Shown here in pieces: positions 1-64,000 of a DNA stretch of 64,000 nt (the first letter of the stretch is position 1; each line of letters begins with the position of its first letter). The position numbers and the translations under genes were made by a program. The notes under the pieces were generated by a model. The model made no database searches. It had not been told where the DNA came from and worked only from the letters and a program-made list of their open reading frames with translations. Source of the stretch: Verrucomicrobiaceae bacterium (GTDB lineage: Bacteria > Verrucomicrobiota > Verrucomicrobiia > Verrucomicrobiales > Akkermansiaceae). The stretch lies in assembly GCA_027491155.1 (NCBI GenBank), contig JAIXWR010000012.1:124001-188000 (forward strand). The letters run 5' to 3'.

Positions 1-929
1 GCCCACGAGCTCAGCGGACTCGCCGCGTTCTTATCAATGAACCCACTCAAGGCCCGCTCCAGCCGCCGATCCCGACCCTCGACATCCGCCGCCTCCGCCG
101 CCCAGCGTAGCCGCTCCAGATCGGCCGAAAGAAACGCCGTGGGATCCGCATCCGCCCGGTGGAACTCCAGCAGCGCCCGGTAAATCGCCAGCGCCCGCGC
201 TTTCGGTGAAGCCGCGTCCTTCACCTCCGGCTTCCACGCCAGGAACTCCTCCGCCGTCCCGAACACCGGCGAATCCGCCGCGATCCGGAAATCGTCCACC
301 GGCCGCGAGACCGCGACTTCCTCCGACCCGTAAAACTCCAGCGCCGTGTTCGCCACGAAGTCATACATCGTCGGCCGCAGCTCGTCACCGAGCTGCCCCG
401 CCTTCAGCAGCTCCGCGAAATCCGCGACCGGCACTTTCTTCAGCGCCTCCGCGTCCGCCAGGGACTTCTGCAGCCGCGCATCGATCTCCGACAAAATCCT
501 CGCCAGGTCCCAGGTCTCCATGTCGTCCCCCGCCGGCACCCCGGTCGAGCTGCGCTGCATGAAGCGCCATTGGTTCATCTGGTAGTAGCCGTGCATCCAC
601 TTCGCCGCCAGCGCCCGCAGCACCGGCCGCGCGCCCTCCGGCACCGCATCGATCGCCGCCTCCAGCTTCTGGATCGGCACGGCCTCCCCCTCGATCTGCG
701 CCTCCATCGCGATCCTCGACGCCAGCGCCCGCGTTCCCTCCGCCCAGGACCCGTCCGCGAACGCTGCCTTCTCGATCGCCGAAAGAAGCTCCATCACCGT
801 CTTCGGTTGGTCCTTCTGCCGCGCCTCGTCCACTTTTTTCCATTCCGCATCCCGCGGTCCCGCCATCGCCGCCCCCAGGCAAACAAGCCCCGTCACCACC
901 ACCCGGACAAGAGATCGAAACGCGTTCAT
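1..929 (-). CDS. Alpha-2-macroglobulin family protein, N-terminal part (runs off left edge)
   Basis: About 309 codons are present, starting with ATG at 929 and open to the left edge. Residues 1-23 form a signal peptide (basic start, then a Val/Leu/Gly-rich core ending AMA-G). The helical region that follows has a 'W..V......PKTV.ELL..IE' segment, a 'YYQMNQWRFMQRS' segment and a 'TWDLARILSEID' segment. As I recall them, these are typical of the N-terminus of large bacterial alpha-2-macroglobulin (MG2/A2M) proteins of Bacteroidota and Verrucomicrobiota. Such proteins are secreted or periplasmic and thought to trap proteases. The MG and thioester domains would lie outside the window, so the family call rests only on the N-terminal helical region. 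It could instead be another large secreted helical protein. Confidence 0.6.
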   Translation of the reverse strand, partial: MNAFRSLVRVVVTGLVCLGAAMAGPRDAEWKKVDEARQKDQPKTVMELLSAIEKAAFADGSWAEGTRALASRIAMEAQIEGEAVPIQKLEAAIDAVPEGARPVLRALAAKWMHGYYQMNQWRFMQRSSTGVPAGDDMETWDLARILSEIDARLQKSLADAEALKKVPVADFAELLKAGQLGDELRPTMYDFVANTALEFYGSEEVAVSRPVDDFRIAADSPVFGTAEEFLAWKPEVKDAASPKARALAIYRALLEFHRADADPTAFLSADLERLRWAAEAADVEGRDRRLERALSGFIDKNAASPLSSW

Positions 930-1046
930 GGTCGTAAATTCGGATTCACCCCCCGCCGCAAAAACGGGAGGCTCCCACCCTGACACACGAAACCCGGAAT
1001 CCTTAGACAGAAATCGAAACCCTTCCGCCTTTCGTTCTTCTTCCTT

Positions 1047-1076
1047 TTGGCACTTGGAACTTCTTACTTGGCACTT
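1047..1076. repeat. Dispersed repeat, family C (copy 1)
   Basis: The 30 bases consist of TTGGCACTTGG, AACTTCTT and ACTTGGCACTTC, that is, two overlapping ACTTGGCACTT units. A near-identical copy lies at 52353-52384. This copy ends six bases before the start codon of the MmcQ/YjbR gene. Confidence 0.7.
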
Positions 1077-1081
1077 CCCCC

Positions 1082-1441
1082 ATGGACCTCCCCGACGCCA
1101 TCGCCCGTTTCCTCGCCAAGCCCGGCGCGGAAGAAACCACCCCCTTCGGCCCAGACGTCCTCGTCTACAAGGTCGCCGGCAAGATGTTCGCCCTCGCCGT
1201 GCCCGACGACTTCCCTTCACGCATCAACCTGAAGTGCGATCCCGACCGCTCCGAACTTCTCCGCGCCGAGCACCCCGCCATCACGCCCGGCTACCACATG
1301 AGCAAGCGCCACTGGAACACGGTCGTGCTCGACGGCTCCGTCCCTTCCGCTCTCATCCGCGAACTCATCGACCACTCCTACAACCTCGTCGTCGCCGGAT
1401 TGACGAAAGCGGAGCGCGCAAAGCTCGACTCGTCCCGCTGA
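1082..1441 (+). CDS. MmcQ/YjbR family protein
   Basis: 119 residues, the usual size for the MmcQ/YjbR (CyaY-like fold) family. The segment 'VLVYKVAGKMFALAVPDD' (residues 27-44) is followed by 'INLKCDPDRSELLR', then 'GYHMSKRHWNTVVLDGSVP' near residues 70-88, and a C-terminal helix with 'LIDHSYNLVVAGLTK'. These are the typical conserved blocks of the family. Members have a double-wing fold and have been called DNA-binding, but their role is poorly known. No signal peptide is present, so it is cytosolic. Start ATG 1082 fits the family N-terminus. It precedes the secreted protein at 1480 on the same strand by 38 bases. Confidence 0.85.
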   Translation: MDLPDAIARFLAKPGAEETTPFGPDVLVYKVAGKMFALAVPDDFPSRINLKCDPDRSELLRAEHPAITPGYHMSKRHWNTVVLDGSVPSALIRELIDHSYNLVVAGLTKAERAKLDSSR

Positions 1442-1479
1442 CAATCCCGGCCGACCCGCCGCGTAGCCTCCGCCCAACC

Positions 1480-3993
1480 GTGACCGCCCTTCTCCGACTC
1501 CTCGCATCGCTCGCCCTCGCCGCCCCCATTCACGCCCTGCCGCCCGGCGTCCCCGCCGAGCCCTTCTCGCAGGTAAAAGAATATGGATCCATGAACTGGG
1601 CGAACGGCCTGATCGCCCCGGACCTCCGCATCCAGACCTCCCGCTACCTGCTCCACTACAACCCTCGTACTTTCGGCCCGACCTCGCTGACCCCGCTGGC
1701 GGATCCCCCGACCGAAGCCGAAGCCCTCACCGCCCACATTCCGCCCGGCCCGCCGCTCGCCTTTGCCTGCACCGTCGGCGGCAACGGCACCACCGGCCCG
1801 GTCACCGCCGCCAGCGAGGACCTCCGCACCTGCCAACTCGTTGAAAGCGGCAAGTTCTTCCAACGACGCTGGCAAAGCGCCGCCCTGCCCGCCGGCATCC
1901 CCTTCGACCCCGCACGCACCGGCCTCGAAACCGCCGCCTGGCCCGACCGCATCTCCTTCGTTCTCCGCCTCACCCCGACCGCCGTCGTGAAAGAAGGCAC
2001 GCTGGCGATGAAGCTCGACCTGCCCGATGGCTTCAAGCTCCTCCCCGGCGATGGCCCCATCCGCGCCCTCGTCGCGGCCGACGGCTCCGGCTTCGTGGCG
2101 CTTCCGTCATCGCGCACCGACGCGCTCTCTCTCGACGAAGAAACCTCCACCCTCACGGCAACGAAGACGCCCACCGACTGGAAACCCGGCCAGGAAGTCT
2201 CCCTCGGCATCATCCTCCACCCCGCCGCCCGCGGCATCCCCGAGCTTCTGGCCCGGATCCTCTCCGACGAGAAGAGCACGCTCGCCGTCACCGCCACCGG
2301 CATCGAACCCGCCCTTCCGCAACTCCCCGTAACCCACGACAAGGACCCCGGTTTCCACCGCATCGTCCTCCCGAAAGGCAGCGAAGGCGACGACGGCCGG
2401 ATGCGCGCGCGGATCACCGTCAAGAACCCGCACCCCGAAGCCCGCGTGCTGCGCCTCTGCTTCGACGGCGTACCGCATTACATCCCCGGCCTCACCGCCG
2501 TGCTGCGCGACCTCGACGGCTTCCCGCTCGGCATCCCGGTCCAGCTTTCGAAAAACTGGCACGGCCCGAACCCGCCCCCCGACGGCCCCGCGGGCTTCGC
2601 CGGCTACTGGTTCCACGGCCTGACGATGCTCGCCGTGCCCCCTAACAGCACCTGGGAATTCGAGCTCATGATGACCGGCGAGAATTGGGGCGGAATCGCC
2701 GCCGCCACCCATTCGCAGCTGTCGATCATCGGCTACGGCGGCAACCAGCAGTGGGACGAAGCCGCACTCGGCAACCGCGGCGAGGCGCTCTGCTACGACA
2801 TGGACCACGTGCTCACCGACAACGATTTCACCGACTCCCGCCCCTTCCACGCCATCGACACCAAGGGCAAGCGCAACTGGGGCATCAACGCCGGGGGCGG
2901 CTCCGTCCTCCGCTACACCGATGCCGCCGGCACCGTCCGCCGCCACGCCTCGATGCGCGTCCGCTATCTCCGCCAGTGCCCCGTTCTAACAGAAGCGATC
3001 TTCGCCGGCCGCACCGATGACGGCGCGATGGACTTCAGCTTCAGCGCCGGTCTTCCCCGCGCCGACGATGCCACCCGCGGCCTCCACCGCATCCGCATCG
3101 ACGTGAAGAAGGACACGCCCTTCCGCCGCCTCGTCTTCTATCAGCAGGCCGGCGACACCTATTCCTACAATCAAGGCGACACCCTCGCCTTCGGCCACGC
3201 CGGCCGGCCGACGCCCGTCCGCCAGTGGAAAGCCTCCGGCAAACCCGGCGAGATCACCGGCGAAGCGATCCCCCTCGAAGGCCCTTCACCCTGGGCCGCC
3301 GTCACGAATGCCGGCCCCGAGAAGGAATACCGCCCCGCCAACCACGGCTTCATCATCCGCTCGTGGAAAGCCCGGCTCGATGGACGCGATGCCCCGACAC
3401 CCTACCTCCAGGAACGCCGCAATGCCGCGAACGTTTCCATCCTCGAACTCGTCCCGCCGCCCGGCATCACCCGGCTCAAGGCAGGCGACTTCGTCGAGAT
3501 CGACCTCGTCCGCCTCTACGTCCCGCGCTCCCTCGACAACTACGGCGGCAAGAACGAGCACTTCCGCCAGGCCCTCCGCGACTACGACAACGATCCCCGC
3601 ATGATCCTCCGCGAGGCCGCCGGGAATCACATCACCCTCACGCCAGGCACCGGCACCCTCGAACGCCTCCACCCGCCGCAAATCCGTGCCGCCTCGAACC
3701 GCGCCGCCTTCACCCTCCGCGGCGGTCTGGGAGCCGTGCCCGTCACATTCACCGGCCTCACCGACTACCGTCATCCGCTGCTCGAACAGAAGGTCGGCGA
3801 CGCCTGGCAAAAGATCGACCAATCCGTCGCCGGCAACGACTTCTGGCAATGCGACTTCAACCCCGCCACCGGCACCTGGGAGATCACCTTCACGATCCTT
3901 CCCGACGGCGGCTACCAAACCGTCGAGTCCCTGATCCAGGACCCGCGGACCCGCGAGTTCCGCTTCCAGGTCGGCACACTGCCGGAGAAATAA
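1480..3993 (+). CDS. Secreted protein of unknown function, 837 aa
   Basis: I do not recognise a family. The chosen GTG start at 1480 gives a clean signal peptide (TALLRLLASLALAAPIHA), whereas the reading frame continues upstream without a plausible start. The mature part is rich in beta-strand-like, aromatic and Gly/Pro segments, including 'YWFHGLTMLAVPPNSTWEFELMM' split by loops, 'YDMDHVLTDNDF', and a C-terminal 'DGGYQTVESLIQDPRTREF'. No membrane anchor, heme motif or catalytic signature is visible. The layout suggests an extracellular or periplasmic beta-rich protein, perhaps carbohydrate-active, but that is inference. Its 3' end converges with the ABC ATPase with only 6 bases between the two stops. 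Confidence 0.7.
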   Translation: MTALLRLLASLALAAPIHALPPGVPAEPFSQVKEYGSMNWANGLIAPDLRIQTSRYLLHYNPRTFGPTSLTPLADPPTEAEALTAHIPPGPPLAFACTVGGNGTTGPVTAASEDLRTCQLVESGKFFQRRWQSAALPAGIPFDPARTGLETAAWPDRISFVLRLTPTAVVKEGTLAMKLDLPDGFKLLPGDGPIRALVAADGSGFVALPSSRTDALSLDEETSTLTATKTPTDWKPGQEVSLGIILHPAARGIPELLARILSDEKSTLAVTATGIEPALPQLPVTHDKDPGFHRIVLPKGSEGDDGRMRARITVKNPHPEARVLRLCFDGVPHYIPGLTAVLRDLDGFPLGIPVQLSKNWHGPNPPPDGPAGFAGYWFHGLTMLAVPPNSTWEFELMMTGENWGGIAAATHSQLSIIGYGGNQQWDEAALGNRGEALCYDMDHVLTDNDFTDSRPFHAIDTKGKRNWGINAGGGSVLRYTDAAGTVRRHASMRVRYLRQCPVLTEAIFAGRTDDGAMDFSFSAGLPRADDATRGLHRIRIDVKKDTPFRRLVFYQQAGDTYSYNQGDTLAFGHAGRPTPVRQWKASGKPGEITGEAIPLEGPSPWAAVTNAGPEKEYRPANHGFIIRSWKARLDGRDAPTPYLQERRNAANVSILELVPPPGITRLKAGDFVEIDLVRLYVPRSLDNYGGKNEHFRQALRDYDNDPRMILREAAGNHITLTPGTGTLERLHPPQIRAASNRAAFTLRGGLGAVPVTFTGLTDYRHPLLEQKVGDAWQKIDQSVAGNDFWQCDFNPATGTWEITFTILPDGGYQTVESLIQDPRTREFRFQVGTLPEK

Positions 3994-3999
3994 CCTTCG

Positions 4000-4818
4000 T
4001 CACCGCGGCCGCACCTCGCACCAGCCGCTGCTCCACGACACCCGCAACGGCAGCCCGAACAACTCGCCCAGCCCGCGCGCTTCGAGCACCTTTCGCTTCG
4101 GTCCGTCGGCACGCACCCGGCCCTTTTCTAACAGAATCACCCGCCCGACCTCCGGCGGAATCTCGCCCGGATGATGGGTCACCAGCACCAGCGTGTGGCC
4201 GTGGGCCGCCAGCTCGCGCATCACCGCCGTCAGCCCCAGCGCCGCGGAGAAATCCAGCGCCGTCGACGGCTCGTCGAGCACCAGCACCGGCGGATCGTGG
4301 ACCAGCGCCCTTGCGATGAGAAACCTCCGCCGCTCGCCCGATGACAGCGTGCCGAAGTCCCGCTCCGCCAAACCCATCACGCCCAACCGCTGCATCACCT
4401 CCTCCGCCTTCGCCTTGTCCTTCGCGCTGAACCGCATGTCCCTCGTCCGACCGAAAGCCCCGCGCAGCGAACTCAGCACCACGTCGCCCGCCTGCTCTTC
4501 CGGATGAAAGCGCGCCACGTCCTCCGGCATCACCACGCCGATCTTGTGCCGCAGTTCCTCCAGCGACCACAGGTCCTCGCCGAACAGTCGGCAGCTCGTT
4601 CCTTCGTTCGCCGCCGCCCGCACCTCGCCGGTCAGCAGCTTCAGCAGCGTGCTCTTCCCCGCCCCGTTCGGCCCCAGGATCGCCACGCTCTCGCCATGCC
4701 GCAGCGCCAGCGAGAAATCCCGCAGCGCCACCGTGTCGCCCCGCCACACCGTCGCGTTCCGGATCTCGAAAAAGCACTCGTCCTGCACGTCCCGATGCCG
4801 CCGCGACTCCGCCCCCAT
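4000..4818 (-). CDS. ABC transporter ATP-binding protein (orphan, ModF/YlmA-like)
   Basis: 272 residues with a full nucleotide-binding domain: Walker A GPNGAGKST (49-57), signature LSSGE (158-162), Walker B VLVLDEP (178-184) and the switch histidine in 'VTHH' (about 215). The 'GTLSSGERRRFLIARAL' layout resembles the ModF/PhrA/YlmA group of soluble ABC ATPases. No permease or binding-protein gene is adjacent, so either the partner is elsewhere or the protein does not work in transport. It is transcribed towards the secreted protein at 1480-3993 and divergently from the esterase at 4899. Confidence 0.85.
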   Translation of the reverse strand: MGAESRRHRDVQDECFFEIRNATVWRGDTVALRDFSLALRHGESVAILGPNGAGKSTLLKLLTGEVRAAANEGTSCRLFGEDLWSLEELRHKIGVVMPEDVARFHPEEQAGDVVLSSLRGAFGRTRDMRFSAKDKAKAEEVMQRLGVMGLAERDFGTLSSGERRRFLIARALVHDPPVLVLDEPSTALDFSAALGLTAVMRELAAHGHTLVLVTHHPGEIPPEVGRVILLEKGRVRADGPKRKVLEARGLGELFGLPLRVSWSSGWCEVRPR

Positions 4819-4898
4819 GGCCAGCTTTTTCCGCGGTCGACGGTCACGCGAGACGCCGCCCGAAATAGATCATGCCTCAGCTCTCGTAAGTCTTCTCC

Positions 4899-6044
4899 AT
4901 GAACCCCTCGCCGCTCTCCCTCCTTCAGCTCGGCCTGCTTTCGGGCATCACCATCGCCGAGGACTTGAAACTCCCCGACCCGCTCGCCGATGCTTCCGGC
5001 AAGCCGGCCGAAAGCGCGGAGGCATGGGAGCGCGAGGTCCGGCCGTTGGCCTTGGAGAAATTCCGAGAGCACGTTTACGGCCGCAACCCGGTCGGCAAGC
5101 CCGGCGACCTGAAGTGGACCCGCCAGGTCCTCGAAGTCGCCGGCGTGAAAGACCAGGTCATCGAAGGCCATGTCACCTTCTCCGGCCCCGGCGGCGCGGG
5201 AAAAATCCGCGTGCTGATGGTCATCCCCGCCGCCGCGAAAGGTCCGGTCCCGCTCTTCCTGCTGATCAACAACCGCGGTCCCGAACTCGCCGACCTCACG
5301 AAACCCAACGGCTTCTGGCCCGCGCTTGAAATTACCCGCCGCGGGTTCGCCACCGCCATCTTCCAGGTCGCCGACATCGACCCCGATAAAAGCGAGGGAT
5401 TCAAGGACGGCGTCCATGCGATCTTCGACACCGCCCCGCGCGGCCCCGATGCCTGGGGCACCATCGCCGCCTGGGCCTGGGGGGCCAGCCGGGTGATCGA
5501 TGCCCTCGAAAAGGAACCCACCCTCGACGCCCGCCGGATCGCCGTGGTCGGGCATTCCCGCGGCGGCAAGACCGCCCTCTGGTGCGGTGCCCAGGACCCG
5601 CGGGTCGCACTGGTCGTCTCTAACAATTCCGGCTGCACCGGCGCCGCGCTTTCCCGCCGCAAGCAGGGCGAACAGCTCGCCGACATCAACCGCAACTTCC
5701 CCCACTGGTTCTGCGAAAACTACAAGCGCTACAACGGCAAGGAGGAGACCTTGCCGGTCGACCAGCACCAGCTCGTCGGCTTGATCGCCCCGCGCCTCGC
5801 CTACGTCGCCAGCGCCGCGGACGACGCCTGGGCGGACCCGGAGGGCGAGTTCCTCTCCTGCGTCCACGCCGGCCCGGTCTACAGGCTCCACGGCAAGACC
5901 GGCCTCGAAGCCGGCACGATGCCAAAGCCCGGCGGCAAGCTCCACGCCGGCTCGATCGGCTACCACCTCCGCCCCGGCAAGCACGACCTGACCCTCACCG
6001 ACTGGCAACACTTCATGGACTTCGCGAACCGCCACTGGCGATGA
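4899..6044 (+). CDS. CE15-like glucuronoyl esterase / acetylxylan esterase-type alpha/beta hydrolase
   Basis: 381 residues with an alpha/beta-hydrolase core. The nucleophile elbow GHSRGG places Ser220 followed by the Arg typical of CE15. It is followed by 'SNNSGCTGAALSRR' (241-254), 'FPHWFCENYKRY' (267-278), an acidic loop 'ADDAWADPEGEF' (307-318) for the acid residue, and 'GKHDLTLTDWQHFMDF' with candidate catalytic His362. These blocks match bacterial CE15 enzymes, which cleave glucuronoyl ester links between lignin and xylan. The N-terminus is short (LLQLGLLSGITIA) and may be a weak signal peptide. It stands alone, with no other xylan enzyme next to it. Substrate is inferred from family only. 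Confidence 0.8.
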   Translation: MNPSPLSLLQLGLLSGITIAEDLKLPDPLADASGKPAESAEAWEREVRPLALEKFREHVYGRNPVGKPGDLKWTRQVLEVAGVKDQVIEGHVTFSGPGGAGKIRVLMVIPAAAKGPVPLFLLINNRGPELADLTKPNGFWPALEITRRGFATAIFQVADIDPDKSEGFKDGVHAIFDTAPRGPDAWGTIAAWAWGASRVIDALEKEPTLDARRIAVVGHSRGGKTALWCGAQDPRVALVVSNNSGCTGAALSRRKQGEQLADINRNFPHWFCENYKRYNGKEETLPVDQHQLVGLIAPRLAYVASAADDAWADPEGEFLSCVHAGPVYRLHGKTGLEAGTMPKPGGKLHAGSIGYHLRPGKHDLTLTDWQHFMDFANRHWR

Positions 6045-6059
6045 CGCGCCCGCCGGCCC

Positions 6060-8165
6060 TCACTCCGGCAGCGCGAAGGCCACGTAGGCGTCACCGCTCT
6101 TCGTCCCGATCTTTCCGCCGCCGCAGGCGATCACCACGTACTGCCGCCCCTTCACCGAATACACCGCGGGCGTCGCATAGCCCGCGGCGGGCAGCTTCGC
6201 TTTCCAAAGCTCCTTGCCGGTCTTGCGATCGAAGGCGCGGAGATGCTCGTCGCGGCTCGCCGCGATGAAGACCAGCCCGCCGGCCGTCACCACCGGGCCG
6301 CCGTAGTTCTCGGTGCCGGTCTTGGGAATCCCCCGCGCGGTCAGCTCCGGATACTCGCCGAGCGGGACGCTCCAGCGGTACTCGCCGGTGTTGAGATCGA
6401 TCGCGTGCAGCGTCCCCCACGGCGGTTTCACCGCAGGGTAGCCGTCGGGATCGAGCCAGCGGTTGTAGCCGGTGGTCGTGTAAGGGATCGCCCCGAAATC
6501 CCCTTCCCCGCCGGGCTCCACCTTGCGGCCGGGATCGTTGGCGGCCTCGCCGAACAGGTGATCGGTCACCATCCGCCGCTGCGCCTCTGTTAGAAAGGCG
6601 AAGGACGGCATCACTCCCCGGCCCGTCCCTAACAGCGCGACGACGTCCTCCTTCTTGAGCCGCTCCGCCGCGGAGGAAAGATCCGGGACGTTCTGCGCCG
6701 GATTGCCTTTCCGGTCGACCCCGTGGCAAGCCGCACAGAGCTGGGCGTAGATCGCCGCGCCGCTCGACGCCCCTTCCGCCTTGGCCGGGACCATGGTCAG
6801 GATCCACGGCATCTCGTTGGCATTGACGTAAAGCACGCCGTCGGGATCCGCCGCCGCGCCGCCCCACTCCGCGCCGCCGTCGAAGCCGGGGAAAATGATC
6901 GTTCCCCGCTCGCTCGGCGGGTCGAAGGGAACGTGGGGCCTCACCTGGTTGAAGCGCTCGAGCACGGTCTTCGCCGACGCTTCGGAGATATCCGTGATCT
7001 GATCCCGCGAGAACACCTGCCGCGCGAAAGGCGCCGGCTTCAGAGGAAAGGGCTGCGTCGGCCATGCGGACTCGCCCGGCAGGTCGGAGGGTGGCACCGG
7101 CCTTTCCTCGATCGGGAACAGCGGCTTGCCGGTCGCCCGCTCGAACACGAAGACGTGCCCCGACTTGGTCACCTGCGCCACCGCGTCGATCTTCCTGCCG
7201 CCGTGCGTCACCGTCACCAGGTTCGGCGGGGCCGGCAGGTCGCGGTCCCACAGGTCGTGGTGGACGAACTGGAAATGCCAGACCCGCTTCCCGGTCTTGG
7301 CATCGAGCGCGATCAGGCAGTTCGCGTAAAGGTTCTGCCCCGTGCGATCGCCACCCCAGAAATCGAAGGCTGCCGAGCCGGTCGGGCAGAAGACCAGCCC
7401 CCGTGCCTCGTCGAGCGCGAAGCCGGTCCAGACGTTCGCCCCGCCGACCGACTTCCAGGCTTCCGGCGGCCAGGTCTCGTGCCCCGGCTCGCCGGGCTGC
7501 GGGATGGTGTTGAAGCGCCACACCAGCTCGCCGGTCCGCACGTTGTAGGCGCGGATCGCCCCCGGTGCCGCCGGTGCCGGACCTTCGCCCAGACGCATGC
7601 CCATGATCAGCAGGTCGCCGAAGACCACGCCGGGCGTGTTCGCCGTCAGATGGAGATTCGCCGCATCCCGCCCCAGGCCCTCCTTCAAGTCCACGCTCCC
7701 CTGCTTGCCGAAGTTCGCGATCCGCTTGCCGCTCCGCGCATCGATCGCATGGAGGAAGCGGTCGTTCGCATAAAGGATCCGCGCCTCGTCGCCCGTTCCC
7801 CAGTAAACCAGCCCCCGGTTCACCCCGCTTTTCGGCAGTCCCTCCTTCGCCGGATCGAAGCGCCATTTCTCGGTCCCCGTGGCGGCGTCCAGCGCGAAGA
7901 GCTGGAAATCCGGCGAGGTCCCGAACAGCACGCCGCCGACCACCAGCGGGTTGCACTGGATCTGCGAGCGGTTCTGGCCGTCCGCCCCGCCCGACGCGAA
8001 GCTCCAAACCTGCTTCAGGGAGGCCACGTTCGCCGGCGTGATCTGCTCCAGCGGGGAATACTGGCCGCTCGCCTTGTCTCCCAGATACACGGGCCAGTCG
8101 ACATCCGCCGCATGGATCGCGACGGGAGCAAGGAGGCAAAGCCATGGGATGAGGATCGGTCGCAC
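6060..8165 (-). CDS. PQQ-dependent dehydrogenase with inserted cytochrome c domain
   Basis: 701 residues from a GTG start at 8165, chosen because it places a signal peptide (LIPWLCLLAPVAIHA) at the N-terminus; the frame is open further upstream to 8336. Quinoprotein beta-propeller repeats begin at 'WPVYLGDKASGQYSPLEQI' (24-42) with repeated 'ALDAATGTEKWRF'-type blades. A heme c site CAACH lies at 477-481, with a possible distal Met519 in 'VMPSF', inside the propeller sequence before the last blades. This matches periplasmic PQQ dehydrogenases that oxidise sugars or alcohols and pass electrons to the heme. Substrate is unknown. No pqq biosynthesis genes are in the window. It converges with the esterase at 6044. 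Confidence 0.88.
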   Translation of the reverse strand: MRPILIPWLCLLAPVAIHAADVDWPVYLGDKASGQYSPLEQITPANVASLKQVWSFASGGADGQNRSQIQCNPLVVGGVLFGTSPDFQLFALDAATGTEKWRFDPAKEGLPKSGVNRGLVYWGTGDEARILYANDRFLHAIDARSGKRIANFGKQGSVDLKEGLGRDAANLHLTANTPGVVFGDLLIMGMRLGEGPAPAAPGAIRAYNVRTGELVWRFNTIPQPGEPGHETWPPEAWKSVGGANVWTGFALDEARGLVFCPTGSAAFDFWGGDRTGQNLYANCLIALDAKTGKRVWHFQFVHHDLWDRDLPAPPNLVTVTHGGRKIDAVAQVTKSGHVFVFERATGKPLFPIEERPVPPSDLPGESAWPTQPFPLKPAPFARQVFSRDQITDISEASAKTVLERFNQVRPHVPFDPPSERGTIIFPGFDGGAEWGGAAADPDGVLYVNANEMPWILTMVPAKAEGASSGAAIYAQLCAACHGVDRKGNPAQNVPDLSSAAERLKKEDVVALLGTGRGVMPSFAFLTEAQRRMVTDHLFGEAANDPGRKVEPGGEGDFGAIPYTTTGYNRWLDPDGYPAVKPPWGTLHAIDLNTGEYRWSVPLGEYPELTARGIPKTGTENYGGPVVTAGGLVFIAASRDEHLRAFDRKTGKELWKAKLPAAGYATPAVYSVKGRQYVVIACGGGKIGTKSGDAYVAFALPE

Positions 8166-8336
8166 GCGCTTTAAACGCGGCCAATCCGGCGAAAATCGCA
8201 GCACTTCGCAAGAAAGCCCGCCGGCTACCGGGGCCGCCGCGACTCCCTTGGCTCCGTCCCGGATGGCCGCCGCTCCGTCGCGATGACACAGGACGCGGGT
8301 CCTGACAAAAGATCGGCATGCCCGATGCTTTATCAT

Positions 8337-8358
8337 TCAAACATGTCTTTTTGTTTGA
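8337..8358. promoter_or_regulatory. AT-rich palindrome in the divergent intergenic region (possible operator)
   Basis: TCAAACA at 8337-8343 and TGTTTGA at 8352-8358 form a perfect 7-bp inverted repeat around an 8-base T-rich spacer. It sits in the 271-base gap between the PQQ dehydrogenase (leftward) and the small membrane protein (rightward), in unusually AT-rich DNA for this window. An operator or promoter role is inference. The rest of the gap shows no gene. Confidence 0.3.
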
Positions 8359-8436
8359 TCGGCCCCTGACAGCGACCCATGCTCGCCCCTCCCGCGGGAG
8401 CCGTTCGATGAGCTACCTCCTATCTCGGTTCAACCC

Positions 8437-8841
8437 ATGCATCATCCGAGGCACGCCTACACGATCCGGAACCTTCGGGCTGCCGCTTTGTTGCTTTGCC
8501 TCAAGCGCATCCTCATCGCCGCTTCGGTCGTGATCCTCGCGATCGCGCTGTTCGAGCATGACAAACGGCTTTCCCTGATCAGCCTCGCCGCGCTCGGGGC
8601 GGCCCTTTTCTTTGCTTTCGTGCAATGGATCTTCGCTTCGAGCGCCCGTTGCCCCTTGTGCATGATGCCGGTCCTTTCCCGCAAGGGCTGCTCGACCCAC
8701 CGCCATGCACGGCAGTTTCTCGGCAGCCTCCGGCTCCGCGTGGCACTGTCGATCCTCTTCAAGGGCTGCTTCCATTGTCCCTATTGCAACGAGCCGACCG
8801 TCCTCCGGCTCAAGGCGATCCCCCGGAAGACTTCGCGCTGA
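8437..8841 (+). CDS. Small membrane protein with CxxC zinc-binding-type motifs
   Basis: 134 residues, family not recognised. Two hydrophobic helices lie at about 23-40 and 45-66. A cytosolic- or periplasmic-facing Cys-rich tail follows, with CPLC at 72-75, Cys85, and CFHCPYC at 111-117, suggesting a zinc ribbon after two membrane passes. Codon use resembles neighbouring genes. Nothing in the neighbourhood assigns a role. Confidence 0.65.
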   Translation: MHHPRHAYTIRNLRAAALLLCLKRILIAASVVILAIALFEHDKRLSLISLAALGAALFFAFVQWIFASSARCPLCMMPVLSRKGCSTHRHARQFLGSLRLRVALSILFKGCFHCPYCNEPTVLRLKAIPRKTSR

Positions 8842-9014
8842 GAGTTGGCGCTCGGGCTGGAAGGCGGGCATCCGGTCACCCCGAGCGATGGCCGCCGCTC
8901 CGCCTCCGGCCCGCCTGCCGCTTCGTCGAAAGAGCCGGCCGCCCCGCCGGGTATGATCCGGGTTGCCGCGGAACCTGCGGCGATTCCCCGAACCAACCCC
9001 GGAAAACCCACGCC

Positions 9015-10391
9015 ATGCCCTCGCTCCACCGCCGCCAATTCCTCCAACGCGCCGCCCTCGGAACCGGAGGCGTCATGCTCGGCTTCCCCGCCATCGTCCG
9101 CGGCCAGAACCTCAACAGCCGCATCAACGTCGCCTGCATCGGCGTCGGCGGGAAGGGCAGCAGCGATGTGGACGACACCGCCCGCTGCGGCGGCCAGATC
9201 GTCGGGCTCTGCGATGTCGATTCGCGCTTCCTCAACAAGAAGGGCGAGAAGTTCCCGGAGGCGAAGAAGTTCGCCGACTACCGCAAGATGCTCGAGGAAA
9301 TGAAGGATTCCATCGACGCGGTCGTCATTTCCGGCCCCGACCACATGCACGGCCCGGCCGCAATGATGGCGCTGGGCATGGGCAAGCACATCTACTGCCA
9401 GAAACCGCTCACCCAGACCGTGTTCGAGGCCCGCGAGCTGCGGCGCATCGCCAACGAGAAGAAACTCGCGACCCAGATGGGCAACCAGGGCAGCGCCGGC
9501 GACGGCCTGCGCCGGGCGGTCGAGGTGATCCAGGCCGGCGTGATCGGCAAGCCGCTGGAGCTCCACGTCTGGAGCAACCGCCCGATCTGGCCGCAGGGCA
9601 TGGACCGCCCGCCCGGCGAAAGCCCGGTGCCCGCCCACCTCGACTGGGACCTCTGGCTCGGCCCCGCCGCCGCCCGCCCCTACGTCGAAGGCGCCTACCA
9701 CTCCTTCGCCTGGCGCGGATGGACCGAATTCGGCACCGGCGCCCTCGGCGACATGGCCTGCCACACGGTCAACATGCCTTTCCGCGCCCTCAAGCTCGGC
9801 TACCCGACCGTGGTGGAGTGCGAGATGGCCTCCCGCATCTACCGCGAGAGTTACCCGCTCACCTCGCGCATCCGCTTCGAATTCCCCGAGCGCGAAGGCC
9901 TGCCGCCGCTCAAGTTCTGGTGGTACGACGGCTCGCCGAAGGCGGACTTCAAGCCGCTGCGCCCCTACCCCAACGTGGTCAAGGACGTGGTCGCGATCGA
10001 CGGCAGCATGCCGGAAAGCGGCTGCCTGATCCTCGGCGACAAGGGCGCGCTCTTTGCGGCCGACGACTACGGCTCGCGCTTCTTCCTCAAGCTCGGCGAC
10101 GAGAAGGCCTTCACCAAGGGCGAGGAGCACGAGGCCGCCAAGGCCGTGCCCGTCACCATCCCGCGCTCGCCGGGCCACAACCAGGAGTGGTTCGACATGA
10201 TGAAGAACGGCACCCCGGCCTACTCGAACTTCGACATCGCCGGATACCTCACCGAGATCATCCTGCTCGGCTGCATCGCCCTGCGCGTCGGCGAAGGCGT
10301 CCGCATGGAGTGGGACGGCCCCGGCATGAAATCGCCCAACTGCCCCGAAGCCGCCCAGTTCGTGAAGCGCAACAACCGCCCGGGCTGGTAG
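9015..10391 (+). CDS. Gfo/Idh/MocA family oxidoreductase with twin-arginine signal
   Basis: 458 residues. The N-terminus has a Tat signal (HRRQFLQRAALGTGG, Arg6-Arg7), which sets the ATG at 9015, although the frame is open upstream. The Rossmann glycine motif IGVGGKG is at 42-48. 'VVISGPDHMHGPAAMMALGMGKH' is split here into the usual nucleotide-binding strands, and the catalytic lysine sits in 'QKP' in place of the common 'EKP'. The C-terminal half is the substrate domain, with 'DMACHTVNMPF'. Such exported NAD(P)-dependent enzymes are abundant in PVC bacteria and act on sugars or glycosides; the substrate is unknown. The TAG stop falls at the start of a GTAGCGCGG sequence (see findings). Confidence 0.88.
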   Translation: MPSLHRRQFLQRAALGTGGVMLGFPAIVRGQNLNSRINVACIGVGGKGSSDVDDTARCGGQIVGLCDVDSRFLNKKGEKFPEAKKFADYRKMLEEMKDSIDAVVISGPDHMHGPAAMMALGMGKHIYCQKPLTQTVFEARELRRIANEKKLATQMGNQGSAGDGLRRAVEVIQAGVIGKPLELHVWSNRPIWPQGMDRPPGESPVPAHLDWDLWLGPAAARPYVEGAYHSFAWRGWTEFGTGALGDMACHTVNMPFRALKLGYPTVVECEMASRIYRESYPLTSRIRFEFPEREGLPPLKFWWYDGSPKADFKPLRPYPNVVKDVVAIDGSMPESGCLILGDKGALFAADDYGSRFFLKLGDEKAFTKGEEHEAAKAVPVTIPRSPGHNQEWFDMMKNGTPAYSNFDIAGYLTEIILLGCIALRVGEGVRMEWDGPGMKSPNCPEAAQFVKRNNRPGW

Positions 10392-10394
10392 CGC

Positions 10395-10426
10395 GGATGG
10401 TAGATCGTAGATGGTGGATGGTAGAT
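10395..10426. repeat. Short direct repeat after the oxidoreductase gene
   Basis: The 11-mer GGATGGTAGAT occurs at 10395-10405 and 10416-10426, within a longer degenerate run of GATGGTAGATCG-like words. It lies between the end of the Gfo/Idh/MocA gene and the end of the next, leftward gene. No function is evident. Confidence 0.5.
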
Positions 10427-10466
10427 GGCGGATCGCGGGATTGGCCCGTGCCGCGTGTCACACCCT

Positions 10467-10829
10467 TCATTCCCTGCCTGCCGGAAACACCGGCGGCAGG
10501 GAAAGCGAAGCCATGATGTAGATCGCCACCAGCCCCGCCGCCACCAGCAAGCCTGACACCACCGTCCAACGCTTCGTGAACGCCCCGGCATCGCGCCGCT
10601 CCAACAGGATCGTCGCGATCGCCCACGCGCCCGGGATTCCAAATGCCATCGGCCCCCACTCGCGGATCAGCACCGGAAGCCACGGCCAATCGACCGCCGG
10701 ATCCGGATAGCCGGCGGAACGCAGCAGGATCGTCGAGACCAAGGTGCCGACCTGGATCACCGCGCATTGCAGCGCCGCGATGGCCGCCTGGACGGCGTAT
10801 TCCCGGAACTCCACCCGGGACGCACTCAC
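10467..10829 (-). CDS. Small integral membrane protein, unknown
   Basis: 120 residues with about three hydrophobic helices: 'AVIQVGTLVSTILL', 'GPMAFGIPGAWAIATILL' and 'VSGLLVAAGLVAIYIMASLSL'. Start is a GTG at 10829 that overlaps the stop of the upstream DUF2007 gene in a GTGA arrangement, which argues for translational coupling and against the longer open frame. Family not recognised. It likely works with the DUF2007 protein. Confidence 0.7.
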   Translation of the reverse strand: MSASRVEFREYAVQAAIAALQCAVIQVGTLVSTILLRSAGYPDPAVDWPWLPVLIREWGPMAFGIPGAWAIATILLERRDAGAFTKRWTVVSGLLVAAGLVAIYIMASLSLPPVFPAGRE

Positions 10830-11143
10830 GGCGCGGGCGCCGACAAGGCGGCCTGGCAATTCCAGCACTCCGAAAAGGTCCCCGGCGAAAGTTCCCCGCA
10901 CTGCGGGCAACGGATCTCCTCGTCGCTGCCCGGCACCTCCTGCTCGTAAGAGCGGATGATCGCCACCGCCCGCTCGTAGTCCTTGTCGTCCACCACGCAC
11001 AAGGCCGGGTAAAAGGCGGGGATCACCACCTCGGTCCCGGAAAGCGTTTCGTTGCGGACGAAGGTCGCGATCCCCTCGGCCTCGAGGATGCTCTGATATT
11101 GGCCCACCCGGGCCATCTCGGGGTCGCGGAAGAGTTCGATCAT
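10826..11143 (-). CDS. DUF2007 domain protein with C-terminal zinc ribbon
   Basis: 105 residues. Residues 1-70 show the DUF2007 pattern (putative prokaryotic signal-transducing protein): 'MIELFRDPEMARVGQYQSILEAEGI', given in two blocks, then 'PALCVVDDKDYERAVAII'. The tail has CPQCGE and CWNC, a two-CxxC zinc ribbon. The protein is cytosolic. Its stop overlaps the GTG of the downstream membrane protein gene, and its start lies one base after the end of the beta-propeller gene upstream. The three genes form one leftward operon. Confidence 0.8.
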   Translation of the reverse strand: MIELFRDPEMARVGQYQSILEAEGIATFVRNETLSGTEVVIPAFYPALCVVDDKDYERAVAIIRSYEQEVPGSDEEIRCPQCGELSPGTFSECWNCQAALSAPAP

Positions 11144-11144
11144 C

Positions 11145-12053
11145 TCAAGGTTTCACCACCAAGCTGTTCGACACATCATTGCCGAACTCCGCGAAGCCGT
11201 CGAGCTGCCACACCACCTTTTTCGTCGCCGGTTCGACTTCGATCAGGATCGGCTGGCCGGGGCCGGCATGGCAGTTGCCGATCACGTAGTTGCCGTTCGG
11301 CAGCACTTGCAGCGTGGTCACCCAGGCGAGCGTGATTCCGGGCAGGTCCTTCTGTTCGATCTTCCAGACGATCTCCTTCGCCGGAGTCACCTCGAGCACC
11401 GAGTGGCCGTTGCCGGTGGCGACCAGCGTGTTGCCGTTCTTCAACCGCAGCGCGCAGAAGACCGCGTTGCCGAAGGCCTCCGGACCATGCCCGCCTTTCG
11501 CCTCCTTGCCGAACATCGGCACCGGGAAATCCCAGACCACCTTGCCCTCGCCATCATACTCGCGCACCGCGCCGTCGCCCTCGTGGCAGACGAGGTAGTG
11601 GCCGTTGTCGAGCTTGCGGGCGAGACGGGTGTCGCGATGCGCGTCGGGCCGGTCGATCTTGAGCTTCACGTCCTTGAGCAGCTTGCCCGAGGCATCAACC
11701 TCGACGATCCGGCCGATCCCGCTTTCCGCGATCATCATCCTGCCCTCGCCCAGCGGTTGGAAGGCGTGGACCTCGAGCCGCTTGCCCTCGTTGCCGTTGG
11801 ATTTGGAGGAATCGTAACTCCAGACGACCTGCTTCTTTTCCGGATCGATCGCGCAGACTTCGCGCATGTTTTTCTGCACGTAAATCCTCCCGTCCTCGCC
11901 CCGGTGGAGATCGTGGATCCCGCCCCAGGGCATTTCCCAGGCCACCTTCCCGTCACTCCACAGGGCGAGCTTGCCCTTGCCCTGGAGCAGGACGTCGCGG
12001 GCGAGGGCGGGCGAGAAAAGCAGCAGGGCGGCGAGAGCGGGATGAAGGCGCAT
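11145..12053 (-). CDS. Secreted beta-propeller protein (PQQ-like / arylsulfotransferase-like repeats)
   Basis: 302 residues from ATG 12053, chosen for its signal peptide (MRLHPALAALLLFSPALA). About six repeats of the pattern 'D..GKVVWDFP', 'GNGHSVLEVTP.KEIVWKIE' and 'EPATKKVVWQLDGF' define a beta-propeller. The repeats end in 'LPNGNYVIGNCHAG', as in the many PVC proteins annotated PQQ-like or arylsulfotransferase-like. No catalytic residues can be assigned. It is the first gene of a leftward three-gene operon with the DUF2007 and membrane proteins. Confidence 0.75.
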   Translation of the reverse strand: MRLHPALAALLLFSPALARDVLLQGKGKLALWSDGKVAWEMPWGGIHDLHRGEDGRIYVQKNMREVCAIDPEKKQVVWSYDSSKSNGNEGKRLEVHAFQPLGEGRMMIAESGIGRIVEVDASGKLLKDVKLKIDRPDAHRDTRLARKLDNGHYLVCHEGDGAVREYDGEGKVVWDFPVPMFGKEAKGGHGPEAFGNAVFCALRLKNGNTLVATGNGHSVLEVTPAKEIVWKIEQKDLPGITLAWVTTLQVLPNGNYVIGNCHAGPGQPILIEVEPATKKVVWQLDGFAEFGNDVSNSLVVKP

Positions 12054-12240
12054 GGTCGGATGGATGGTGAAGCAGGCAGCCATTTCCAAACCGGTTTGCC
12101 CACACGAGAATCGAATACCCTGCGGCCCACGCCGTCTTTCACCCGGCCGACCGGATCCAACGGTCCGACCCCGCTCCTTGACGCCCCCTTGTTCCGGGCT
12201 TATTTAAGTGTTCCAAAGTATCCCTGCACCTTCGCCACCG

Positions 12241-12702
12241 ATGAAACTCCTGCCGATCACCGCCCTCGCCGCCCTTTCACTCTCCCCGCTGGCTTCCGCC
12301 GCCGGCAACGGGGCCCTCGACCGCCGTTTCGAAAAAGCCGACATCAATTCGAGCGGGACGATCGACCGCACCGAATTCCTCGCCCTCCAGCCGCGCGGCA
12401 AATCGTGGGTCGAGGCCAGCCACCGCTTCAACCTCGCCGACGTCGACGACGACGCCCTTTTGAGCATCACCGAGTTCCGGGCCTCGAACGGCGGCAAGGA
12501 AGGGGGCAAACCCAGCCGGGCCCAATCGTTCGCGCTGGCCGACCTCGACGACGACGGCTTCCTCGACCCGCAGGAGTTCGCGCTGACCCTGGCCCAGAGC
12601 AAGCCGTGGCGGAAAGTCCTGCGCGATTTCGACCGCAAGGACCGGAACGACGACGCCCTGCTGACCCCGCAGGAGTTCGGCGTTCTTCTCAATGCGCTCT
12701 GA
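12241..12702 (+). CDS. Secreted EF-hand protein
   Basis: 153 residues from ATG 12241 with a signal peptide (KLLPITALAALSLSPLASA). Four EF-hand-like loops follow: DINSSGTIDRTEF, DVDDDALLSITEF, DLDDDGFLDPQEF and a C-terminal DRNDDALLTPQEF. Spacing and acidic residues fit calcium binding. Proteins of this kind are common and functionally uncharacterised in Verrucomicrobia. The gene converges with the SRPBCC gene with 6 bases between stops. Confidence 0.85.
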   Translation: MKLLPITALAALSLSPLASAAGNGALDRRFEKADINSSGTIDRTEFLALQPRGKSWVEASHRFNLADVDDDALLSITEFRASNGGKEGGKPSRAQSFALADLDDDGFLDPQEFALTLAQSKPWRKVLRDFDRKDRNDDALLTPQEFGVLLNAL

Positions 12703-12708
12703 AGCGTT

Positions 12709-13173
12709 TCACGCCTTCCCGCCGAAGCGCCGCGCCAGCACTTCCCGCCGGAACGCGAAAATCCGCTCCAGCTTGGGGCGGACGAAGAGCGGATGGGCGA
12801 TCGCGCCGAAAGGACCGAAAGGGAGCCCGTAGTGGACGAGGTCGCCGCACTTCACCCCGCCGTCGACTTCCTCGAATGTGTGGCGGTGGTGCCAGAACTT
12901 GTAGGGCCCGAAGCGCTGCTCGTCGATGAACGAGCGCCCTTCCTCCACCGCCTTGATTTCCGTCACCCACGGCACCCAGATCCCCGGTGCCACCTTGACG
13001 CGGTACTCGATGATCTGGCCTTCGTGCATTTTCTCGGCCGGACAATGGACGATCTTGAACCCGAGATCCGGCGGGGTGATCGAGTCGAGGTTCCGCGGCG
13101 AGGAGAAAAAGTCCCACGCCTCGGCGAGGGTGATCGGCAGGACCTGTTCTTGGGAGAGATGGTGAAGGGTCAT
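12709..13173 (-). CDS. SRPBCC family protein
   Basis: 154 residues from ATG 13173. The segments 'LPITLAEAWDFFSSPRNLDSI', split here as helix plus strand, 'PGIWVPWVTEI', 'FGPYKFWHHRHTFEE' and a final helix 'LFVRPKLERIFAFRREVL' are typical of the SRPBCC (START/Bet v1-like) ligand-binding fold found in YfiT/cyclase-like cytosolic proteins. No catalytic residues are assignable. It is divergent from the large surface protein starting at 13292, with about 118 bases between them for both promoters. Confidence 0.85.
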   Translation of the reverse strand: MTLHHLSQEQVLPITLAEAWDFFSSPRNLDSITPPDLGFKIVHCPAEKMHEGQIIEYRVKVAPGIWVPWVTEIKAVEEGRSFIDEQRFGPYKFWHHRHTFEEVDGGVKCGDLVHYGLPFGPFGAIAHPLFVRPKLERIFAFRREVLARRFGGKA

Positions 13174-13291
13174 CGGATTTCGCAGGCTGGCACGGGATCG
13201 AGCCCATTCAAGTGGGGCGATTCCCGGAGAGTGAAGCAACGCCCATGGGTTCCGCGTTGACGACATACACCGGCTCTTGGAACTCTTGCGC

Positions 13292-16200
13292 ATGCTCCTG
13301 CGCCCGCTCGCGGTCGTCATCGCCTCCCTGCTGTCCCTCCCGGCGCAGGACCCAGCGGTGGGCTTCCCATTGGAGAGCTCTGGCGGACGTTGGACTGCCT
13401 ACGAACCCTCAAGGGACCGGGACGGGCCGCAGTATCCCGGTCTTCAGAAGCGGGGCGACGAATTGCTGATGACAGGCGCGCTCGCCCTGTCCGTCCACCG
13501 CCTGACCGGAGCGGTCGACCCATCGCCTCGTGCCGGATTTCCCGCCACCGAGGAGCATCTCGCCTGCGATGGCGAGAGCCCGGTTTTCTGGACCCGGCCG
13601 TGGGGAGGCAACCCGGACCGACCCTATTTCCTGCGCGACTGGTCCACCGGGGTAAAAGTCGGCGAAGTGGTGTTGCCGGAGGGACTGTATCCCCGATATC
13701 TCGACCCGCATGGCATGATCGCCCTCGGGGCCTTGTCGGTCCTTGCGACGGATCCTGCCGGCGGGGCGGTCCGCGAAGCCACTTTCGCCTCTCTGGGTGT
13801 GATCGGCACGGATTTCAAGGTGACCGCATGCGAAGACTGGATCGCCCTTTCCTACCGCAAGAACTGGGTGGACCGCGTGGCGATACTCAACCGTGCCACT
13901 CTCGCACTGGCTGGAGATCATCCCGGGGTGGGCGATTCACTGACCATGGAGGGCGACCTGTTGGCCGCGCGGGTTTTGTCCCTTTGGTCGGAGGAAACGG
14001 CCGCGCTTTACCGCTTGCCCGGACTGAGTCCGGTCACGTCGTTTCCTCTGGATCCGCCAACCGTGAATGGCGTCCGTCAACTGAAGCTGGCCGATGGCAA
14101 CCTTTGGATCCTGCAAGATCAGGCCACGGCGATGGGTTGCGTTTTCCTCCAGTTCGACCTGTCGGAATTGCCCCGGGTCCGGCTGCGCCAGCGGGTGTCT
14201 CCGCCGGGATTCGTACTTCCGCCGATCGGCGACCCGCTGGCCTGGGTGGCGGCGGGGAATTTCATGGGCGTGGCCGACAGAGCCGCCACCTTGTGGGTTT
14301 GGAACCGCGACCCTGCGAAAGACCCCTACCAACCCTTGCTCAAAATCGAGCCTTGGGACGAAGGCCCGGAAGGAGGGAGCGCCCGGGCAAAGCTCTCGCT
14401 GACCGACCCGGTCGCCTGGCCGGTGCAAGTCGCCCTCGGTGCCCGCAGCGGCAGCGCCGTCGAGGGGGTAGATTATGCCCCGTGGTCGCGGACTGTGACG
14501 ATTCCCGCCGGAGAGACCCAAGCCGTGGTCGAAGTGCCCTTGGTCGCTGACATGACGCTGGAGGAGAACGAGTTTTTCGATGTCGTGATCGGAACCGTCA
14601 CGGGTGCACTCGTGGAGAAGACCTCGGCCTCCCTGATCATCGCCGGGAACGGCTACAATCTCGAGCACAATTCCCGCGTCGTGGCAGGCGGCAAACTCAG
14701 TTGGTCGCACATCTACGGCTCGAACGGCCGGGTGCTGGTCGGGTTGGCCAACGTGATCCGCCCGGCGACCGGCGTCGTGGCCGGCCTGGTGATCGCCGAT
14801 TTGGAAACCGGCAATTTGATCGCAAATCACGCCGGGACTCCGTGGGCGCCGAATTCATGGAAATGCGAGTTCCGCGACCACCTCGTGATCGTGGTCGCCT
14901 ACGGCTATTTCACCGCTTACCGCACCGACACCGGTGCCGAAGTTGCGAAGTGGCCCCTTTCCAACGACGGTGGCGTGATCGGCCTGATCGATGCCGACCG
15001 GCTCCTCGTCCGATCATCTCCAAGTGAGCTGCGGATTCTACGGGTCTCAGACGGCACTGTCCTTGCTTCGGTCAACTTCCCCGAGGACTCCTCCGTCGCG
15101 TTGTCGGAGGACAAGCGGGATGGTTCACCTTCATCGATCCTCGCCTACCGCTGCGGGCGGGCCCCGGGCGAACGATTGAGTTTCAACCGTCTGTTCGAAC
15201 TGGACCGCGAGACTCTCGCCGCGACCGAACTCCACGCGTGGCGTTCGTTCAATCAATCCGGCGGGGACTTCGGGAAACTCCTCGGAGTCTGGCAGGACAA
15301 GCTGCTGCTGAGCGTGGAGCGCGGCTTGACCGCCGTGAACCGCGGCACCGGGGCGTTTCTCTGGCACTTGCCTTCGACATTCGCCATCGGAAGCGATGGC
15401 TACCACTTCGGCATCGTGGGAAATGTGATGGCACTCCGGGGCTTGTCCACCGGGGAGCCCGACTCCACGAATATCGTGCGTTTCATCGACCTCGATCTTG
15501 GCACATTGATCGACCGGATCACCCCGCAGGAGCTGGATCCCGTCGACCAGGTTTGGAGTGGCTTCATTTCCGCCTATGAAGACGGTTGGGTGCTCGGCCA
15601 CCGCTCGGCGAGCTTCCGCGTAGTGAAAACGCCGGTTCGTCCGAACGTGAGCATCGTTGCCCCGGCGATTCAAGAGAACGCCGCCACGGTTCTAAGCGCC
15701 AAGCCGAAGGAGGGCTTTATCGGAAGCCATCCCATCCGCATTTCCGAGTTCGTGGACCTTGCCGTGGAACGGAATCCGCCCGCAGCCTTGCTGAGCGGGT
15801 TGCCGATCGATCTTCAGGTGGATGCCGATGGCGTCGACTTCACTGTCGCCGCCACGCGATCGGTGAATGGCTCGGAGAAAACCTGGCTGCGCGCCACCGC
15901 TCCGGCAGATGGTCAAATCCTGTTTTCCGGCATCCAGCAAGTGGTCGTGGAGTCCCATGTCGTGACGGTTCCGGAGGGCTCGTTCACCACCGGCGGCCCG
16001 GTTCGCGTCACCCGTGGGCGATCCGTCGCGGTCACGGAACCTTTGCTCGCCGTCGGTTTTCCGCTCGAGCCCTTGCCGGGAGGCACCCGCACCGGCGTGG
16101 TGGACATTTACAACCGCCGGACGGGCGAGTTCCTGAGGAGCATCGAGGCTCCGGCCGGGACGGAAGGGAAGCGATTCGGTCACGCGGTCGCGATGTCCGG

Positions 16201-17395
16201 CCCGAAGCTTGTCGTCGGCGCGCCCGGAGAACAAACGATGGGCCGTGTTTTCGTTTACGACCCACTCTCCGGCAGCCTGATCCGGGAATTGAAGCAGAAA
16301 GGAAAGGCCGGCCAATTCGGCCAGGAGATCAAAGCCAACGACCGCTGGATCGCAGTGTCCGCCACGGGACCCTCGCAACCGGTTTCCTATGAAGCCTTGG
16401 AGAAGGAAGCGGGCACTGTCATGGTCTTCGACGCCACGACTCTGAAGCCCGGCTTCACCCGCACCACAAAGGGCGAGTTCTTGGGCACCTCGATCGCGCT
16501 CACCCGCGACCGGATTTACATCGCCGCCCCGGGTGCCAACTATGAGAAGCTCTACAACTCCGGGATGATCCGTGCCTACACCCTCCCGAAGGGCAAGCTC
16601 GTCGGGAACATCATGTCGCCCGAGCCCAAGTCTCTGGGCTACTTCAGCTCCCCCATCGCCGCGAGCGAGGAAGTCGTTTTCGTGAACGGTTGGAAGGGCG
16701 ACTCGGAGAAATCCGCGGCGCTGCAGGTCCACGGCGCTTCCGATCTCGGTTTCCTCGGCTTCCACGCCATGCCTGGCGACGACTTCTCCATGCAGCGGAT
16801 CCTGGCCCATGACGGCTGGATGATCGGAGGCGAGGACATCCTGCGGTTCTACCGACCCGGCAACCAGCGACCGGTCGCCAGTCGCCGGATCGTCGACCCC
16901 GGTGGCGATCCGGTCGTCTATCCGGGCCCGTATTTCTACCGCTCCAACATCGCGGCCTTCGGGGAGTTTATCTACTGGGCGGACTATAAGCCAAAGGTCA
17001 TGACCATTCCCGCGGCTCCGGCCGCATTGGCATTGCGGTCGGTCGCTCCCGCGGATGCAAATGGCGACGGCCGCAGCGACGAGTTCGACCTGCTTTTCCT
17101 CCATCGCGGGGGTGCCAGCCTTCCCGCCCGCGCGATGCTCCGGGAAACCACGAATCGCACCTTGAGCTTCCGCATCGAGGCGGATCCGCACATTCCCGCT
17201 GGTCTGAACCTGTGGTTTGAGATCTCCACCGACCTTCAGAGCTGGAATCCATTGCTACAGTGGCGACAGGAGTCGCCCGGCTGGCGCGATGCGGCCGGGA
17301 GCCTGCTCGATGTCTCGGCTGATGGCACCGTGACCACGGAACACCGGTCGCAGGAGGACCGCGTGTTCTTCCGCACCCGCGCGGCAGGTCCTTGA
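13292..17395 (+). CDS. Large secreted mosaic protein with Calx-beta domain and propeller-like repeats
   Basis: 1367 residues from ATG 13292 (signal peptide MLLRPLAVVIASLLSLPAQ); a TTG five codons upstream is possible. A Calx-beta domain at about 355-460 shows 'SAVEGVDYAPWSRTVTIPAG' and 'LEENEFFDVVIGT'. It is flanked by long propeller-like stretches with integrin-alpha/FG-GAP-like segments 'KLVVGAPGEQTMGRVFVYD' and 'RIYIAAPGANYEKLYNSGMI'. Near the C-terminus a calcium-loop sequence NGDGRSDEFDLL precedes a terminal beta domain with 'ISTDLQSW' and 'RVFFRTRA', a module frequent at the ends of verrucomicrobial surface proteins. It is probably extracellular or surface-bound and calcium-stabilised. 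No enzyme signature is seen. Confidence 0.8.
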   Translation: MLLRPLAVVIASLLSLPAQDPAVGFPLESSGGRWTAYEPSRDRDGPQYPGLQKRGDELLMTGALALSVHRLTGAVDPSPRAGFPATEEHLACDGESPVFWTRPWGGNPDRPYFLRDWSTGVKVGEVVLPEGLYPRYLDPHGMIALGALSVLATDPAGGAVREATFASLGVIGTDFKVTACEDWIALSYRKNWVDRVAILNRATLALAGDHPGVGDSLTMEGDLLAARVLSLWSEETAALYRLPGLSPVTSFPLDPPTVNGVRQLKLADGNLWILQDQATAMGCVFLQFDLSELPRVRLRQRVSPPGFVLPPIGDPLAWVAAGNFMGVADRAATLWVWNRDPAKDPYQPLLKIEPWDEGPEGGSARAKLSLTDPVAWPVQVALGARSGSAVEGVDYAPWSRTVTIPAGETQAVVEVPLVADMTLEENEFFDVVIGTVTGALVEKTSASLIIAGNGYNLEHNSRVVAGGKLSWSHIYGSNGRVLVGLANVIRPATGVVAGLVIADLETGNLIANHAGTPWAPNSWKCEFRDHLVIVVAYGYFTAYRTDTGAEVAKWPLSNDGGVIGLIDADRLLVRSSPSELRILRVSDGTVLASVNFPEDSSVALSEDKRDGSPSSILAYRCGRAPGERLSFNRLFELDRETLAATELHAWRSFNQSGGDFGKLLGVWQDKLLLSVERGLTAVNRGTGAFLWHLPSTFAIGSDGYHFGIVGNVMALRGLSTGEPDSTNIVRFIDLDLGTLIDRITPQELDPVDQVWSGFISAYEDGWVLGHRSASFRVVKTPVRPNVSIVAPAIQENAATVLSAKPKEGFIGSHPIRISEFVDLAVERNPPAALLSGLPIDLQVDADGVDFTVAATRSVNGSEKTWLRATAPADGQILFSGIQQVVVESHVVTVPEGSFTTGGPVRVTRGRSVAVTEPLLAVGFPLEPLPGGTRTGVVDIYNRRTGEFLRSIEAPAGTEGKRFGHAVAMSGPKLVVGAPGEQTMGRVFVYDPLSGSLIRELKQKGKAGQFGQEIKANDRWIAVSATGPSQPVSYEALEKEAGTVMVFDATTLKPGFTRTTKGEFLGTSIALTRDRIYIAAPGANYEKLYNSGMIRAYTLPKGKLVGNIMSPEPKSLGYFSSPIAASEEVVFVNGWKGDSEKSAALQVHGASDLGFLGFHAMPGDDFSMQRILAHDGWMIGGEDILRFYRPGNQRPVASRRIVDPGGDPVVYPGPYFYRSNIAAFGEFIYWADYKPKVMTIPAAPAALALRSVAPADANGDGRSDEFDLLFLHRGGASLPARAMLRETTNRTLSFRIEADPHIPAGLNLWFEISTDLQSWNPLLQWRQESPGWRDAAGSLLDVSADGTVTTEHRSQEDRVFFRTRAAGP

Positions 17396-17532
17396 TCCGG
17401 CGGCCCGAAAGATTGGGATTCGGGAAAACCCCGGATCTCCCTTGCGGCTTCGCAGCCATGCGGAGATTCCCGTGCATTCGCGACGCTCTTCGCTCTTGGC
17501 GATCCGCCCGGCCCGCCTACCTTCGCCCCGCC

Positions 17533-18603
17533 ATGTCCTCGCCCAAATTGTTCAGCCCCGGTCCCATCGACGTCTCGCCCGAAACCTTCGCGGCGATGTC
17601 CCACACCATGATCGGCCACCGCGGCTCCGAGTTCGAAGCGCTCTACGCCTCGCTCCAGCCCGGCCTCCAGACGATCTTCGGCACCACCCGCCCAGTCTTC
17701 ATCTCCACCTCTTCCGCCTGGGGCGTGATGGAAGGCGCGCTGCGCAACCTCGCCCGCAAGAAAGTCCTCTGCCTCTGCTGCGGCGCCTTCTCCGACAAGT
17801 GGCTCGATGTCGCCAAGAAGTGCGGCTACGAGGCCGACTCGGTGCAGGTCGAGTGGGGCCAGGCCATCGACCCCGAAGCCGTCCGTGCCAAGCTCGCGGA
17901 AGGCGGCTTCGACACCGTGACCTTCATCCACAGCGAGACCTCCACCGGCGTCCTCAACGACCTCGCCGGCATCGCCAAGGTGGTGAAGTCCTTCCCCGAC
18001 ACGATGCTGATCGTCGACACCGTGTCGTCGCTCTCCACCGTTCCCGTCGACATGGACGCGAACGGCGTGGACGTCATGCTGGCCGGCGTGCAGAAGGCGC
18101 TCGCGCTTCCTCCGGGCATGGCCGTGTTCGCCGTCTCCGAAGCCGCCATGGAGCGCGCCAAGGGCACCCCGAACCGCGGCTACTACTTCGACTTCGTGGA
18201 GTTCGCCAAAAACGCCGCCGTCAACAACACCCCGTCCACCCCGGCGATCTCCATCCTCTTCGGCCTGCAGTACATCCTCGGCCTGATCGAGAAGGAAGGC
18301 TTCGCCGCCCGCCAGGCCCGCCACGCGGAAACCAACGCGATGATCCACGCCTGGGGCGCCAAGCACGGCTTCGAGCACTTCGCCCCCGAAGGCCGCCGCT
18401 CGACCGCGCTGACCTGCTTCAAGACCCCGGAAGGCTTCGACCTCTCCGGCTTCATCAAGAACCTCAAGAACAAGCACGGCTTCCTGATCAACGGCGGCTA
18501 CGGCAAGATCAAGGGCACCACCTTCCGCATCTCCAACATGGGCAACGAAACCGTCGCGACCATGCAGGAGCTGATCGACGCGATGGACGACGTGCTCGGC
18601 TGA
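17533..18603 (+). CDS. Class V PLP-dependent aminotransferase
   Basis: 356 residues. The PLP lysine is Lys188 in 'VMLAGVQKALALPPG', with the pyridine-contacting Asp162 in 'LIVDTVSS'. An N-terminal 'FSPGPIDVSPE' resembles alanine-glyoxylate/serine-pyruvate aminotransferases and the SerC-like class V enzymes. It is cytosolic. It could act in serine/glycine metabolism, but no pathway partner is adjacent. Start ATG 17533 matches the family N-terminus. A strong GC hairpin follows at 18641-18665. Confidence 0.85.
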   Translation: MSSPKLFSPGPIDVSPETFAAMSHTMIGHRGSEFEALYASLQPGLQTIFGTTRPVFISTSSAWGVMEGALRNLARKKVLCLCCGAFSDKWLDVAKKCGYEADSVQVEWGQAIDPEAVRAKLAEGGFDTVTFIHSETSTGVLNDLAGIAKVVKSFPDTMLIVDTVSSLSTVPVDMDANGVDVMLAGVQKALALPPGMAVFAVSEAAMERAKGTPNRGYYFDFVEFAKNAAVNNTPSTPAISILFGLQYILGLIEKEGFAARQARHAETNAMIHAWGAKHGFEHFAPEGRRSTALTCFKTPEGFDLSGFIKNLKNKHGFLINGGYGKIKGTTFRISNMGNETVATMQELIDAMDDVLG

Positions 18604-18640
18604 TCCCGGCCGGCCGGCTTGCGGCGAATTGCCGATCCGT

Positions 18641-18665
18641 GAAGGGGGGCCTCGCGCCCCCCTTC
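18641..18665. terminator. GC hairpin between aminotransferase and DUF1080 genes (terminator candidate)
   Basis: GAAGGGGGGC (18641-18650) and GCCCCCCTTC (18656-18665) are a perfect 10-bp inverted repeat with loop CTCGC. It begins 38 bases after the aminotransferase stop. There is no U tract, so termination would not be of the classic intrinsic type. Confidence 0.5.
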
Positions 18666-18735
18666 CCCTGTCCAGAATCCGGCGATGACGCACTTTGCTT
18701 AAACCCGCAAGCTCACGGCGCCGTTTGTCTTTGTG

Positions 18736-19428
18736 ATGAAACCGCTCCTCCTGCTCCTCGCCCTGTCCATCCCCGCCTTCGCCGAACCGAACGCCCTCAC
18801 GCCCGAGGAAAAGAAGGAAGGCTTCAAGCTCCTCTTCGACGGCAAGTCCCTCGACGGCTGGCGTTCCTTCAAGTCGGACAAGGCCAAGGAACAATGGAAA
18901 GTCGAGGACGGCGCGATCGTGCTGACCGCGGGCGGCGGCAAGGACCTGATCACCGTGGACCAGTACGCCGACTTCGACTTCCGCTGCGAGTGGAAGATCG
19001 CCAAGCAGGGGAACTCCGGCATCATGTGGCGTTCCACCGAAGAACACCGCGCGCCCTACGAAACCGGGCCGGAATATCAGATCCTCGATTCCTTCAAGCA
19101 GGACGGCCACAAGTATACCCACGAGACGAACAAGGGCAACATCGCCGGCAGCTTCTACGACATCATCCCCGGCAAGGAGGAATGGTCGAAGCCGGTCGGA
19201 GAATGGAACGAGACCCGCATCGTCGTGCAGGGCACGAAGATCAAGCTCTACCTCAACGGCAACTTGACCGCCGACGTCGATACCAGCACCCCCGAATACC
19301 AGGCGCTGCTCGACAAATCGAAGTTCAAGACTTGGAAGCACTTCAACAAGGCTCCGAAGGGCCACATCGTGTTCCAGGACCACGGCGACCAGGTGGCCTT
19401 CCGCAGCATCCGGATCAAGACGCTGTAA
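18736..19428 (+). CDS. DUF1080 (3-keto-disaccharide hydrolase-like) secreted protein
   Basis: 230 residues from ATG 18736, with a signal peptide (MKPLLLLLALSIPAFA). The DUF1080 jelly-roll pattern is clear: 'GFKLLFDGKSLDGW', 'DFDFRCEWKI..QGNSGIMWR', 'GPEYQILD', 'WNETRIVVQGTKIKLYLNG' and the terminal 'IVFQDHGDQVAFRSIRIKTL'. The family includes 3-keto-glycoside hydrolases acting with exported Gfo/Idh/MocA oxidoreductases. The oxidoreductase at 9015 is a conceivable partner, but it is distant. Confidence 0.9.
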   Translation: MKPLLLLLALSIPAFAEPNALTPEEKKEGFKLLFDGKSLDGWRSFKSDKAKEQWKVEDGAIVLTAGGGKDLITVDQYADFDFRCEWKIAKQGNSGIMWRSTEEHRAPYETGPEYQILDSFKQDGHKYTHETNKGNIAGSFYDIIPGKEEWSKPVGEWNETRIVVQGTKIKLYLNGNLTADVDTSTPEYQALLDKSKFKTWKHFNKAPKGHIVFQDHGDQVAFRSIRIKTL

Positions 19429-19457
19429 GGCTTGCGCGAAGCAGGGTCTTCCCCACC

Positions 19458-19490
19458 GGGACCGCGGACTTCAGTCCGCAGAGCGGTCCC
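19458..19490. repeat. Nested hairpin element
   Basis: GGGACCGC (19458-19465) pairs with GCGGTCCC (19483-19490), enclosing an inner hairpin GCGGACT/AGTCCGC (19464-19470 and 19473-19479) with a two-base loop. It lies in the 194-base gap between the DUF1080 and tricorn-type genes. It may be a terminator or a repetitive extragenic palindrome. A related GGGACCGCGGA word occurs at about 39682. Confidence 0.5.
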
Positions 19491-19622
19491 CAAAAGCCCG
19501 CCGCCCCTTCCACCCCGCATCGCCAGAAAGGTCGCCCTCCCGTGCTTCCGCGGGGCGGAGCCTCCGCGCACCCGGTGAGCGCCGGGATTGCCGGACACCC
19601 CGCTTTCGTGCATCTCCCCCCC

Positions 19623-22600
19623 ATGCATGTCCCCCGCCTGCTCGCCTGCCTCGCCCTTTCCACCCTCGCCGTCCATGGCGCTCCCGGCTTTTTCCGCCAA
19701 CCCGCCCTCCATGGCGACACCGTTGTCTTCACCGCCGAGGGCGATCTGTGGAAAGTCCCGCTCGCCGGCGGCGAGGCGCAGCGGCTGACCACCCACCCCG
19801 GTGCGGAATCCTCCGCGGCGATCTCGCCCGACGGCACCCGCGTCGCCTTCGCAGCCCAGTACGAAGGCCCGCTGGAAACCTACGTGATGCCTCTCGCTGG
19901 CGGCTTGCCGAAACGCCTGACCTGGCACGGCGAAGGTTCCTTCCCGGTCGGCTGGACGCCCGATGGCAAGGTGCTCTGCGCCACCCGCGCCTACTCGACC
20001 TTGCCGAACGAGCAGCTGGTCGCGATCGATCCCGCCACCGGCATCGACACCCTGCTGCCGCTCGCCCAGGCCAGCGACGGGACTTACGACTCTAACAAAA
20101 AGAGCCTCGTCTTCACCCGCCTCCCCTTCCAAGGCAGCAGCACCAAGCGCTACCAGGGCGGCACCGCGCAGAACCTGTGGCGCTTCGACGAAGGCGCCCC
20201 CGAAGCCGTCCCGCTCACCGCCGACTTCCCGGGCACCTCGAAGAACCCGATGCTCTGGAAAGACCGCGTCCATTTCCTCAGCGACCGATCCGGCGTGATG
20301 AACCTCTGGTCGATGACGCCCGACGGCAAGGACGCGAAGGCGCTCACGAACCATCAGGATTTCGACATCCGCAACGCCGACCTGCACGAAGGACGCATCG
20401 TCTATCAGCAAGCCGGCAGCCTCCGCGTGCTGAATCTCGCCGACGGCACCAGCCGCGAAATCCCGGTCACCCTGCCGTCCGACCTCGACCAGACCCGCGA
20501 CCGCTGGGTGAAGAAGCCCTTCGATTTCCTCACCCGCTTCAGCCTCTCGCCCGACGGCGAAAAGCTCGCCCTCACCGCCCGCGGCAGCGTGTTCGTCGCC
20601 CCGGTGAAACCCGGCGGCCGCTTCCTCGAAATCCCGCGCTCGTCCGGCGTCCGCTACCGCGAGGCCGTCTTCCTGCCCGATGGCAAATCGCTGGTCGCCC
20701 AGAGCGACGAAACCGGCGAGATCGAAATGGTCAAGCTGCCCTCCAACGGCGTCGGGGCGAGCGAACTGCTCACCAACGACGGCGGCATCTTCCGCTTCGC
20801 CCCGCTGCCCTCGCCCGACGGCAAGCGCCTCGCGTGGCAGGACAAGAACCTCGACCTCTGGGTGCGCGACCTCGCCACGAAGCAGTCGGTGAAAGTGAGC
20901 ACCTCGCCGATGCGCGGCTTTCCCGACATGGCCTGGTCGCCCGACAGCCGCTGGCTGGCCTTCGTCGAACCCGCGCCGAACACCTTCACCCGCATCCGGC
21001 TCTTCCACACCGCGGACGGCGGGATCATCGACGCCACCGGCGACCGAGTGATGAGCAGCTCGCCCGCCTGGTCGGCCGATGGCAAGTGGCTCTACTTCCT
21101 CAGCGACCGCGAGCTGAAGTCGCTCGTCAAATCCCCCTGGGGCCCGCGCCAGCCGGAGCCCTTCTTCACCGAGAGCACCCGCATCTACGCGCTGTCGCTG
21201 CGCAAGGACGGACGCTTTCCCTTCACCCCGCCGGACGAGCTGAGCGCGGAACCGCCGGCGGAGAAAAAAGAGCAGAAGGACGGCGAGGATAAACCGGCCG
21301 AAGTGATCGTCACCATCGACGCCGACGGCCTCGCCGCGCGCCTCTTCGAAGTGCCGAATGTGTCGGGCAACCTGTCGGACCTCACCGCGACGCCGAAGCA
21401 TCTCTTCTTCACCTCCCAGGCGCCCGGCTCGAACACCAAGCCGCGGCTGATGCGCCTGGAAATCACCCACGACAAGCCGGAAGCGAAGGTCTTCGTCGAC
21501 GACCCGCAGGGCTGGGACATCGCGCTCGGCGGCAAGACGATCGCCCTTCGCAAAGGCGAGGCCTTCCACGTCGTGCCGACGGCCGGCGATTGCCCCGCCA
21601 AGCTCGACAAGGCCGTCCCGCTCGGTGCCTGGAACTTCGCCATCGACCCCCGCGAGGAGTGGCAACAGATCTACCGCGAGTCCTGGCGGATGCTGCGCGA
21701 CTTTTTCTACGATCCCAAGATGCACGGCCTCGACTGGCCGGCCATCCGCAAGAAGTACGAGCCGCTTGTCGAGCGCGTGGCCGATCGTTCCGACCTCAAC
21801 GAGATCCTCCACGAAATGTCCGGCGAGCTCAGCGCGCTGCACATCTACGTCCGCGACGGCGACCAGCGCGAAGGCCCGGACTCGATCCAGCCGTCATCGC
21901 TCGGTGCCCGCTTGTCACGCGACGCGGCGAGCGGCGGCTGGAAGGTCGAGCACGTCTTCGCCAGCGATCCCGACTACCCCGGCGCCGCCAGCCCGCTGGC
22001 CCGGCCCGGCGTCGGCGTGAAGGCGGGCGATGTCATCCTCGCGATCAACGGCCGCGATTTGAAAACGGTGGAGCACCCGCAGCAACTGCTCGCCGAGAAA
22101 GCCGGCCAGCAGGTGCTGCTCGATGTCCAGATGGCGGAAGGCGGCGCGCGGCGGAACGTGCTGGTGCGCCCCCTTTCCCCCGACGCCGCGGCGGACCTCC
22201 GTTACTCGGAGTGGGAATACACGCGCCGCCTCGAAACCGAGAAACTCGGCCAGGGAAAGATCGGCTACGTCCACCTCCGCAACATGGGACCGGAGAGCAT
22301 CCTCGAATGGGCTCGCGATTTCTATCCGGTGTTCGACCGCCAGGGCCTGGTCATCGACATGCGCCACAACCGCGGCGGCAACACCGACTCGTGGATCCTC
22401 AGCCGCCTGATGCGCAAGGCCTGGTTCCACTGGTCGCCGCGCGCCGGCCAGCCGTATCCGAACATGCAGTACGCCTTCCGCGGCCACGTCGCGGTGATCT
22501 GCAATGAATGGACCTCCAGCGATGGCGAGGCGTTCTCCGAAGGCTTCCGCCGCCTCGGCCTCGGCAAGGTCTTCGGCACCCGCACCTGGGGCGGCCAGAT

Positions 22601-22859
22601 CTGGCTGAACGCCCAACGCTGGCTGGTCGACAACGGCATGTGCACCGCCGCCGAGATCGGCGTCTACGGCCCGGAAGGCGAGTGGCTGATCGAGGGCACC
22701 GGCATCGAGCCCGACGTCACCGTGGACAATACCCCGCACGCCGCGTTCCAGGGCAAGGACGCCCAGCTCGAGGCCGCGGTGAAGCACCTCCAGGAACAGA
22801 TCGCCAAGGACCCGCGCCCCGTCCCGCAGCCACCGCCGCGGCCGGACAAGACGAAGTAG
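19623..22859 (+). CDS. Tricorn-type protease homologue (S41 family) with PDZ domain
   Basis: 1078 residues from ATG 19623 with a signal peptide (HVPRLLACLALSTLAVHG). The N-terminal half contains WD/TolB-like propeller repeats ('LTTHPGAESSAAISPDGTRVAF', in blocks; 'PLPSPDGKRLAW'; 'MAWSPDSRWLAFVEP'). Near 695-780 is the tricorn core region 'WRMLRDFFYDPKMHGLDW'. A PDZ domain ('GVGVKAGDVILAINGRDL') follows at about 795-860, and then the S41 protease domain with the nucleophile in 'NEWTSSDGEAF' (Ser966-Asp967, almost the same number as tricorn Ser965). It is probably an exported peptidase of peptide turnover. The adjacent convergent Xaa-Pro aminopeptidase fits that theme. The TAG stop lies at the edge of a palindrome. 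Confidence 0.92.
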   Translation: MHVPRLLACLALSTLAVHGAPGFFRQPALHGDTVVFTAEGDLWKVPLAGGEAQRLTTHPGAESSAAISPDGTRVAFAAQYEGPLETYVMPLAGGLPKRLTWHGEGSFPVGWTPDGKVLCATRAYSTLPNEQLVAIDPATGIDTLLPLAQASDGTYDSNKKSLVFTRLPFQGSSTKRYQGGTAQNLWRFDEGAPEAVPLTADFPGTSKNPMLWKDRVHFLSDRSGVMNLWSMTPDGKDAKALTNHQDFDIRNADLHEGRIVYQQAGSLRVLNLADGTSREIPVTLPSDLDQTRDRWVKKPFDFLTRFSLSPDGEKLALTARGSVFVAPVKPGGRFLEIPRSSGVRYREAVFLPDGKSLVAQSDETGEIEMVKLPSNGVGASELLTNDGGIFRFAPLPSPDGKRLAWQDKNLDLWVRDLATKQSVKVSTSPMRGFPDMAWSPDSRWLAFVEPAPNTFTRIRLFHTADGGIIDATGDRVMSSSPAWSADGKWLYFLSDRELKSLVKSPWGPRQPEPFFTESTRIYALSLRKDGRFPFTPPDELSAEPPAEKKEQKDGEDKPAEVIVTIDADGLAARLFEVPNVSGNLSDLTATPKHLFFTSQAPGSNTKPRLMRLEITHDKPEAKVFVDDPQGWDIALGGKTIALRKGEAFHVVPTAGDCPAKLDKAVPLGAWNFAIDPREEWQQIYRESWRMLRDFFYDPKMHGLDWPAIRKKYEPLVERVADRSDLNEILHEMSGELSALHIYVRDGDQREGPDSIQPSSLGARLSRDAASGGWKVEHVFASDPDYPGAASPLARPGVGVKAGDVILAINGRDLKTVEHPQQLLAEKAGQQVLLDVQMAEGGARRNVLVRPLSPDAAADLRYSEWEYTRRLETEKLGQGKIGYVHLRNMGPESILEWARDFYPVFDRQGLVIDMRHNRGGNTDSWILSRLMRKAWFHWSPRAGQPYPNMQYAFRGHVAVICNEWTSSDGEAFSEGFRRLGLGKVFGTRTWGGQIWLNAQRWLVDNGMCTAAEIGVYGPEGEWLIEGTGIEPDVTVDNTPHAAFQGKDAQLEAAVKHLQEQIAKDPRPVPQPPPRPDKTK

Positions 22860-22879
22860 CACAACTTTGCAAGTTGTGC
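22859..22879. repeat. Palindromic repeat, family B (copy 1)
   Basis: GCACAACTT (22859-22867) and AAGTTGTGC (22871-22879) form a perfect 9-bp inverted repeat with a TGC loop. The preceding GTAG overlaps the stop codon of the tricorn-type gene. A sibling lies at 48484-48504. The remaining 160 bases to the Xaa-Pro aminopeptidase stop show nothing else. Confidence 0.7.
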
Positions 22880-23039
22880 GGGTGGGCGGCCCGCTGCGCC
22901 CGCCGGCCACCGATCGCCCCACGAAACCCGCGGCACCGTTCTGCATTCGTCGTCGATCACCTGCAAAACCGGCCCGGGCAGGATGGTTCCATCCGCACCA
23001 GGCTGACCGCCGCCAACAATCGCAACGTGCAACGTCGCG

Positions 23040-24329
23040 CTACTTGTTCATCAACTCCTCGATCTCCTCCACCTCGATCGGGATGTTCCCCATCAGGTCG
23101 AAGTTCGAGTCCTTGCCGATCAACACGTCGTTCTCGATCCGCACGCCCAGGCCTTCCTCGCGGATGTAGATGCCGGGCTCGATCGTGAAGACCATCCCTT
23201 CCCCGAAGGGCTCGTGCGGCGGGGCGACGTCGTGGACGTCCAGACCCATGTGGTGCGAAGTACCATGCATGAAGTACTTTTTCACCAGCGCCTTGTCCGG
23301 ACCCTGCTCCTTCGCCTCCTTCGCGCTGATCAGGCCCAGGTTCACCAGCTCGGCTTCCATCAGCTCGATGACCTGCTTCTGGTAATCCAGCGGCGTGTTG
23401 CCGGGTCGCAGGATCTGGTTGGCCCCGCGGAACACGCTCAACACCGCGTTGTAAACGTCGCGCTGGCGCGGCGTGAAACGGCCGTTGACCGGGATCGTGC
23501 GGGTCAGGTCGGACGCCCAGCCGGCATATTCCGCGGCCACGTCCAGCAGCAGCATCTCGCCGTCCTGGCAGACCTTGTCGTTCTCGATGTAGTGCAACAC
23601 GCAGGCGTTTTTCCCGCTGCCGATGATCGGGGTGTAGGCGAAACCGCGCGACCCGCGGCGGACGAACTCGTGCAGCAGCTCGGCCTCGACCTCCCACTCG
23701 CCGACGCCCGGCTTGACGAAGCCGAGCAGGCGGCGGAAGCCGGCCTCGGTGATGTTGCAGGCCTTCTGGATGATATCGATCTCGACCGGATCCTTGATCA
23801 TCCGCAGGCGGTGCATCAGCGGCGCGAGACGCTCGTAGCGGTGCAGCGGGTAGCGGGCCTGGCACTTCTTGATGAAACGGTCGTTCGCGGTCTCCACCAC
23901 CGCCGCGGCACGCAGGTGCTCGTTGGTCGTCAGGAACACCCGGTCCGCCTGGGGAACCAGCCGGTGGATCCAGCTTTCGAAAGTGTGGCTCCACTCGATC
24001 CGATCGATCCCGGTCGCCTGCTTCGCCTGGTCCTTGGTGAGCTTCTCGCCCTCCCAGATCGCGATGTGCTCGCTGGTCTCCTTCACGAACAGGATTTCCC
24101 GCTCTTTCGGGTCCTTCGCGTCGGGCATCAGCACCAGCACGGTCTCTTCCTGATCGACACCCGTGAGATAGAACAAGTCGGCGTTCTGCTTGAAGGCCAT
24201 CGTCCCGTCCGCGTTGGTGGGATAGATATCGTTGGCCAGAACGATGACGATGCTATCCGGCGGCAACAAGGCGCGGAGCTTCTCGCGGTTGCGGACGAAG
24301 AGCTTGGGGTCGATGGCGTCGTAGCGCAT
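23040..24329 (-). CDS. pepP: Xaa-Pro aminopeptidase (aminopeptidase P family)
   Basis: 429 residues, normal for aminopeptidase P. An N-terminal AMP_N domain (about 1-165) is followed by the pita-bread metallopeptidase domain. The five dimetal ligands are visible: Asp263 and Asp274 (LLLDVAAEYAGWASDLTRT), a His in GTSHHMGLDVHD (about 360), Glu384 (TIEPGIYI) and Glu399 (RIENDV). The enzyme removes N-terminal residues ahead of proline and is cytosolic (no signal peptide). It is convergent with the tricorn-type protease gene. Confidence 0.92.
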   Translation of the reverse strand: MRYDAIDPKLFVRNREKLRALLPPDSIVIVLANDIYPTNADGTMAFKQNADLFYLTGVDQEETVLVLMPDAKDPKEREILFVKETSEHIAIWEGEKLTKDQAKQATGIDRIEWSHTFESWIHRLVPQADRVFLTTNEHLRAAAVVETANDRFIKKCQARYPLHRYERLAPLMHRLRMIKDPVEIDIIQKACNITEAGFRRLLGFVKPGVGEWEVEAELLHEFVRRGSRGFAYTPIIGSGKNACVLHYIENDKVCQDGEMLLLDVAAEYAGWASDLTRTIPVNGRFTPRQRDVYNAVLSVFRGANQILRPGNTPLDYQKQVIELMEAELVNLGLISAKEAKEQGPDKALVKKYFMHGTSHHMGLDVHDVAPPHEPFGEGMVFTIEPGIYIREEGLGVRIENDVLIGKDSNFDLMGNIPIEVEEIEELMNK

Positions 24330-24519
24330 GCGCGGAGTGCAAACGAAGCCCCGTCATCCGGCAACGCCATTCCAAACGGATCGCCGAAAAGCCGGTGAAT
24401 TCTGGCGAATTCGCCATGGTTTCCTGCCGATTCTTGTCCGTTCGCAGATCTCCCTGCTTGAAACGGAAGACGCGGGGGTGCCTCCGCAGGGCCGGGAGGG
24501 AGGGCGCGCGGCCGGATTC

Positions 24520-25374
24520 TCAGCCGCCCCGCCAGTTCAATTTCTGCCGCAGCGCCTCGTAGAACGAATGGCCCGGCAAGCGCAGCAGGTGCAGCTCCTG
24601 GCCGGCCTTCCGCACCTCGATCCGGTCGCCGTGGTGGATCGAGACGCAATCGCGTCCGTCGACGGTGAAAAGCATCGGCGCCTCGTCCGCATTCTCCGGC
24701 GTCAGCTCGATCCGGCTGTCGTCGCCCACGATCAAGGAGCGCTGGCTGAGCGTGTGCGGGCAGATCGGCGTGATGACGATGGCCGCGGCCGCGGGGCTGA
24801 TCAGGGGACCGCCGGCGGACAGCGAATAGGCGGTCGATCCGGTTGGCGTGGCGACGATCAGACCGTCCGCGCGGTAGTGGTTGAGCAGGTCGCCATCGAC
24901 GTAGGCGGAAAGCGAGACCAGCCGTCCGGTCTGGCCGCGGGCAAGCACCACCTCGTTGAGCGCCAGGAAGTCTTTCCCCGAGCCGTCGGCCCGCATCACC
25001 TTGGCGACCAGCAGCGTGCGGCGGCTGGTGGCATAGTCGCCGGAAAGCACCGCGTCGGCGAACAACTCCACCTCGTCGTCGGTACAACTCGTCAGGAATC
25101 CCAGCGTGCCGATGTTGATCCCGGCCACCGGCTTGTCGGTCGCGCCCAGCTTGGCCACCGCGTTCAGCATCGTTCCGTCGCCGCCCAGCACCGCCACCAC
25201 GTCGCTGGCCGCCGCGAGTTGCGGTCCTTCCAGCCCGCCCGGCAGTGCGCACAGCGCGGCGGCCTCGCGTTCGAGAAGGGTCGGGATCCCGCGGGCCGCC
25301 AGCGCCCCGGTCAGGCGGTCGAGGGCATTCCGCGCACCGGCTTTCTGCGTGTTGGCGATGATGCCGACGGTCAT
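24520..25374 (-). CDS. nadK: NAD kinase
   Basis: 284 residues from ATG 25374, where the family N-terminus 'TVGIIANTQK' begins; the frame is open upstream without homology. GGDGT is at 64-68, 'LALNEVVL' at 137-144 carries the conserved Asn-Glu, and 'TPTGSTAYSLSAGGP' at 177-191 is the NAD-binding block. It phosphorylates NAD+ to NADP+ with ATP or polyphosphate and is cytosolic. It is divergent from the lipid module at 25608, separated by a 233-base gap that contains palindromic family A. Confidence 0.95.
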   Translation of the reverse strand: MTVGIIANTQKAGARNALDRLTGALAARGIPTLLEREAAALCALPGGLEGPQLAAASDVVAVLGGDGTMLNAVAKLGATDKPVAGINIGTLGFLTSCTDDEVELFADAVLSGDYATSRRTLLVAKVMRADGSGKDFLALNEVVLARGQTGRLVSLSAYVDGDLLNHYRADGLIVATPTGSTAYSLSAGGPLISPAAAAIVITPICPHTLSQRSLIVGDDSRIELTPENADEAPMLFTVDGRDCVSIHHGDRIEVRKAGQELHLLRLPGHSFYEALRQKLNWRGG

Positions 25375-25491
25375 GACCGCTCTTCTAACGGCAGATCCGC
25401 CCCACCGCAAGAGATCCGGCAAATTCCTCCCCTCCGATCCCGGCCCGTCCGGTCGAAGCGCCGCTCTCGTATCGGAATGTCTCGCCCCCGG

Positions 25492-25549
25492 GATTGGAGT
25501 GTCGCCTTTCAAGGCGACATGACGGAGGACGGGCGGCTTTCAGCCGCCC
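25492..25549. repeat. Palindromic repeat, family A (copy 1)
   Basis: GATTGGAGT is followed by hairpin GTCGCCTT/AAGGCGAC (25501-25508 and 25511-25518, loop TC), then ATGACGG, then hairpin GGGCGGCT/AGCCGCCC (25531-25538 and 25542-25549, loop TTC). The same two-hairpin layout recurs at 58701-58759, with an inverted half-copy at 58812-58835. It lies between nadK and the lipid module. Confidence 0.8.
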
Positions 25550-25607
25550 CCTCCCTTTCACCACGCTCCACCTTGCCTCCGCCCCCGTGACTTGTCAGGA
25601 TCGAAGC

Positions 25608-26252
25608 GTGGAAGAGAACTCCTCCCGCCGGCCGCTCAAAGTCCGCTCGACCGAATGGGCGCGGGCACTGGCCACCTTGCTCTCCAAGTCCGGCATCTCG
25701 CCGAACACGATCTCCGCCCTCAGCGTGGTCGCCGCGGCGCTCGGTGCGGCCGCATTCATCGCCGCCGGGCGCGGCTGGATCGACTGGACCGGCGGCTGGA
25801 TCGCCGGCGCGCTGTGCATCCAGGCCCGGCTGATCTGCAACCTGATGGACGGCATGGTCGCGGTCGAAGGCGGCCGGAAAAGCCCCACCGGCGAGCTTTG
25901 GAACGAGGTGCCCGACCGCATCGCCGACCCCCTCCTGCTGGCCGGTGCCGGCTGGGCCGTCGGCCTGCCCTGGACCGGCGCGCTGGCCGGCTGGGCCGCG
26001 GTGATGACCGCCTACGTCCGGGCGATCGGCGCCACCCTGACCGGCGTGCAGGATTTCTGCGGCCCCTTTGCCAAACAGCAGCGGATGGCCTGCCTGACCT
26101 TCGCCGCGCTGGTCACCGCCGCGGATCCGCTTTGGAACGGCCGCGGGCAGGTGATGCAGGCCGCCCTGATCCTCATCGCCGCCGGCACCGGCATCACCCT
26201 CCTGCGGCGCTTGCTGCGGCTGGCCGCGAAGCTCAAGGGAGAAAAGCCATGA
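25608..26252 (+). CDS. CDP-alcohol phosphatidyltransferase family protein (YnbA-like variant motif)
   Basis: 214 residues from GTG 25608, with several membrane helices. The CDP-alcohol motif region reads NLMDGMVAVEGG, then SPTGELWNEVPDRIAD, at about 83-113. Relative to the canonical D-x2-D-G-x2-A-R-x8-G-x3-D-x3-D, the first and third Asp are Asn and the Arg is Val, with an extra Asp four residues after the last canonical one. As I recall, E. coli YnbA shows the same Asn/Asp pattern. The enzyme should move a phosphatidyl-type group from a CDP-lipid to an unknown alcohol in the inner membrane. It overlaps the acyltransferase gene by ATGA. Confidence 0.82.
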   Translation: MEENSSRRPLKVRSTEWARALATLLSKSGISPNTISALSVVAAALGAAAFIAAGRGWIDWTGGWIAGALCIQARLICNLMDGMVAVEGGRKSPTGELWNEVPDRIADPLLLAGAGWAVGLPWTGALAGWAAVMTAYVRAIGATLTGVQDFCGPFAKQQRMACLTFAALVTAADPLWNGRGQVMQAALILIAAGTGITLLRRLLRLAAKLKGEKP

Positions 26253-26884
26253 GCTCCAGCCTCCTCGCGTTCCTGGTCCGGCTGGCCACCGGCGTCCGGC
26301 TGCTGCACGACCTGCCGGAAGACGGCAAACGGCGGATCTACTTCGCCAACCACTCGTCGCACCTCGATTTCATGGTCATCTGGGCCGCCCTGCCGGCCCG
26401 CCAGCGCGCGTGGACCCGGCCGGTCGCCGCCGCCGAGTATTGGGAAAAGGGACCGCTGCGGAGGTGGCTGTCGTCCCGCGTTTTCAACGCGGTGCTGATC
26501 CCCCGCGACCTCGCCCGGATGCGCCACGACGATCCCATGGGCACCATGCTCGCGGCCCTTGAAGAAGGCTCCGACCTCATCGTCTTCCCCGAAGGCACCC
26601 GCAGCGAAAGCGGGGCGCTCGGCCCCTTCAAGCCCGGCCTCCACCACCTGGCCTCGAAGCGCCCGGACCTCGTGCTGGTCCCGGTCTTTCTCGAAAACCT
26701 CAGCCGCATCCTGCCCAAGGGCGAGCTGCTCCCGCTGCCCCTGATGGGCCAGGCGGTGTTCGGGCCGCCCCTCGCCGGACCGGCCGACGGCGAAAGCAAG
26801 GCCGCCTTCCTCGACCGTGCCCGCGATGCCGTCCTCCAGCTCTCCCGCGGCCAGCTCACCCCGCATTCCGATGAAGGATCCTGA
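26249..26884 (+). CDS. 1-acyl-sn-glycerol-3-phosphate acyltransferase (PlsC-like)
   Basis: 211 residues. The HX4D catalytic motif is NHSSHLD (about 34-40), and FPEGTRS (about 111-117) is the phosphate-binding block of the PlsC/LPLAT family. It acylates a lysophospholipid or glycerol-phosphate-type acceptor at the membrane. Start ATG 26249 overlaps the stop of the CDP-alcohol transferase gene. Its own 3' end overlaps the CdsA-like start by 14 bases, so the three genes are co-translated. Confidence 0.88.
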   Translation: MSSSLLAFLVRLATGVRLLHDLPEDGKRRIYFANHSSHLDFMVIWAALPARQRAWTRPVAAAEYWEKGPLRRWLSSRVFNAVLIPRDLARMRHDDPMGTMLAALEEGSDLIVFPEGTRSESGALGPFKPGLHHLASKRPDLVLVPVFLENLSRILPKGELLPLPLMGQAVFGPPLAGPADGESKAAFLDRARDAVLQLSRGQLTPHSDEGS

Positions 26885-27869
26885 ACTGCTCTACCTCGTC
26901 GGCGGCGTGGTCGCCGTGCTGCTCCTCGCCAGCCTGGTCACCCGCCTGCTGATCCGCAAAAGCGGCGAGACTCCCGTGCTGGTCAACCTCCGCCAGCGGG
27001 TCAACGCGTGGTGGTGGATGATGCTCATCTTCTCCTCTTCGATGGCCCTCGGCCGCGGCGGGGTCTTCGGCTTCTACGCGCTGCTGTCCTTCCTCGCCCT
27101 CCGCGAATTCATCACGCTCTCGCCCACCCCGCGCGGCGACCATCGCACGCTGACCTGGGTCTTCTTCCTCATCCTGCCGCTCCACTACCTCTTCGCCTGG
27201 GCGCCGTGGTACGGGATGTTCCTGATCTGGATCCCCGTTTACGCCTTCGTTTTCATCCCGATCCGCAGCGCGCTGGCCGGCGACACCGACCGCTTCCTGG
27301 AACGGACCTCGCGCATCCAGTGGGGCGTGCTGACCTGCGTCTATTTCCTCAGCCACCTGCCCATGCTGCTCTACCTGCCGATCCCCGGCTACGAAGGCCA
27401 GAATGCCAAGCTGTTGTTCTTCGTCGTGCTGGTCACCCAGATCAGCGACGTGATGCAGTACGTCTTCGGCAAGCTCTTCGGCAAAACCAAGATCGCCCCG
27501 AAAGTCAGCCCCTCGAAGACCCGCGAAGGCCTGCTCTACGGAGGGGCCGCCGCCACCTTGATCGGCACCGGCCTCTGGTGGGCCACGCCCTTCACACCGC
27601 TCGCCGCCGCCGCGATGTCCGCGCTGCTGGTTGCCGCCGGCTTCTTCGGCGGGCTGGTGATGTCCGCCGTCAAGCGCTCGCTCGGCGCCAAAGACTGGGG
27701 CCGCGGCATCCCCGGCCACGGCGGCGTGCTCGACCGCCTCGACTCCCTCCTCTTCGCCGGCCCGGTCTTCTTCCACATCACCGGCTACTACTTCGGCACC
27801 CACATGGCGTCGTCGCACGCCCAGCCCGCTTGGATGAAGGAGGCGCTGAGGTTGTGGATGGGGCCATAA
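26871..27869 (+). CDS. Phosphatidate cytidylyltransferase (CdsA-like)
   Basis: 332 residues with about eight membrane helices. The C-terminal CDP-diglyceride synthetase signature is intact: 'SAVKRSLGAKDWGRGIPGHGG' in two parts, then VLDRLDS (about 269-297). It makes CDP-diacylglycerol or a related CDP-lipid from phosphatidic acid and CTP, which would feed the transferase two genes upstream. Start ATG 26871 overlaps the acyltransferase gene. Together with the variant transferase it resembles the ynbA-ynbB pairing of enterobacteria, and it may be a second cdsA, not the housekeeping copy. Confidence 0.88.
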   Translation: MKDPELLYLVGGVVAVLLLASLVTRLLIRKSGETPVLVNLRQRVNAWWWMMLIFSSSMALGRGGVFGFYALLSFLALREFITLSPTPRGDHRTLTWVFFLILPLHYLFAWAPWYGMFLIWIPVYAFVFIPIRSALAGDTDRFLERTSRIQWGVLTCVYFLSHLPMLLYLPIPGYEGQNAKLLFFVVLVTQISDVMQYVFGKLFGKTKIAPKVSPSKTREGLLYGGAAATLIGTGLWWATPFTPLAAAAMSALLVAAGFFGGLVMSAVKRSLGAKDWGRGIPGHGGVLDRLDSLLFAGPVFFHITGYYFGTHMASSHAQPAWMKEALRLWMGP

Positions 27870-27870
27870 A

Positions 27871-28002
27871 ATGTAGCGGCGCGTCTATGACCGCCGCTGA
27901 CTGTCAACGAAGCCACGGAAGGGATGGTTTCGCCTTCGAGATGGAGCGGGCCTTGGGTTGGCTTCCTTACAAAGTGCGGCGGTCGCAGACGCGCCGCTAC
28001 AT
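27871..28002. repeat. 132-bp inverted-repeat element (family D)
   Basis: The left arm, 27871-27897, starts ATGTAGCGGCGCGTC; the right arm, 27976-28002, ends GACGCGCCGCTACAT. The 27-bp arms match at 25 positions, and some further pairing (CGAAGCC/GGCTTCC) extends inward. It begins one base after the stop of the CdsA-like gene and ends 162 bases before the dehydrogenase start. Nothing else is recognised in the 295-base gap. It could be a MITE-like element or a large terminator hairpin. Confidence 0.75.
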
Positions 28003-28164
28003 CCACAGCCGGTCGCGAAGCCTGTGAATCGGGGAATAACCCGCCCCCGGAACCCCGTATCCGTGCCACGATCCGGCCCCACCGCCCCCCTTGACCTCCC
28101 CGGTTTTGGGAATTGCGCGACCCCGGTTTCGAACCTAGAAGCCAAGCCCACGCCACTCACCCGC

Positions 28165-31143
28165 ATGACCAAGCTGATCCCCGGCCTTCTCTCGGCCGCC
28201 ACCCTTTCCGCCGCCGCCAATCCCGCGGACCTCACGTTCACGAAATACGCCGGCAGCGACCTCGCCCCGTCGCCCGCCTGCCTTGCCGCCTCCGCCACCG
28301 GCGAGGTCTATGTCGGCGTCGATCTCCTCGGCTCGCTCGGCAAGGGCCCCGGCAAAGGCCGCATCGTCCGCCTGGTCGACACCGACCACGACGGCAAGGC
28401 CGACAAGCACACGATCTACGCGGAACTCGACAACCCCCGCGGCATCATTTCCTTCGGCGACAAGCTCTGGGTCCTCCACACCGTCATCCCGAAGGACACC
28501 GGCGTCCTTTCCGGCATGCATCTCTCCGTCCTCGAGGATAAAAACAACGACGGCGTCGCCGACGGCCCGGCCAAGATCCTCGTCCGCGACATCTCCGTCC
28601 CGAAACACAACCAGGACCGCGGCGCCGACCACACCACCAACGGCATCCGCATGGGCATCGACGGCTGGATCTACATTTCGGTTGGCGATTTCGGCTTCGT
28701 CAACGCCCAGGGCACCGACGGCAGCACCCTCACCATGCTCGGCGGCGGGATCGTCCGCGTCCGCCCGGACGGCTCGGAACTGGAGACCTACACCCACGGC
28801 CACCGCAACGTTTACGACGTCGCCATCGACCCCTTCCTCAACGTCTTCAGCCGCGAAAACACCAACGACGGCGGCGGCTGGAACGTCCGCTTCGCCCACC
28901 ACATCCAGACCGGCGAATACGGCTACCCCGTCCTCTTCAAGAACTTCACCGACGAGATCATCCCCGCGCTCGCCGACCTCGGCGGCGGCTCCGGCACCGG
29001 CGCCCTTTTCCTCGACGAGCCGACCTGGCCGGAGAAATACAACAAGACCCCGATGATGGCCGACTGGGGCCGCAACCAGATCTACATCCACCGCATCACC
29101 CCCGACGGCGCCTCCTTCACCCAGAAGCCGGAAGACTTCATCGGCCTCTCCCAGCCCTCCGACCTCGACGTCGACGGCTCCGGCCAGCTCTACATCGCCG
29201 CCTGGGAAGGTGCCGGCTACAAGGGCAATCCCGAGCGCGGCTTCGTCCAGCGCGTGGTCCCGAAGGACTGGACCTACAAACCCTTCCCGGACCTCGGCAA
29301 GCTCTCCGCCGACGCCCTCGTGAAAGGCCTGGCCACCGCGAGCGCCACCACCCGCCTCGCCACCCAGCAGGAAATTCTCAGCCGCGGCGACAAGGCGCTC
29401 GCCCCCGCCATCCTCGCCATCGCCAAGGACGCCAAAACCCCGCTGGCTTCCCGCGTCGCCGCCGTTTTCACCTACAAGCAACTGCTCGGTGCCGGGGCCA
29501 ATGCCGCCCTGCTCGAACTCGCCGGCGACTCCACCATCGCCGAGTTCGCCCTCCGCGCCGCGGCCGACCGCCTGAAGCAGAACGGCGACCTGCCGCTCGC
29601 ACCCTTCGAAAAGGCGCTCGCCAGCTCCAGCCCGCGCGTCCAGGCCGCCGCCGCCGTGGCCCTCGGCCGCATCGGCAAGAAGGAAGCCGCCGAAGCCCTG
29701 CTCTCCGTCGCCAAGCCGCCCGCCTCCGTCCAGGCCGCGCCCAGCGCGCCCAAGCCGCCGCTGTTTGAAAGCGCCAACCTTTCCGGCAACCAGACCGCCG
29801 AGATCGAAATCAGCCTCGTCGGCGTCAACAACCTCTACCTCGTCGTCGAGGAAGGCGGCAACGGCAACGGCGGCGACCACGCCGGCTGGTTCGATCCCGT
29901 CCTGACCAACCGCGAGGGCCAGCAGGTCCCGCTCACCAAGCTCAAGTGGAAGTCCGCCACCCAGGGCTGGGGCAAGACCGAGGTCAACAAGGCCCCCAAC
30001 GGCTCACCCCTCCAGCGCGCCGACGGCAAGCCGCACACGCAGGGCATCGGCACCCACTCCCGCTCGGTGATCCACTACGTGATCCCCGGCGCAATGCAGA
30101 AGCTCAAGGTCACCGCCGCGCTCTGCAGCACCAAGAACGCCGACTCGGCCGTCAGCTTCCGCATCCTTTCCGAACCGCCCGCCGGCACCGGCACTTCCAA
30201 CGAAGGCCCCCACGCCACCCCGAACCCCGGCGTCATCGTTCCCCACCTCGCCATCCACTCGCTGGTCACGCTCAAGGCCGCCAAGGAAAGCCTCGCCGCC
30301 GTCGACAGCGTCAGCCGCGACGGCGCGCTGCGCGCCCTCCAGGGGATGCACGACCCCGCGGTGGTCGACGGCCTCCTCGCCAAGCACGCAGCTGCCACGG
30401 ATCCCGCGCTCAAGAACAAGATCCTCACCGCCCTCGCCCGCCTCTACACCAAGGAAGCGCCCTACGACGGCTCCTGGTGGTGGAGCACCCAGCCCGACAC
30501 CCGCGGGCCCTACTACAAGCCGATCCTTTGGACCAAATCCGGCGACATCGAGAAGCGCTTCCGCGACCTCTGGGCCACCGCCGACACGGAGCAGAAGGCC
30601 TTCCTCACCCACCTCGCCAACAAGCACCGCATGAACCTCGAGGGCATCGGTGAAGTTGAGAAGACCGGCGGCAAGAAAGAGAAGACCATCGGCCAGATCT
30701 CCATCGAGAACGTCATGCTCGCCCTCGACGACATGAAGGGCAATCCCGCGAAAGGTGCCGAGCTCATGAAGACCCAGGCCTGCGCCGCCTGCCACAGCAT
30801 CGCCGAAGCCGACCCGAAGCGCGGACCCGACCTCAACAAGATCGGCGCCACCCTCAACCGCGAAGCCATCGCCGAAGCCATCCTCAAGCCCGACGCCGGC
30901 ATCGCGAAATCCTGGGTCGATGTCATCGCCAACGACGGCACCACCTACCAGGGCACGCTGGTTGAAAAGACCGACGCTCAGGTCGTCGTCCGCAACATCG
31001 CCGGCATCCCGACCACGCTGAAGGCCGCCGACGTGAAGGAGATCAAGACCTCCGCCTCCACCCTCATGGGCCCCCACCTCATGGACGCCCTGACGATGGA
31101 GCAGTTCGCCGACGTGATCGCTTACCTGCATTCGTTGAAGTGA
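28165..31143 (+). CDS. PVC-type dehydrogenase with HEAT repeats, NPCBM-like domain and C-terminal heme c
   Basis: 992 residues from ATG 28165 (signal MTKLIPGLLSAATLSAAA). Residues 10-360 form a six-bladed propeller of the PVC 'putative membrane-bound dehydrogenase' type ('GRIVRLVDTDHDGKADKHT', 'HGHRNVYDVAIDP'). A HEAT-like stretch at about 375-510 is followed by an NPCBM-like beta domain at about 530-680 ('GGDHAGWFDPVL', 'QGIGTHSRSVIHY'), more helical repeats, and a heme domain with CAACHSIAEADPKRGPDLN near 871 and 'TYQGTLVEKTDAQVVVRN'. It is likely periplasmic, oxidising a sugar or its polymer. It opens the carbohydrate run that continues to 34791. Confidence 0.88.
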   Translation: MTKLIPGLLSAATLSAAANPADLTFTKYAGSDLAPSPACLAASATGEVYVGVDLLGSLGKGPGKGRIVRLVDTDHDGKADKHTIYAELDNPRGIISFGDKLWVLHTVIPKDTGVLSGMHLSVLEDKNNDGVADGPAKILVRDISVPKHNQDRGADHTTNGIRMGIDGWIYISVGDFGFVNAQGTDGSTLTMLGGGIVRVRPDGSELETYTHGHRNVYDVAIDPFLNVFSRENTNDGGGWNVRFAHHIQTGEYGYPVLFKNFTDEIIPALADLGGGSGTGALFLDEPTWPEKYNKTPMMADWGRNQIYIHRITPDGASFTQKPEDFIGLSQPSDLDVDGSGQLYIAAWEGAGYKGNPERGFVQRVVPKDWTYKPFPDLGKLSADALVKGLATASATTRLATQQEILSRGDKALAPAILAIAKDAKTPLASRVAAVFTYKQLLGAGANAALLELAGDSTIAEFALRAAADRLKQNGDLPLAPFEKALASSSPRVQAAAAVALGRIGKKEAAEALLSVAKPPASVQAAPSAPKPPLFESANLSGNQTAEIEISLVGVNNLYLVVEEGGNGNGGDHAGWFDPVLTNREGQQVPLTKLKWKSATQGWGKTEVNKAPNGSPLQRADGKPHTQGIGTHSRSVIHYVIPGAMQKLKVTAALCSTKNADSAVSFRILSEPPAGTGTSNEGPHATPNPGVIVPHLAIHSLVTLKAAKESLAAVDSVSRDGALRALQGMHDPAVVDGLLAKHAAATDPALKNKILTALARLYTKEAPYDGSWWWSTQPDTRGPYYKPILWTKSGDIEKRFRDLWATADTEQKAFLTHLANKHRMNLEGIGEVEKTGGKKEKTIGQISIENVMLALDDMKGNPAKGAELMKTQACAACHSIAEADPKRGPDLNKIGATLNREAIAEAILKPDAGIAKSWVDVIANDGTTYQGTLVEKTDAQVVVRNIAGIPTTLKAADVKEIKTSASTLMGPHLMDALTMEQFADVIAYLHSLK

Positions 31144-31191
31144 GGCACGGTTTGACCCACTAAGGTAGGGGCCGTTTGAAGCCCATCTTAA

Positions 31192-31282
31192 GCCCCAACG
31201 GGGCGGGAATTCCTCAGCCCGGGGCAAGGCTTCGCGCCGCCCCGGGTTCGTGGTCCCGACTCTAGGCGCCCTGAGGGGGCGC
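31192..31282. repeat. Triple-hairpin repeat element (family E)
   Basis: There are three hairpins in a row: GCCCC-AAC-GGGGC (31192-31204); CCCGGGGC/GCCCCGGG (31218-31225 and 31239-31246); GCGCCC/GGGCGC (31266-31271 and 31277-31282). The AAC triloop and the CCCGG hairpin recur, with other arm sequences, inside the large element at 43706-44050. It fills most of the gap between the dehydrogenase and a DUF1501 remnant. Confidence 0.65.
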
Positions 31283-31308
31283 GACAGGGCCGGCACAACG
31301 GGACGTCC

Positions 31309-31434
31309 TTTGCCACCCTCACCATCCTGCGCCTGCTCGGCTTCGACCACACCCGGCTCACCTACCGCTACAACGGCCGCGATTTCCGACTCACCGACAA
31401 CCACGGCGAAATCGTGAAAGGCATCATCGCGTAA
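31309..31434 (+). pseudogene. Remnant of a DUF1501 gene (last ~41 codons)
   Basis: The frame ending in TAA at 31432-31434 encodes '[20 protein letters not shown]' followed by '[13 protein letters not shown]'. This aligns with the C-terminus of the intact DUF1501 proteins in this window ('[20 protein letters not shown]', '[13 protein letters not shown]' at 39722). Nothing upstream in any frame continues the family; instead repeat element E ends at 31282. No usable start is present. It is a decayed fragment of a PSD1-DUF1501 pair that once stood next to the SMP-30-like gene. Confidence 0.8.
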
Positions 31435-31447
31435 GGTCTCCCCACCG

Positions 31448-32371
31448 ATGAAGCACAGCCCCTTCAAGCACCCGCTCGACTCCCGCGGCGAGAGCCCTTC
31501 GGCCCGCCTGCGGAAACTCCTGCCGCTTCTCGTCGCCGCCTCGCTGGCGGCCGGAGCGGACGACACCGTCTTCCCCGCCGGGTCATCCTGGGAAACGGTG
31601 GGCGAAGGCTACAACATCGTCGAAGGCATCGCCGCCGCCAAAGACGGCACCCTGTATCTCACCGACGTCCCGGACAACGAGCTCTACCGACTGGAGCCGG
31701 GCAACCCGGAGTTCCTGTTGGACAAGGCCACCGCCAAGGCGAACGGCCTCGCCTTCGGTCCCGACGGCAACCTCTACGCCGCCAGCATGGCCGGGCCGAA
31801 AGTCATCGTCTGGAATCTCCCCGCCGGAACCCGCACGCAGGTCGCGCTGCCCACTCCGGCCAACGACCTCGCCATCTCCGCCACCGGTCACCTCTACTGC
31901 ACCTGGGGAGCTCGCAACGTGGTCCATCACCTCGACCTCGCCAAGCCCGCCCAGGTCACAACCCTCGAAACCCCGAACCCCAACGGCATCACGATCAACC
32001 ACGACGGAACCGAACTCTGGGTCGGCCAGTTCGACGGGGATACCGTGCACGCTTTCCCCATCCTCGCCGATGGAGCGCTCGGCCCGGCCCGCCCCGCCTT
32101 CAAGGTGAAACTGCCACCGGATGGCAAGGGCCTCATCGATGGCATGACCCCGCTCGCCGACGGACGCCTGCTCGTCGCCACCGCCCTCGGTCTGCAAGTC
32201 CTCTCCGCCACGGCACCCCCCGTTCTGATTCCGAATCCCACCCCGCACCGGGCCAACTACGTCCGCCTCATCACCGATTCCACCGGCAAGCGCTGGCTGT
32301 ACGCGGCCCATGTCAAAAGCCTGCTGCGCCGCCCGACCCTTCTCGAACCCGCACGCGGGACCGCCCGCTGA
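31448..32371 (+). CDS. SMP-30/gluconolactonase/LRE-like secreted propeller
   Basis: 307 residues. After a basic start a hydrophobic segment (LRKLLPLLVAASLAAGA, about 21-37) acts as a signal peptide; a shorter start is possible. The propeller blocks 'VEGIAAAKDGTLYLTDV', 'ANGLAFGPDGNLYAASM' and 'PNGITINHDGTELWVGQF' are the SMP-30/gluconolaconase signature, with metal-contacting Glu and Asn positions. It probably hydrolyses a sugar lactone or binds one. It stands 13 bases after the DUF1501 remnant and upstream of the DUF6807 and GH105 genes. Confidence 0.82.
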   Translation: MKHSPFKHPLDSRGESPSARLRKLLPLLVAASLAAGADDTVFPAGSSWETVGEGYNIVEGIAAAKDGTLYLTDVPDNELYRLEPGNPEFLLDKATAKANGLAFGPDGNLYAASMAGPKVIVWNLPAGTRTQVALPTPANDLAISATGHLYCTWGARNVVHHLDLAKPAQVTTLETPNPNGITINHDGTELWVGQFDGDTVHAFPILADGALGPARPAFKVKLPPDGKGLIDGMTPLADGRLLVATALGLQVLSATAPPVLIPNPTPHRANYVRLITDSTGKRWLYAAHVKSLLRRPTLLEPARGTAR

Positions 32372-32453
32372 GCCCCTTCGGTCCGGCCACCCGGCGATCC
32401 GACTGAAATCCTCCACCATCCACTGCCCGAATACCGCCTTGCGGATCCCCGCC

Positions 32454-33479
32454 ATGAAACCCTTGAGCTTTCCCATCTCCCGCGCCTCCCTCGCGCTTGC
32501 CTGCCTTCTTTCCGTTCCGGCACGATCCCACGCGGCCCCCACGACGCCGGAGGCCGTGGACATCCGGCTCGCCGGCCGCCTCGTCGGCCGCTACGTGACC
32601 GCGCATGACCCATCCTCGCCGGCACGCCGGCAGGAAACCTACAAGCCCTTCCTCCACGTCTTCGATGCCGCAGGGCGCGAACCCGTCACCAAGGGCCCCG
32701 GCGGCGAATACACCCACCACCGCGGCATCTTCATCGGCTGGATGAAGATCGGCTTCGAAGGAAGAACGCTCGACCGCTGGCAAATGATCGGCGGCGAGCA
32801 GGTCGTGCAGGGCGCGGTGGAGGTGCGGGAAGCAGAGGACAAGACCACCGCCACGTCCACCGTCCATTGGAACGACGAAGCCGGCTCTCCCTTCATCGTC
32901 GAAAAGCGCTCCTTCACCTTCCACACCGCTCCCGCGCCGGCCTATCTGATGCTCGATTTCGAATCGACCCTCACCGCCCCGCGCGGTGCGGTCACCCTCG
33001 ACGGCGACCCGGAGCACGCCGGCATCCACTTCCGCCCGTCCGATGGCATCGACCGCAAGGCGACCGCCTATCTTTTTCCCGGGAACGAAACGAACGTCCG
33101 CAAGTCGAGCGACCTGCCATGGATCGGGGAGAACTTCACCCTCGGCGGCAAGTCCTACTCGGTCCTCCAGTTCAACCATCCGGAAAACCCCAAGGGCACC
33201 CGGTCCTCCGCCTACCGGGATTACGGCCGCATCGGGATGTTCCCCAAAGCCACCATCCCGGCAGGCGGCAGCCTCGTGCTCCGCTACCGGTTCCTCCTCG
33301 CCGAAGGTTCCTTCCCCGGGCCTTCGGTGATCCAGAGTGTCGGCAACGCGTTCACGGGAAAGGACGATCCCGTGCCCGCCGTAACTCGCCGCCAGGCCGA
33401 CGTTCCCCCACCGCCGAAGCCACCGGGGCCTTCCACGACGAAACCACCCGCGGCACCGGCACCCGGCTCCGCCCCGTGA
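32454..33479 (+). CDS. DUF6807 (PmoA family) secreted protein
   Basis: 341 residues from ATG 32454 with a signal peptide (ending SVPARSHA). Typical family blocks are 'GGEYTHHRGIFIGWMKI', 'DRWQMIGGEQVVQG', 'LDGDPEHAGIHFRPSDGI', split here, and 'SVLQFNHPENPKGTRSSAYR'. The family is widespread in PVC polysaccharide loci and is of unknown function. A Pro-rich tail (about 310-341) ends the protein. The gene is 64 bases ahead of the GH105 gene and likely in the same transcript. Confidence 0.82.
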   Translation: MKPLSFPISRASLALACLLSVPARSHAAPTTPEAVDIRLAGRLVGRYVTAHDPSSPARRQETYKPFLHVFDAAGREPVTKGPGGEYTHHRGIFIGWMKIGFEGRTLDRWQMIGGEQVVQGAVEVREAEDKTTATSTVHWNDEAGSPFIVEKRSFTFHTAPAPAYLMLDFESTLTAPRGAVTLDGDPEHAGIHFRPSDGIDRKATAYLFPGNETNVRKSSDLPWIGENFTLGGKSYSVLQFNHPENPKGTRSSAYRDYGRIGMFPKATIPAGGSLVLRYRFLLAEGSFPGPSVIQSVGNAFTGKDDPVPAVTRRQADVPPPPKPPGPSTTKPPAAPAPGSAP

Positions 33480-33543
33480 GGCGGGGCATGACGCGGCCAT
33501 GTTCTCACCGCCTTGCACCACGCCGAGCCGCAAGCTCCCCGCC

Positions 33544-34791
33544 ATGAGATCCTCCCCCTTGCTCGCCGCCGCCCTGCTCCTGCTGCCGGCATACCCTTCG
33601 CTCGCAGCCGCCCCGGCGGAAGAAACCCAGGTCCGGCTGGTGGCGGATGGCATACTCCGGCAGACTTCACGCCGCCTGGTGGACCGCAGCACCGGCGAGA
33701 CCTTCGAGGACAGCACCGGCCTCGCTCCGAAATCCGAGATCAGCATCGAGAGCAAGTTCAACGCCTGGTTCTATCAGACATGGCTGCTCGCCGACGGCAT
33801 GCGCCGGACCGCCGCCGTGCTCGATGAGCCCCGCTACCGGGACTATGGTGAACGGAATCTCGATTTCATTTACCGCCACATGGATTACTTCCAGCGGCAG
33901 CATGATGCGAAGATGACCGCCGCACCGGTCGGCGACGGGAAGCTCTCGCCCATCGGCTTTCATTTCCAGATCCAGGCCCTCTGGCATACCGGACTCGCGC
34001 CTCTGGTCCTGGAGCGGTGGGTGGCGACGAACGATCCGAAATATGAGCCCTTCCTCGGCCGCATGCGGCGTTTCCTGGCAAGCTCTCCCCGCTTCGAGGA
34101 CGGGGCCTTCTACCGTAGCGGCAAGGGGCTGATGACCGACGACCCCTACATGACCGTTCCCTTCCTGGTCCGGGAGTGGAAGCGCACCGGGGAAGCGGGG
34201 CAGCTCGATGCCGCCATCGCCCAGGTGATGGGAACGCACCGGCTGCTGTTCGATACCGAGCACCAATTGCTCCGGCACATCTGGGACGTGAAGACCCGCA
34301 AGCCTGCCGGCGTCTTCTGGGGCCGTGGCAACGGTTGGACCGTGCTCGCCCATGTCGAACTCCTTGCCAACGTCCCACCCTCGCATCCGCGGCGGCCGGA
34401 GATTCTCGCGGCGTTCCGGCAGCACATGGAGGGGATCCGCCGCTGTGCCAACCCGGCGGGCGGCTGGCATCAGGTGCTGGACCATCCGGAATCGTGGATC
34501 GAAACCTCGTGCACCGGCATGCTGACCTACGGGATCGCCCGCGGCATCAACGAGGGCTGGATCGACGGGTCCTTCGCCGAAACCGCCCGCTCCGGTTGGA
34601 AAGCGCTTCAATCGAAAGTCACTCCCGAGGGCGACCTGACCGACGTCTGCGGCTCCACCGATACCGGCGATCTGAACTACTATCTGAACCGTCCCCGCCT
34701 GCAGGGCGACCTCCACGGCTTCGGGAGTTACCTCCTGGCCGGAGCGGAGATCGTCCGCATGCAGTCCGCGAAACCCGCGGACCCGCGCTGA
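33544..34791 (+). CDS. GH105/GH88-type unsaturated glucuronyl/rhamnogalacturonyl hydrolase
   Basis: 415 residues from ATG 33544, with a signal peptide (SSPLLAAALLLLPAYPSLAAA). An (alpha/alpha)6 barrel is indicated by repeated W/Y-rich helices. 'LMTDDPYMTVPFL' (197-208) holds the candidate catalytic Asp, WGRGNGW (259-265) is a strong GH105 marker, and 'ETSCTGMLTYGIARGINEGW' (320-339) is the usual late motif. The enzyme removes the unsaturated uronic acid left by pectin or rhamnogalacturonan lyases. The signal peptide puts it in the periplasm or outside. It completes the local carbohydrate cluster. Confidence 0.88.
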   Translation: MRSSPLLAAALLLLPAYPSLAAAPAEETQVRLVADGILRQTSRRLVDRSTGETFEDSTGLAPKSEISIESKFNAWFYQTWLLADGMRRTAAVLDEPRYRDYGERNLDFIYRHMDYFQRQHDAKMTAAPVGDGKLSPIGFHFQIQALWHTGLAPLVLERWVATNDPKYEPFLGRMRRFLASSPRFEDGAFYRSGKGLMTDDPYMTVPFLVREWKRTGEAGQLDAAIAQVMGTHRLLFDTEHQLLRHIWDVKTRKPAGVFWGRGNGWTVLAHVELLANVPPSHPRRPEILAAFRQHMEGIRRCANPAGGWHQVLDHPESWIETSCTGMLTYGIARGINEGWIDGSFAETARSGWKALQSKVTPEGDLTDVCGSTDTGDLNYYLNRPRLQGDLHGFGSYLLAGAEIVRMQSAKPADPR

Positions 34792-35023
34792 TCGGCGGAC
34801 GGCACACCTGCCCCGGAGAAATCCAATGGGAACAACGAAAGGGACTAAATGGACGAAATTTCAGAGAGCTGGGTCAACGGCACGATCCGGTCTGCGTGTT
34901 CCCGGATCCATCTTCACCCTGCCTTGATTTTCGCGGAGTTTCGCAGGTTTCGTTGTCACCCCTCTTCCCTCCCGGATTCAACACTCCCAGCAGCCCTGAC
35001 GGAAATTTCCTCCGTCACGACGC

Positions 35024-35713
35024 TCATTTCGAGTCCGGACTGCCCGCCGGTTTCCCGCTCGCTTCCTGTCGGGCCTTGTAGGTTTCCAACTGGAGCTGCT
35101 CCATCTCCTTGCAGAAATCCGCGTAGCTGTCGGGAAACGCCGGGTTGTCCGGGAAGAAGTATCGCCGCTTGAGCCAGAAGCCGTAGCGCTCGTCATCCCC
35201 GGCACCGTCGGCCGAGAGGAACTGGGAACCGAGCGCTTGCTTGCAGAGGTCCCATTCGTTGATCGCGGCCAGGGCGTAAAGGTGACCCGCGCCCCACGAC
35301 CGCTTCTCCTCCATCGCCTTCCGCAAGCGGTCCAACAAGGTCTCCAAGGCCTTCTTGTTGCCGTTCACGTTGTAGTCGTAGGCGAGGAGAATGTCGTCCG
35401 GCTCTCCCTCCGTCTGAAGTCCCTTGCGGTCGAGCAGCCAGAGATACTTTCGGTCGCCCTCCGCCGCGATGCGGAGCAGCCAGGTGGACAGGATGTAATC
35501 CTCCTTCAAGTTCCCTTCCGGATCCTCCAGAAGCCGCTTGAGGAGCGTCTCGTCGATCGGACGCAGCAACCGCTTGCCCACGAGGTTGTATTCGTAGGAT
35601 CCCTTCTTCCCCAGCATGGCCTCGATTTCCTGCCTGGAGGGATTGCCCTCGGCGGCGGAGCCGATGCCGGAGATGAGCGCGGCGAGGAGGAGAGGGATGA
35701 TGAGGGATTTCAT
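35024..35713 (-). CDS. Small secreted protein of unknown function
   Basis: 229 residues from ATG 35713, with a signal peptide (KSLIIPLLLAALISGIGSA). The mature part is helical and charged ('GKRLLRPIDETLLKRLLEDP', 'KALETLLDRLRKAMEEKR'), resembling helical-repeat proteins. No family recognised. The 232 bases between it and the GH105 stop hold only a purine-rich run with GGGAACAACGAAA at 34828-34840, a word repeated at 52272-52284. Confidence 0.65.
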   Translation of the reverse strand: MKSLIIPLLLAALISGIGSAAEGNPSRQEIEAMLGKKGSYEYNLVGKRLLRPIDETLLKRLLEDPEGNLKEDYILSTWLLRIAAEGDRKYLWLLDRKGLQTEGEPDDILLAYDYNVNGNKKALETLLDRLRKAMEEKRSWGAGHLYALAAINEWDLCKQALGSQFLSADGAGDDERYGFWLKRRYFFPDNPAFPDSYADFCKEMEQLQLETYKARQEASGKPAGSPDSK

Positions 35714-35866
35714 GAGGTTCAGATTGGAACGTCGAAGTCCTCTCACACCTGCCCGAGGGCGAGGCTTCGACTGCGGGTTGCGGGTGGAATAATCATGGGG
35801 TATTGAACTCGGGGCGGGGCAGGTGTTGAGAGCGACGCCTTGTTCGCCGTATTTGGTTTTTGGGTA

Positions 35867-36733
35867 TCATCCGCATTCGAAAAGCGTTCTTATCTTTCCG
35901 CTTCTTGTCCCTGAGAAAGAGATCACTCCCATGTCGCCAATCACGACCGAATTGCTTTCGTGGTAGATTCCCGCTTCATCAAATCCTAGCGTCAGTGGCT
36001 CTTCTCGCGTCGTCCAAGGGTAGGCGACCTTCGGACTAGCTTGAATCGAGGCAAACTGAAACAGAAATCGCCACCATAAACTCGGCTTGGATCCCCACTG
36101 TGGCATGTGCTCAAGTCCGCCATACTTTGTTGCGTCCCAAGGGCGAGGTTGATACTCGCGATACGCCTCAAACTGATGATCGACCGATACAGGTTGAAAT
36201 TCGTGTTTAGGATCTGGATCCCATGATCGGTAAAGTGACCCGAAATACGGCTCGTGATCATCGCTGCAGAATCTCTGCTCTGCTCCACATCCTGGTGCCA
36301 GAACCGCTGAATCTGGATCGATCCAAAACGTCTTCACTGAGTCCTTCTCCCACGGAAAATCCTCTGTGGCCCACACCGAGAGGAGCCCCTTGGCGGCAAC
36401 TCGTATGAGGTCTGCGCTGTCGAGCAAGTTGAACTGCCCGAAGAACTTGAGTCCCGAGGGAAGGGGCTCGCCTGGGTTCCAAGCAGGCACTCCGCCGACC
36501 CGCGTCGTCGCTATGTGTGCTCCCATACCGCGTCCCCAAACGACAACATCGGTTGGGATGAGGCGCGCGCCGTCGAGGTCACACTTGGATCGAAGCTTGC
36601 ACACGCTCCAAACGTCAAATGGAGATGTGACGTTGCTGTGATTATTGTAATCGCGCTCGGCAACATCTGCGTAGGAATCGTCGAACCGCTCCAAATCGAT
36701 GCGCTCGTGGTATCTGGACTTGAGATCGGCCAT
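35867..36733 (-). CDS. DUF1963/YwqG-like protein in a low-GC island (possible transfer)
   Basis: 288 residues from ATG 36733; a start 13 codons upstream is possible. 'TTRVGGVPAWNPGEPLPSGL', then KFFGQFNLLDSADL and 'AAKGLLSVWATEDF' resemble the GG-x-P and 'FLaQinL' blocks of DUF1963 (YwqG), though divergent. No signal peptide. The gene and its flanks (about 35820-36790) are near 50% GC by eye, against the mid-60s around it, with AT-ending codons unlike its neighbours. That suggests recent acquisition. YwqG-like proteins often occur among polymorphic-toxin immunity or accessory genes, but no toxin is visible here. Confidence 0.55.
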   Translation of the reverse strand: MADLKSRYHERIDLERFDDSYADVAERDYNNHSNVTSPFDVWSVCKLRSKCDLDGARLIPTDVVVWGRGMGAHIATTRVGGVPAWNPGEPLPSGLKFFGQFNLLDSADLIRVAAKGLLSVWATEDFPWEKDSVKTFWIDPDSAVLAPGCGAEQRFCSDDHEPYFGSLYRSWDPDPKHEFQPVSVDHQFEAYREYQPRPWDATKYGGLEHMPQWGSKPSLWWRFLFQFASIQASPKVAYPWTTREEPLTLGFDEAGIYHESNSVVIGDMGVISFSGTRSGKIRTLFECG

Positions 36734-36784
36734 TGGTGTTTTTCTGAGGCGAACAGTGCTCTTATGTCGCACGCTGCTTTTGCA

Positions 36785-36814
36785 GGTGCTTATGCGGCGC
36801 GCGGCATAAGCACC
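36785..36814. repeat. Perfect 11-bp inverted repeat upstream of the low-GC gene
   Basis: GGTGCTTATGC (36785-36795) and GCATAAGCACC (36804-36814) flank an 8-base GC loop. It lies 52 bases upstream of the start of the low-GC gene at the edge of the GC shift, so it may be its operator, an end of the acquired segment, or a terminator for upstream transcription. Confidence 0.5.
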
Positions 36815-36957
36815 AGCTTCTGCGGCATGCAGCTGAAAATGGAGGCTTCACTGGTATCCTTGAATCCTAGGGATGGGCCAGAGACCTGGCAAGCCAGGCC
36901 TTTCAGCGTTCGGCCGACTGGAATTGGCCTTGGCAGCCGAATCTCGCGGTGCCTCGC

Positions 36958-36979
36958 GGACGACCGGGGGCGGTCGTCC
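36958..36979 (-). terminator. Hairpin downstream of clpB (terminator candidate)
   Basis: GGACGACC (36958-36965) and GGTCGTCC (36972-36979) form a perfect 8-bp stem with a GGGGGC loop, 22 bases beyond the clpB stop. No U tract follows on the minus strand, so this is a weak terminator call. Confidence 0.4.
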
Positions 36980-37001
36980 CTACCTGTGCTACGGAGGTCG
37001 G

Positions 37002-39575
37002 TCACGCCTCGAACGTCATCGCTCCATCCCGGTAATCCGCCGTGATCACATCTCCGTCCTTGAACTTCCCGTCGAGGATTTCCAACGACAGGTGGTCGAG
37101 CAGGTGATGCTGGATCGCCCGCTTCAAGGGCCGCGCGCCGTAAACCGGATCGTAACCCTGGTTGCCGATGTATTCCTTGGCGCTCTCGGTCAGCGCGAGG
37201 GCCAGGCCTTGCTTGGCGAGGCGCTTGCGGACGCGTTCGAGCTGGAGGTCGACGATGGTGGTCAGCTCCTCGCGCTGGAGGCGGTCGAAGATGATGGTCT
37301 CGTCGATGCGGTTGAGAAACTCCGGCCGGAAGTGCTGGCGCAACGCCGCGGTGACCTTGGCCTCGCGCTGCTCGGCATTCTCCTCGTCGAGGATGTACTG
37401 GCTGCCGATGTTCGAGGTCATGATCAGCACGGTGTTCCGGAAGTCCACGGTGCGGCCCTGGCCGTCGGTGATGCGGCCGTCGTCGAGGACCTGGAGCAGG
37501 ACGTTGAAGACGTCCGGGTGCGCCTTCTCGATCTCGTCGAACAGCACCACCGAGTACGGCTTGCGTCGTACATGCTCGGAAAGCTGGCCGCCTTCATCGT
37601 AGCCGACGTAGCCCGGAGGCGCGCCGATCAGGCGGGAGACGCTGTGCTTCTCCATGTATTCCGACATGTCGATGCGGATCATCGCGTTCTCGTCGTCGAA
37701 CAGGAACTCGGCGAGCGCCTTCGACAGCTCGGTCTTGCCGACGCCGGTGGGGCCGAGGAAGAGGAAGGAACCGATCGGGCGGTTCTCGTCCTGCAGTCCG
37801 GCACGCGCGCGGCGGACGGCGTTGGCCACCGCCTTGATCGCCTTGCGCTGGCCGATGACCCGCTGGCCGAGCCGCTCTTCCATGTGGACGAGCTTTTCCT
37901 TCTCGCCTTCCTGCAAGCGCGACACCGGGATGCCTGTCCACGAGGCGACGACGCGGGCGATGTCTTCCTCGGTGACTTCCTCTTTCAAGATCGCGCCGCT
38001 CTTCTGCAGCTCGACCAGCTTCTGGTTGGCAACTTCGAGCTCGTTCTGGGCATCGGGAATCCGGCCGTAGGTGATCTCCGACGCGCGCGTCAGGTCGCCG
38101 ATCCGCTGCGCCTGCTGGGCTTCGTTTTTCAAGGACTCGATCTTCTCCGAGGCGGCACGGACGAGGTCGATGACTTCCTTCTCGTTGCGCCACTGCGCCA
38201 TCAGGCCGGAGGACTTCTCCTTCAGGTTCGCCTGCTCCTCCTTGACCTTGTCGAGTCGGGCATGGCTGGCCTTGTCGGTCTCCTTCTCGAGCGCCTTCTT
38301 TTCCATCTCGAGCTGCATGATCTCGCGCTCGATCTCGTCGATCTCGGTCGGCATCGAATCGAGCTCGATCTTCAGCCGCGACGCCGCCTCGTCCATCAGG
38401 TCGACCGCCTTGTCCGGCAGGAAGCGGTCCGAAATGTAGCGGTCGGACAGCATCGCCGCGGAAACCAGCGCGCCGTCCTGGATGCGCACGCCGTGGTGGA
38501 CCTCGTAGCGCTCCTTGAGGCCGCGCAGGATGGCGATGGTGTCTTCCACCGACGGCTCACCGACCATCACCGGCTGGAAGCGCCGCTCGAGCGCGGCGTC
38601 CTTCTCGATGTACTTGCGGTATTCATCCAGCGTGGTCGCGCCGATGGTCCGCAGCTCGCCGCGGGCAAGCTGGGGTTTGAGCAGGTTGCCGGCATCCGGG
38701 CTGCCCTCGGTCTTGCCGGCGCCGACGATGGTGTGGAGCTCGTCGATGAACAGGATGATCTCGCCGGCCGACTCCGTGACCTCCTTCAAGAAGGCCTTCA
38801 GCCGTTCCTCGAATTCGCCGCGGTACTTCGCGCCAGCCAGCATGCCGCCGAGGTCGAGCACGATCACGCGCTTGTCCTTCATCGAGTCCGGCACGTCGCC
38901 GGAAACGATGCGCCGGGCGAGGCCTTCGACGATGGCGGTCTTGCCGACGCCGGGTTCGCCGATCAGCACCGGGTTGTTCTTGGTGCGGCGGGACAGCACC
39001 TGCATCACGCGGCGGATCTCATGATCGCGGCCGATCACCGGATCGATCTTCCCTTCCCGGGCCCGGGCGGTGAGGTCGGTGCCGTATTTCTCAAGGGTCT
39101 GGTATTTCCCCTCCGGATCGGCGTCGGTGACCTTCTGCGGGCCGCGGATGCTTTCCACCGCCTTGCGCGCCTTCTTTTCATCGAGGCCGGCGTCCTTGAG
39201 CAGCTTGCCTTCCGGCGCGTCGGCCTTGATCGCGCCGATCAGCACGTGCTCGACGCTCAGATAGTCGTCTCCCATCGACTCGCGGACCTCGTCGGCGGCA
39301 TCGAGCGTCGCCCGCATGCCGTAGCTGATCTGCGGCTGGGTGGTGCCGCCCTGCTGGGTCGGTTCGCGGTCGAGCGCCGCGGCGACGGCGACTTTGAGGC
39401 GGGTGGCATCGACGCCGGCCTTTTGGAGGATCGGCGTGAGCACGCCGCCTTCCTGCTGGAGCAGGGCGAGCAGCAGATGGGTGCCCTTCAATTCGGGGTG
39501 CGCCGACTTCGAGGCGAGCCGCTGGGCGGCCTGGAGGGCTTCCTGAAGCTTGTTGGTGAGTTTATCGAGTCCCAT
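37002..39575 (-). CDS. clpB: ATP-dependent chaperone ClpB
   Basis: 857 residues from ATG 39575, the normal ClpB length. The double Clp N-domain (1-145) is followed by AAA-1 with Walker A GEPGVGKT (206-213) and 'LFIDELHT', then a long coiled-coil middle domain (about 410-530, rich in [11 protein letters not shown]). AAA-2 has Walker [12 protein letters not shown] near 610 and '[17 protein letters not shown]' as Walker B. No ClpP-contact tripeptide loop is apparent, which fits a disaggregase rather than a protease subunit. It works with DnaK in protein disaggregation; no dnaK is in the window. I saw no convincing sigma-32 or CIRCE element upstream. Confidence 0.97.
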
Positions 39576-39721
39576 GGATTTCTTGGTTTGATGCAACTTA
39601 GAACAGAAGCCCGGCGGGATGCCACGCTCCGATTCTGATTCGTTGGGCATCCGATGCCATGACTTCGGCGGAAATCAAATGGGGACCGCGGATTTCCGGA
39701 CGGAGGACGCCCCCCCGGAGA

Positions 39722-41152
39722 TCAGGCGAGGATCTTCGAAACGAGGTGCCCGTGGACGTCGGTCAGCCGGTAGTCGCGGCCCTGGAAACGGTGGGTCAGC
39801 CGGGTGTGATCGATGCCTAACAGATGCAGGGCCGTCGCGTTGAGGTCGTGGATGTGGACCGGATCCTTGACGACGTTGTAGCTGAAGTCGTCGGTCTCGC
39901 CGTGGACATGGCCCCGTTTCACGCCGGCACCGGCCATCCAGATGCTGAAGCAGCGCGGATGGTGGTCGCGGCCGTAGTTGTCGGCGGTGAGTTTTCCCTG
40001 GGAGAAGACCGTGCGGCCGAACTCGCCGCCCCAGATCACGAGGGTGTCCTCGAGCAGGCCGCGTTCCTTCAACTCCATCACCAGCGCGGCACCGGGTTGG
40101 TCGACGTCGTGACACTGGCTCTTGATGCCGCTCGGCAGGTTGTCGTGCTGGTCCCAGCCGCGATGGTAGAGCTGGATGAAGCGCACGCCCCGCTCGGCGA
40201 GGCGGCGCGCGAGGATGCAGTTCGCGGCGTAGCTGCCCGGCTTGCGCGACTCGGGGCCGTAGCGATCGAAGACCGATGCCGGTTCCTGCGACAGGTCGGC
40301 GAGCTCGGGCACGCTGGCCTGCATGCGGAAGGCCATCTCGAACTGGTCGATGCGGTTGCGCGTTTCCGGATCCTGATAGTGATCCAACGCGAGGTGGTTC
40401 AGCTCCGCGAGGTCGTCGAGCATCGCCCGACGGCGCGAGGGGGTGATGCCGGCCGGATTGGTGAGATACAGCACCGGATCCTTGCCGGGCGTGAAGCGCA
40501 CGCCTTGATATTTCGCCGGGAGGAATCCCGATCCCCACATCCGTTCGTGGAGCGGCTGGGCGTTGGTCTTGCCACTGGGCCGGGAAACGAGCGCGACGAA
40601 GGTCGGCAGGTTCTCGTTCATCGAACCAAGGCCGTAGGAAACCCAGGCGCCGAACGACGGACGCCCGCCGATCTGATGCCCGGTCTGCAACAAGGTCATC
40701 GCCGGATCGTGGTTGATCGCCTCGGTGTGCATCGAGCGGATCACGCAAATCTCGTCGGCGAGCTTCGCGGTGTGGGGCAGCAGTTCGCTGACCCACATGC
40801 CGCTCCCGCCGTGTTGGGAAAACCCATAGACCGAAGGTGCGACGGGCAGCCGCGCCTGGCCCGAGGTGAATCCGGTGAGCCGCTGGTCGCCGCGCACGGA
40901 TGCGGGCATGTCCTTGTCGAACATCGCCTTGAGCCCCGGCTTGTAGTCGAAGGTTTCCAACTGCGACGGCGCGCCGGCCTGGGTCAGCCAGATGACCCGC
41001 TTGGCCTTCGGCGCGAAATGCGGGGCGGAAAATCCACCGGCGGCGAGCACTTGAGGATTCAACAACGAAGCCAGCGCCGCCGTGCCGATGCCCACGCTGC
41101 TGCGGCCGAGGAATTGCCGGCGGGTGACGTGAAGGGGATCGAAGGGAGTCAT
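39722..41152 (-). CDS. DUF1501 domain protein (Tat-exported), first copy
   Basis: 476 residues. A Tat signal [20 protein letters not shown] lies at 10-29. The family blocks are all present: '[20 protein letters not shown]', '[20 protein letters not shown]', '[13 protein letters not shown]' and '[19 protein letters not shown]'. The fold is alkaline-phosphatase/sulfatase-like. The role is unproven; in PVC bacteria it is nearly always paired with a PSCyt/DUF1549/DUF1553 protein, as here (7-base gap to the upstream gene). Confidence 0.93.
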
Positions 41153-41159
41153 CGTTTCG

Positions 41160-43559
41160 TCAGGGCTTGGTCACGGTTTCATCCATGCACAGGATCGTGC
41201 TGGCGACGGTGGCGAGCGCCGCCAGCTCGGCGGCATCGAGCGATGGATCGGCCGGCGTGGCACCGGTGGCAAGCAGGGCCTTGGCGGCGGCGGGATCGTT
41301 CTGGAAATCCTCGAGGGCGCGGCGATAGGCGCGTTCGAGAATCGACTGCTCTTCCGCTCCGGGCGCGCGGGCGAGCACCGTGCGGAAGCCGAACGACAGG
41401 CGCGCGGCGGGATCGGCCGAGCTCCGCATCATCCGCGCGGCGAGGAAGCGGCTGGCCTCGACGTAGGTTTCGTCGTTCATCAGGTTGAGGGCCTGCAGCG
41501 GCGTGTTGCTGCGCGGCCGCTGGAGCGAGCACACCTCGCGGAAGGGCGTGCCGAAGGTCAGCATCGCCGGATGCGGCACGGAGCGTTTCCAGTAGGTGTA
41601 GAGGCTGCGCCGGTAGAGGCCCTCGCCCTTGTCCGGCACGTAGGTGTTCACTCCCCCTTGTGCGGTCACCTGCTCGTACAAGCCGGGCGGGTGGTAGGGC
41701 TTCACCGGCGGGCCGCCGATTTTCCTCACTAACAGACCGCTGGCGGCGAGGGCCTGGTCGCGGATGAACTCGCCCATCAGGCGGTTGCGGGGGCCGCGGG
41801 CATGCAGCCGGTTCTCCGGATCACGCTCCAACACCTCCGGCGCGATGCGCGCGTGCTGGCGATAGGTCGCGCTGGTGACCAGCATTTTCATCAGCCGCTT
41901 CACGTCCCAGCCCTGGGCGACGAAGTCCCGCGCCAGCCAATCGAGCAGCTCGGGATGCGAGGGAGACTCCCCCTGCGCGCCGAAGTCCTCGCTGGTTTTC
42001 ACGAGTCCGTAGCCGAAGACCTGCTGCCAATAGCGGTTCACCGTCACCCGCGCCGTCAGCGGGTTCTGCGGATCGACCAGCCATTTCGCGAGACCGAGAC
42101 GGTTGCGCGGAAGACCGGCAGCCATCGGCGGGAGCACGGCGGGGGTGGCGGGCTCGACCTGCTCGCCGGGGGCGTTGAAGGCGCCGCGCATCAGCACGAA
42201 GGTGGGCCGCGGCTTCTGCATTTCCTCCATGACCAGGGTGGTGGGGATCGTCCCTTCCGTGTCCTTGATCCGCTTCTTCAACGCAGCCACCTCGTCCTGC
42301 GCCTTCTTCAGAGCGGGAGGGTCGGCCGCCAGCGCCGCGAGCCGGCCTTCGGCTGCGGCCAGCTCCGTCCGGAGCCGCGCGATCTCCGCCTCGATCTCCG
42401 GCGCGGGAAGCTTGATCTGCGGCGGCGCGTTGACCCGGATCGGCGCCTTGTAGTTCCCGTCGCCGCGTTCGGGGACGCTGTTGAAGAAGGCCTTGAGCGA
42501 GTAGAAATCGCGGGCCGTGAGCGGATCGTATTTGTGATCGTGGCAGCGGCAGCAGTTCATCGTCAGCGCCAGCCAGACGGCGCCGGTGGTCTCCGCGCGG
42601 TCGGCGGCGTATTCGGCGAGGAATTCCTCGGGATCGATGGCCCCTTCCTCGTTCAGCATGTTGTTGCGGTTGAATCCGGTGGCGATGCGCTGCTCCAGCG
42701 TCGGATCCGGCAACAGGTCTCCGGCGAGTTGTTCGATGGTGAATTGGTCGAAGGGCAGGTTGCGGTTGAACGCGCCGACCACCCAATCGCGCCAGGCCCA
42801 GATCTCGCGGTCGCGGTCGACCTGGTAGCCGTTGGTGTCGGCGTAGCGGGCGCCATCCAGCCAGTCCACCGCCATGCGCTCGCCGTAGTGGGGCGATGCC
42901 AGCAAGCGGTCCACCAACTTTTCGTAGGCATCGGACGAGGCATCGGCGAGAAACGCATCCACCTCCTCCAAGGTCGGCGGCAGTCCGGTGAGATCGAGCG
43001 TCACCCGGCGGATCAGCGACTCCTTGGCGGCCTCGGGCGAGGGGGCGAGACCTTCTTTCTCAAGGCGGGCCAGCACGAAGCGATCGAGCTCAGCCCGCGG
43101 CCAGTCCGCTTGTTTCACCGCCGGCAACTCCTCCGCGGCGGGCGGCACGAAGGACCAGTGCTTTTCGTAGGGCGCGCCCTGTTCGATCCAACGTCGGAGG
43201 ATTTCCTTCTGCGCATCGGTGAGCTTCTTGTGGGTCTCCGGCGGCGGCATCACCTCGTCCTCATCGGTGCTGTGGATGCGCTTCCACAGCGCGGACTTGC
43301 CGACGTCGCCCGGCACGATGGCGATCGTGCCGTCGTTGTCCGCGGTCGCTCCCTCCCGGGTATCCAGGCGGAGGTCCGCTTCCCGGGTCTTGGGATCGAA
43401 GCCGTGGCAACTGAAGCAATTGTCGGAGAGGATCGGGCGGACGTCCCGGTTGTAGCTCGGCGCTTGGGCTGCCGCGGAGGAAATCACCAGCGCCATCGCG
43501 AGGAAGCGGAAAGGAAGCCGGGCGGGTTTCCGGAGTCCGGGTGGTGATGGAGGCTTCAT
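41160..43559 (-). CDS. PSCyt1/DUF1549/DUF1553 (PSD1) planctomycete-type cytochrome protein
   Basis: 799 residues from ATG 43559 with a signal peptide ending SSAAAQA. The heme site CFSCHG (48-53) sits in the PSCyt1 region '[20 protein letters not shown]'. DUF1549 (about 150-360) contains '[20 protein letters not shown]', and DUF1553 (about 525-790) contains '[20 protein letters not shown]'. A coiled segment (about 395-440) separates them. The function is unproven, with proposals around sulfated or complex polysaccharides. It is co-transcribed with DUF1501 immediately downstream. No LamG insert, unlike the second copy at 61046. Confidence 0.92.
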
Positions 43560-43705
43560 GGGATGACAGCGGGGCGGAACCTTGACAGGGAAACTCCCGT
43601 GGCAAGGGCCGCGAGCCAAGGAAGAAAGGCGACTTACCCGCTTCGGAGGCAGGGCTGCCTCGCTTCGAATTGCTTGATCGTGAACGAAGCATTCCCCAGC
43701 GGCAG

Positions 43706-44050
43706 GTAGTCCTGGCTTGAGCCCAGTGCCTTTAAGGATTGGAATTTCTGCGTCCCAACGGGACGACTGATCATAGCCCGGCACGGAGTGCCGGGTGGTC
43801 TCGCCCGCCATTCGGCGTCCCATCGGGACGCTTCATTGGGGGGCAGCTAGGATGACCCATCGGGGCCGCACTGATGACGACGGCCTATCCCCGCATGATC
43901 CGTCCCTGTAGGACGGCGAAATGGCGTTGGATCGACCCGGCACTCCGTGCCGGGCTCTTATGAATGGTCCCGTTGGGACCGAAACCACTTGAACGGAGAC
44001 GGCAGGGTCGCGCCCAATCCTTAGAGGCATCGGGCTGAAGCCGGGACTAC
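43706..44050. mobile_element. 345-bp element with terminal inverted repeats and nested hairpins (MITE-like, family E)
   Basis: The ends are GTAGTCCTGGCTTGAGCCC (43706-43724) and GGGCTGAAGCCGGGACTAC (44032-44050), inverted with 17 of 19 matches. A perfect subterminal pair follows: TAAGGATTGG (43733-43742) and CCAATCCTTA (44014-44023). Inside are hairpins CGTCCC-AAC-GGGACG (43751-43765), CCCGGCA/TGCCGGG (43777-43795), CGTCCC-ATC-GGGACG (43816-43830), CCGTCC/GGACGG (43900-43916), CCCGGCA/TGCCGGG (43936-43954) and GGTCCC-GTT-GGGACC (43966-43980). No ORF or clear target duplication. It fills most of the 586-base gap between the PSD1 gene start and deoB; the 146 bases before it show nothing clear. 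Confidence 0.65.
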
Positions 44051-44145
44051 GTACTTCCCGTTTCAAGCTCGCTCGCGAAAACCGAGTCTCGCGGCCACCG
44101 CAATTTCCGATTGGAAGCGGCGGCCGAACCGGTGAAATCTGGAGC

Positions 44146-45237
44146 ATGCGCGCGCTGGTGATCGTGTTGGATTCCGTGGGTTGCGGTGGGGCGAGGGATG
44201 CGGCGGCCTATGGCGACGAGGGCGCGGACACGCTCGGGCATCTCTTCGAGCGGGAAAGCCTGGAGCTGCCGAATCTCGCGCGGCTCGGGCTGTTGGAGGT
44301 TCTTGGCCGCGGCAACGTGGAGCTTTTTCCGGGCGCCGCCTTCGCCCGGATGAGCGAGGCCTCGGCGGGCAAGGACACGACGACCGGGCATTGGGAACTC
44401 GCGGGCTGCGTGCTGGAGGAGCCGTTCGATACCTTCGAGTCCTTTCCGCAGGATCTGCTCGACGAAATCGGCGGCCCATTCCTCGGGAACTGCGCGGCGT
44501 CGGGCACCGAGATCCTGGAACGACTCGGCGGGGAACATCTGCGCACCGGGTGGCCGATCGTTTACACCAGCGCGGACTCGGTTCTGCAAATCGCAGCACA
44601 CGAGGAGCGCTACGGCCTGAAGCAGCTCTACGCCCTCTGCCAGCGGGCCCGTGACGTTTTGGACCGGCGCGGGATCCGCATCGGCCGGGTGATTGCCCGG
44701 CCTTTCCTCGGGGACGATGCGGCGAGCTTCAAGCGGACCTCCAACCGCCACGACTACTCGCTGATGCCGCCGGAAACCGTGCTCAACCGCTTGCAGGCGG
44801 CGGGGGTGGAAATGATCGGCGTGGGGAAGATCTCCGACATCTTCTGCGGCTCCGGCATTTCGGAGTCGCACCCGACGAAATCGAACGCCGACGGGATGGC
44901 GGTGATTGAAAAACTGTGGGCGGAGGAACGGCCGCATCCACATCTGATCTTCGCGAACCTGGTCGATTTCGACATGCTTTACGGCCATCGCCGCGACCCG
45001 GCGGGCTATGCGGATTGCTTGCTGGAGTTCGATGCCTGGCTCGGTGGCTTTCTCCCGAAGGTGGGCGACGATTTCCTCCTGATCACCGCGGACCACGGCA
45101 ACGACCCGTATCATCCCGGCACCGACCACACGCGGGAGCAGGTGCCGCTGTTGACGGTGAATGCGCCGGTGAATCCGGTGGACTCGGCCGATTTCAGCCA
45201 GGTGGCGCAGCTGGTGGGGACGCATTTCGGGGTTTGA
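44146..45237 (+). CDS. deoB: Phosphopentomutase
   Basis: 363 residues, slightly shorter than the usual 390-410. The alkaline-phosphatase-superfamily metal site is clear: '[11 protein letters not shown]' with Asp9, '[12 protein letters not shown]' with the catalytic Thr of DTTTGHWE (about 78-85), '[15 protein letters not shown]' (about 273-287), '[10 protein letters not shown]' and '[12 protein letters not shown]'. It interconverts ribose-1- or deoxyribose-1-phosphate and the 5-phosphates in nucleoside salvage and is cytosolic. Its neighbours are unrelated, but a NupG-like permease gene lies 4 kb downstream. Confidence 0.95.
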
Positions 45238-45248
45238 ACAAGAAGGAT

Positions 45249-45369
45249 CGAACCGCGGAGGCGCGGAGGTCGCAGAGGTGAACACGGAGATGGATGTCGG
45301 TTACTTTGTTTTCAGTCCCGGAATCTCCACTTAGCGCTCTCTCCGCGACCTCCGCGCCTCCGCGGTTCG
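45249..45369. repeat. 25-bp perfect inverted repeat flanking ~70 bases (family F)
   Basis: The left arm, 45249-45273, begins CGAACCGCGGAGGCGCGGAG. The right arm, 45345-45369, is its exact reverse complement, and three more bases (GAG/CTC) pair after one mismatch. It fills the gap between deoB and the RlmI-like gene. It could be a MITE-like repeat or a transcribed structure; the loop has no ORF. Confidence 0.75.
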
Positions 45370-45445
45370 TTCGTTCTCGGGTTCGAGCGCTCCGTGATCC
45401 AGGCTTGCCCCGGCGCTCCGCCCGGATCATGGCTTTCCGCCACTT

Positions 45446-46606
45446 ATGGCCGGTCTCATCATTGCTCCACGCGCCCGCATCTTCCATGGCCACGAATGGG
45501 TCTATGCCACGGAGGTCAAAAAGACCTTCGGCGATCCCCAGCCGGGCGACGTGATCACGCTCAAGGATTTCCAGGACCGCTCGCTGGGCACCGCGATCTA
45601 CAACCCGATGTCGCAGATCGTCGCGCGCCGCTTTTCCCGCCGGAAACAGGACCTCGACGCGGAGTTCTTCGTCCGGCGGATCGGGCAGTCGATTGAGCAC
45701 CGCCAGCGCCTCGGCCTTGATGAAACCCTCGCCCGTCTGGTGTGGAGCGAGTCCGACGGCATGCCCGGACTGATCATCGACCGCTACGGCGCGCATGTCG
45801 TGGTCCAGACGTTGACCCTGGCGATGCGGCAGCGCATCGACCTGATCGTGGCGGCTTTGAAAGAGCTGATCTCCCCGGAAACGATCATCCTGCGCAACGA
45901 CTCGCCGGTGCTGAAAGCGGAGGGCATTGAACAGGAGATCACGGTGCTCCACGGGACGAACCCGGGTGCGTTCATCGTCGAGGCGAACGGCCTGAAGTTC
46001 GAGATCGACCTGCTGGACGGCCAGAAGACGGGCCTTTATCTCGACCAGCTCCAGTCGCACGCCGAAGTCGCGAAGCTGGCGGAAGGCAAGCGGGTGCTCG
46101 ACTGCTTCACGAACCAAGGCGGCTTCGCCCTCGCCTGTGCCAAGGCCGGTGCGGCCAAGGTGACGGCGGTCGACATCTCCGAAAGCGCCTGCGCCGCCGC
46201 ACGCCGCAATGCGGAGCTGAACGGGCTGGAGCTCGATGTCATCGCCCACAACGTCTTCGACTTCCTCAAGCACGCGCAGCCGGACTACGACTTCATCATC
46301 CTCGATCCGCCGAGCTTCACGCGGAACAAGAAGACGCTCATGGACGCGATGCGCGGCTACAAGGAGATCCACCTGCGCTCGCTGAAGCTCCTCGACAAGG
46401 GCGGCCTGCTTTCCACCTTTTGCTGCTCCCACCACGCCAGCCGCGAGCTCTTCCAGGCGAACCTGGTCGACGCGGCGGTCGATGCGAAGAAGTCGCTGCG
46501 CCTCGTGATGAACCACGGCCAGCGCGGCGACCACCCGGTGCTGCTGGCCTTGCCGGAGACGGAGTATTTGAAAGGGATCACCGCCGAACTGATGGCCGGA
46601 AGATGA
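45446..46606 (+). CDS. Class I SAM-dependent rRNA methyltransferase (RlmI-like, PUA domain)
   Basis: 386 residues. A PUA domain occupies about 1-75 ('ARIFHGHEWVYATEV'). The methyltransferase domain has SAM motif I 'VLDCFTNQGGFALACAKAGA' (about 208-227), 'VDISESACAAARRNAELNG', motif IV 'FIILDPPSFTRNKKT' and 'STFCCSHH' near the end. The layout is that of the RlmI/YccW family of 5-methylcytosine 23S rRNA methyltransferases, though the exact target base cannot be read. Its stop overlaps the zinc-ribbon gene start by ATGA. Confidence 0.9.
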   Translation: MAGLIIAPRARIFHGHEWVYATEVKKTFGDPQPGDVITLKDFQDRSLGTAIYNPMSQIVARRFSRRKQDLDAEFFVRRIGQSIEHRQRLGLDETLARLVWSESDGMPGLIIDRYGAHVVVQTLTLAMRQRIDLIVAALKELISPETIILRNDSPVLKAEGIEQEITVLHGTNPGAFIVEANGLKFEIDLLDGQKTGLYLDQLQSHAEVAKLAEGKRVLDCFTNQGGFALACAKAGAAKVTAVDISESACAAARRNAELNGLELDVIAHNVFDFLKHAQPDYDFIILDPPSFTRNKKTLMDAMRGYKEIHLRSLKLLDKGGLLSTFCCSHHASRELFQANLVDAAVDAKKSLRLVMNHGQRGDHPVLLALPETEYLKGITAELMAGR

Positions 46607-46881
46607 GCGGGCCCGATCCATACCGGCCGCCTGCCAGCGAGCCGGTGGCGGCGCTTCAAAGCCGGGAATGCCCCGATTGCGGGCATCCGATGGAGGCCGG
46701 CGAAGCTCGGGGATCGCTCCACTGGACCAAGGACGGCACGTCGCGCTTCCGGCGGATGCTGGCGCCGGGAAAGCCGCTGATCGGCGGCAGCTTCCGCATC
46801 ACCCTGACGACCCCGAGGCTCGAGGGCCATCACTGCGGGAATTGCGGCCTGACGATGCTCAGGGCTCCTCGCTCTCCTTGA
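46603..46881 (+). CDS. Small zinc-ribbon protein (PF20097/DUF6487-like)
   Basis: 92 residues. CPDCG (about 24-28) and CGNCG (about 78-82) give two CxxC knuckles flanking 'GSLHWTKDG' and 'GGSFRITLTTPRLEGHH'. This looks like the small DUF6487-type zinc-ribbon proteins. No signal or membrane helix. ATG 46603 overlaps the stop of the methyltransferase gene, so it is coupled to it. Its 3' end overlaps the end of the convergent lipoprotein gene by 23 bases. Confidence 0.72.
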   Translation: MSGPDPYRPPASEPVAALQSRECPDCGHPMEAGEARGSLHWTKDGTSRFRRMLAPGKPLIGGSFRITLTTPRLEGHHCGNCGLTMLRAPRSP

Positions 46882-47473
46882 TTCCCGGTTCGATCAGCTT
46901 GGTCGGATCGAGGATGGCCGGTGATTCGCCCGGAACCTTGATGTAGCGGACCTTGCCGGCAGGTGCGGTGGGATCGGCGACGATTTCGCCGGGCTTCAAG
47001 CCGGTCGCGTCGATGATCTTGTTGTCGTAGGGACTGAAGATGAAGCCCGGCTTGCCGGGAACCGGCTTGCCTTCGGGGGCGCTCTCCCGCTCCAACAGGT
47101 CGGCGGCTTCCGGCGAAAGCTCGGGCACGCGGAAGTGCTTCTTTTCCTCGGCGGGAAACATCGGATCGGCGACCAGCGTGCCTGCGGGGATGCCGCGCAC
47201 GTCGATGATCTCGCCGCTGAAGGGGCTCTTCACGAAGCCCGGCTTGTCGGCGACGGGTTCGGCGACCGGCGGCTTCTTTTTCACCAGCACCGGGCGTTCG
47301 GAGGTCTTGCCCGGCTTTGCTTCGCCGGAAGTTCCCTGTTCCCCGCCCGGTCCGGCGGCGGCGATGCCCTGCTTTTCCGCTCCGGGAGGCGGCGTCGTGC
47401 CGGACGCCTGCTCCTTGCGCTCGCAAGAGCCCAGCGCGCCGAGCAAGATTGCCGCCATCCACATCCCTTTCAT
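46859..47473 (-). CDS. Lipoprotein with two tandem copies of a ~45-residue unit
   Basis: 204 residues. The signal peptide ends in the lipobox LGSC (Cys17), so it is a lipid-anchored protein. A Pro/Gly/Lys-rich linker precedes two repeats: 'KPGFVKSPFSGEIIDVRGIP' with AGTLVADPMFPAEEKKHFRVP (about 77-120) and 'KPGFIFSPYDNKIIDATGLK' with PGEIVADPTAPAGKVRYIKVP (about 141-184). The consensus is KPGF-x2-SP-x4-IID-x2-G-x3-G-x-[IL]-VADP. Function unknown. It is transcribed divergently from the MidA-like gene. Confidence 0.8.
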   Translation of the reverse strand: MKGMWMAAILLGALGSCERKEQASGTTPPPGAEKQGIAAAGPGGEQGTSGEAKPGKTSERPVLVKKKPPVAEPVADKPGFVKSPFSGEIIDVRGIPAGTLVADPMFPAEEKKHFRVPELSPEAADLLERESAPEGKPVPGKPGFIFSPYDNKIIDATGLKPGEIVADPTAPAGKVRYIKVPGESPAILDPTKLIEPGIKESEEP

Positions 47474-47520
47474 GCGCTGAAGAGATGAAAGAAGGATGGC
47501 AAACCGTCAAGCTGCGCCCG

Positions 47521-48486
47521 ATGAATTCCTCCGACTGGCCCTGGACTCCGCACGGAGCCTTGCGTTTCGACCGCTTCATGGAGCTCGCCCTCCACGATCC
47601 GGAGCGCGGCTACTATGCCCGCCGGATCCGCGGGGTGGGCCGCGGCGGGGACTTCACCACCACGCCGATGCTCACCCCGGCGCTCGGCAAAGCGGTGGCG
47701 GCGTGGGCGGACGGGGCGATGAAGGCGACCGGCTGCCGCGACCTGGTCGAGCTGGGCCCCGGCGAAGGCTTGCTGGCGGCGGCGGTGATGAACGCGTTGC
47801 CGTGGTGGCGGAGGATCAGGACGCGCCTGCATCTGGTGGAGCGATCGGTTCCGCTGCGCGAAAAGCAGGCCGCGCGGCTCGGCGGCGGCGCCGTTTGGCA
47901 CGACTCGGTCGAGTCCGCGCTGGAGGCCTGCGGCGGAAAGGCCTGCGTCTACTCGAACGAGTTCGCCGATGCCTTTCCGGTCCGTCGTTTCCGCCGGGAG
48001 GAAAGCGGCTGGAGCGAGCTGTTCCTCCATCCCGCGGAAGAATGGCGGGCCTGCGTCGAACTGCCGGACTCGTCGCTGTTTGAAATCCCCCACCCCGCCG
48101 GCCAGGTCCTCGAAGTGGCCGAGTCCTACCGCGGCTGGCTGCACGGCTGGCTGCCGCGGTGGAAAGCCGGCCGGATGTTGACGATCGACTACGGTGCGGA
48201 AGCCGCGGCGCTCTACCATCGCCGGCCGCGCGGCAGCCTGCGGGCCTACCTGATGCAGCAGCGGATCGAGGGCCCCGGGATTTATGAGAATCCGGGCCGC
48301 CAGGATCTCACCGCCGATGTGAATTTCAGCGACCTCGAACGGTGGTCGGGGCCGTGGGCGAAGACCGTCCGGCACGTTTCCCAGCGGGAGTTCCTGCGTC
48401 CCTTCGCCGGAGCGGAAGACGCGGCCTTAATGGACCCGCACGGTGCCGGCGGGGCGTTCCAGGTGCTGGAACAGCAGCCGACGTAG
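47521..48486 (+). CDS. MidA-like SAM-dependent methyltransferase (DUF185 family)
   Basis: 321 residues from ATG 47521. 'RFDRFMELALHDPERGYYA' is the family N-terminal block, 'GDFTTTPMLTPALGKAVAAW' follows, and 'LVELGPGEGLLAAAV' is the SAM motif. 'YSNEFADAFPVRRF' matches the NDSUFAF7/MidA 'NE..DA.PV' motif. 'ADVNFSDL' near the end is also typical. In mitochondria the family methylates an Arg of a complex I subunit; the bacterial target is not known. An alternative ATG at 47485 adds 12 residues with poorer codon use. The TAG stop begins a palindromic repeat. Confidence 0.82.
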   Translation: MNSSDWPWTPHGALRFDRFMELALHDPERGYYARRIRGVGRGGDFTTTPMLTPALGKAVAAWADGAMKATGCRDLVELGPGEGLLAAAVMNALPWWRRIRTRLHLVERSVPLREKQAARLGGGAVWHDSVESALEACGGKACVYSNEFADAFPVRRFRREESGWSELFLHPAEEWRACVELPDSSLFEIPHPAGQVLEVAESYRGWLHGWLPRWKAGRMLTIDYGAEAAALYHRRPRGSLRAYLMQQRIEGPGIYENPGRQDLTADVNFSDLERWSGPWAKTVRHVSQREFLRPFAGAEDAALMDPHGAGGAFQVLEQQPT

Positions 48487-48504
48487 CGCAACTTGCAAAG
48501 TTGC
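48484..48504. repeat. Palindromic repeat, family B (copy 2)
   Basis: The TAG stop of the MidA-like gene is followed by GCAACTT (48488-48494) and AAGTTGC (48498-48504) with a GCA loop. The shared GTAGC(A/G)CAACTT start matches the copy at 22859-22879, and both overlap a stop codon in the same way. Confidence 0.7.
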
Positions 48505-48535
48505 GGTCCTTCGCAAACGCGTCATCTTCCCGCCC

Positions 48536-49258
48536 ATGCTCCGCACGATCTTCCTGCTGCTTGCCCTGGTCCTGCCGCTCGGCGCGTTCGAGCTCCCCGC
48601 GGGTTCGTCGCAGTGCATCACCGGCACGGCGAAGGATTGGAACAGCTCCACCGTCACGCTGAACGCCTTTGAGAAGCGCGGCGGGAAATGGGTGAAGACC
48701 AGCGGCCCGTGGCAGGGACGGCTCGGCAAGAACGGCCTGATCTGGGGGCTCGGCCTGCACCCGCTGCCGGCCGGTGCCACGGTGAAGAAGGAAGGCGACA
48801 TGCGCGCTCCCGCCGGCGTTTTCCGCATCGGCGGCGCCTGGGGTGCGCACCCGCAGATCCAGAAGCACCCGAAGCTCTTCTACCGCCAGGTGACCACCCG
48901 CGACCTGTGGGTCGAGGACCCCGCGTCGCCCCACTACAACAAGCATCTGATTCTCGACCGCGAGCCGTCCACGACCTGGGAGAAGAAGGCGCAGATGAAG
49001 CAGAACGACTACCCGCACTCGCTCAAGATGTTCATCGCCCACAACGCCGCGCCGAACATCACCGCGGGCGCGGGCAGCGCGATCTTCTTCCACATCTGGC
49101 GCGGCGGCGGATCGAAGCCGAGCGCCGGCTGCACCACGATGGAGGAAAAGAAGCTGCGCGAAATGATCGCGTGGATCGATCCCGGCAAGCAGCCGGTTTA
49201 CGTGCTGCTGCCGGAGGCGGAGTATCAGGCAAAGAAGGCGGCGTGGAAGCTGCCTTAG
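48536..49258 (+). CDS. L,D-transpeptidase family protein (YkuD-type)
   Basis: 240 residues from ATG 48536, with a signal peptide (LRTIFLLLALVLPLGA). The active-site motif HIWRGGGSKPSAGCT places His186 and the catalytic Cys199 in the H-x2-x-G-x-x-x-S-x-G-C-[TV] pattern of YkuD enzymes. It resembles the YafK/COG3786 type, which lacks a separate LysM. It probably cross-links peptidoglycan or attaches proteins to it in the periplasm. A 31-codon upstream extension has no homology. Confidence 0.88.
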   Translation: MLRTIFLLLALVLPLGAFELPAGSSQCITGTAKDWNSSTVTLNAFEKRGGKWVKTSGPWQGRLGKNGLIWGLGLHPLPAGATVKKEGDMRAPAGVFRIGGAWGAHPQIQKHPKLFYRQVTTRDLWVEDPASPHYNKHLILDREPSTTWEKKAQMKQNDYPHSLKMFIAHNAAPNITAGAGSAIFFHIWRGGGSKPSAGCTTMEEKKLREMIAWIDPGKQPVYVLLPEAEYQAKKAAWKLP

Positions 49259-49273
49259 GATGGATCCGACCGA

Positions 49274-50476
49274 TCAGTCCGATGTCTTCGATCCCGCCGG
49301 CACTCCCTGATAAAAGAACGCGAGCACCGGGATGCAGAGCGCGATGCTTCCGGCCTGGATCCACCAGTAGGCGGACCAGCCGCCATGGCCGCCGATCACG
49401 ATGAAATCGTGGAGCTGCCGGGCGATCAAGGTGCCGGCCAGCGAGCCGATGCCGTTGCTGGCGAGCGAGAGCAGCCCCTGCGCCTGGCCCCGCATCCCGG
49501 GCTCCACCCGGCGGTCGAGGAAGAGCTGCCCGGTGATGAAGTAGAGCGTGTAGCACATCCCGTGCAGCGCGATCCCCGCGATCAGCCAGTGGATGCCGCC
49601 CGTGCTGCCGCTGACCGCGTAAAGGACGTAGCGCAACGAGGACAGCCCGAGCGCGACCATCAGCACGGTCTTTACCCGAAAGCGGATCATCACCAGCGGC
49701 ATCACCAGCATGGCCGCGATCTCGCTGATCTGGCCGATGGTCATCGTCGCGGCCGGAGTCTGGTTCCCCAACTCGTGCAGATGCAGCGGCGTGTGCATGA
49801 AGAATGCGGCCAGCGGGATGCTGAGCAGCGTGGTCACCGAAAAGAACACCAGGTGGTCCCGCTCTTTCAGCAGCGCGAAGGCATCCAGCCCCAGCAAGCT
49901 GCGCAGCGATCGTGCGGTGCCGACCGGCGGGGTGTTCGGGATCCACAGGAAAGCGAGCAGGCCGCAGAGGATGCGGGTGACCGCCCCGGCGTAACCCGCG
50001 ACCGCGGAGTGGTCGGCAAAAAGGACATAGCTGGTCAGGGCTCCCGCCGCCATCCAGCCCAGCGTGCCGCCGAGCCGGACCAGCGGGAATTCCTTCTCGC
50101 CGGACCTCAGGTGCACCATCGAGATGCTCGCCAACATGCTCCACATCGGTGCCGCCACGGTCGAGCTCGCCGCCAGCAACCCGATGAACCACCATGGCGA
50201 GGCCCCGTGGTCGAGCATCCAGAACGCGGAGCCGAGCAGCACCCCGCTGATCAGGGCGATCCAGCCGAGCACTTTTTGCGCGGCGTAGTGGTTGTCGGCC
50301 AGCGCGCCGACGATCAGGGGCGAGATCAGCGAGGCGACCGGTCCGGCGAGGAACGCGAGCGCCAGCCACTCGCTGCCGAGGCCCTTCGAGGCGAGGATGT
50401 TGGAAAGCGCCGGGATGTAGTAGCCGGGCGACATGCCCAGCAGGAAGAACACCCCGAACAGCCCGCCCTTGACCAT
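49274..50476 (-). CDS. MFS transporter, NupG-type nucleoside:H+ symporter-like
   Basis: 400 residues with 12 predicted membrane helices. The N-terminal 'VKGGLFGVFFLLGMSPGYYI' and 'VGALADNHYAAQKVLG' after helix 2, and the later 'HGMCYTLYFITGQLFLDRRV' with 'RGQAQGLLSLASNGIGSLAG', are characteristic of the nucleoside:H+ symporter (NHS) branch of the MFS. The start is probably ATG 50476. It lies downstream of proB, proA and a small membrane gene on the same strand, 83 bases after the last. Substrate could be nucleosides, which deoB at 44146 would help use. Confidence 0.82.
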   Translation of the reverse strand: MVKGGLFGVFFLLGMSPGYYIPALSNILASKGLGSEWLALAFLAGPVASLISPLIVGALADNHYAAQKVLGWIALISGVLLGSAFWMLDHGASPWWFIGLLAASSTVAAPMWSMLASISMVHLRSGEKEFPLVRLGGTLGWMAAGALTSYVLFADHSAVAGYAGAVTRILCGLLAFLWIPNTPPVGTARSLRSLLGLDAFALLKERDHLVFFSVTTLLSIPLAAFFMHTPLHLHELGNQTPAATMTIGQISEIAAMLVMPLVMIRFRVKTVLMVALGLSSLRYVLYAVSGSTGGIHWLIAGIALHGMCYTLYFITGQLFLDRRVEPGMRGQAQGLLSLASNGIGSLAGTLIARQLHDFIVIGGHGGWSAYWWIQAGSIALCIPVLAFFYQGVPAGSKTSD

Positions 50477-50559
50477 CGGCAGGGTGCGGGGAGTCGGGGA
50501 GTCGGGCACGCGAGCGACGCTAGCCGGAGGGCATCCGGTGGCAAGCATCGCGAGACCGC

Positions 50560-50994
50560 TCAGCCGGAGGAAACCGCCGGCTCCGGCATCCGCTCTTTCC
50601 GGATCATCAGCATCCCGATGAAATGGAAGACAGGGCTGGCCAGCAGGCAGATCTCGCCGGGACCCAGCTTGTCGGGGTCGTTCAAGGTCAGGATCAGACC
50701 TCCGAGCACCACCATGGCCAAGCCCGACATCACGGTCGCCAACCACCATGAAAGCCGGGAGCGCCGGAACACGATCGATAAAAACGGCGATGCGACGATC
50801 AGCACGGTGATCATCAGGAAGGACGCGACGATGGCCAAAACCGTGGGCTGTTCGAAGATGCCCGGGGCGGACATCGACTCAGCGATCTGGGGCCAGACCA
50901 CCCAGCCGGAAGCGACCCCGAATCCGGGCAGGAAGTGATAGGCCACGAACAGGAGCACGGAGAGCCCGTGCATGCCGAGAGCCAGCCGGTTCAC
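50560..50994 (-). CDS. Small four-helix membrane protein, unknown
   Basis: 144 residues. Four hydrophobic helices: 'ALGMHGLSVLLFVAYHFL', 'AIVASFLMITVLIVASPFL', 'WWLATVMSGLAMVVLGGLIL' and 'ICLLASPVFHFIGMLMI'. No family recognised. The GTG start at 50994 overlaps the TGA of proA (GTGA), so translation is coupled to it. Confidence 0.72.
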   Translation of the reverse strand: MNRLALGMHGLSVLLFVAYHFLPGFGVASGWVVWPQIAESMSAPGIFEQPTVLAIVASFLMITVLIVASPFLSIVFRRSRLSWWLATVMSGLAMVVLGGLILTLNDPDKLGPGEICLLASPVFHFIGMLMIRKERMPEPAVSSG

Positions 50995-52253
50995 CCCTTC
51001 GTCTGCCCCTCCCCGCGGACGCGGTATTGATAGCTCGTCAGCTCGCGCAGACCCATCGGGCCGCGGGCGTGGAGCTTGTCGGTGGAGATCCCGATCTCCG
51101 CGCCGAAGCCGAATTCCTCGCCGTCGGCCAGGCGGGTCGAGACGTTGTGGAAGACACAGGCGGAATCGCAGCCGGACAGGAAGGCATTCGCCGCGGCGTC
51201 ATCAGCGGTGACGATGCACTCGGTGTGGTGCGAGCCGTGGGCGTTGATGTGCTCGACCGCTTCTTCCAGCGAATCGACGATCTTCACCGAGAGGATGAGG
51301 TCGAGGTATTCGGTCTCCCAGTCTTCCTCGGTCGCCGGGACCGCGTCGATGATCGCGCGGGTCCGCTCGCAGCCTCGCAGCTCGACGCCTTTCTCCCGCA
51401 ACGCGGCGGCGATGGCCGGCAGGTGGCTTTCCGCGACAGCGGCGTGGACCAGCAAGGTCTCCAGCGCGTTGCAGACGCCGGTCTTCTGGGTCTTCGAGTC
51501 GACGGTGAGCTTGATCGCCATGTCGAGGTCGGCGGCCTTGTCCACGAAGAGGTGGCAGATCCCGTCGTAGTGCTTGATGACCGGCATGCGGGCCTGCGAG
51601 ACGACCGTCTCGATCAGCCCCTTGCCGCCGCGCGGGATGATCAGGTCGAGCCACTTGTCCATCTGGCACAGCGCGCTGACGCTGGAGCGGTCGGTGAAAG
51701 GGACGAGCTGGATCGAGTGCTCGGGCAGCCCCGCCGCCTCGCCGCCGGTCTGGAGGGCGGCGGCGATGGCGCGGTTGCTGTGGATGGCTTCCGAACCGCC
51801 CCGCAGGATGGTCGCGTTGCCGGTCTTGAAGCAGAGCACGGCGGCGTCGCTGGTGACGTTCGGCCGGCTTTCGAAAATGATCCCGATGGTCCCGATCGGC
51901 ACCCGGACCTGCTGCAAGCGCATGCCGTTCGGGCGGGTCCATTCCTCCATCACCTGGCCGACCGGATCAGGCAGCGCGGCGACCTGCTCGATTCCCCCGG
52001 CGATGGCGTCCACCTTCTTCGCGTCGAGCTTCAGGCGTTCGAGCATCGGCTTCGACAGGCCCTTCGCTTCGCCCGCTTCGAGGTCGAGCGCGTTGGCCGC
52101 GAGGATCTCCGGAGTGCGGGCGCGGAGTTCCTTCGCCATCGCGAGGAGAATGGCGTTCTTCTGTTCGGTGGAAAGCTGCGACAGCCGGTGCGCCGCCGCG
52201 CGGGCGTTGCGGGCGAGGGTTTCCACGGCAGAGAAGACTTCGGCGTCGGTCAT
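50991..52253 (-). CDS. proA: Glutamate-5-semialdehyde dehydrogenase (gamma-glutamyl phosphate reductase)
   Basis: 420 residues from ATG 52253, of normal length. Typical blocks are 'VRVPIGTIGIIFESRPNVTS', 'FKTGNATILRGGSEAIHSN', 'LIIPRGGKGLIETV' and the catalytic Cys in 'KTQKTGVCNALETLLVH'. It reduces glutamyl-5-phosphate with NADPH, the second step of proline synthesis, and is cytosolic. It follows proB by 117 bases that contain half of a dispersed repeat. Confidence 0.96.
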   Translation of the reverse strand: MTDAEVFSAVETLARNARAAAHRLSQLSTEQKNAILLAMAKELRARTPEILAANALDLEAGEAKGLSKPMLERLKLDAKKVDAIAGGIEQVAALPDPVGQVMEEWTRPNGMRLQQVRVPIGTIGIIFESRPNVTSDAAVLCFKTGNATILRGGSEAIHSNRAIAAALQTGGEAAGLPEHSIQLVPFTDRSSVSALCQMDKWLDLIIPRGGKGLIETVVSQARMPVIKHYDGICHLFVDKAADLDMAIKLTVDSKTQKTGVCNALETLLVHAAVAESHLPAIAAALREKGVELRGCERTRAIIDAVPATEEDWETEYLDLILSVKIVDSLEEAVEHINAHGSHHTECIVTADDAAANAFLSGCDSACVFHNVSTRLADGEEFGFGAEIGISTDKLHARGPMGLRELTSYQYRVRGEGQTKG

Positions 52254-52352
52254 GGGATAGAATAAAGGCGAGGGAACAACGAAATCACGCGAAACGAACG
52301 AAACTTCAAAGGCATGAAAAACCACGGTCAGGCCGAATCAGAAAGGTCTCCA

Positions 52353-52370
52353 TTGGCACTTGGAACTTCC

Positions 52371-52384
<14 letters not shown>
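52353..52384. repeat. Dispersed repeat, family C (copy 2)
   Basis: TTGGCACTTGG, AACTTCC and TCACTTGGCACTTC almost repeat the sequence at 1047-1076. The element runs into the 3' end of proB: the last codons (Ser-Ala-Lys-stop) lie at 52371-52384, so the element supplies the proB stop. Confidence 0.7.
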
Positions 52385-53141
<757 letters not shown>

Positions 53142-53245
53142 GGCGGGAAAGTCGGGCGCGGCTATGGCGGGAAATGACGCCTTAGGCCATCGCAAAGCGT
53201 GGCAACGAGCCCGAGCGCCATCCCGGACCACCGGGCGGCACCTTC

Positions 53246-54466
53246 TCAATTGATCTGCATGATGTCCGACGCGCTGATCGACGGGTCGGTCACGCTGGTC
53301 GTGGTCAACTGGATCAAGGTCGTCTCCCCGGTCGGGATGGTGACCGTGGGATTGAGGATGGTGGGATCGGAGAAGGTGACGTTGGAAGGCCCCTGGAGGA
53401 CCGACCATTGGACCGTGACCGCGCCGCCGCCGGGATCGGAAGCCGTGCCGGCGAGGGTGGTCGAGAACACCCCCTGCCCCAGCGTCTGGTTGGGCCCGGC
53501 ATTGACCGTGAGGGCACCCAGCACGACGCCGCCGCGGACCTGGAACACGTAACGGCCGGGAATGGTGCTGTTGCGGGAGCGGTAGATCAGGCCGGTCAGG
53601 TAGTTGGGCTGGCCGTTGGACGGGAGGGCGTCGAGCTGGATGGCGGCCTTGCCCGATCCCGCGAGTTCGACCGTGCGGTCGATCCCGTTGGTCAAGCCCG
53701 AGCGGGACGGGAAGCCGCCGTAGCCGTTGACGCCGTTGCTGGCATCGCCGGTTTCCCACAGGACCTGGTTGTAATTGAACTCGATGTCGAAATTGCCAGC
53801 CCCGGTGTCGCCGCGCTCGATGAACACGAGCTGGAAGGAATTCAGCTTCTCGTCGTGGTAGGAGTAGTAGCCGACGTTCAGCCAGTTGACCCCGAACGCC
53901 GGCCGGCCGCCGACCGTTTCGGTGCTGTGGGAGTAGCGCACGACGTCGGAGCCCGCGGGGCGGGTGTCGACGTCGGCCCAGAACGGCGCGATGATCGTGA
54001 AGCCCAGGTTCTGCAAGGGCGCCGGGGTGTAGCTCCCCAACTGGGTGGCGAAGGTGATGTTGCCGTTGTTGTTGACGTAGCAGTGGGACTCGGTCTTGCC
54101 GAAGATCGATACCGGGAAACCGATCGGGACCAGCGCGCTGGAGAGATCGTCGTTGCGTTCGCGGAAATACTTGTCGAAGCCGGGGCGGACCGCGCCGGTG
54201 CGGAGACGGTAGAATTTCCGCGTCGCGGCGGCCGGGCCGTCCGTGAGGGTGACCAGCGCGCCGGCGCCAACCACGGGCTCGCCCAGCTCCGCCCAGTCCA
54301 CCAGGTTGGTGCTGCTTTCCAGCTGGTAGGGCCGCAGATTGGCCGCGGTCCAGGAAATGGTCACGTCGCCCGGCGATGGGACGTCCACGGTGAGATCGGA
54401 CGGCGGCAGGGCTTCCGCGAGGGAAAGCCTGACCGTGGCAAGCAGGCCAAGACCGAGCGATTTCAT
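53246..54466 (-). CDS. Secreted nidogen-like (NIDO) domain protein
   Basis: 406 residues from ATG 54466, with a signal peptide (KSLGLGLLATVRLSLAEA). A short N-terminal fibronectin/discoidin-like segment holds 'YQLESSTNLVDWAELG' (about 46-61) and 'KFYRLRTG', a verrucomicrobial module. A NIDO domain follows at about 105-270 ('SHCYVNNNGNITFATQLG', 'IIAPFWADVDTRPAGSDVVR', 'QLVFIERGDTGAGNFDIEFN'), then a PKD/Ig-like C-terminal domain ('VNAGPNQTLGQGVFSTTLAG'). Probably an adhesive surface protein. No sorting signal is seen at the C-terminus (DIMQIN). Confidence 0.8.
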   Translation of the reverse strand: MKSLGLGLLATVRLSLAEALPPSDLTVDVPSPGDVTISWTAANLRPYQLESSTNLVDWAELGEPVVGAGALVTLTDGPAAATRKFYRLRTGAVRPGFDKYFRERNDDLSSALVPIGFPVSIFGKTESHCYVNNNGNITFATQLGSYTPAPLQNLGFTIIAPFWADVDTRPAGSDVVRYSHSTETVGGRPAFGVNWLNVGYYSYHDEKLNSFQLVFIERGDTGAGNFDIEFNYNQVLWETGDASNGVNGYGGFPSRSGLTNGIDRTVELAGSGKAAIQLDALPSNGQPNYLTGLIYRSRNSTIPGRYVFQVRGGVVLGALTVNAGPNQTLGQGVFSTTLAGTASDPGGGAVTVQWSVLQGPSNVTFSDPTILNPTVTIPTGETTLIQLTTTSVTDPSISASDIMQIN

Positions 54467-54705
54467 GGGACAGGCGGGGGACGATTGGCGATGAAAGCAA
54501 GTGCCGCAAGCATCGGCGGCGGATTTCCGGGGGGAATCGGCCGCACTTTCTTTTGGGATCGCCTCCATTAAGGTCCGGAAAGGGGCATCCTGTCAAAGCC
54601 GGATCCATGACCGTTCCGGGGGATGCCCCCCCGCCCGGGGACCCCGGCGAAGGGCGAGGCAGGTCGCTCTTGCCGCGGGTCCGGCCGTCGAATACAGCAG
54701 CCGCC

Positions 54706-55119
54706 ATGAACTCGTTCCCGCCGCCCGGCGACAAGAAGGCCCTCGAGGAAGGGCTGGTCTTCACCCCGAAATTCGATGCCGACGGCCTGGTTCCGGCGAT
54801 GGCGATCGATGCCGCCACCCGGGAACCCCTGATGCTGGCCTACATGAACGCCGAATCGCTGCGGATGACCCTGGAACTGGGCGAGGCCGTTTACTGGTCG
54901 CGCAGCCGCAAGGAGATCTGGCACAAGGGGAAAACCTCCGGCCAGGTCCAGCGGGTCGTGGAAATCCGCACCGATTGCGACCAGGACGCGCTGGTCGTCT
55001 ACGTCGAGCAGCTCGGCGGCGGCTGCTGCCACACCGGGCGGAACGACTGCTTCTACCGCAAGGTCGCCGGGCGGACCGACGGAGGCGACACGGCCTTGGT
55101 TTTCAGCCGCGATGCCTGA
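54706..55119 (+). CDS. hisI: Phosphoribosyl-AMP cyclohydrolase
   Basis: 137 residues. The zinc cysteines lie in 'EIRTDCDQDALVV' and 'GGGCCHTGRNDCFYR', and Asp-x-Asp metal residues lie in 'RTDCDQD'. 'PLMLAYMNAESLRMTL' and 'YWSRSRKEIWHKGKTSGQ' are the other family blocks. It opens the purine ring in the third step of histidine synthesis and is monofunctional (no HisE fused). Other his genes are not nearby. Confidence 0.95.
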   Translation: MNSFPPPGDKKALEEGLVFTPKFDADGLVPAMAIDAATREPLMLAYMNAESLRMTLELGEAVYWSRSRKEIWHKGKTSGQVQRVVEIRTDCDQDALVVYVEQLGGGCCHTGRNDCFYRKVAGRTDGGDTALVFSRDA

Positions 55120-55221
55120 GCACCGGAAATTCGGCAATTTCGCGGTTGCATTCGCATCCCCCTTCCCCTAGTTCTCCCGCCCCTCGCGCCCCGCAGGTGC
55201 CCGGGAACCACTTTCCAAAGC

Positions 55222-55228
55222 AAGGAGG
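55222..55228 (+). promoter_or_regulatory. Strong Shine-Dalgarno of rplS
   Basis: AAGGAGG ends six bases before the ATG at 55235. It is one of very few textbook ribosome-binding sites in the window and fixes the rplS start. Confidence 0.8.
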
Positions 55229-55234
55229 ACCGCC

Positions 55235-55585
55235 ATGACCATCATCGAAAAGATCGAGCAAGAGCAGCTGAAAACCGACCTCGTGGAATTCCGCGTCGGT
55301 GACACCGTCAAGGTCCACACCCGCGTCGTCGAAGGCGGCAAGGAGCGCGTCCAGATCTTCGCCGGCATCGTCATCGCCCGCCGCGGCACCGGCATCAACG
55401 CCTCCTTCACCGTCCGCAAGATCTCCTACGGCGAAGGCGTCGAGCGCGTGTTCCCGCTCCACACCCCCCGCATCTCCAAGATCGAGGTGGTCAGCAAGGG
55501 CAAGGTCCGCCGCGCCAAGCTTCACTACCTGCGCGACCGCGTCGGCAAGAAGGCCATGCTGGTCAAGACCGCGACCAAGGACTGA
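55235..55585 (+). CDS. rplS: 50S ribosomal protein L19
   Basis: 116 residues of typical L19 sequence: '[20 protein letters not shown]', '[20 protein letters not shown]', '[19 protein letters not shown]' and '[18 protein letters not shown]'. It sits at the 30S-50S interface. The usual upstream neighbours rpsP-rimM-trmD are not present; hisI precedes it instead. A good intrinsic terminator follows directly, so it seems to be a single-gene or hisI-rplS unit. Confidence 0.97.
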
Positions 55586-55611
55586 ACGGCCCCGCCCGCT
55601 TCCCTTTTCCC

Positions 55612-55649
55612 GCGCGCCCCGGATCCGTCCGAGGGCGCGCTTTTCTTTT
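55612..55649 (+). terminator. Intrinsic terminator of rplS
   Basis: GCGCGCCC (55612-55619) pairs perfectly with GGGCGCGC (55633-55640) and is followed by TTTTCTTTT (55641-55649). It begins 26 bases after the rplS stop. It is the clearest Rho-independent terminator in the window. Confidence 0.88.
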
Positions 55650-55706
55650 CCCCGCCGGCCGACTTGCCCCTTGGCGTCGGGCCCCGGATGCCGGACACTC
55701 CCGCCC

Positions 55707-56690
55707 GTGAAACGCGTCCCGATCCCGGTCGTGATCCTGCTCAGCCTCGGGGCGGTTGCCCTGCCGTGGTGGCTGGGAACGCGCCACATGGATTTTCTCA
55801 AGCCGCCCAGCGAGTTCCAGCTCGCCCGTCTCCGCTCGGACGTCGCCAGCTCCTTCCCCAAGCGCAGCGCGAACCCGGCGGCGGCCCGCGACGCCGAATC
55901 GGAGCGGGCGATCCAGTCGCCGATCAAGCCGCCGCCGCTGATCGATCCCGGCGACCCGCATGCCCCTGCGGGGCTCGATGCCTACCGCGAGCACGCCGGC
56001 AAGGGTGCCAAGGCCCTGATCGAACTGGCCGTCCACCTCGAGGAGCAAAGCGGCAACGCCCGAGCGCTGCTGGCCTGGGAACGGGTGCTCGACGTCTGCC
56101 GTCCCGACCCTTCCGAACGGGCGGCGGCGATCGCCGGGATCCAGCGGCTCCGCCCCTTGGCCGCGCCGTGGCATGTCGATCCCTTGGAAGAGAAAGTCCT
56201 GGAGATCGAGGTCACGGTTCCCGAAGGCCAGAAGGCCGAAGCACTCGAAGACTTGCTGGGCAGTTGCGCAGGCATCCTCAACCGCCATTCCGCCGGGCTG
56301 CTGCGTTTTGAGGGCCGGGTCGAGCGCCCGGCCGCGAAGGCGGCGCCGAAGAAAAAGGCGCGCCCGCCGAAAAAGCCCGACCCTTCCGAAGAAAGCGAGT
56401 CTCCCCCGCCGCCGCCCGCCCTTGCCGTGCGCTTGGTTCTCAAAGGGGAAACGACCTCGCCGGCCGGCCGGGTGGAGGTGCCGCTCACCGAAGACCCCCG
56501 CCAGCTCCGCCGGGAAATCCTGGCCGCCTGCTACACGCTGGTGGCCTCGCAGCTCGCCGCGTCGACCGATTTCACCCCGCCGGAACCCCTCGCCCCGGGA
56601 GACAATCCGGCGAGCGCCCTCGGCACGCGGATCACCCGGCTCTGCTGGTCGGAATTCGGAAAAACCTTCGTTCCGGCGGATTCCCCCTAA
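55707..56690 (+). CDS. Membrane-anchored protein of unknown function
   Basis: 327 residues from GTG 55707. A single N-terminal helix (IPVVILLSLGAVALPWWLG) anchors the protein. The rest is charged, with a TPR-like helical segment 'HAGKGAKALIELAVHLEEQS' through 'RALLAWERVLDVCR', a Lys/Pro-rich linker (AAPKKKARPPKKPDPSEESE, about 213-235) and a C-terminal helical part. No family recognised. It follows the rplS terminator and precedes the YdjY gene by 44 bases. Confidence 0.65.
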   Translation: MKRVPIPVVILLSLGAVALPWWLGTRHMDFLKPPSEFQLARLRSDVASSFPKRSANPAAARDAESERAIQSPIKPPPLIDPGDPHAPAGLDAYREHAGKGAKALIELAVHLEEQSGNARALLAWERVLDVCRPDPSERAAAIAGIQRLRPLAAPWHVDPLEEKVLEIEVTVPEGQKAEALEDLLGSCAGILNRHSAGLLRFEGRVERPAAKAAPKKKARPPKKPDPSEESESPPPPPALAVRLVLKGETTSPAGRVEVPLTEDPRQLRREILAACYTLVASQLAASTDFTPPEPLAPGDNPASALGTRITRLCWSEFGKTFVPADSP

Positions 56691-56734
56691 GACAGCGCTG
56701 GACGGCCCCGTTCTCCGGGGGAAGCTTCCACCCC

Positions 56735-57502
56735 ATGATCCGCACCGCTGCCATCCTGATTGCCGGCACCCGGCTCCTGCTCGCCGATCCCGCCGCGGAT
56801 CGCGCCCCGGTGGAGCCGCATTCCCTGCCGGCACCGGACCAGCCGGTGGCCGAAGTGCAGCCCGCCGTCAAGAAGCTCGACGGCAACCGCTTCCAGGTCG
56901 GCGAGGTGACCTTCGACGCCAAGACCCGCGAGATCCGCTTCCCGGCCGCGGTCAACATGGCCGGCGACGAACTGCTCGAATTCGCCGTCGTCCACGCCAA
57001 CGGCAAGGTCCACGAGGCGCTCCTGGTCACCACGATTTCCGCCACCGACCTCAACATCGCCTTCAAACTGTTGCGCTACCAGGCCTCGTCCGAGTTTTAC
57101 CCGCTGAAAGAGGCCGACGGCAGCTACTCGAACGAATTCCCCGAAGTGCCGGAGGAAGTCAAAAAGGCCGCCCGCATCGACATCGGCGTCGAGTGGAAGG
57201 AAGGCGGCAAGGAGCGCAAGGCGAAGCTCCACGAATGGATCACCCACGGCTCCACCGGCAAGCCGATGGACGCCGACCCCTGGGTTTACGGCGGTTCCGG
57301 CGTCTACGAGGGCAAGTTCATGGCCGAAACCACCGGCGACATCGCCGCCATTTTCCTCAGCAACTCCGCACTCATCAATTTCTCCGGAAAGGACAACAAC
57401 TCCGACGAGGTGTGGCTGCCCTTCCCGAAGCGTGTTCCACCCGAAGGAACGAAAGTCACCGTCGTCATCGCTCCCTACCAGAAACCCGCCGCGAAACCAT
57501 GA
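56735..57502 (+). CDS. YdjY domain protein
   Basis: 255 residues with an N-terminal signal (RTAAILIAGTRLLLA). The segments 'FQVGEVTFDAKTREIRFPAA' and 'LLEFAVVHANGKVHEALLVT' match the YdjY domain pattern, in which an E/H-rich 'GKvHEslL' strand is central. The later 'WVYGGSGVYEGKFMAETTGD' is also family-like. The domain's role is unknown; in E. coli it occurs beside ferredoxin-like genes. The stop overlaps the start of the next gene (ATGA), coupling the two. Confidence 0.75.
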   Translation: MIRTAAILIAGTRLLLADPAADRAPVEPHSLPAPDQPVAEVQPAVKKLDGNRFQVGEVTFDAKTREIRFPAAVNMAGDELLEFAVVHANGKVHEALLVTTISATDLNIAFKLLRYQASSEFYPLKEADGSYSNEFPEVPEEVKKAARIDIGVEWKEGGKERKAKLHEWITHGSTGKPMDADPWVYGGSGVYEGKFMAETTGDIAAIFLSNSALINFSGKDNNSDEVWLPFPKRVPPEGTKVTVVIAPYQKPAAKP

Positions 57503-58659
57503 AAACCGCCTGCCTCCTCGCCCTCGCCTCCACTGTGGCCCTCGCCCCGGCTCAGGATTCGAAAAACCGCTACCTTTCCCTGCAGATCGAGATGAAGCAG
57601 GCCATCGCCCGCGGCAACGCGTGGCTGGCCCAGCAGCAGAAGGAAGCCGGCTACTGGGACGACCCCGACCTGCCCGCCTTCACCGCTCTCGCGCTGACCG
57701 CCGCCGTGCGCGATCCGGGCCTGGTCCGCGAGGACGGCAAGCTGCCGCCCCACATCGACAAGGGCTTCCGCTGGCTGCTCGACCAGCAGAAGGAAGACGG
57801 CGGCATCTACAACAAGGGCCTTTCCACCTACAACACCGCCACCTCGGTCACCGCCCTGACCGCCGCCGGGCTGGAAATCTTCGAACCGGCGATCGTGAAG
57901 GGCCGCAAGCACCTGATCGGCGAACAGTGGGACATCGGCCAGAAGGACGAAACCGACAACCCTCAAGACGGCGGCATCGGCTACGGTTCGAAGAACGACC
58001 GCTCCGACATGTCGAACACCTACCTCGCGATCGAGGCGCTGGCGCTTTCGAAGAAGGTCATCGAGGACGGCAAGCACGGCCAGCAGCCCGACCTCGACTG
58101 GGATGCCGCGGTGACCTTCCTCTCTCGCTGCCAGAACCTCGAAGGCAACAAGGACGCCCTGCCCGAAACCGCCGAATCGGAGCAGAACAAGGGCGGCTTC
58201 CGCTACGGCCCGGCCGAGACCAAGGCGGGCGAGGACAAGCTGCCCGACGGCCGCGTGGCGCTGCGCTCCTACGGATCGATTTCCTACGCCGGGCTGCTCT
58301 CGCTGATCTACGCCAAGCTCACCCCGGACGATCCGCGGGTGATCGCCGTGAAGGAGTGGCTCGGCAAGAATTACACCCTGAGCGAAAACCCGGGCATGGG
58401 TGCCGAAGGGCTCTTCTACTACTACCAGACGATGTCGAAGGCGCTGTCCGCCGCGAACATCGACAAACTGAAACTGGCCGACGGCAAGGAAGTCGACTGG
58501 CGCTCCGATCTGGCCAACGCCCTGCTCACCCGCCAGCGCGAAGACGGCTCCTGGGCCAATGCCAACGGCCGCTGGATGGAGTCGAATCCGGTGCTCGTCA
58601 CCGCCTACTCGGTGATGGCGCTGGAGCAGCTCTACTACTCGATCCACGAGCAGCCCTGA
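57499..58659 (+). CDS. Prenyltransferase/squalene-oxidase-repeat (terpenoid cyclase-like) secreted protein
   Basis: 386 residues with a signal peptide (TACLLALASTVALAPAQ). Repeats of the alpha/alpha toroid type are evident: 'GNAWLAQQQKEAGYWDDPDL', 'GFRWLLDQQKEDGGIYNKG', 'NALLTRQREDGSWANANGRW', each with the QxxDGsW-like turn. The DxDD motif of true squalene-hopene cyclases is not seen, so this is likely a binding or non-cyclase member exported to the periplasm. Translationally coupled to the YdjY gene. Confidence 0.82.
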   Translation: MKTACLLALASTVALAPAQDSKNRYLSLQIEMKQAIARGNAWLAQQQKEAGYWDDPDLPAFTALALTAAVRDPGLVREDGKLPPHIDKGFRWLLDQQKEDGGIYNKGLSTYNTATSVTALTAAGLEIFEPAIVKGRKHLIGEQWDIGQKDETDNPQDGGIGYGSKNDRSDMSNTYLAIEALALSKKVIEDGKHGQQPDLDWDAAVTFLSRCQNLEGNKDALPETAESEQNKGGFRYGPAETKAGEDKLPDGRVALRSYGSISYAGLLSLIYAKLTPDDPRVIAVKEWLGKNYTLSENPGMGAEGLFYYYQTMSKALSAANIDKLKLADGKEVDWRSDLANALLTRQREDGSWANANGRWMESNPVLVTAYSVMALEQLYYSIHEQP

Positions 58660-58700
58660 GTCGGCGCGGGTGGAGCGTTTCCCTGATCCAAGCGTTGCCT

Positions 58701-58759
58701 TGATTGGAGTGTCGCCTTGAAGGCGACATGACGGCGGGCCGGGCGGCATTCTGCCGCCC
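58701..58759. repeat. Palindromic repeat, family A (copy 2)
   Basis: TGATTGGAGT, hairpin GTCGCCTT/AAGGCGAC (58711-58718 and 58720-58727), ATGACGG, then GGGCGGCA/TGCCGCCC (58741-58748 and 58752-58759). The order and spacing match the copy at 25492-25549. Confidence 0.8.
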
Positions 58760-58811
58760 GCTTGACGCCAAGCCCCGTAGCAAGAGGCGCTTGGAATTCA
58801 CCCGACCTCAC

Positions 58812-58835
58812 ATCGCCTTCAAGGCGACACTCCAC
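58812..58835. repeat. Palindromic repeat, family A (inverted half-copy)
   Basis: ATCGCCTTCAAGGCGACACT followed by CCAC is the reverse complement of the first half of family A. It overlaps the 3' end of the endonuclease-fold gene, whose TGA stop (58819-58821) lies inside the palindrome. With copy 2 it forms an inverted pair across 58701-58835. Confidence 0.75.
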
Positions 58836-59592
58836 CCGATGGCTTCCACACCACCACCCCGGCAATCGGCCGGTGGTCGGAAGCCACGGCTTCCGGCAGG
58901 ACTTCCAACAGTCCCGCCGGCTCAAGGCCGCGAAGCAGGACGTGATCGATTTCCACCTCCGGCCTGGCGGCGGGAGCGGTGAGGACCGGTTCCTTCTTCG
59001 GCATCGCCGTCCATCCCTCCCCGAACGCCTTCATCACCGCGGACCCGGGGACGTCGTTGAAATCTCCCGCGAGGATCAGCGGAACATCGCCCTCCGAAAG
59101 CGCCACCGCGAGCGTCTCCGCCTGCTTCAAGCGCCGCGCGTCCTGCTGGTGGTCGAGGTGGACCGACACCATGCGCAGCGGCTTGCCGTCGATCGAGACC
59201 CGCGCCTCGAAGGCGATCCGCGGCTCGCCGTCGCCGGGCAGCTTGTGGATCTTCGTCTCGCCGATCGGGTGCTTCGAAAGGATGGCCTGGCCGTACTCGC
59301 CGCCGTCGTGGTCCATCGCCTTGCCGAAGACTCCTGTGAGACCCGTCAGCTTCGCCAACTCCGCCGCCTGGTCGACGCTGCCGCTCCGCCGGCACTTGTT
59401 GTCGATCTCCTGCAAGGCGACCACGTCGGGGCGCTGCGCCTGGATCAGCGCGGCAATGCGTGGCAAGTCGAGTTTCCCGTCCTCGCCCACCCCGTGGTGG
59501 AGGTTCCAGCACAGCACCCGGATCTCCCGGGCGCCGGCGACCGATGCGGCAAGCCAAAGGACCAGCGGCAGGATGAAAGCGCGGAAGCTCAT
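58819..59592 (-). CDS. Secreted endonuclease/exonuclease/phosphatase-fold protein
   Basis: 257 residues from ATG 59592, with a signal peptide (SFRAFILPLVLWLAASVAGA). The EEP fold is clear: 'IRVLCWNLHHGVG' (strand 1 with the metal Asn), 'RPDVVALQEIDNKC' (catalytic Glu), 'LRMVSVHLDHQQDA', 'PLILAGDFNDVPGS' (GDFN), and 'ASDHRPIAGVV' (SDH). Substrates of exported members include phosphodiesters and phospho-sugars or lipids; not assignable here. Its start overlaps the DUF1501 stop by ATGA. The last codons (Gly-Val-Ser-Pro-stop) are encoded in a repeat. Confidence 0.87.
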   Translation of the reverse strand: MSFRAFILPLVLWLAASVAGAREIRVLCWNLHHGVGEDGKLDLPRIAALIQAQRPDVVALQEIDNKCRRSGSVDQAAELAKLTGLTGVFGKAMDHDGGEYGQAILSKHPIGETKIHKLPGDGEPRIAFEARVSIDGKPLRMVSVHLDHQQDARRLKQAETLAVALSEGDVPLILAGDFNDVPGSAVMKAFGEGWTAMPKKEPVLTAPAARPEVEIDHVLLRGLEPAGLLEVLPEAVASDHRPIAGVVVWKPSGGVSP

Positions 59593-61049
59593 GCAAGGAT
59601 CGGCTTCACGAGATGGCCCGCGACGTCGGTGAGGCGGAAGTAGCGGCCCTGGAACTTGTAAACCAGCTTCTCGTGGTCGATTCCCATCAGGTGGAGCATC
59701 GTCGCGTGGAGATCGTGCACGTGGACGCCGCCGTCCAGGATGTTGTAGCCGTAGTCGTCGGTGGTGCCGTGGACCATCCCCGCTTTCACGCCCGCCCCGG
59801 CCAGCCAGATGCTGAAGCAGCGCGGATGGTGGTCGCGGCCGTAGTTGTTGGCGGACATCTTGCCCTGGCTGTAGGCGGTGCGGCCGAACTCGCCGCCCCA
59901 CACGACCAGCGTGTCCTCTAACAGACCGCGGCGCTTCAGATCGAGCACCAGCGCGGTGGAGGCCTGGTCGGTCTGCTTGCACTGGCGGGTGATGCCGCCG
60001 ACCACGTCGCCGTGCTGGTCCCAGCCCTGGTGGAAGAGCTGCACGAAGCGCACGTCGCGCTCGATCAGGCGGCGGGCCAGCAGGCAGTTCGCGGCATAAG
60101 TGCCGGGCGTCTTGGAATCGGGGCCGTAGAGATTGAAGGTCTCCTCCGTCTCGCCGGAAAGGTCGGTGGCGTCGGGCACGCTGGTCTGCATGCGGAAGGC
60201 CATTTCGGCCTGCGCGATGCGGGCGTCGATCTCCGGGTCAAGCTCGCGCGCGGCCTGGTCGCGGTTGAGTTTGCCGAGGGCATCCAGCATCCCGCGGCGG
60301 ACATGCGGCGAGACGCCTTCCGGGTTTGTTAGAAAGAGCACCGGCTCTTTCCCGGCGCGGAACTGCACGCCCTGGTGCTCGCTCGGCAGGAAGCCGGAAC
60401 CCCACAGCCGCGAGTAGAGCGGCTGGTCGCGCGAGGCGTTTTTCGACACCAGCACGATGAAGGCCGGCAGGTTGTCGTTCAGGCTGCCGAGGCCGTAGGA
60501 GGCCCACGATCCCATCGACGGCCGGCCGGGGATCTGGTTGCCGGTGCAGAAGAAGGTGATCGCCGGGTCGTGGTTGATCGCTTCGGTGTGCATCGCGCGC
60601 AGCACGCAGATCTCGTCGGCGATCTTCTGGGTGTAGGGCAGCGTGTTGCAGATCTCGATCCCCGCCTTGCCATGCTTCGAGAAGTCGGCGAAAGAGCCGG
60701 CCATCGGCAGCAGGCTCTGGTTGCCGCTCATGGTCGAGAGGCGCTGGTTGCCGATGACTTCCTTCGGCAGCGCCTTGCCGTGGCCTTCGCGCAGCTTCGG
60801 TTTGAAATCGAAGGTCTCCAGGTGCGACGGGCCGCCGGCCTGGAACAGGTAGATCACCCGCTTGACCTTGGCGAAGCGGTGCGGCGCGCCGAGCACGCCG
60901 CCGGCCATCGCCTGCGCGCTGCCGCTGCCCATCAGTTGGGAGAGCGCCATCGCGCCGAGGCCTAGCCCTCCGGCACCGAGGAAATGGCGGCGGGTGAAGC
61001 CCATCAACTGGTCGTAGCTGGGCGGCGTGATCTTGTGGGACGGGTTCAT
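59589..61049 (-). CDS. DUF1501 domain protein (Tat-exported), second copy
   Basis: 486 residues from ATG 61049. The Tat signal is TRRHFLGAGGLGLGAMALSQ (19-38). Family blocks: 'KRVIYLFQAGGPSHLETFDF', '[20 protein letters not shown]', '[16 protein letters not shown]', '[19 protein letters not shown]'. The start overlaps the PSD1 stop (ATGA) and the stop overlaps the EEP gene start, so all three are co-translated. It is clearly a paralogue of the protein at 39722. Confidence 0.93.
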   Translation of the reverse strand: MNPSHKITPPSYDQLMGFTRRHFLGAGGLGLGAMALSQLMGSGSAQAMAGGVLGAPHRFAKVKRVIYLFQAGGPSHLETFDFKPKLREGHGKALPKEVIGNQRLSTMSGNQSLLPMAGSFADFSKHGKAGIEICNTLPYTQKIADEICVLRAMHTEAINHDPAITFFCTGNQIPGRPSMGSWASYGLGSLNDNLPAFIVLVSKNASRDQPLYSRLWGSGFLPSEHQGVQFRAGKEPVLFLTNPEGVSPHVRRGMLDALGKLNRDQAARELDPEIDARIAQAEMAFRMQTSVPDATDLSGETEETFNLYGPDSKTPGTYAANCLLARRLIERDVRFVQLFHQGWDQHGDVVGGITRQCKQTDQASTALVLDLKRRGLLEDTLVVWGGEFGRTAYSQGKMSANNYGRDHHPRCFSIWLAGAGVKAGMVHGTTDDYGYNILDGGVHVHDLHATMLHLMGIDHEKLVYKFQGRYFRLTDVAGHLVKPILA

Positions 61050-64000
61050 CGGTTGGTGATGGTGGCGTCGGCGGCGAGCAGGGTGGAGCAAAGCACGGTC
61101 AGCGACGCGAGGTGGGCGTTTTCCTCGCCGCAGACCGCCTTGGCGGCCGGCAGGTCTTTCTCGTAGTGGGCTTTCTTGGCGTTGAAGAGTTCGTCGAGGG
61201 CCTGCGCCTCCGCCTCGGTCGGCATCCGGCAGGTGAGGATCTGGAAAGCATGGCGGTACTGCTCCGCCGGGCTGCCCGGTTTCGCGGCGGCGACCCGCTT
61301 GGCCAGCATCCGGGCACACTCGAAGAAGCTGAAGTCGTTGAGGAACACCAGCGGCTGCAAGGGCGTGTTGGTGGCGAGGCGGCGGGGCTGGCAAATCTCA
61401 CGGCTGCCGGCGTCGAGCGTTAGCATGTTCGGTGGCGGCGCGGTGCGCTTGCGGTAGGTGTAGAGGCTGCGGCGGTAGAGCCCCTCGCCCTTGTCCGGAG
61501 TGTAGTCGCCGCCCGAGGCACCGGCTTCCGACCAGACGCCCGGCGGTTGCCACGGCTTCACGCTCGGCCCGCCCACCTTTTCGACCAGCAGCCCGGCGGC
61601 GAGCAGCGCCTGATCGCGGATCGCCTCGCCCGAAAGACGATAGGTCGGGCCGCGGGACAGCAGCAGGTTCTTCGGATCGCGCTCCAGTTTTTCCGCGGTG
61701 TTCGACGACGACTGGCGGAAGGTCGCGCTCGTGACGATCCGCTTGAGCAGCTTCTTCGTGTCCCAGCCCGATTCGAGGAAGTCGCGCGACAGCGTGTCCA
61801 ACAACTCCTGGTGGGTCGGTGCGTCGCCTTGCAGCCCGAAGTTCTCCTGCGTCGGCACGATGCCGTTGCCGAAGCACATCATCCACAGCCGGTTCACCGC
61901 CACGCGCGAGGTCAGCGGGTTCTTCGGATCGGTGGTCCAGCGGGCCAGGCCGAGGCGGTTGCGGGGCATGTCTTCAGGGAAAGCCATCACCGCCGCCGGG
62001 ACGTCCGGCTGCACCGGCTGCGAGAGGTCGGGCGAGGCGTAGTCCCCGCGGGTCAGCACGTGGAATTGCCTCGGATACTTCGTCTCCTCCATGCACATGA
62101 TCAGGGGAATGTGATCGAGGTAATCGTCATAGAGTGACTTGCGCGCGGCGGTCACCGCGGCCCGCGCGGCGGCCATTTCGGGATCGACGTGGGTCAGGTA
62201 GTACTCGCGGACCAGGCCTTTCGCCGCGGCATCGCCGGTCTTCGCGGCCTGGAACGTGGCATCGAGCGGCGCCCCGGCCAGGTCCGCGACTTCCGCCGGC
62301 GTGAGCGGATGGCGGAAGATCGCCAGGTCGTCGATTTTCCCCTGGGCGAAGCCGCGGTCGTCACGCGGCCGGGCACCGACTCGGAAAACGTCGGCCACGA
62401 TTTTCTTGTCGAGGTGATCCCTCAGGTGCGAAGTCGCGGCCGGCTTGCCGTCGAAGTACATCTTCAGGCCGTCCGCCCGCGAAGTGCCGTCGTAGGTGAC
62501 GGTGACCTGAACCCAATTGCCCACCGGGAAAGGCTCGGTGGTCTCGATCGATGCCGCGCAACCGGGCCACAGGTGGATGCAGCTCCAGCGCAGCTTGCCT
62601 TTCTCCAACAGCAGCTCGAAGCCCGAGGCGTCGGCCGCCTGCGAGTACATGCCCGGACCGCTGTGGAGGATGACCGCGCGCTCCTTCGGATCCGGGCAGA
62701 AGATGCGCAGCGTGATCGAAAGCGGATCGTGGCGGGTGATGCCCGCGACACCGTCGAGCTGCATCACCGTGTCGCCGTCGAACTGCACCGCTTGGCCGGA
62801 GACGCCGGGCACGGAGGACAAGCTTCCGCCGGAGACCGAGGCCGGCTTGCCTTCCGGCACCCCGTTGGCGACGGGATTGTCGTCCATCGGATAGCGGGCG
62901 AGCGCCGGGGAGATCGCGAGATTCGGCGTGGCCGCCAGCCAGGCTTCGAAGGCGGCTTCACGGGTGGCCGGCAGACCGGCGTGATGCTTTTCCGCGGCCT
63001 CCAGCGCGGCCCGGCGCTTGGCGACTTCCGCCGGATGATGCGGCTGCATCAGGTGCATCGACGGCTCCGGCGCGGTGGTGTGGATCGAGTACGGATAGAG
63101 CCCGGATTCATCGATCTGCCCGAACATCGACGCCATGCTGAAATACTCGCGCTGCGAGATCGGGTCGTATTTGTGATCGTGGCACTTCGAGCACTCCATG
63201 GTCAGCCCGAGGAAGGCGGTGCCGTAGGTGTGGACGCGGTCCGAGACATACTCCTGGCGGAACTCCGCCTCGATCGAGCCCCCCTCCTCGGTCTGGCGGT
63301 GGAGGCGGTTGAAGGCCGTGGCGAGCCGTTGCTCCTGCGTCGCCTCCGGCAAGAGGTCGCCGGCGATCTGCCAGGTCGCGAACTGGTCGAAGGGCAGGTT
63401 GTCGTTGAAGGCCTTGATCACCCAGTCGCGCCACGGCCAGACGAAGCAGGGCTTGTCACTCTGGTAGCCGTAGGTGTCGGCGTAGCGGGCGAGATCGAGC
63501 CAGTCCTGCGCCATCCGCTCGCCGTAGCGGGGCGAGGCGAGCAAGGCGTCGACCTGCTTCTCATAGGCATCGGGCGACTCGTCCTTCAAAAAAGCCTCCA
63601 TCTGCTCCGGCGAAGGCGGCAGGCCGGTCAAGGTCAGCGCCACGCGGCGCAACAGGGTCGCGCGGTCGGCCTCGGGATTCGGAGCCAGCTTTCCGGCTTC
63701 CATTTTCGCCAGCACGAAGCGGTCGATCTCATCGCGGCACCATGCGGCGTCTTTCACCGCGGGAGCTTCGTGCTTCTCCGGTGCCACGAAGGCCCAGTGC
63801 GGCTGGTACTCGGCACCCTGCTCGATCCATTTCTCAAGGATGAGCCGCTCGGTCTCGCTTAGCGGGCGGTCGAGCTTCGGCGGCGGCATGATCTCGTCCG
63901 GATCGTGATGCCGCATCCGGGCCACCATCTCGCTGGCGGAAACATCGCCGGGCACGATCGCCCGATTGCCGCTCTCCAGCTTCGCCGTGGCACCTTCGAA
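61046..64000 (-). CDS. PSCyt1/DUF1549/DUF1553 protein with inserted LamG-like domain (N-terminus beyond right edge)
   Basis: At least 984 residues are present; the frame is open through 64000 with in-family sequence, so the heme-binding start lies outside. Order seen: end of PSCyt1 ('DEIMPPPKLDRPLSETERLI'), DUF1549 ('LARYADTYGYQSDKPCFVWP', '[20 protein letters not shown]'), then a LamG/concanavalin-like insert of about 200 residues ('VQFDGDTVMQLDGVAGI', 'GKIDDLAIFRHPLTPAEVAD'), then DUF1553 ('NRLWMMCFGNGIVPTQENFG'). The LamG insert suggests binding of a sugar or glycan. It heads the operon with DUF1501 and the EEP protein. Confidence 0.92.
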   Translation of the reverse strand, partial: FEGATAKLESGNRAIVPGDVSASEMVARMRHHDPDEIMPPPKLDRPLSETERLILEKWIEQGAEYQPHWAFVAPEKHEAPAVKDAAWCRDEIDRFVLAKMEAGKLAPNPEADRATLLRRVALTLTGLPPSPEQMEAFLKDESPDAYEKQVDALLASPRYGERMAQDWLDLARYADTYGYQSDKPCFVWPWRDWVIKAFNDNLPFDQFATWQIAGDLLPEATQEQRLATAFNRLHRQTEEGGSIEAEFRQEYVSDRVHTYGTAFLGLTMECSKCHDHKYDPISQREYFSMASMFGQIDESGLYPYSIHTTAPEPSMHLMQPHHPAEVAKRRAALEAAEKHHAGLPATREAAFEAWLAATPNLAISPALARYPMDDNPVANGVPEGKPASVSGGSLSSVPGVSGQAVQFDGDTVMQLDGVAGITRHDPLSITLRIFCPDPKERAVILHSGPGMYSQAADASGFELLLEKGKLRWSCIHLWPGCAASIETTEPFPVGNWVQVTVTYDGTSRADGLKMYFDGKPAATSHLRDHLDKKIVADVFRVGARPRDDRGFAQGKIDDLAIFRHPLTPAEVADLAGAPLDATFQAAKTGDAAAKGLVREYYLTHVDPEMAAARAAVTAARKSLYDDYLDHIPLIMCMEETKYPRQFHVLTRGDYASPDLSQPVQPDVPAAVMAFPEDMPRNRLGLARWTTDPKNPLTSRVAVNRLWMMCFGNGIVPTQENFGLQGDAPTHQELLDTLSRDFLESGWDTKKLLKRIVTSATFRQSSSNTAEKLERDPKNLLLSRGPTYRLSGEAIRDQALLAAGLLVEKVGGPSVKPWQPPGVWSEAGASGGDYTPDKGEGLYRRSLYTYRKRTAPPPNMLTLDAGSREICQPRRLATNTPLQPLVFLNDFSFFECARMLAKRVAAAKPGSPAEQYRHAFQILTCRMPTEAEAQALDELFNAKKAHYEKDLPAAKAVCGEENAHLASLTVLCSTLLAADATITNR

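Follow-up and report, generated by a model that had tools for sequence, protein, structure and literature searches.

The window analysed here is a stretch of 64,000 nucleotides from a Verrucomicrobiaceae bacterium (contig JAIXWR010000012.1 of assembly GCA_027491155.1, positions 124,001 to 188,000). At 43706-44050 it carries a composite element of 345 bp, recognisable by its inverted ends, its folding and its copies elsewhere in the same genome. The element is flanked by two divergent genes, one coding for a DUF1549/PSCyt protein (minus strand, likely start near 43559) and the other for a protein of the Metalloenzyme superfamily (plus strand, 44146) that we take to be a phosphopentomutase; given this position between divergent genes, a role as a terminator is unlikely here. 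An initial annotation, made from the letters of the window, had described 19-bp terminal inverted repeats matching at 17 of 19 bases. These are indeed present, and the pairing runs on inwards: the outer ends (43706-43742 and 44014-44050) are 86% complementary over 37 nt (32 of 37 positions, as against 23 of 37 in the best of 2000 dinucleotide shuffles). The perfect 10-bp subterminal pair reported there was recovered inside these 37-bp ends as TAAGGATTGG and CCAATCCTTA, and the internal hairpins resolve into the order H1, H2, H3, followed by the mirrored H3', H2' and H1', the inner arms mirroring each other, as had been noted, with 75% complementarity over 91 nt. Folding had been proposed as a check, and the DNA fold of the element lies far below that of shuffled sequences (-117.9 versus -65.1 +/- 4.2 kcal/mol in 200 shuffles, z -12.6), with the strand collapsing into one long hairpin. 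The statement that there is no ORF does not hold literally, in that two mechanically called ORFs overlap the element, one on the minus strand (43833-44147, 104 aa) and one (41160-43823) that reaches into it upstream of its own likely start near 43559; we take both overlaps to be due to chance.

Inside the outer ends is a core of 230 bp (43751-43980), consisting of two inverted arms of 89 nt with three hairpins each. The left arm (43751-43839, plus strand) carries, on that strand, H1 (43751-43765), H2 (43777-43795) and H3 (43815-43831), the last followed by TTCAT, and the right arm (43892-43980, minus strand) is its mirror, with H3' (43900-43916), H2' (43936-43954) and H1' (43966-43980) on the minus strand. 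The spacer in the middle (43840-43891) stands where a transposase-bearing unit elsewhere in the genome has its gene. Model R1, a covariance model built from 20 hand-picked arms, scores the left and right arms at 77.0 and 78.8 bits, both being among its seeds. The same model matches a separate single arm at 31191-31290 (plus strand, 56.5 bits, not a seed), which shares the design and belongs to another sequence family; part of the design had already been seen to recur at 31192-31282. Just past this arm, at about 31293-31434, is an open frame that when inspected by eye looks like the C-terminus of a DUF1501 protein, and is possibly a gene remnant.

Copies of the element occur at other sites in the same genome, on contigs C33 (95% identity over 333 nt), C26 (82% over 322 nt) and C13 (82% over 265 nt), with partial copies on C34 and C35, and their flanks differ where they were read. 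Across 57 genomes (own genome included), matches at 1e-5 were found in nine, and these mostly concern the inner part of the element. The phosphopentomutase-like gene next to it has a homologue in 15 of 18 genomes of the genus, and among the 11 relatives' loci read, flanking sequence is kept on both sides in one only (G006). There, about 348 bp are missing between two matched stretches, so the element is absent at the corresponding site, and about 1.2 kb of other sequence lies between that site and the relative's phosphopentomutase-like gene. The comparison of empty and filled sites suggested in the initial annotation has thus yielded a site lacking the element, with an exact junction that cannot be placed because the short spacer is too diverged. 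A single conserved site with the same flanks in all relatives, which that annotation had named as evidence against its reading, is not what we find, given the copies elsewhere and the relative without the element.

A Y1_Tnp gene (Pfam, 80.3 bits) is located outside the window at C3:65399-65848 of the same genome (G000), and is flanked on both sides by the arms of the core, inverted as they are in the core. Alignment of the element to this locus fits arm-to-arm homology in which the gene is replaced by the spacer, with the caveat of symmetry that each arm of the element also aligns to the opposite flank. The sequence relatives of the protein in the PDB include the ISHp608 transposase, and its motifs (DHVH, WQ, Y---Q) are those given for TnpAY1 subclass 1.2 in the available text of Quentin et al. 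2018 (PMC6006769). An alignment of 11 chosen proteins from the genus shows DH[IV]H, WQ and Y---Q--HH in about 148 aa, each H of the HH being present in at least 90% of rows; the exceptions are RHR in place of HH in the own-genome protein and DHAH in one row. Judged by its motifs, the transposase would fit subclass 1.2. A search for a Y1 or TnpA-REP partner, as initially proposed, has turned up a Y1 gene whose product is not a class-2 RAYT but an IS200-like protein of the subclass 1.2 type.

With model R1 at E 0.001, 41 arms are listed in this genome, a count for which the first pass scored 150 of 3292 candidates and which includes four model seeds. Among 15 pairs of close neighbours, 14 are arranged '+-' (one spans the transposase gene), one is '--' and none is '-+', and the cores measure 200-237 bp. 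The core is one member of a family of related copies. Inverted palindromic units, dispersed sites in multiple copies and units flanking a Y1 HUH transposase gene, three features of REPINs and REPtrons, are found here, and the suggestion of a composite of two inverted REP-type elements was essentially right for the core, whose inverted three-hairpin arms are also those flanking the Y1 gene. Three further loci of the genome (L056, L063 and L064) hold other Y1 transposase genes, flanked by separate repeat pairs in inverted or direct orientation; several families of Y1 genes and repeats coexist there.

The association between gene and arms extends beyond this genome. Within the genus, an inverted match between the two flanks was obtained at E 0.01 for 23 of 30 transposase loci, in a test run without a control and with two of the 23 consisting of one short hairpin only; the remaining seven have no inverted flanks at this threshold. 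A wider search gave at least 572 confirmed loci, the best 80 of which were analysed; their record titles name many phyla, metagenome bins make up the majority, and the window's genus is represented by at least one locus (L198). This genus takes in Haloferula sp. BvORR071, since a locus of G015 is identical to the stretch in that organism's record. Inverted flanks scoring at least 40 bits were found at 47 of the 71 loci with enough flank, as against 7 of 346 mismatched flank pairs, leaving 24 of 71 without them at this threshold. Direct matches of the same strength are also seen at 29 of these 71 loci, which is what one would expect of palindromic arms and arrays, and inverted flanks alone are therefore not specific. 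Among the best 150 of 301 matches to model R1, arms are present at 59 of the 80 loci, or at 55 of 76 once the loci that supplied seeds are set aside. None of 14 control loci has an arm, the fifteenth control being the window itself and left out. The arms next to the gene are also oriented: on the left flank 41 are '+' and 6 '-', on the right flank 39 are '-' and 6 '+', such that 80 of 92 have the expected orientation, with both sides so in 28 of the 80 loci. Neighbouring arms away from the gene are 16 '+-', 25 '-+', 6 '--' and 5 '++', and the wider loci hold clusters of alternating arms besides clean pairs. The arms differ in sequence among loci, keeping H1, a linker mostly ending in AGCC, H2 and H3. 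The gene and the arms are associated across phyla.

Might the family be a true IS200/IS605 insertion sequence together with internally deleted copies, of the kind known as PATEs, rather than a REPtron? NCBIfam names the protein an IS200/IS605 transposase (59.3 bits, cutoff 55), and the element looks like the transposase-bearing unit minus its gene. The arms are inverted, however, and the ends of IS200 are not. The transposase is moreover low-copy, with 1-8 matches in each of the 14 genus genomes (of 18) that have any, as expected of a REPtron gene that does not amplify itself. The near-identical copies within a genome that characterise IS200/IS605 are not found: in the loci fetched (30 of 48 matches, 28 of which gave a protein), within-genome copies are 39-73% identical over the 18 pairs compared. 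The part of PMC6006769 available gives 99.4% identity for subclass 1.1, and 36.2% for subclass 1.2. We consider the insertion-sequence explanation improbable.

A point absent from the initial annotation is that the arms match an Rfam family filed as an sRNA, RF01687 or Acido-Lenti-1 (PMC2864571, available in part). The match covers H1 and H2 (43751-43795, minus strand) at 40.2 bits, with a gathering score of 37, and is the single match in the window to reach an Rfam gathering score. In the genus, among the 150 RF01687 matches listed, close neighbours are in the inverted arrangement in 17 cases, the opposite one in none, '--' in four and '++' in two, and a listed RF01687 match is found no more than 300 bp away from 11 of 48 transposase matches, where 0.11 would be expected. 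Among 20 loci chosen from the 80, five have RF01687 at gathering score beside the gene, and in Terriglobus albidus it is found at that score on both sides of it. Across 387 genomes of the phylum, 58 have both RF01687 and the transposase, 30 RF01687 only, 35 the gene only and 264 neither (odds ratio 14.6), counts to be read with the reservation that the genomes are related and not independent, that few candidates were scored per genome and that stricter filters were used. Put differently, no transposase match at threshold was obtained in 30 of the 88 genomes with RF01687, nor an RF01687 match in 35 of the 93 that have the gene. In two genomes (G245 and G359), RF01687 was observed in arrays of direct orientation, with many spacings of about 69-124 bp.

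These data bear on whether the arms are a structured small RNA, as Rfam has it, and the element a group of RNA genes. Double changes are seen in 14 of 21 stem pairs of model R1, and 89% of cells are paired, versus 52.5% in the best slid control; pair types of the standard kind are no more numerous than in shuffles of the hand-picked arms (22 versus 21.1). Such covariation is what RNA stems would show, and it adds to the match above gathering score and to the genomes where RF01687 lacks a transposase match or stands in direct arrays, but hairpins of single-stranded DNA would covary equally. Arms that stand as inverted pairs and around a transposase, in copies at scattered sites and absent in one relative, are poorly explained by RNA genes, and we hold that explanation to be very unlikely. 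RF01687 would instead be mobile DNA, acting as DNA rather than as RNA, and our results suggest that this family merits re-examination as such. In the portion of the open-licence PMC literature that was searched and accessible, no link of RF01687 or of subclass 1.2 to REPs was found.

The sequence just 3' of the hairpins is informative in another way. Within an arm, the tail 3' of H1 resembles the tail 3' of H3 more than it does those at other loci (3.90 versus 3.23 when permuted, reached in 0 of 2000 permutations, 60 loci), and this likeness persists without the window and the seed loci (3.93 versus 3.24). The motifs beside H1 and H3 vary by locus, and are TCAT-like in the window. H1 and H3 may both serve for recognition, the motif common to their tails marking the cutting site or acting as a guide. 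GTAG or CGTC at the hairpin foot, as in known REPs, is not found in the core arms, the GTAG in the window being that of the outer-repeat tip; the core would work like a REPIN while standing outside the GTAG and CGTC families.

The outer repeats have a separate history, also missed by the earlier composite reading: they are a different repeat family with a RAYT of its own. The left repeat is on the plus strand and the right one on the minus strand, the latter starting with GTAGTCCCGGCTTCAGCC when reverse-complemented. Allowing one mismatch or none, the tip, GGAGCGCCGGCTTCAGCC (in the window's right-hand repeat GTAGTCCCGGCTTCAGCC), was located at 71 sites, versus one site for the reversed pattern, and 19 of 30 sites read by eye have an inverted partner within 90 nt. 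Copies of the tip flank a class-2 RAYT at C16:25034, and the tip is the REP of this second RAYT. Other interiors, too, have the full outer repeat at their border (C16 and C23), from which we read the element in the window as a REPIN nested in a REP-derived repeat and later copied whole. No outer repeat without an interior was found among 10 sites from a pattern search with part of the ends (at most three mismatches); core copies without the outer repeat do occur, on C35 and in the flanks of the transposase. A MITE was one option in the initial annotation. In its classical form, where 37-bp terminal inverted repeats would be recognised by the DDE transposase of an insertion sequence with the same ends, it would accord with near-identical copies on C3 and C33 in different flanks, but the tip is the REP of a Y1 RAYT, the outer repeat and the core each occur without the other's company, and no transposase was noticed by eye among the three longest ORFs at five 3-kb outer-repeat loci (out of 10 pattern sites). 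We hold this to be very unlikely, and the least probable of the explanations considered.

Two side observations concern what the outer repeat encloses. At C16:34506-34892, C23:351005 and C1:95011 it borders a different repeated interior, of GGAGTGCGATGGCATGACATCGCTTTGG type on C16 and C1, perhaps a third element family. At L160 (C20:156411) and L161 (C24:23012) it adjoins arms that by eye are like those of the genome's other gene of subclass 1.2 type. The outer repeat is possibly a landing pad for REPINs.

We return to the REPIN-like reading, and think it quite probable that the core is a non-autonomous mobile element moved by the resident Y1/HUH transposase, with one subfamily nested in the outer class-2 RAYT repeat and the composite duplicated. 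The core can be read as REPIN-like, and the REPtron type to which it would belong was not found described in the accessible part of the open-licence literature searched. Under this model, two inverted three-hairpin REP arms would remain after the gene of the transposase-bearing unit was replaced by a spacer of about 50 bp. A transposase acting on single strands would bind H1 and H3 with the short family-specific motif just 3' of each, cut at these motifs while the region is single-stranded, and copy the unit to new sites or move it there. The core of one subfamily would have come to lie inside an outer repeat with a class-2 RAYT REP tip, and the composite would itself have been duplicated. Binding, cutting and movement would be the work of the transposase at C3:65399-65848.

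We also favour, if only narrowly, a broader possibility, namely that this is an overlooked REPtron superfamily, in which TnpA of the subclass 1.2 type in many phyla would have arms of three hairpins, two of them accompanied by a matching recognition motif, and would seed genomes with REPINs. RF01687 would then be one cluster of arms and not an RNA, and REPINs from several families would use a second, REP-derived repeat as their landing pad, which would produce nested elements. Our results provide HUH proteins of a class reported to lack REPs with a partner and a likely role, and the hairpin with its neighbouring motif is a candidate recognition code that varies among families.

How does this system compare with those already described? 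Like REPINs and REPtrons (TnpAREP or RAYT with inverted REPs), it has inverted palindromes both scattered and around a low-copy Y1 gene, but there are three hairpins per arm, the cores are 200-237 bp long, the motif is locus-specific instead of GTAG, and the protein is of the IS200-like subclass 1.2 type, not class 2. It shares with TnpAY1 subclass 1.2, as far as the available text of PMC6006769 goes, the motifs DH[IV]H, WQ and Y---Q--HH, a length of about 150 aa and low, diverged copies; that subclass is listed there as 'REP: no' and mostly from Cyanobacteria and Bacteroidetes, whereas here arms flank the gene, and the record titles name Verrucomicrobia, Acidobacteria, Planctomycetes and further groups. 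The likeness to Acido-Lenti-1 is that the Rfam family covers H1 and H2 of the arm; unlike the sRNA filed from PMC2864571, in the part available, the match here belongs to an arm that is repeated and surrounds a transposase. In the same portion of PMC6006769, class 3 TnpAY1 of Planctomycetes and Acidobacteria likewise has multi-copy atypical hairpins around a Y1 gene, but with NHVH, a different Y motif and a CnGA foot. Finally, the TIRYTs and their TIR repeats (Di Nocera 2013, PMC3733652, in the part available) are Y1 genes with inverted flanking repeats, some recurring in the genome, and differ in that 20 of 26 belong to subclass 2.1 (PMC6006769) and some share the motif GGGGWSAS (PMC3733652).
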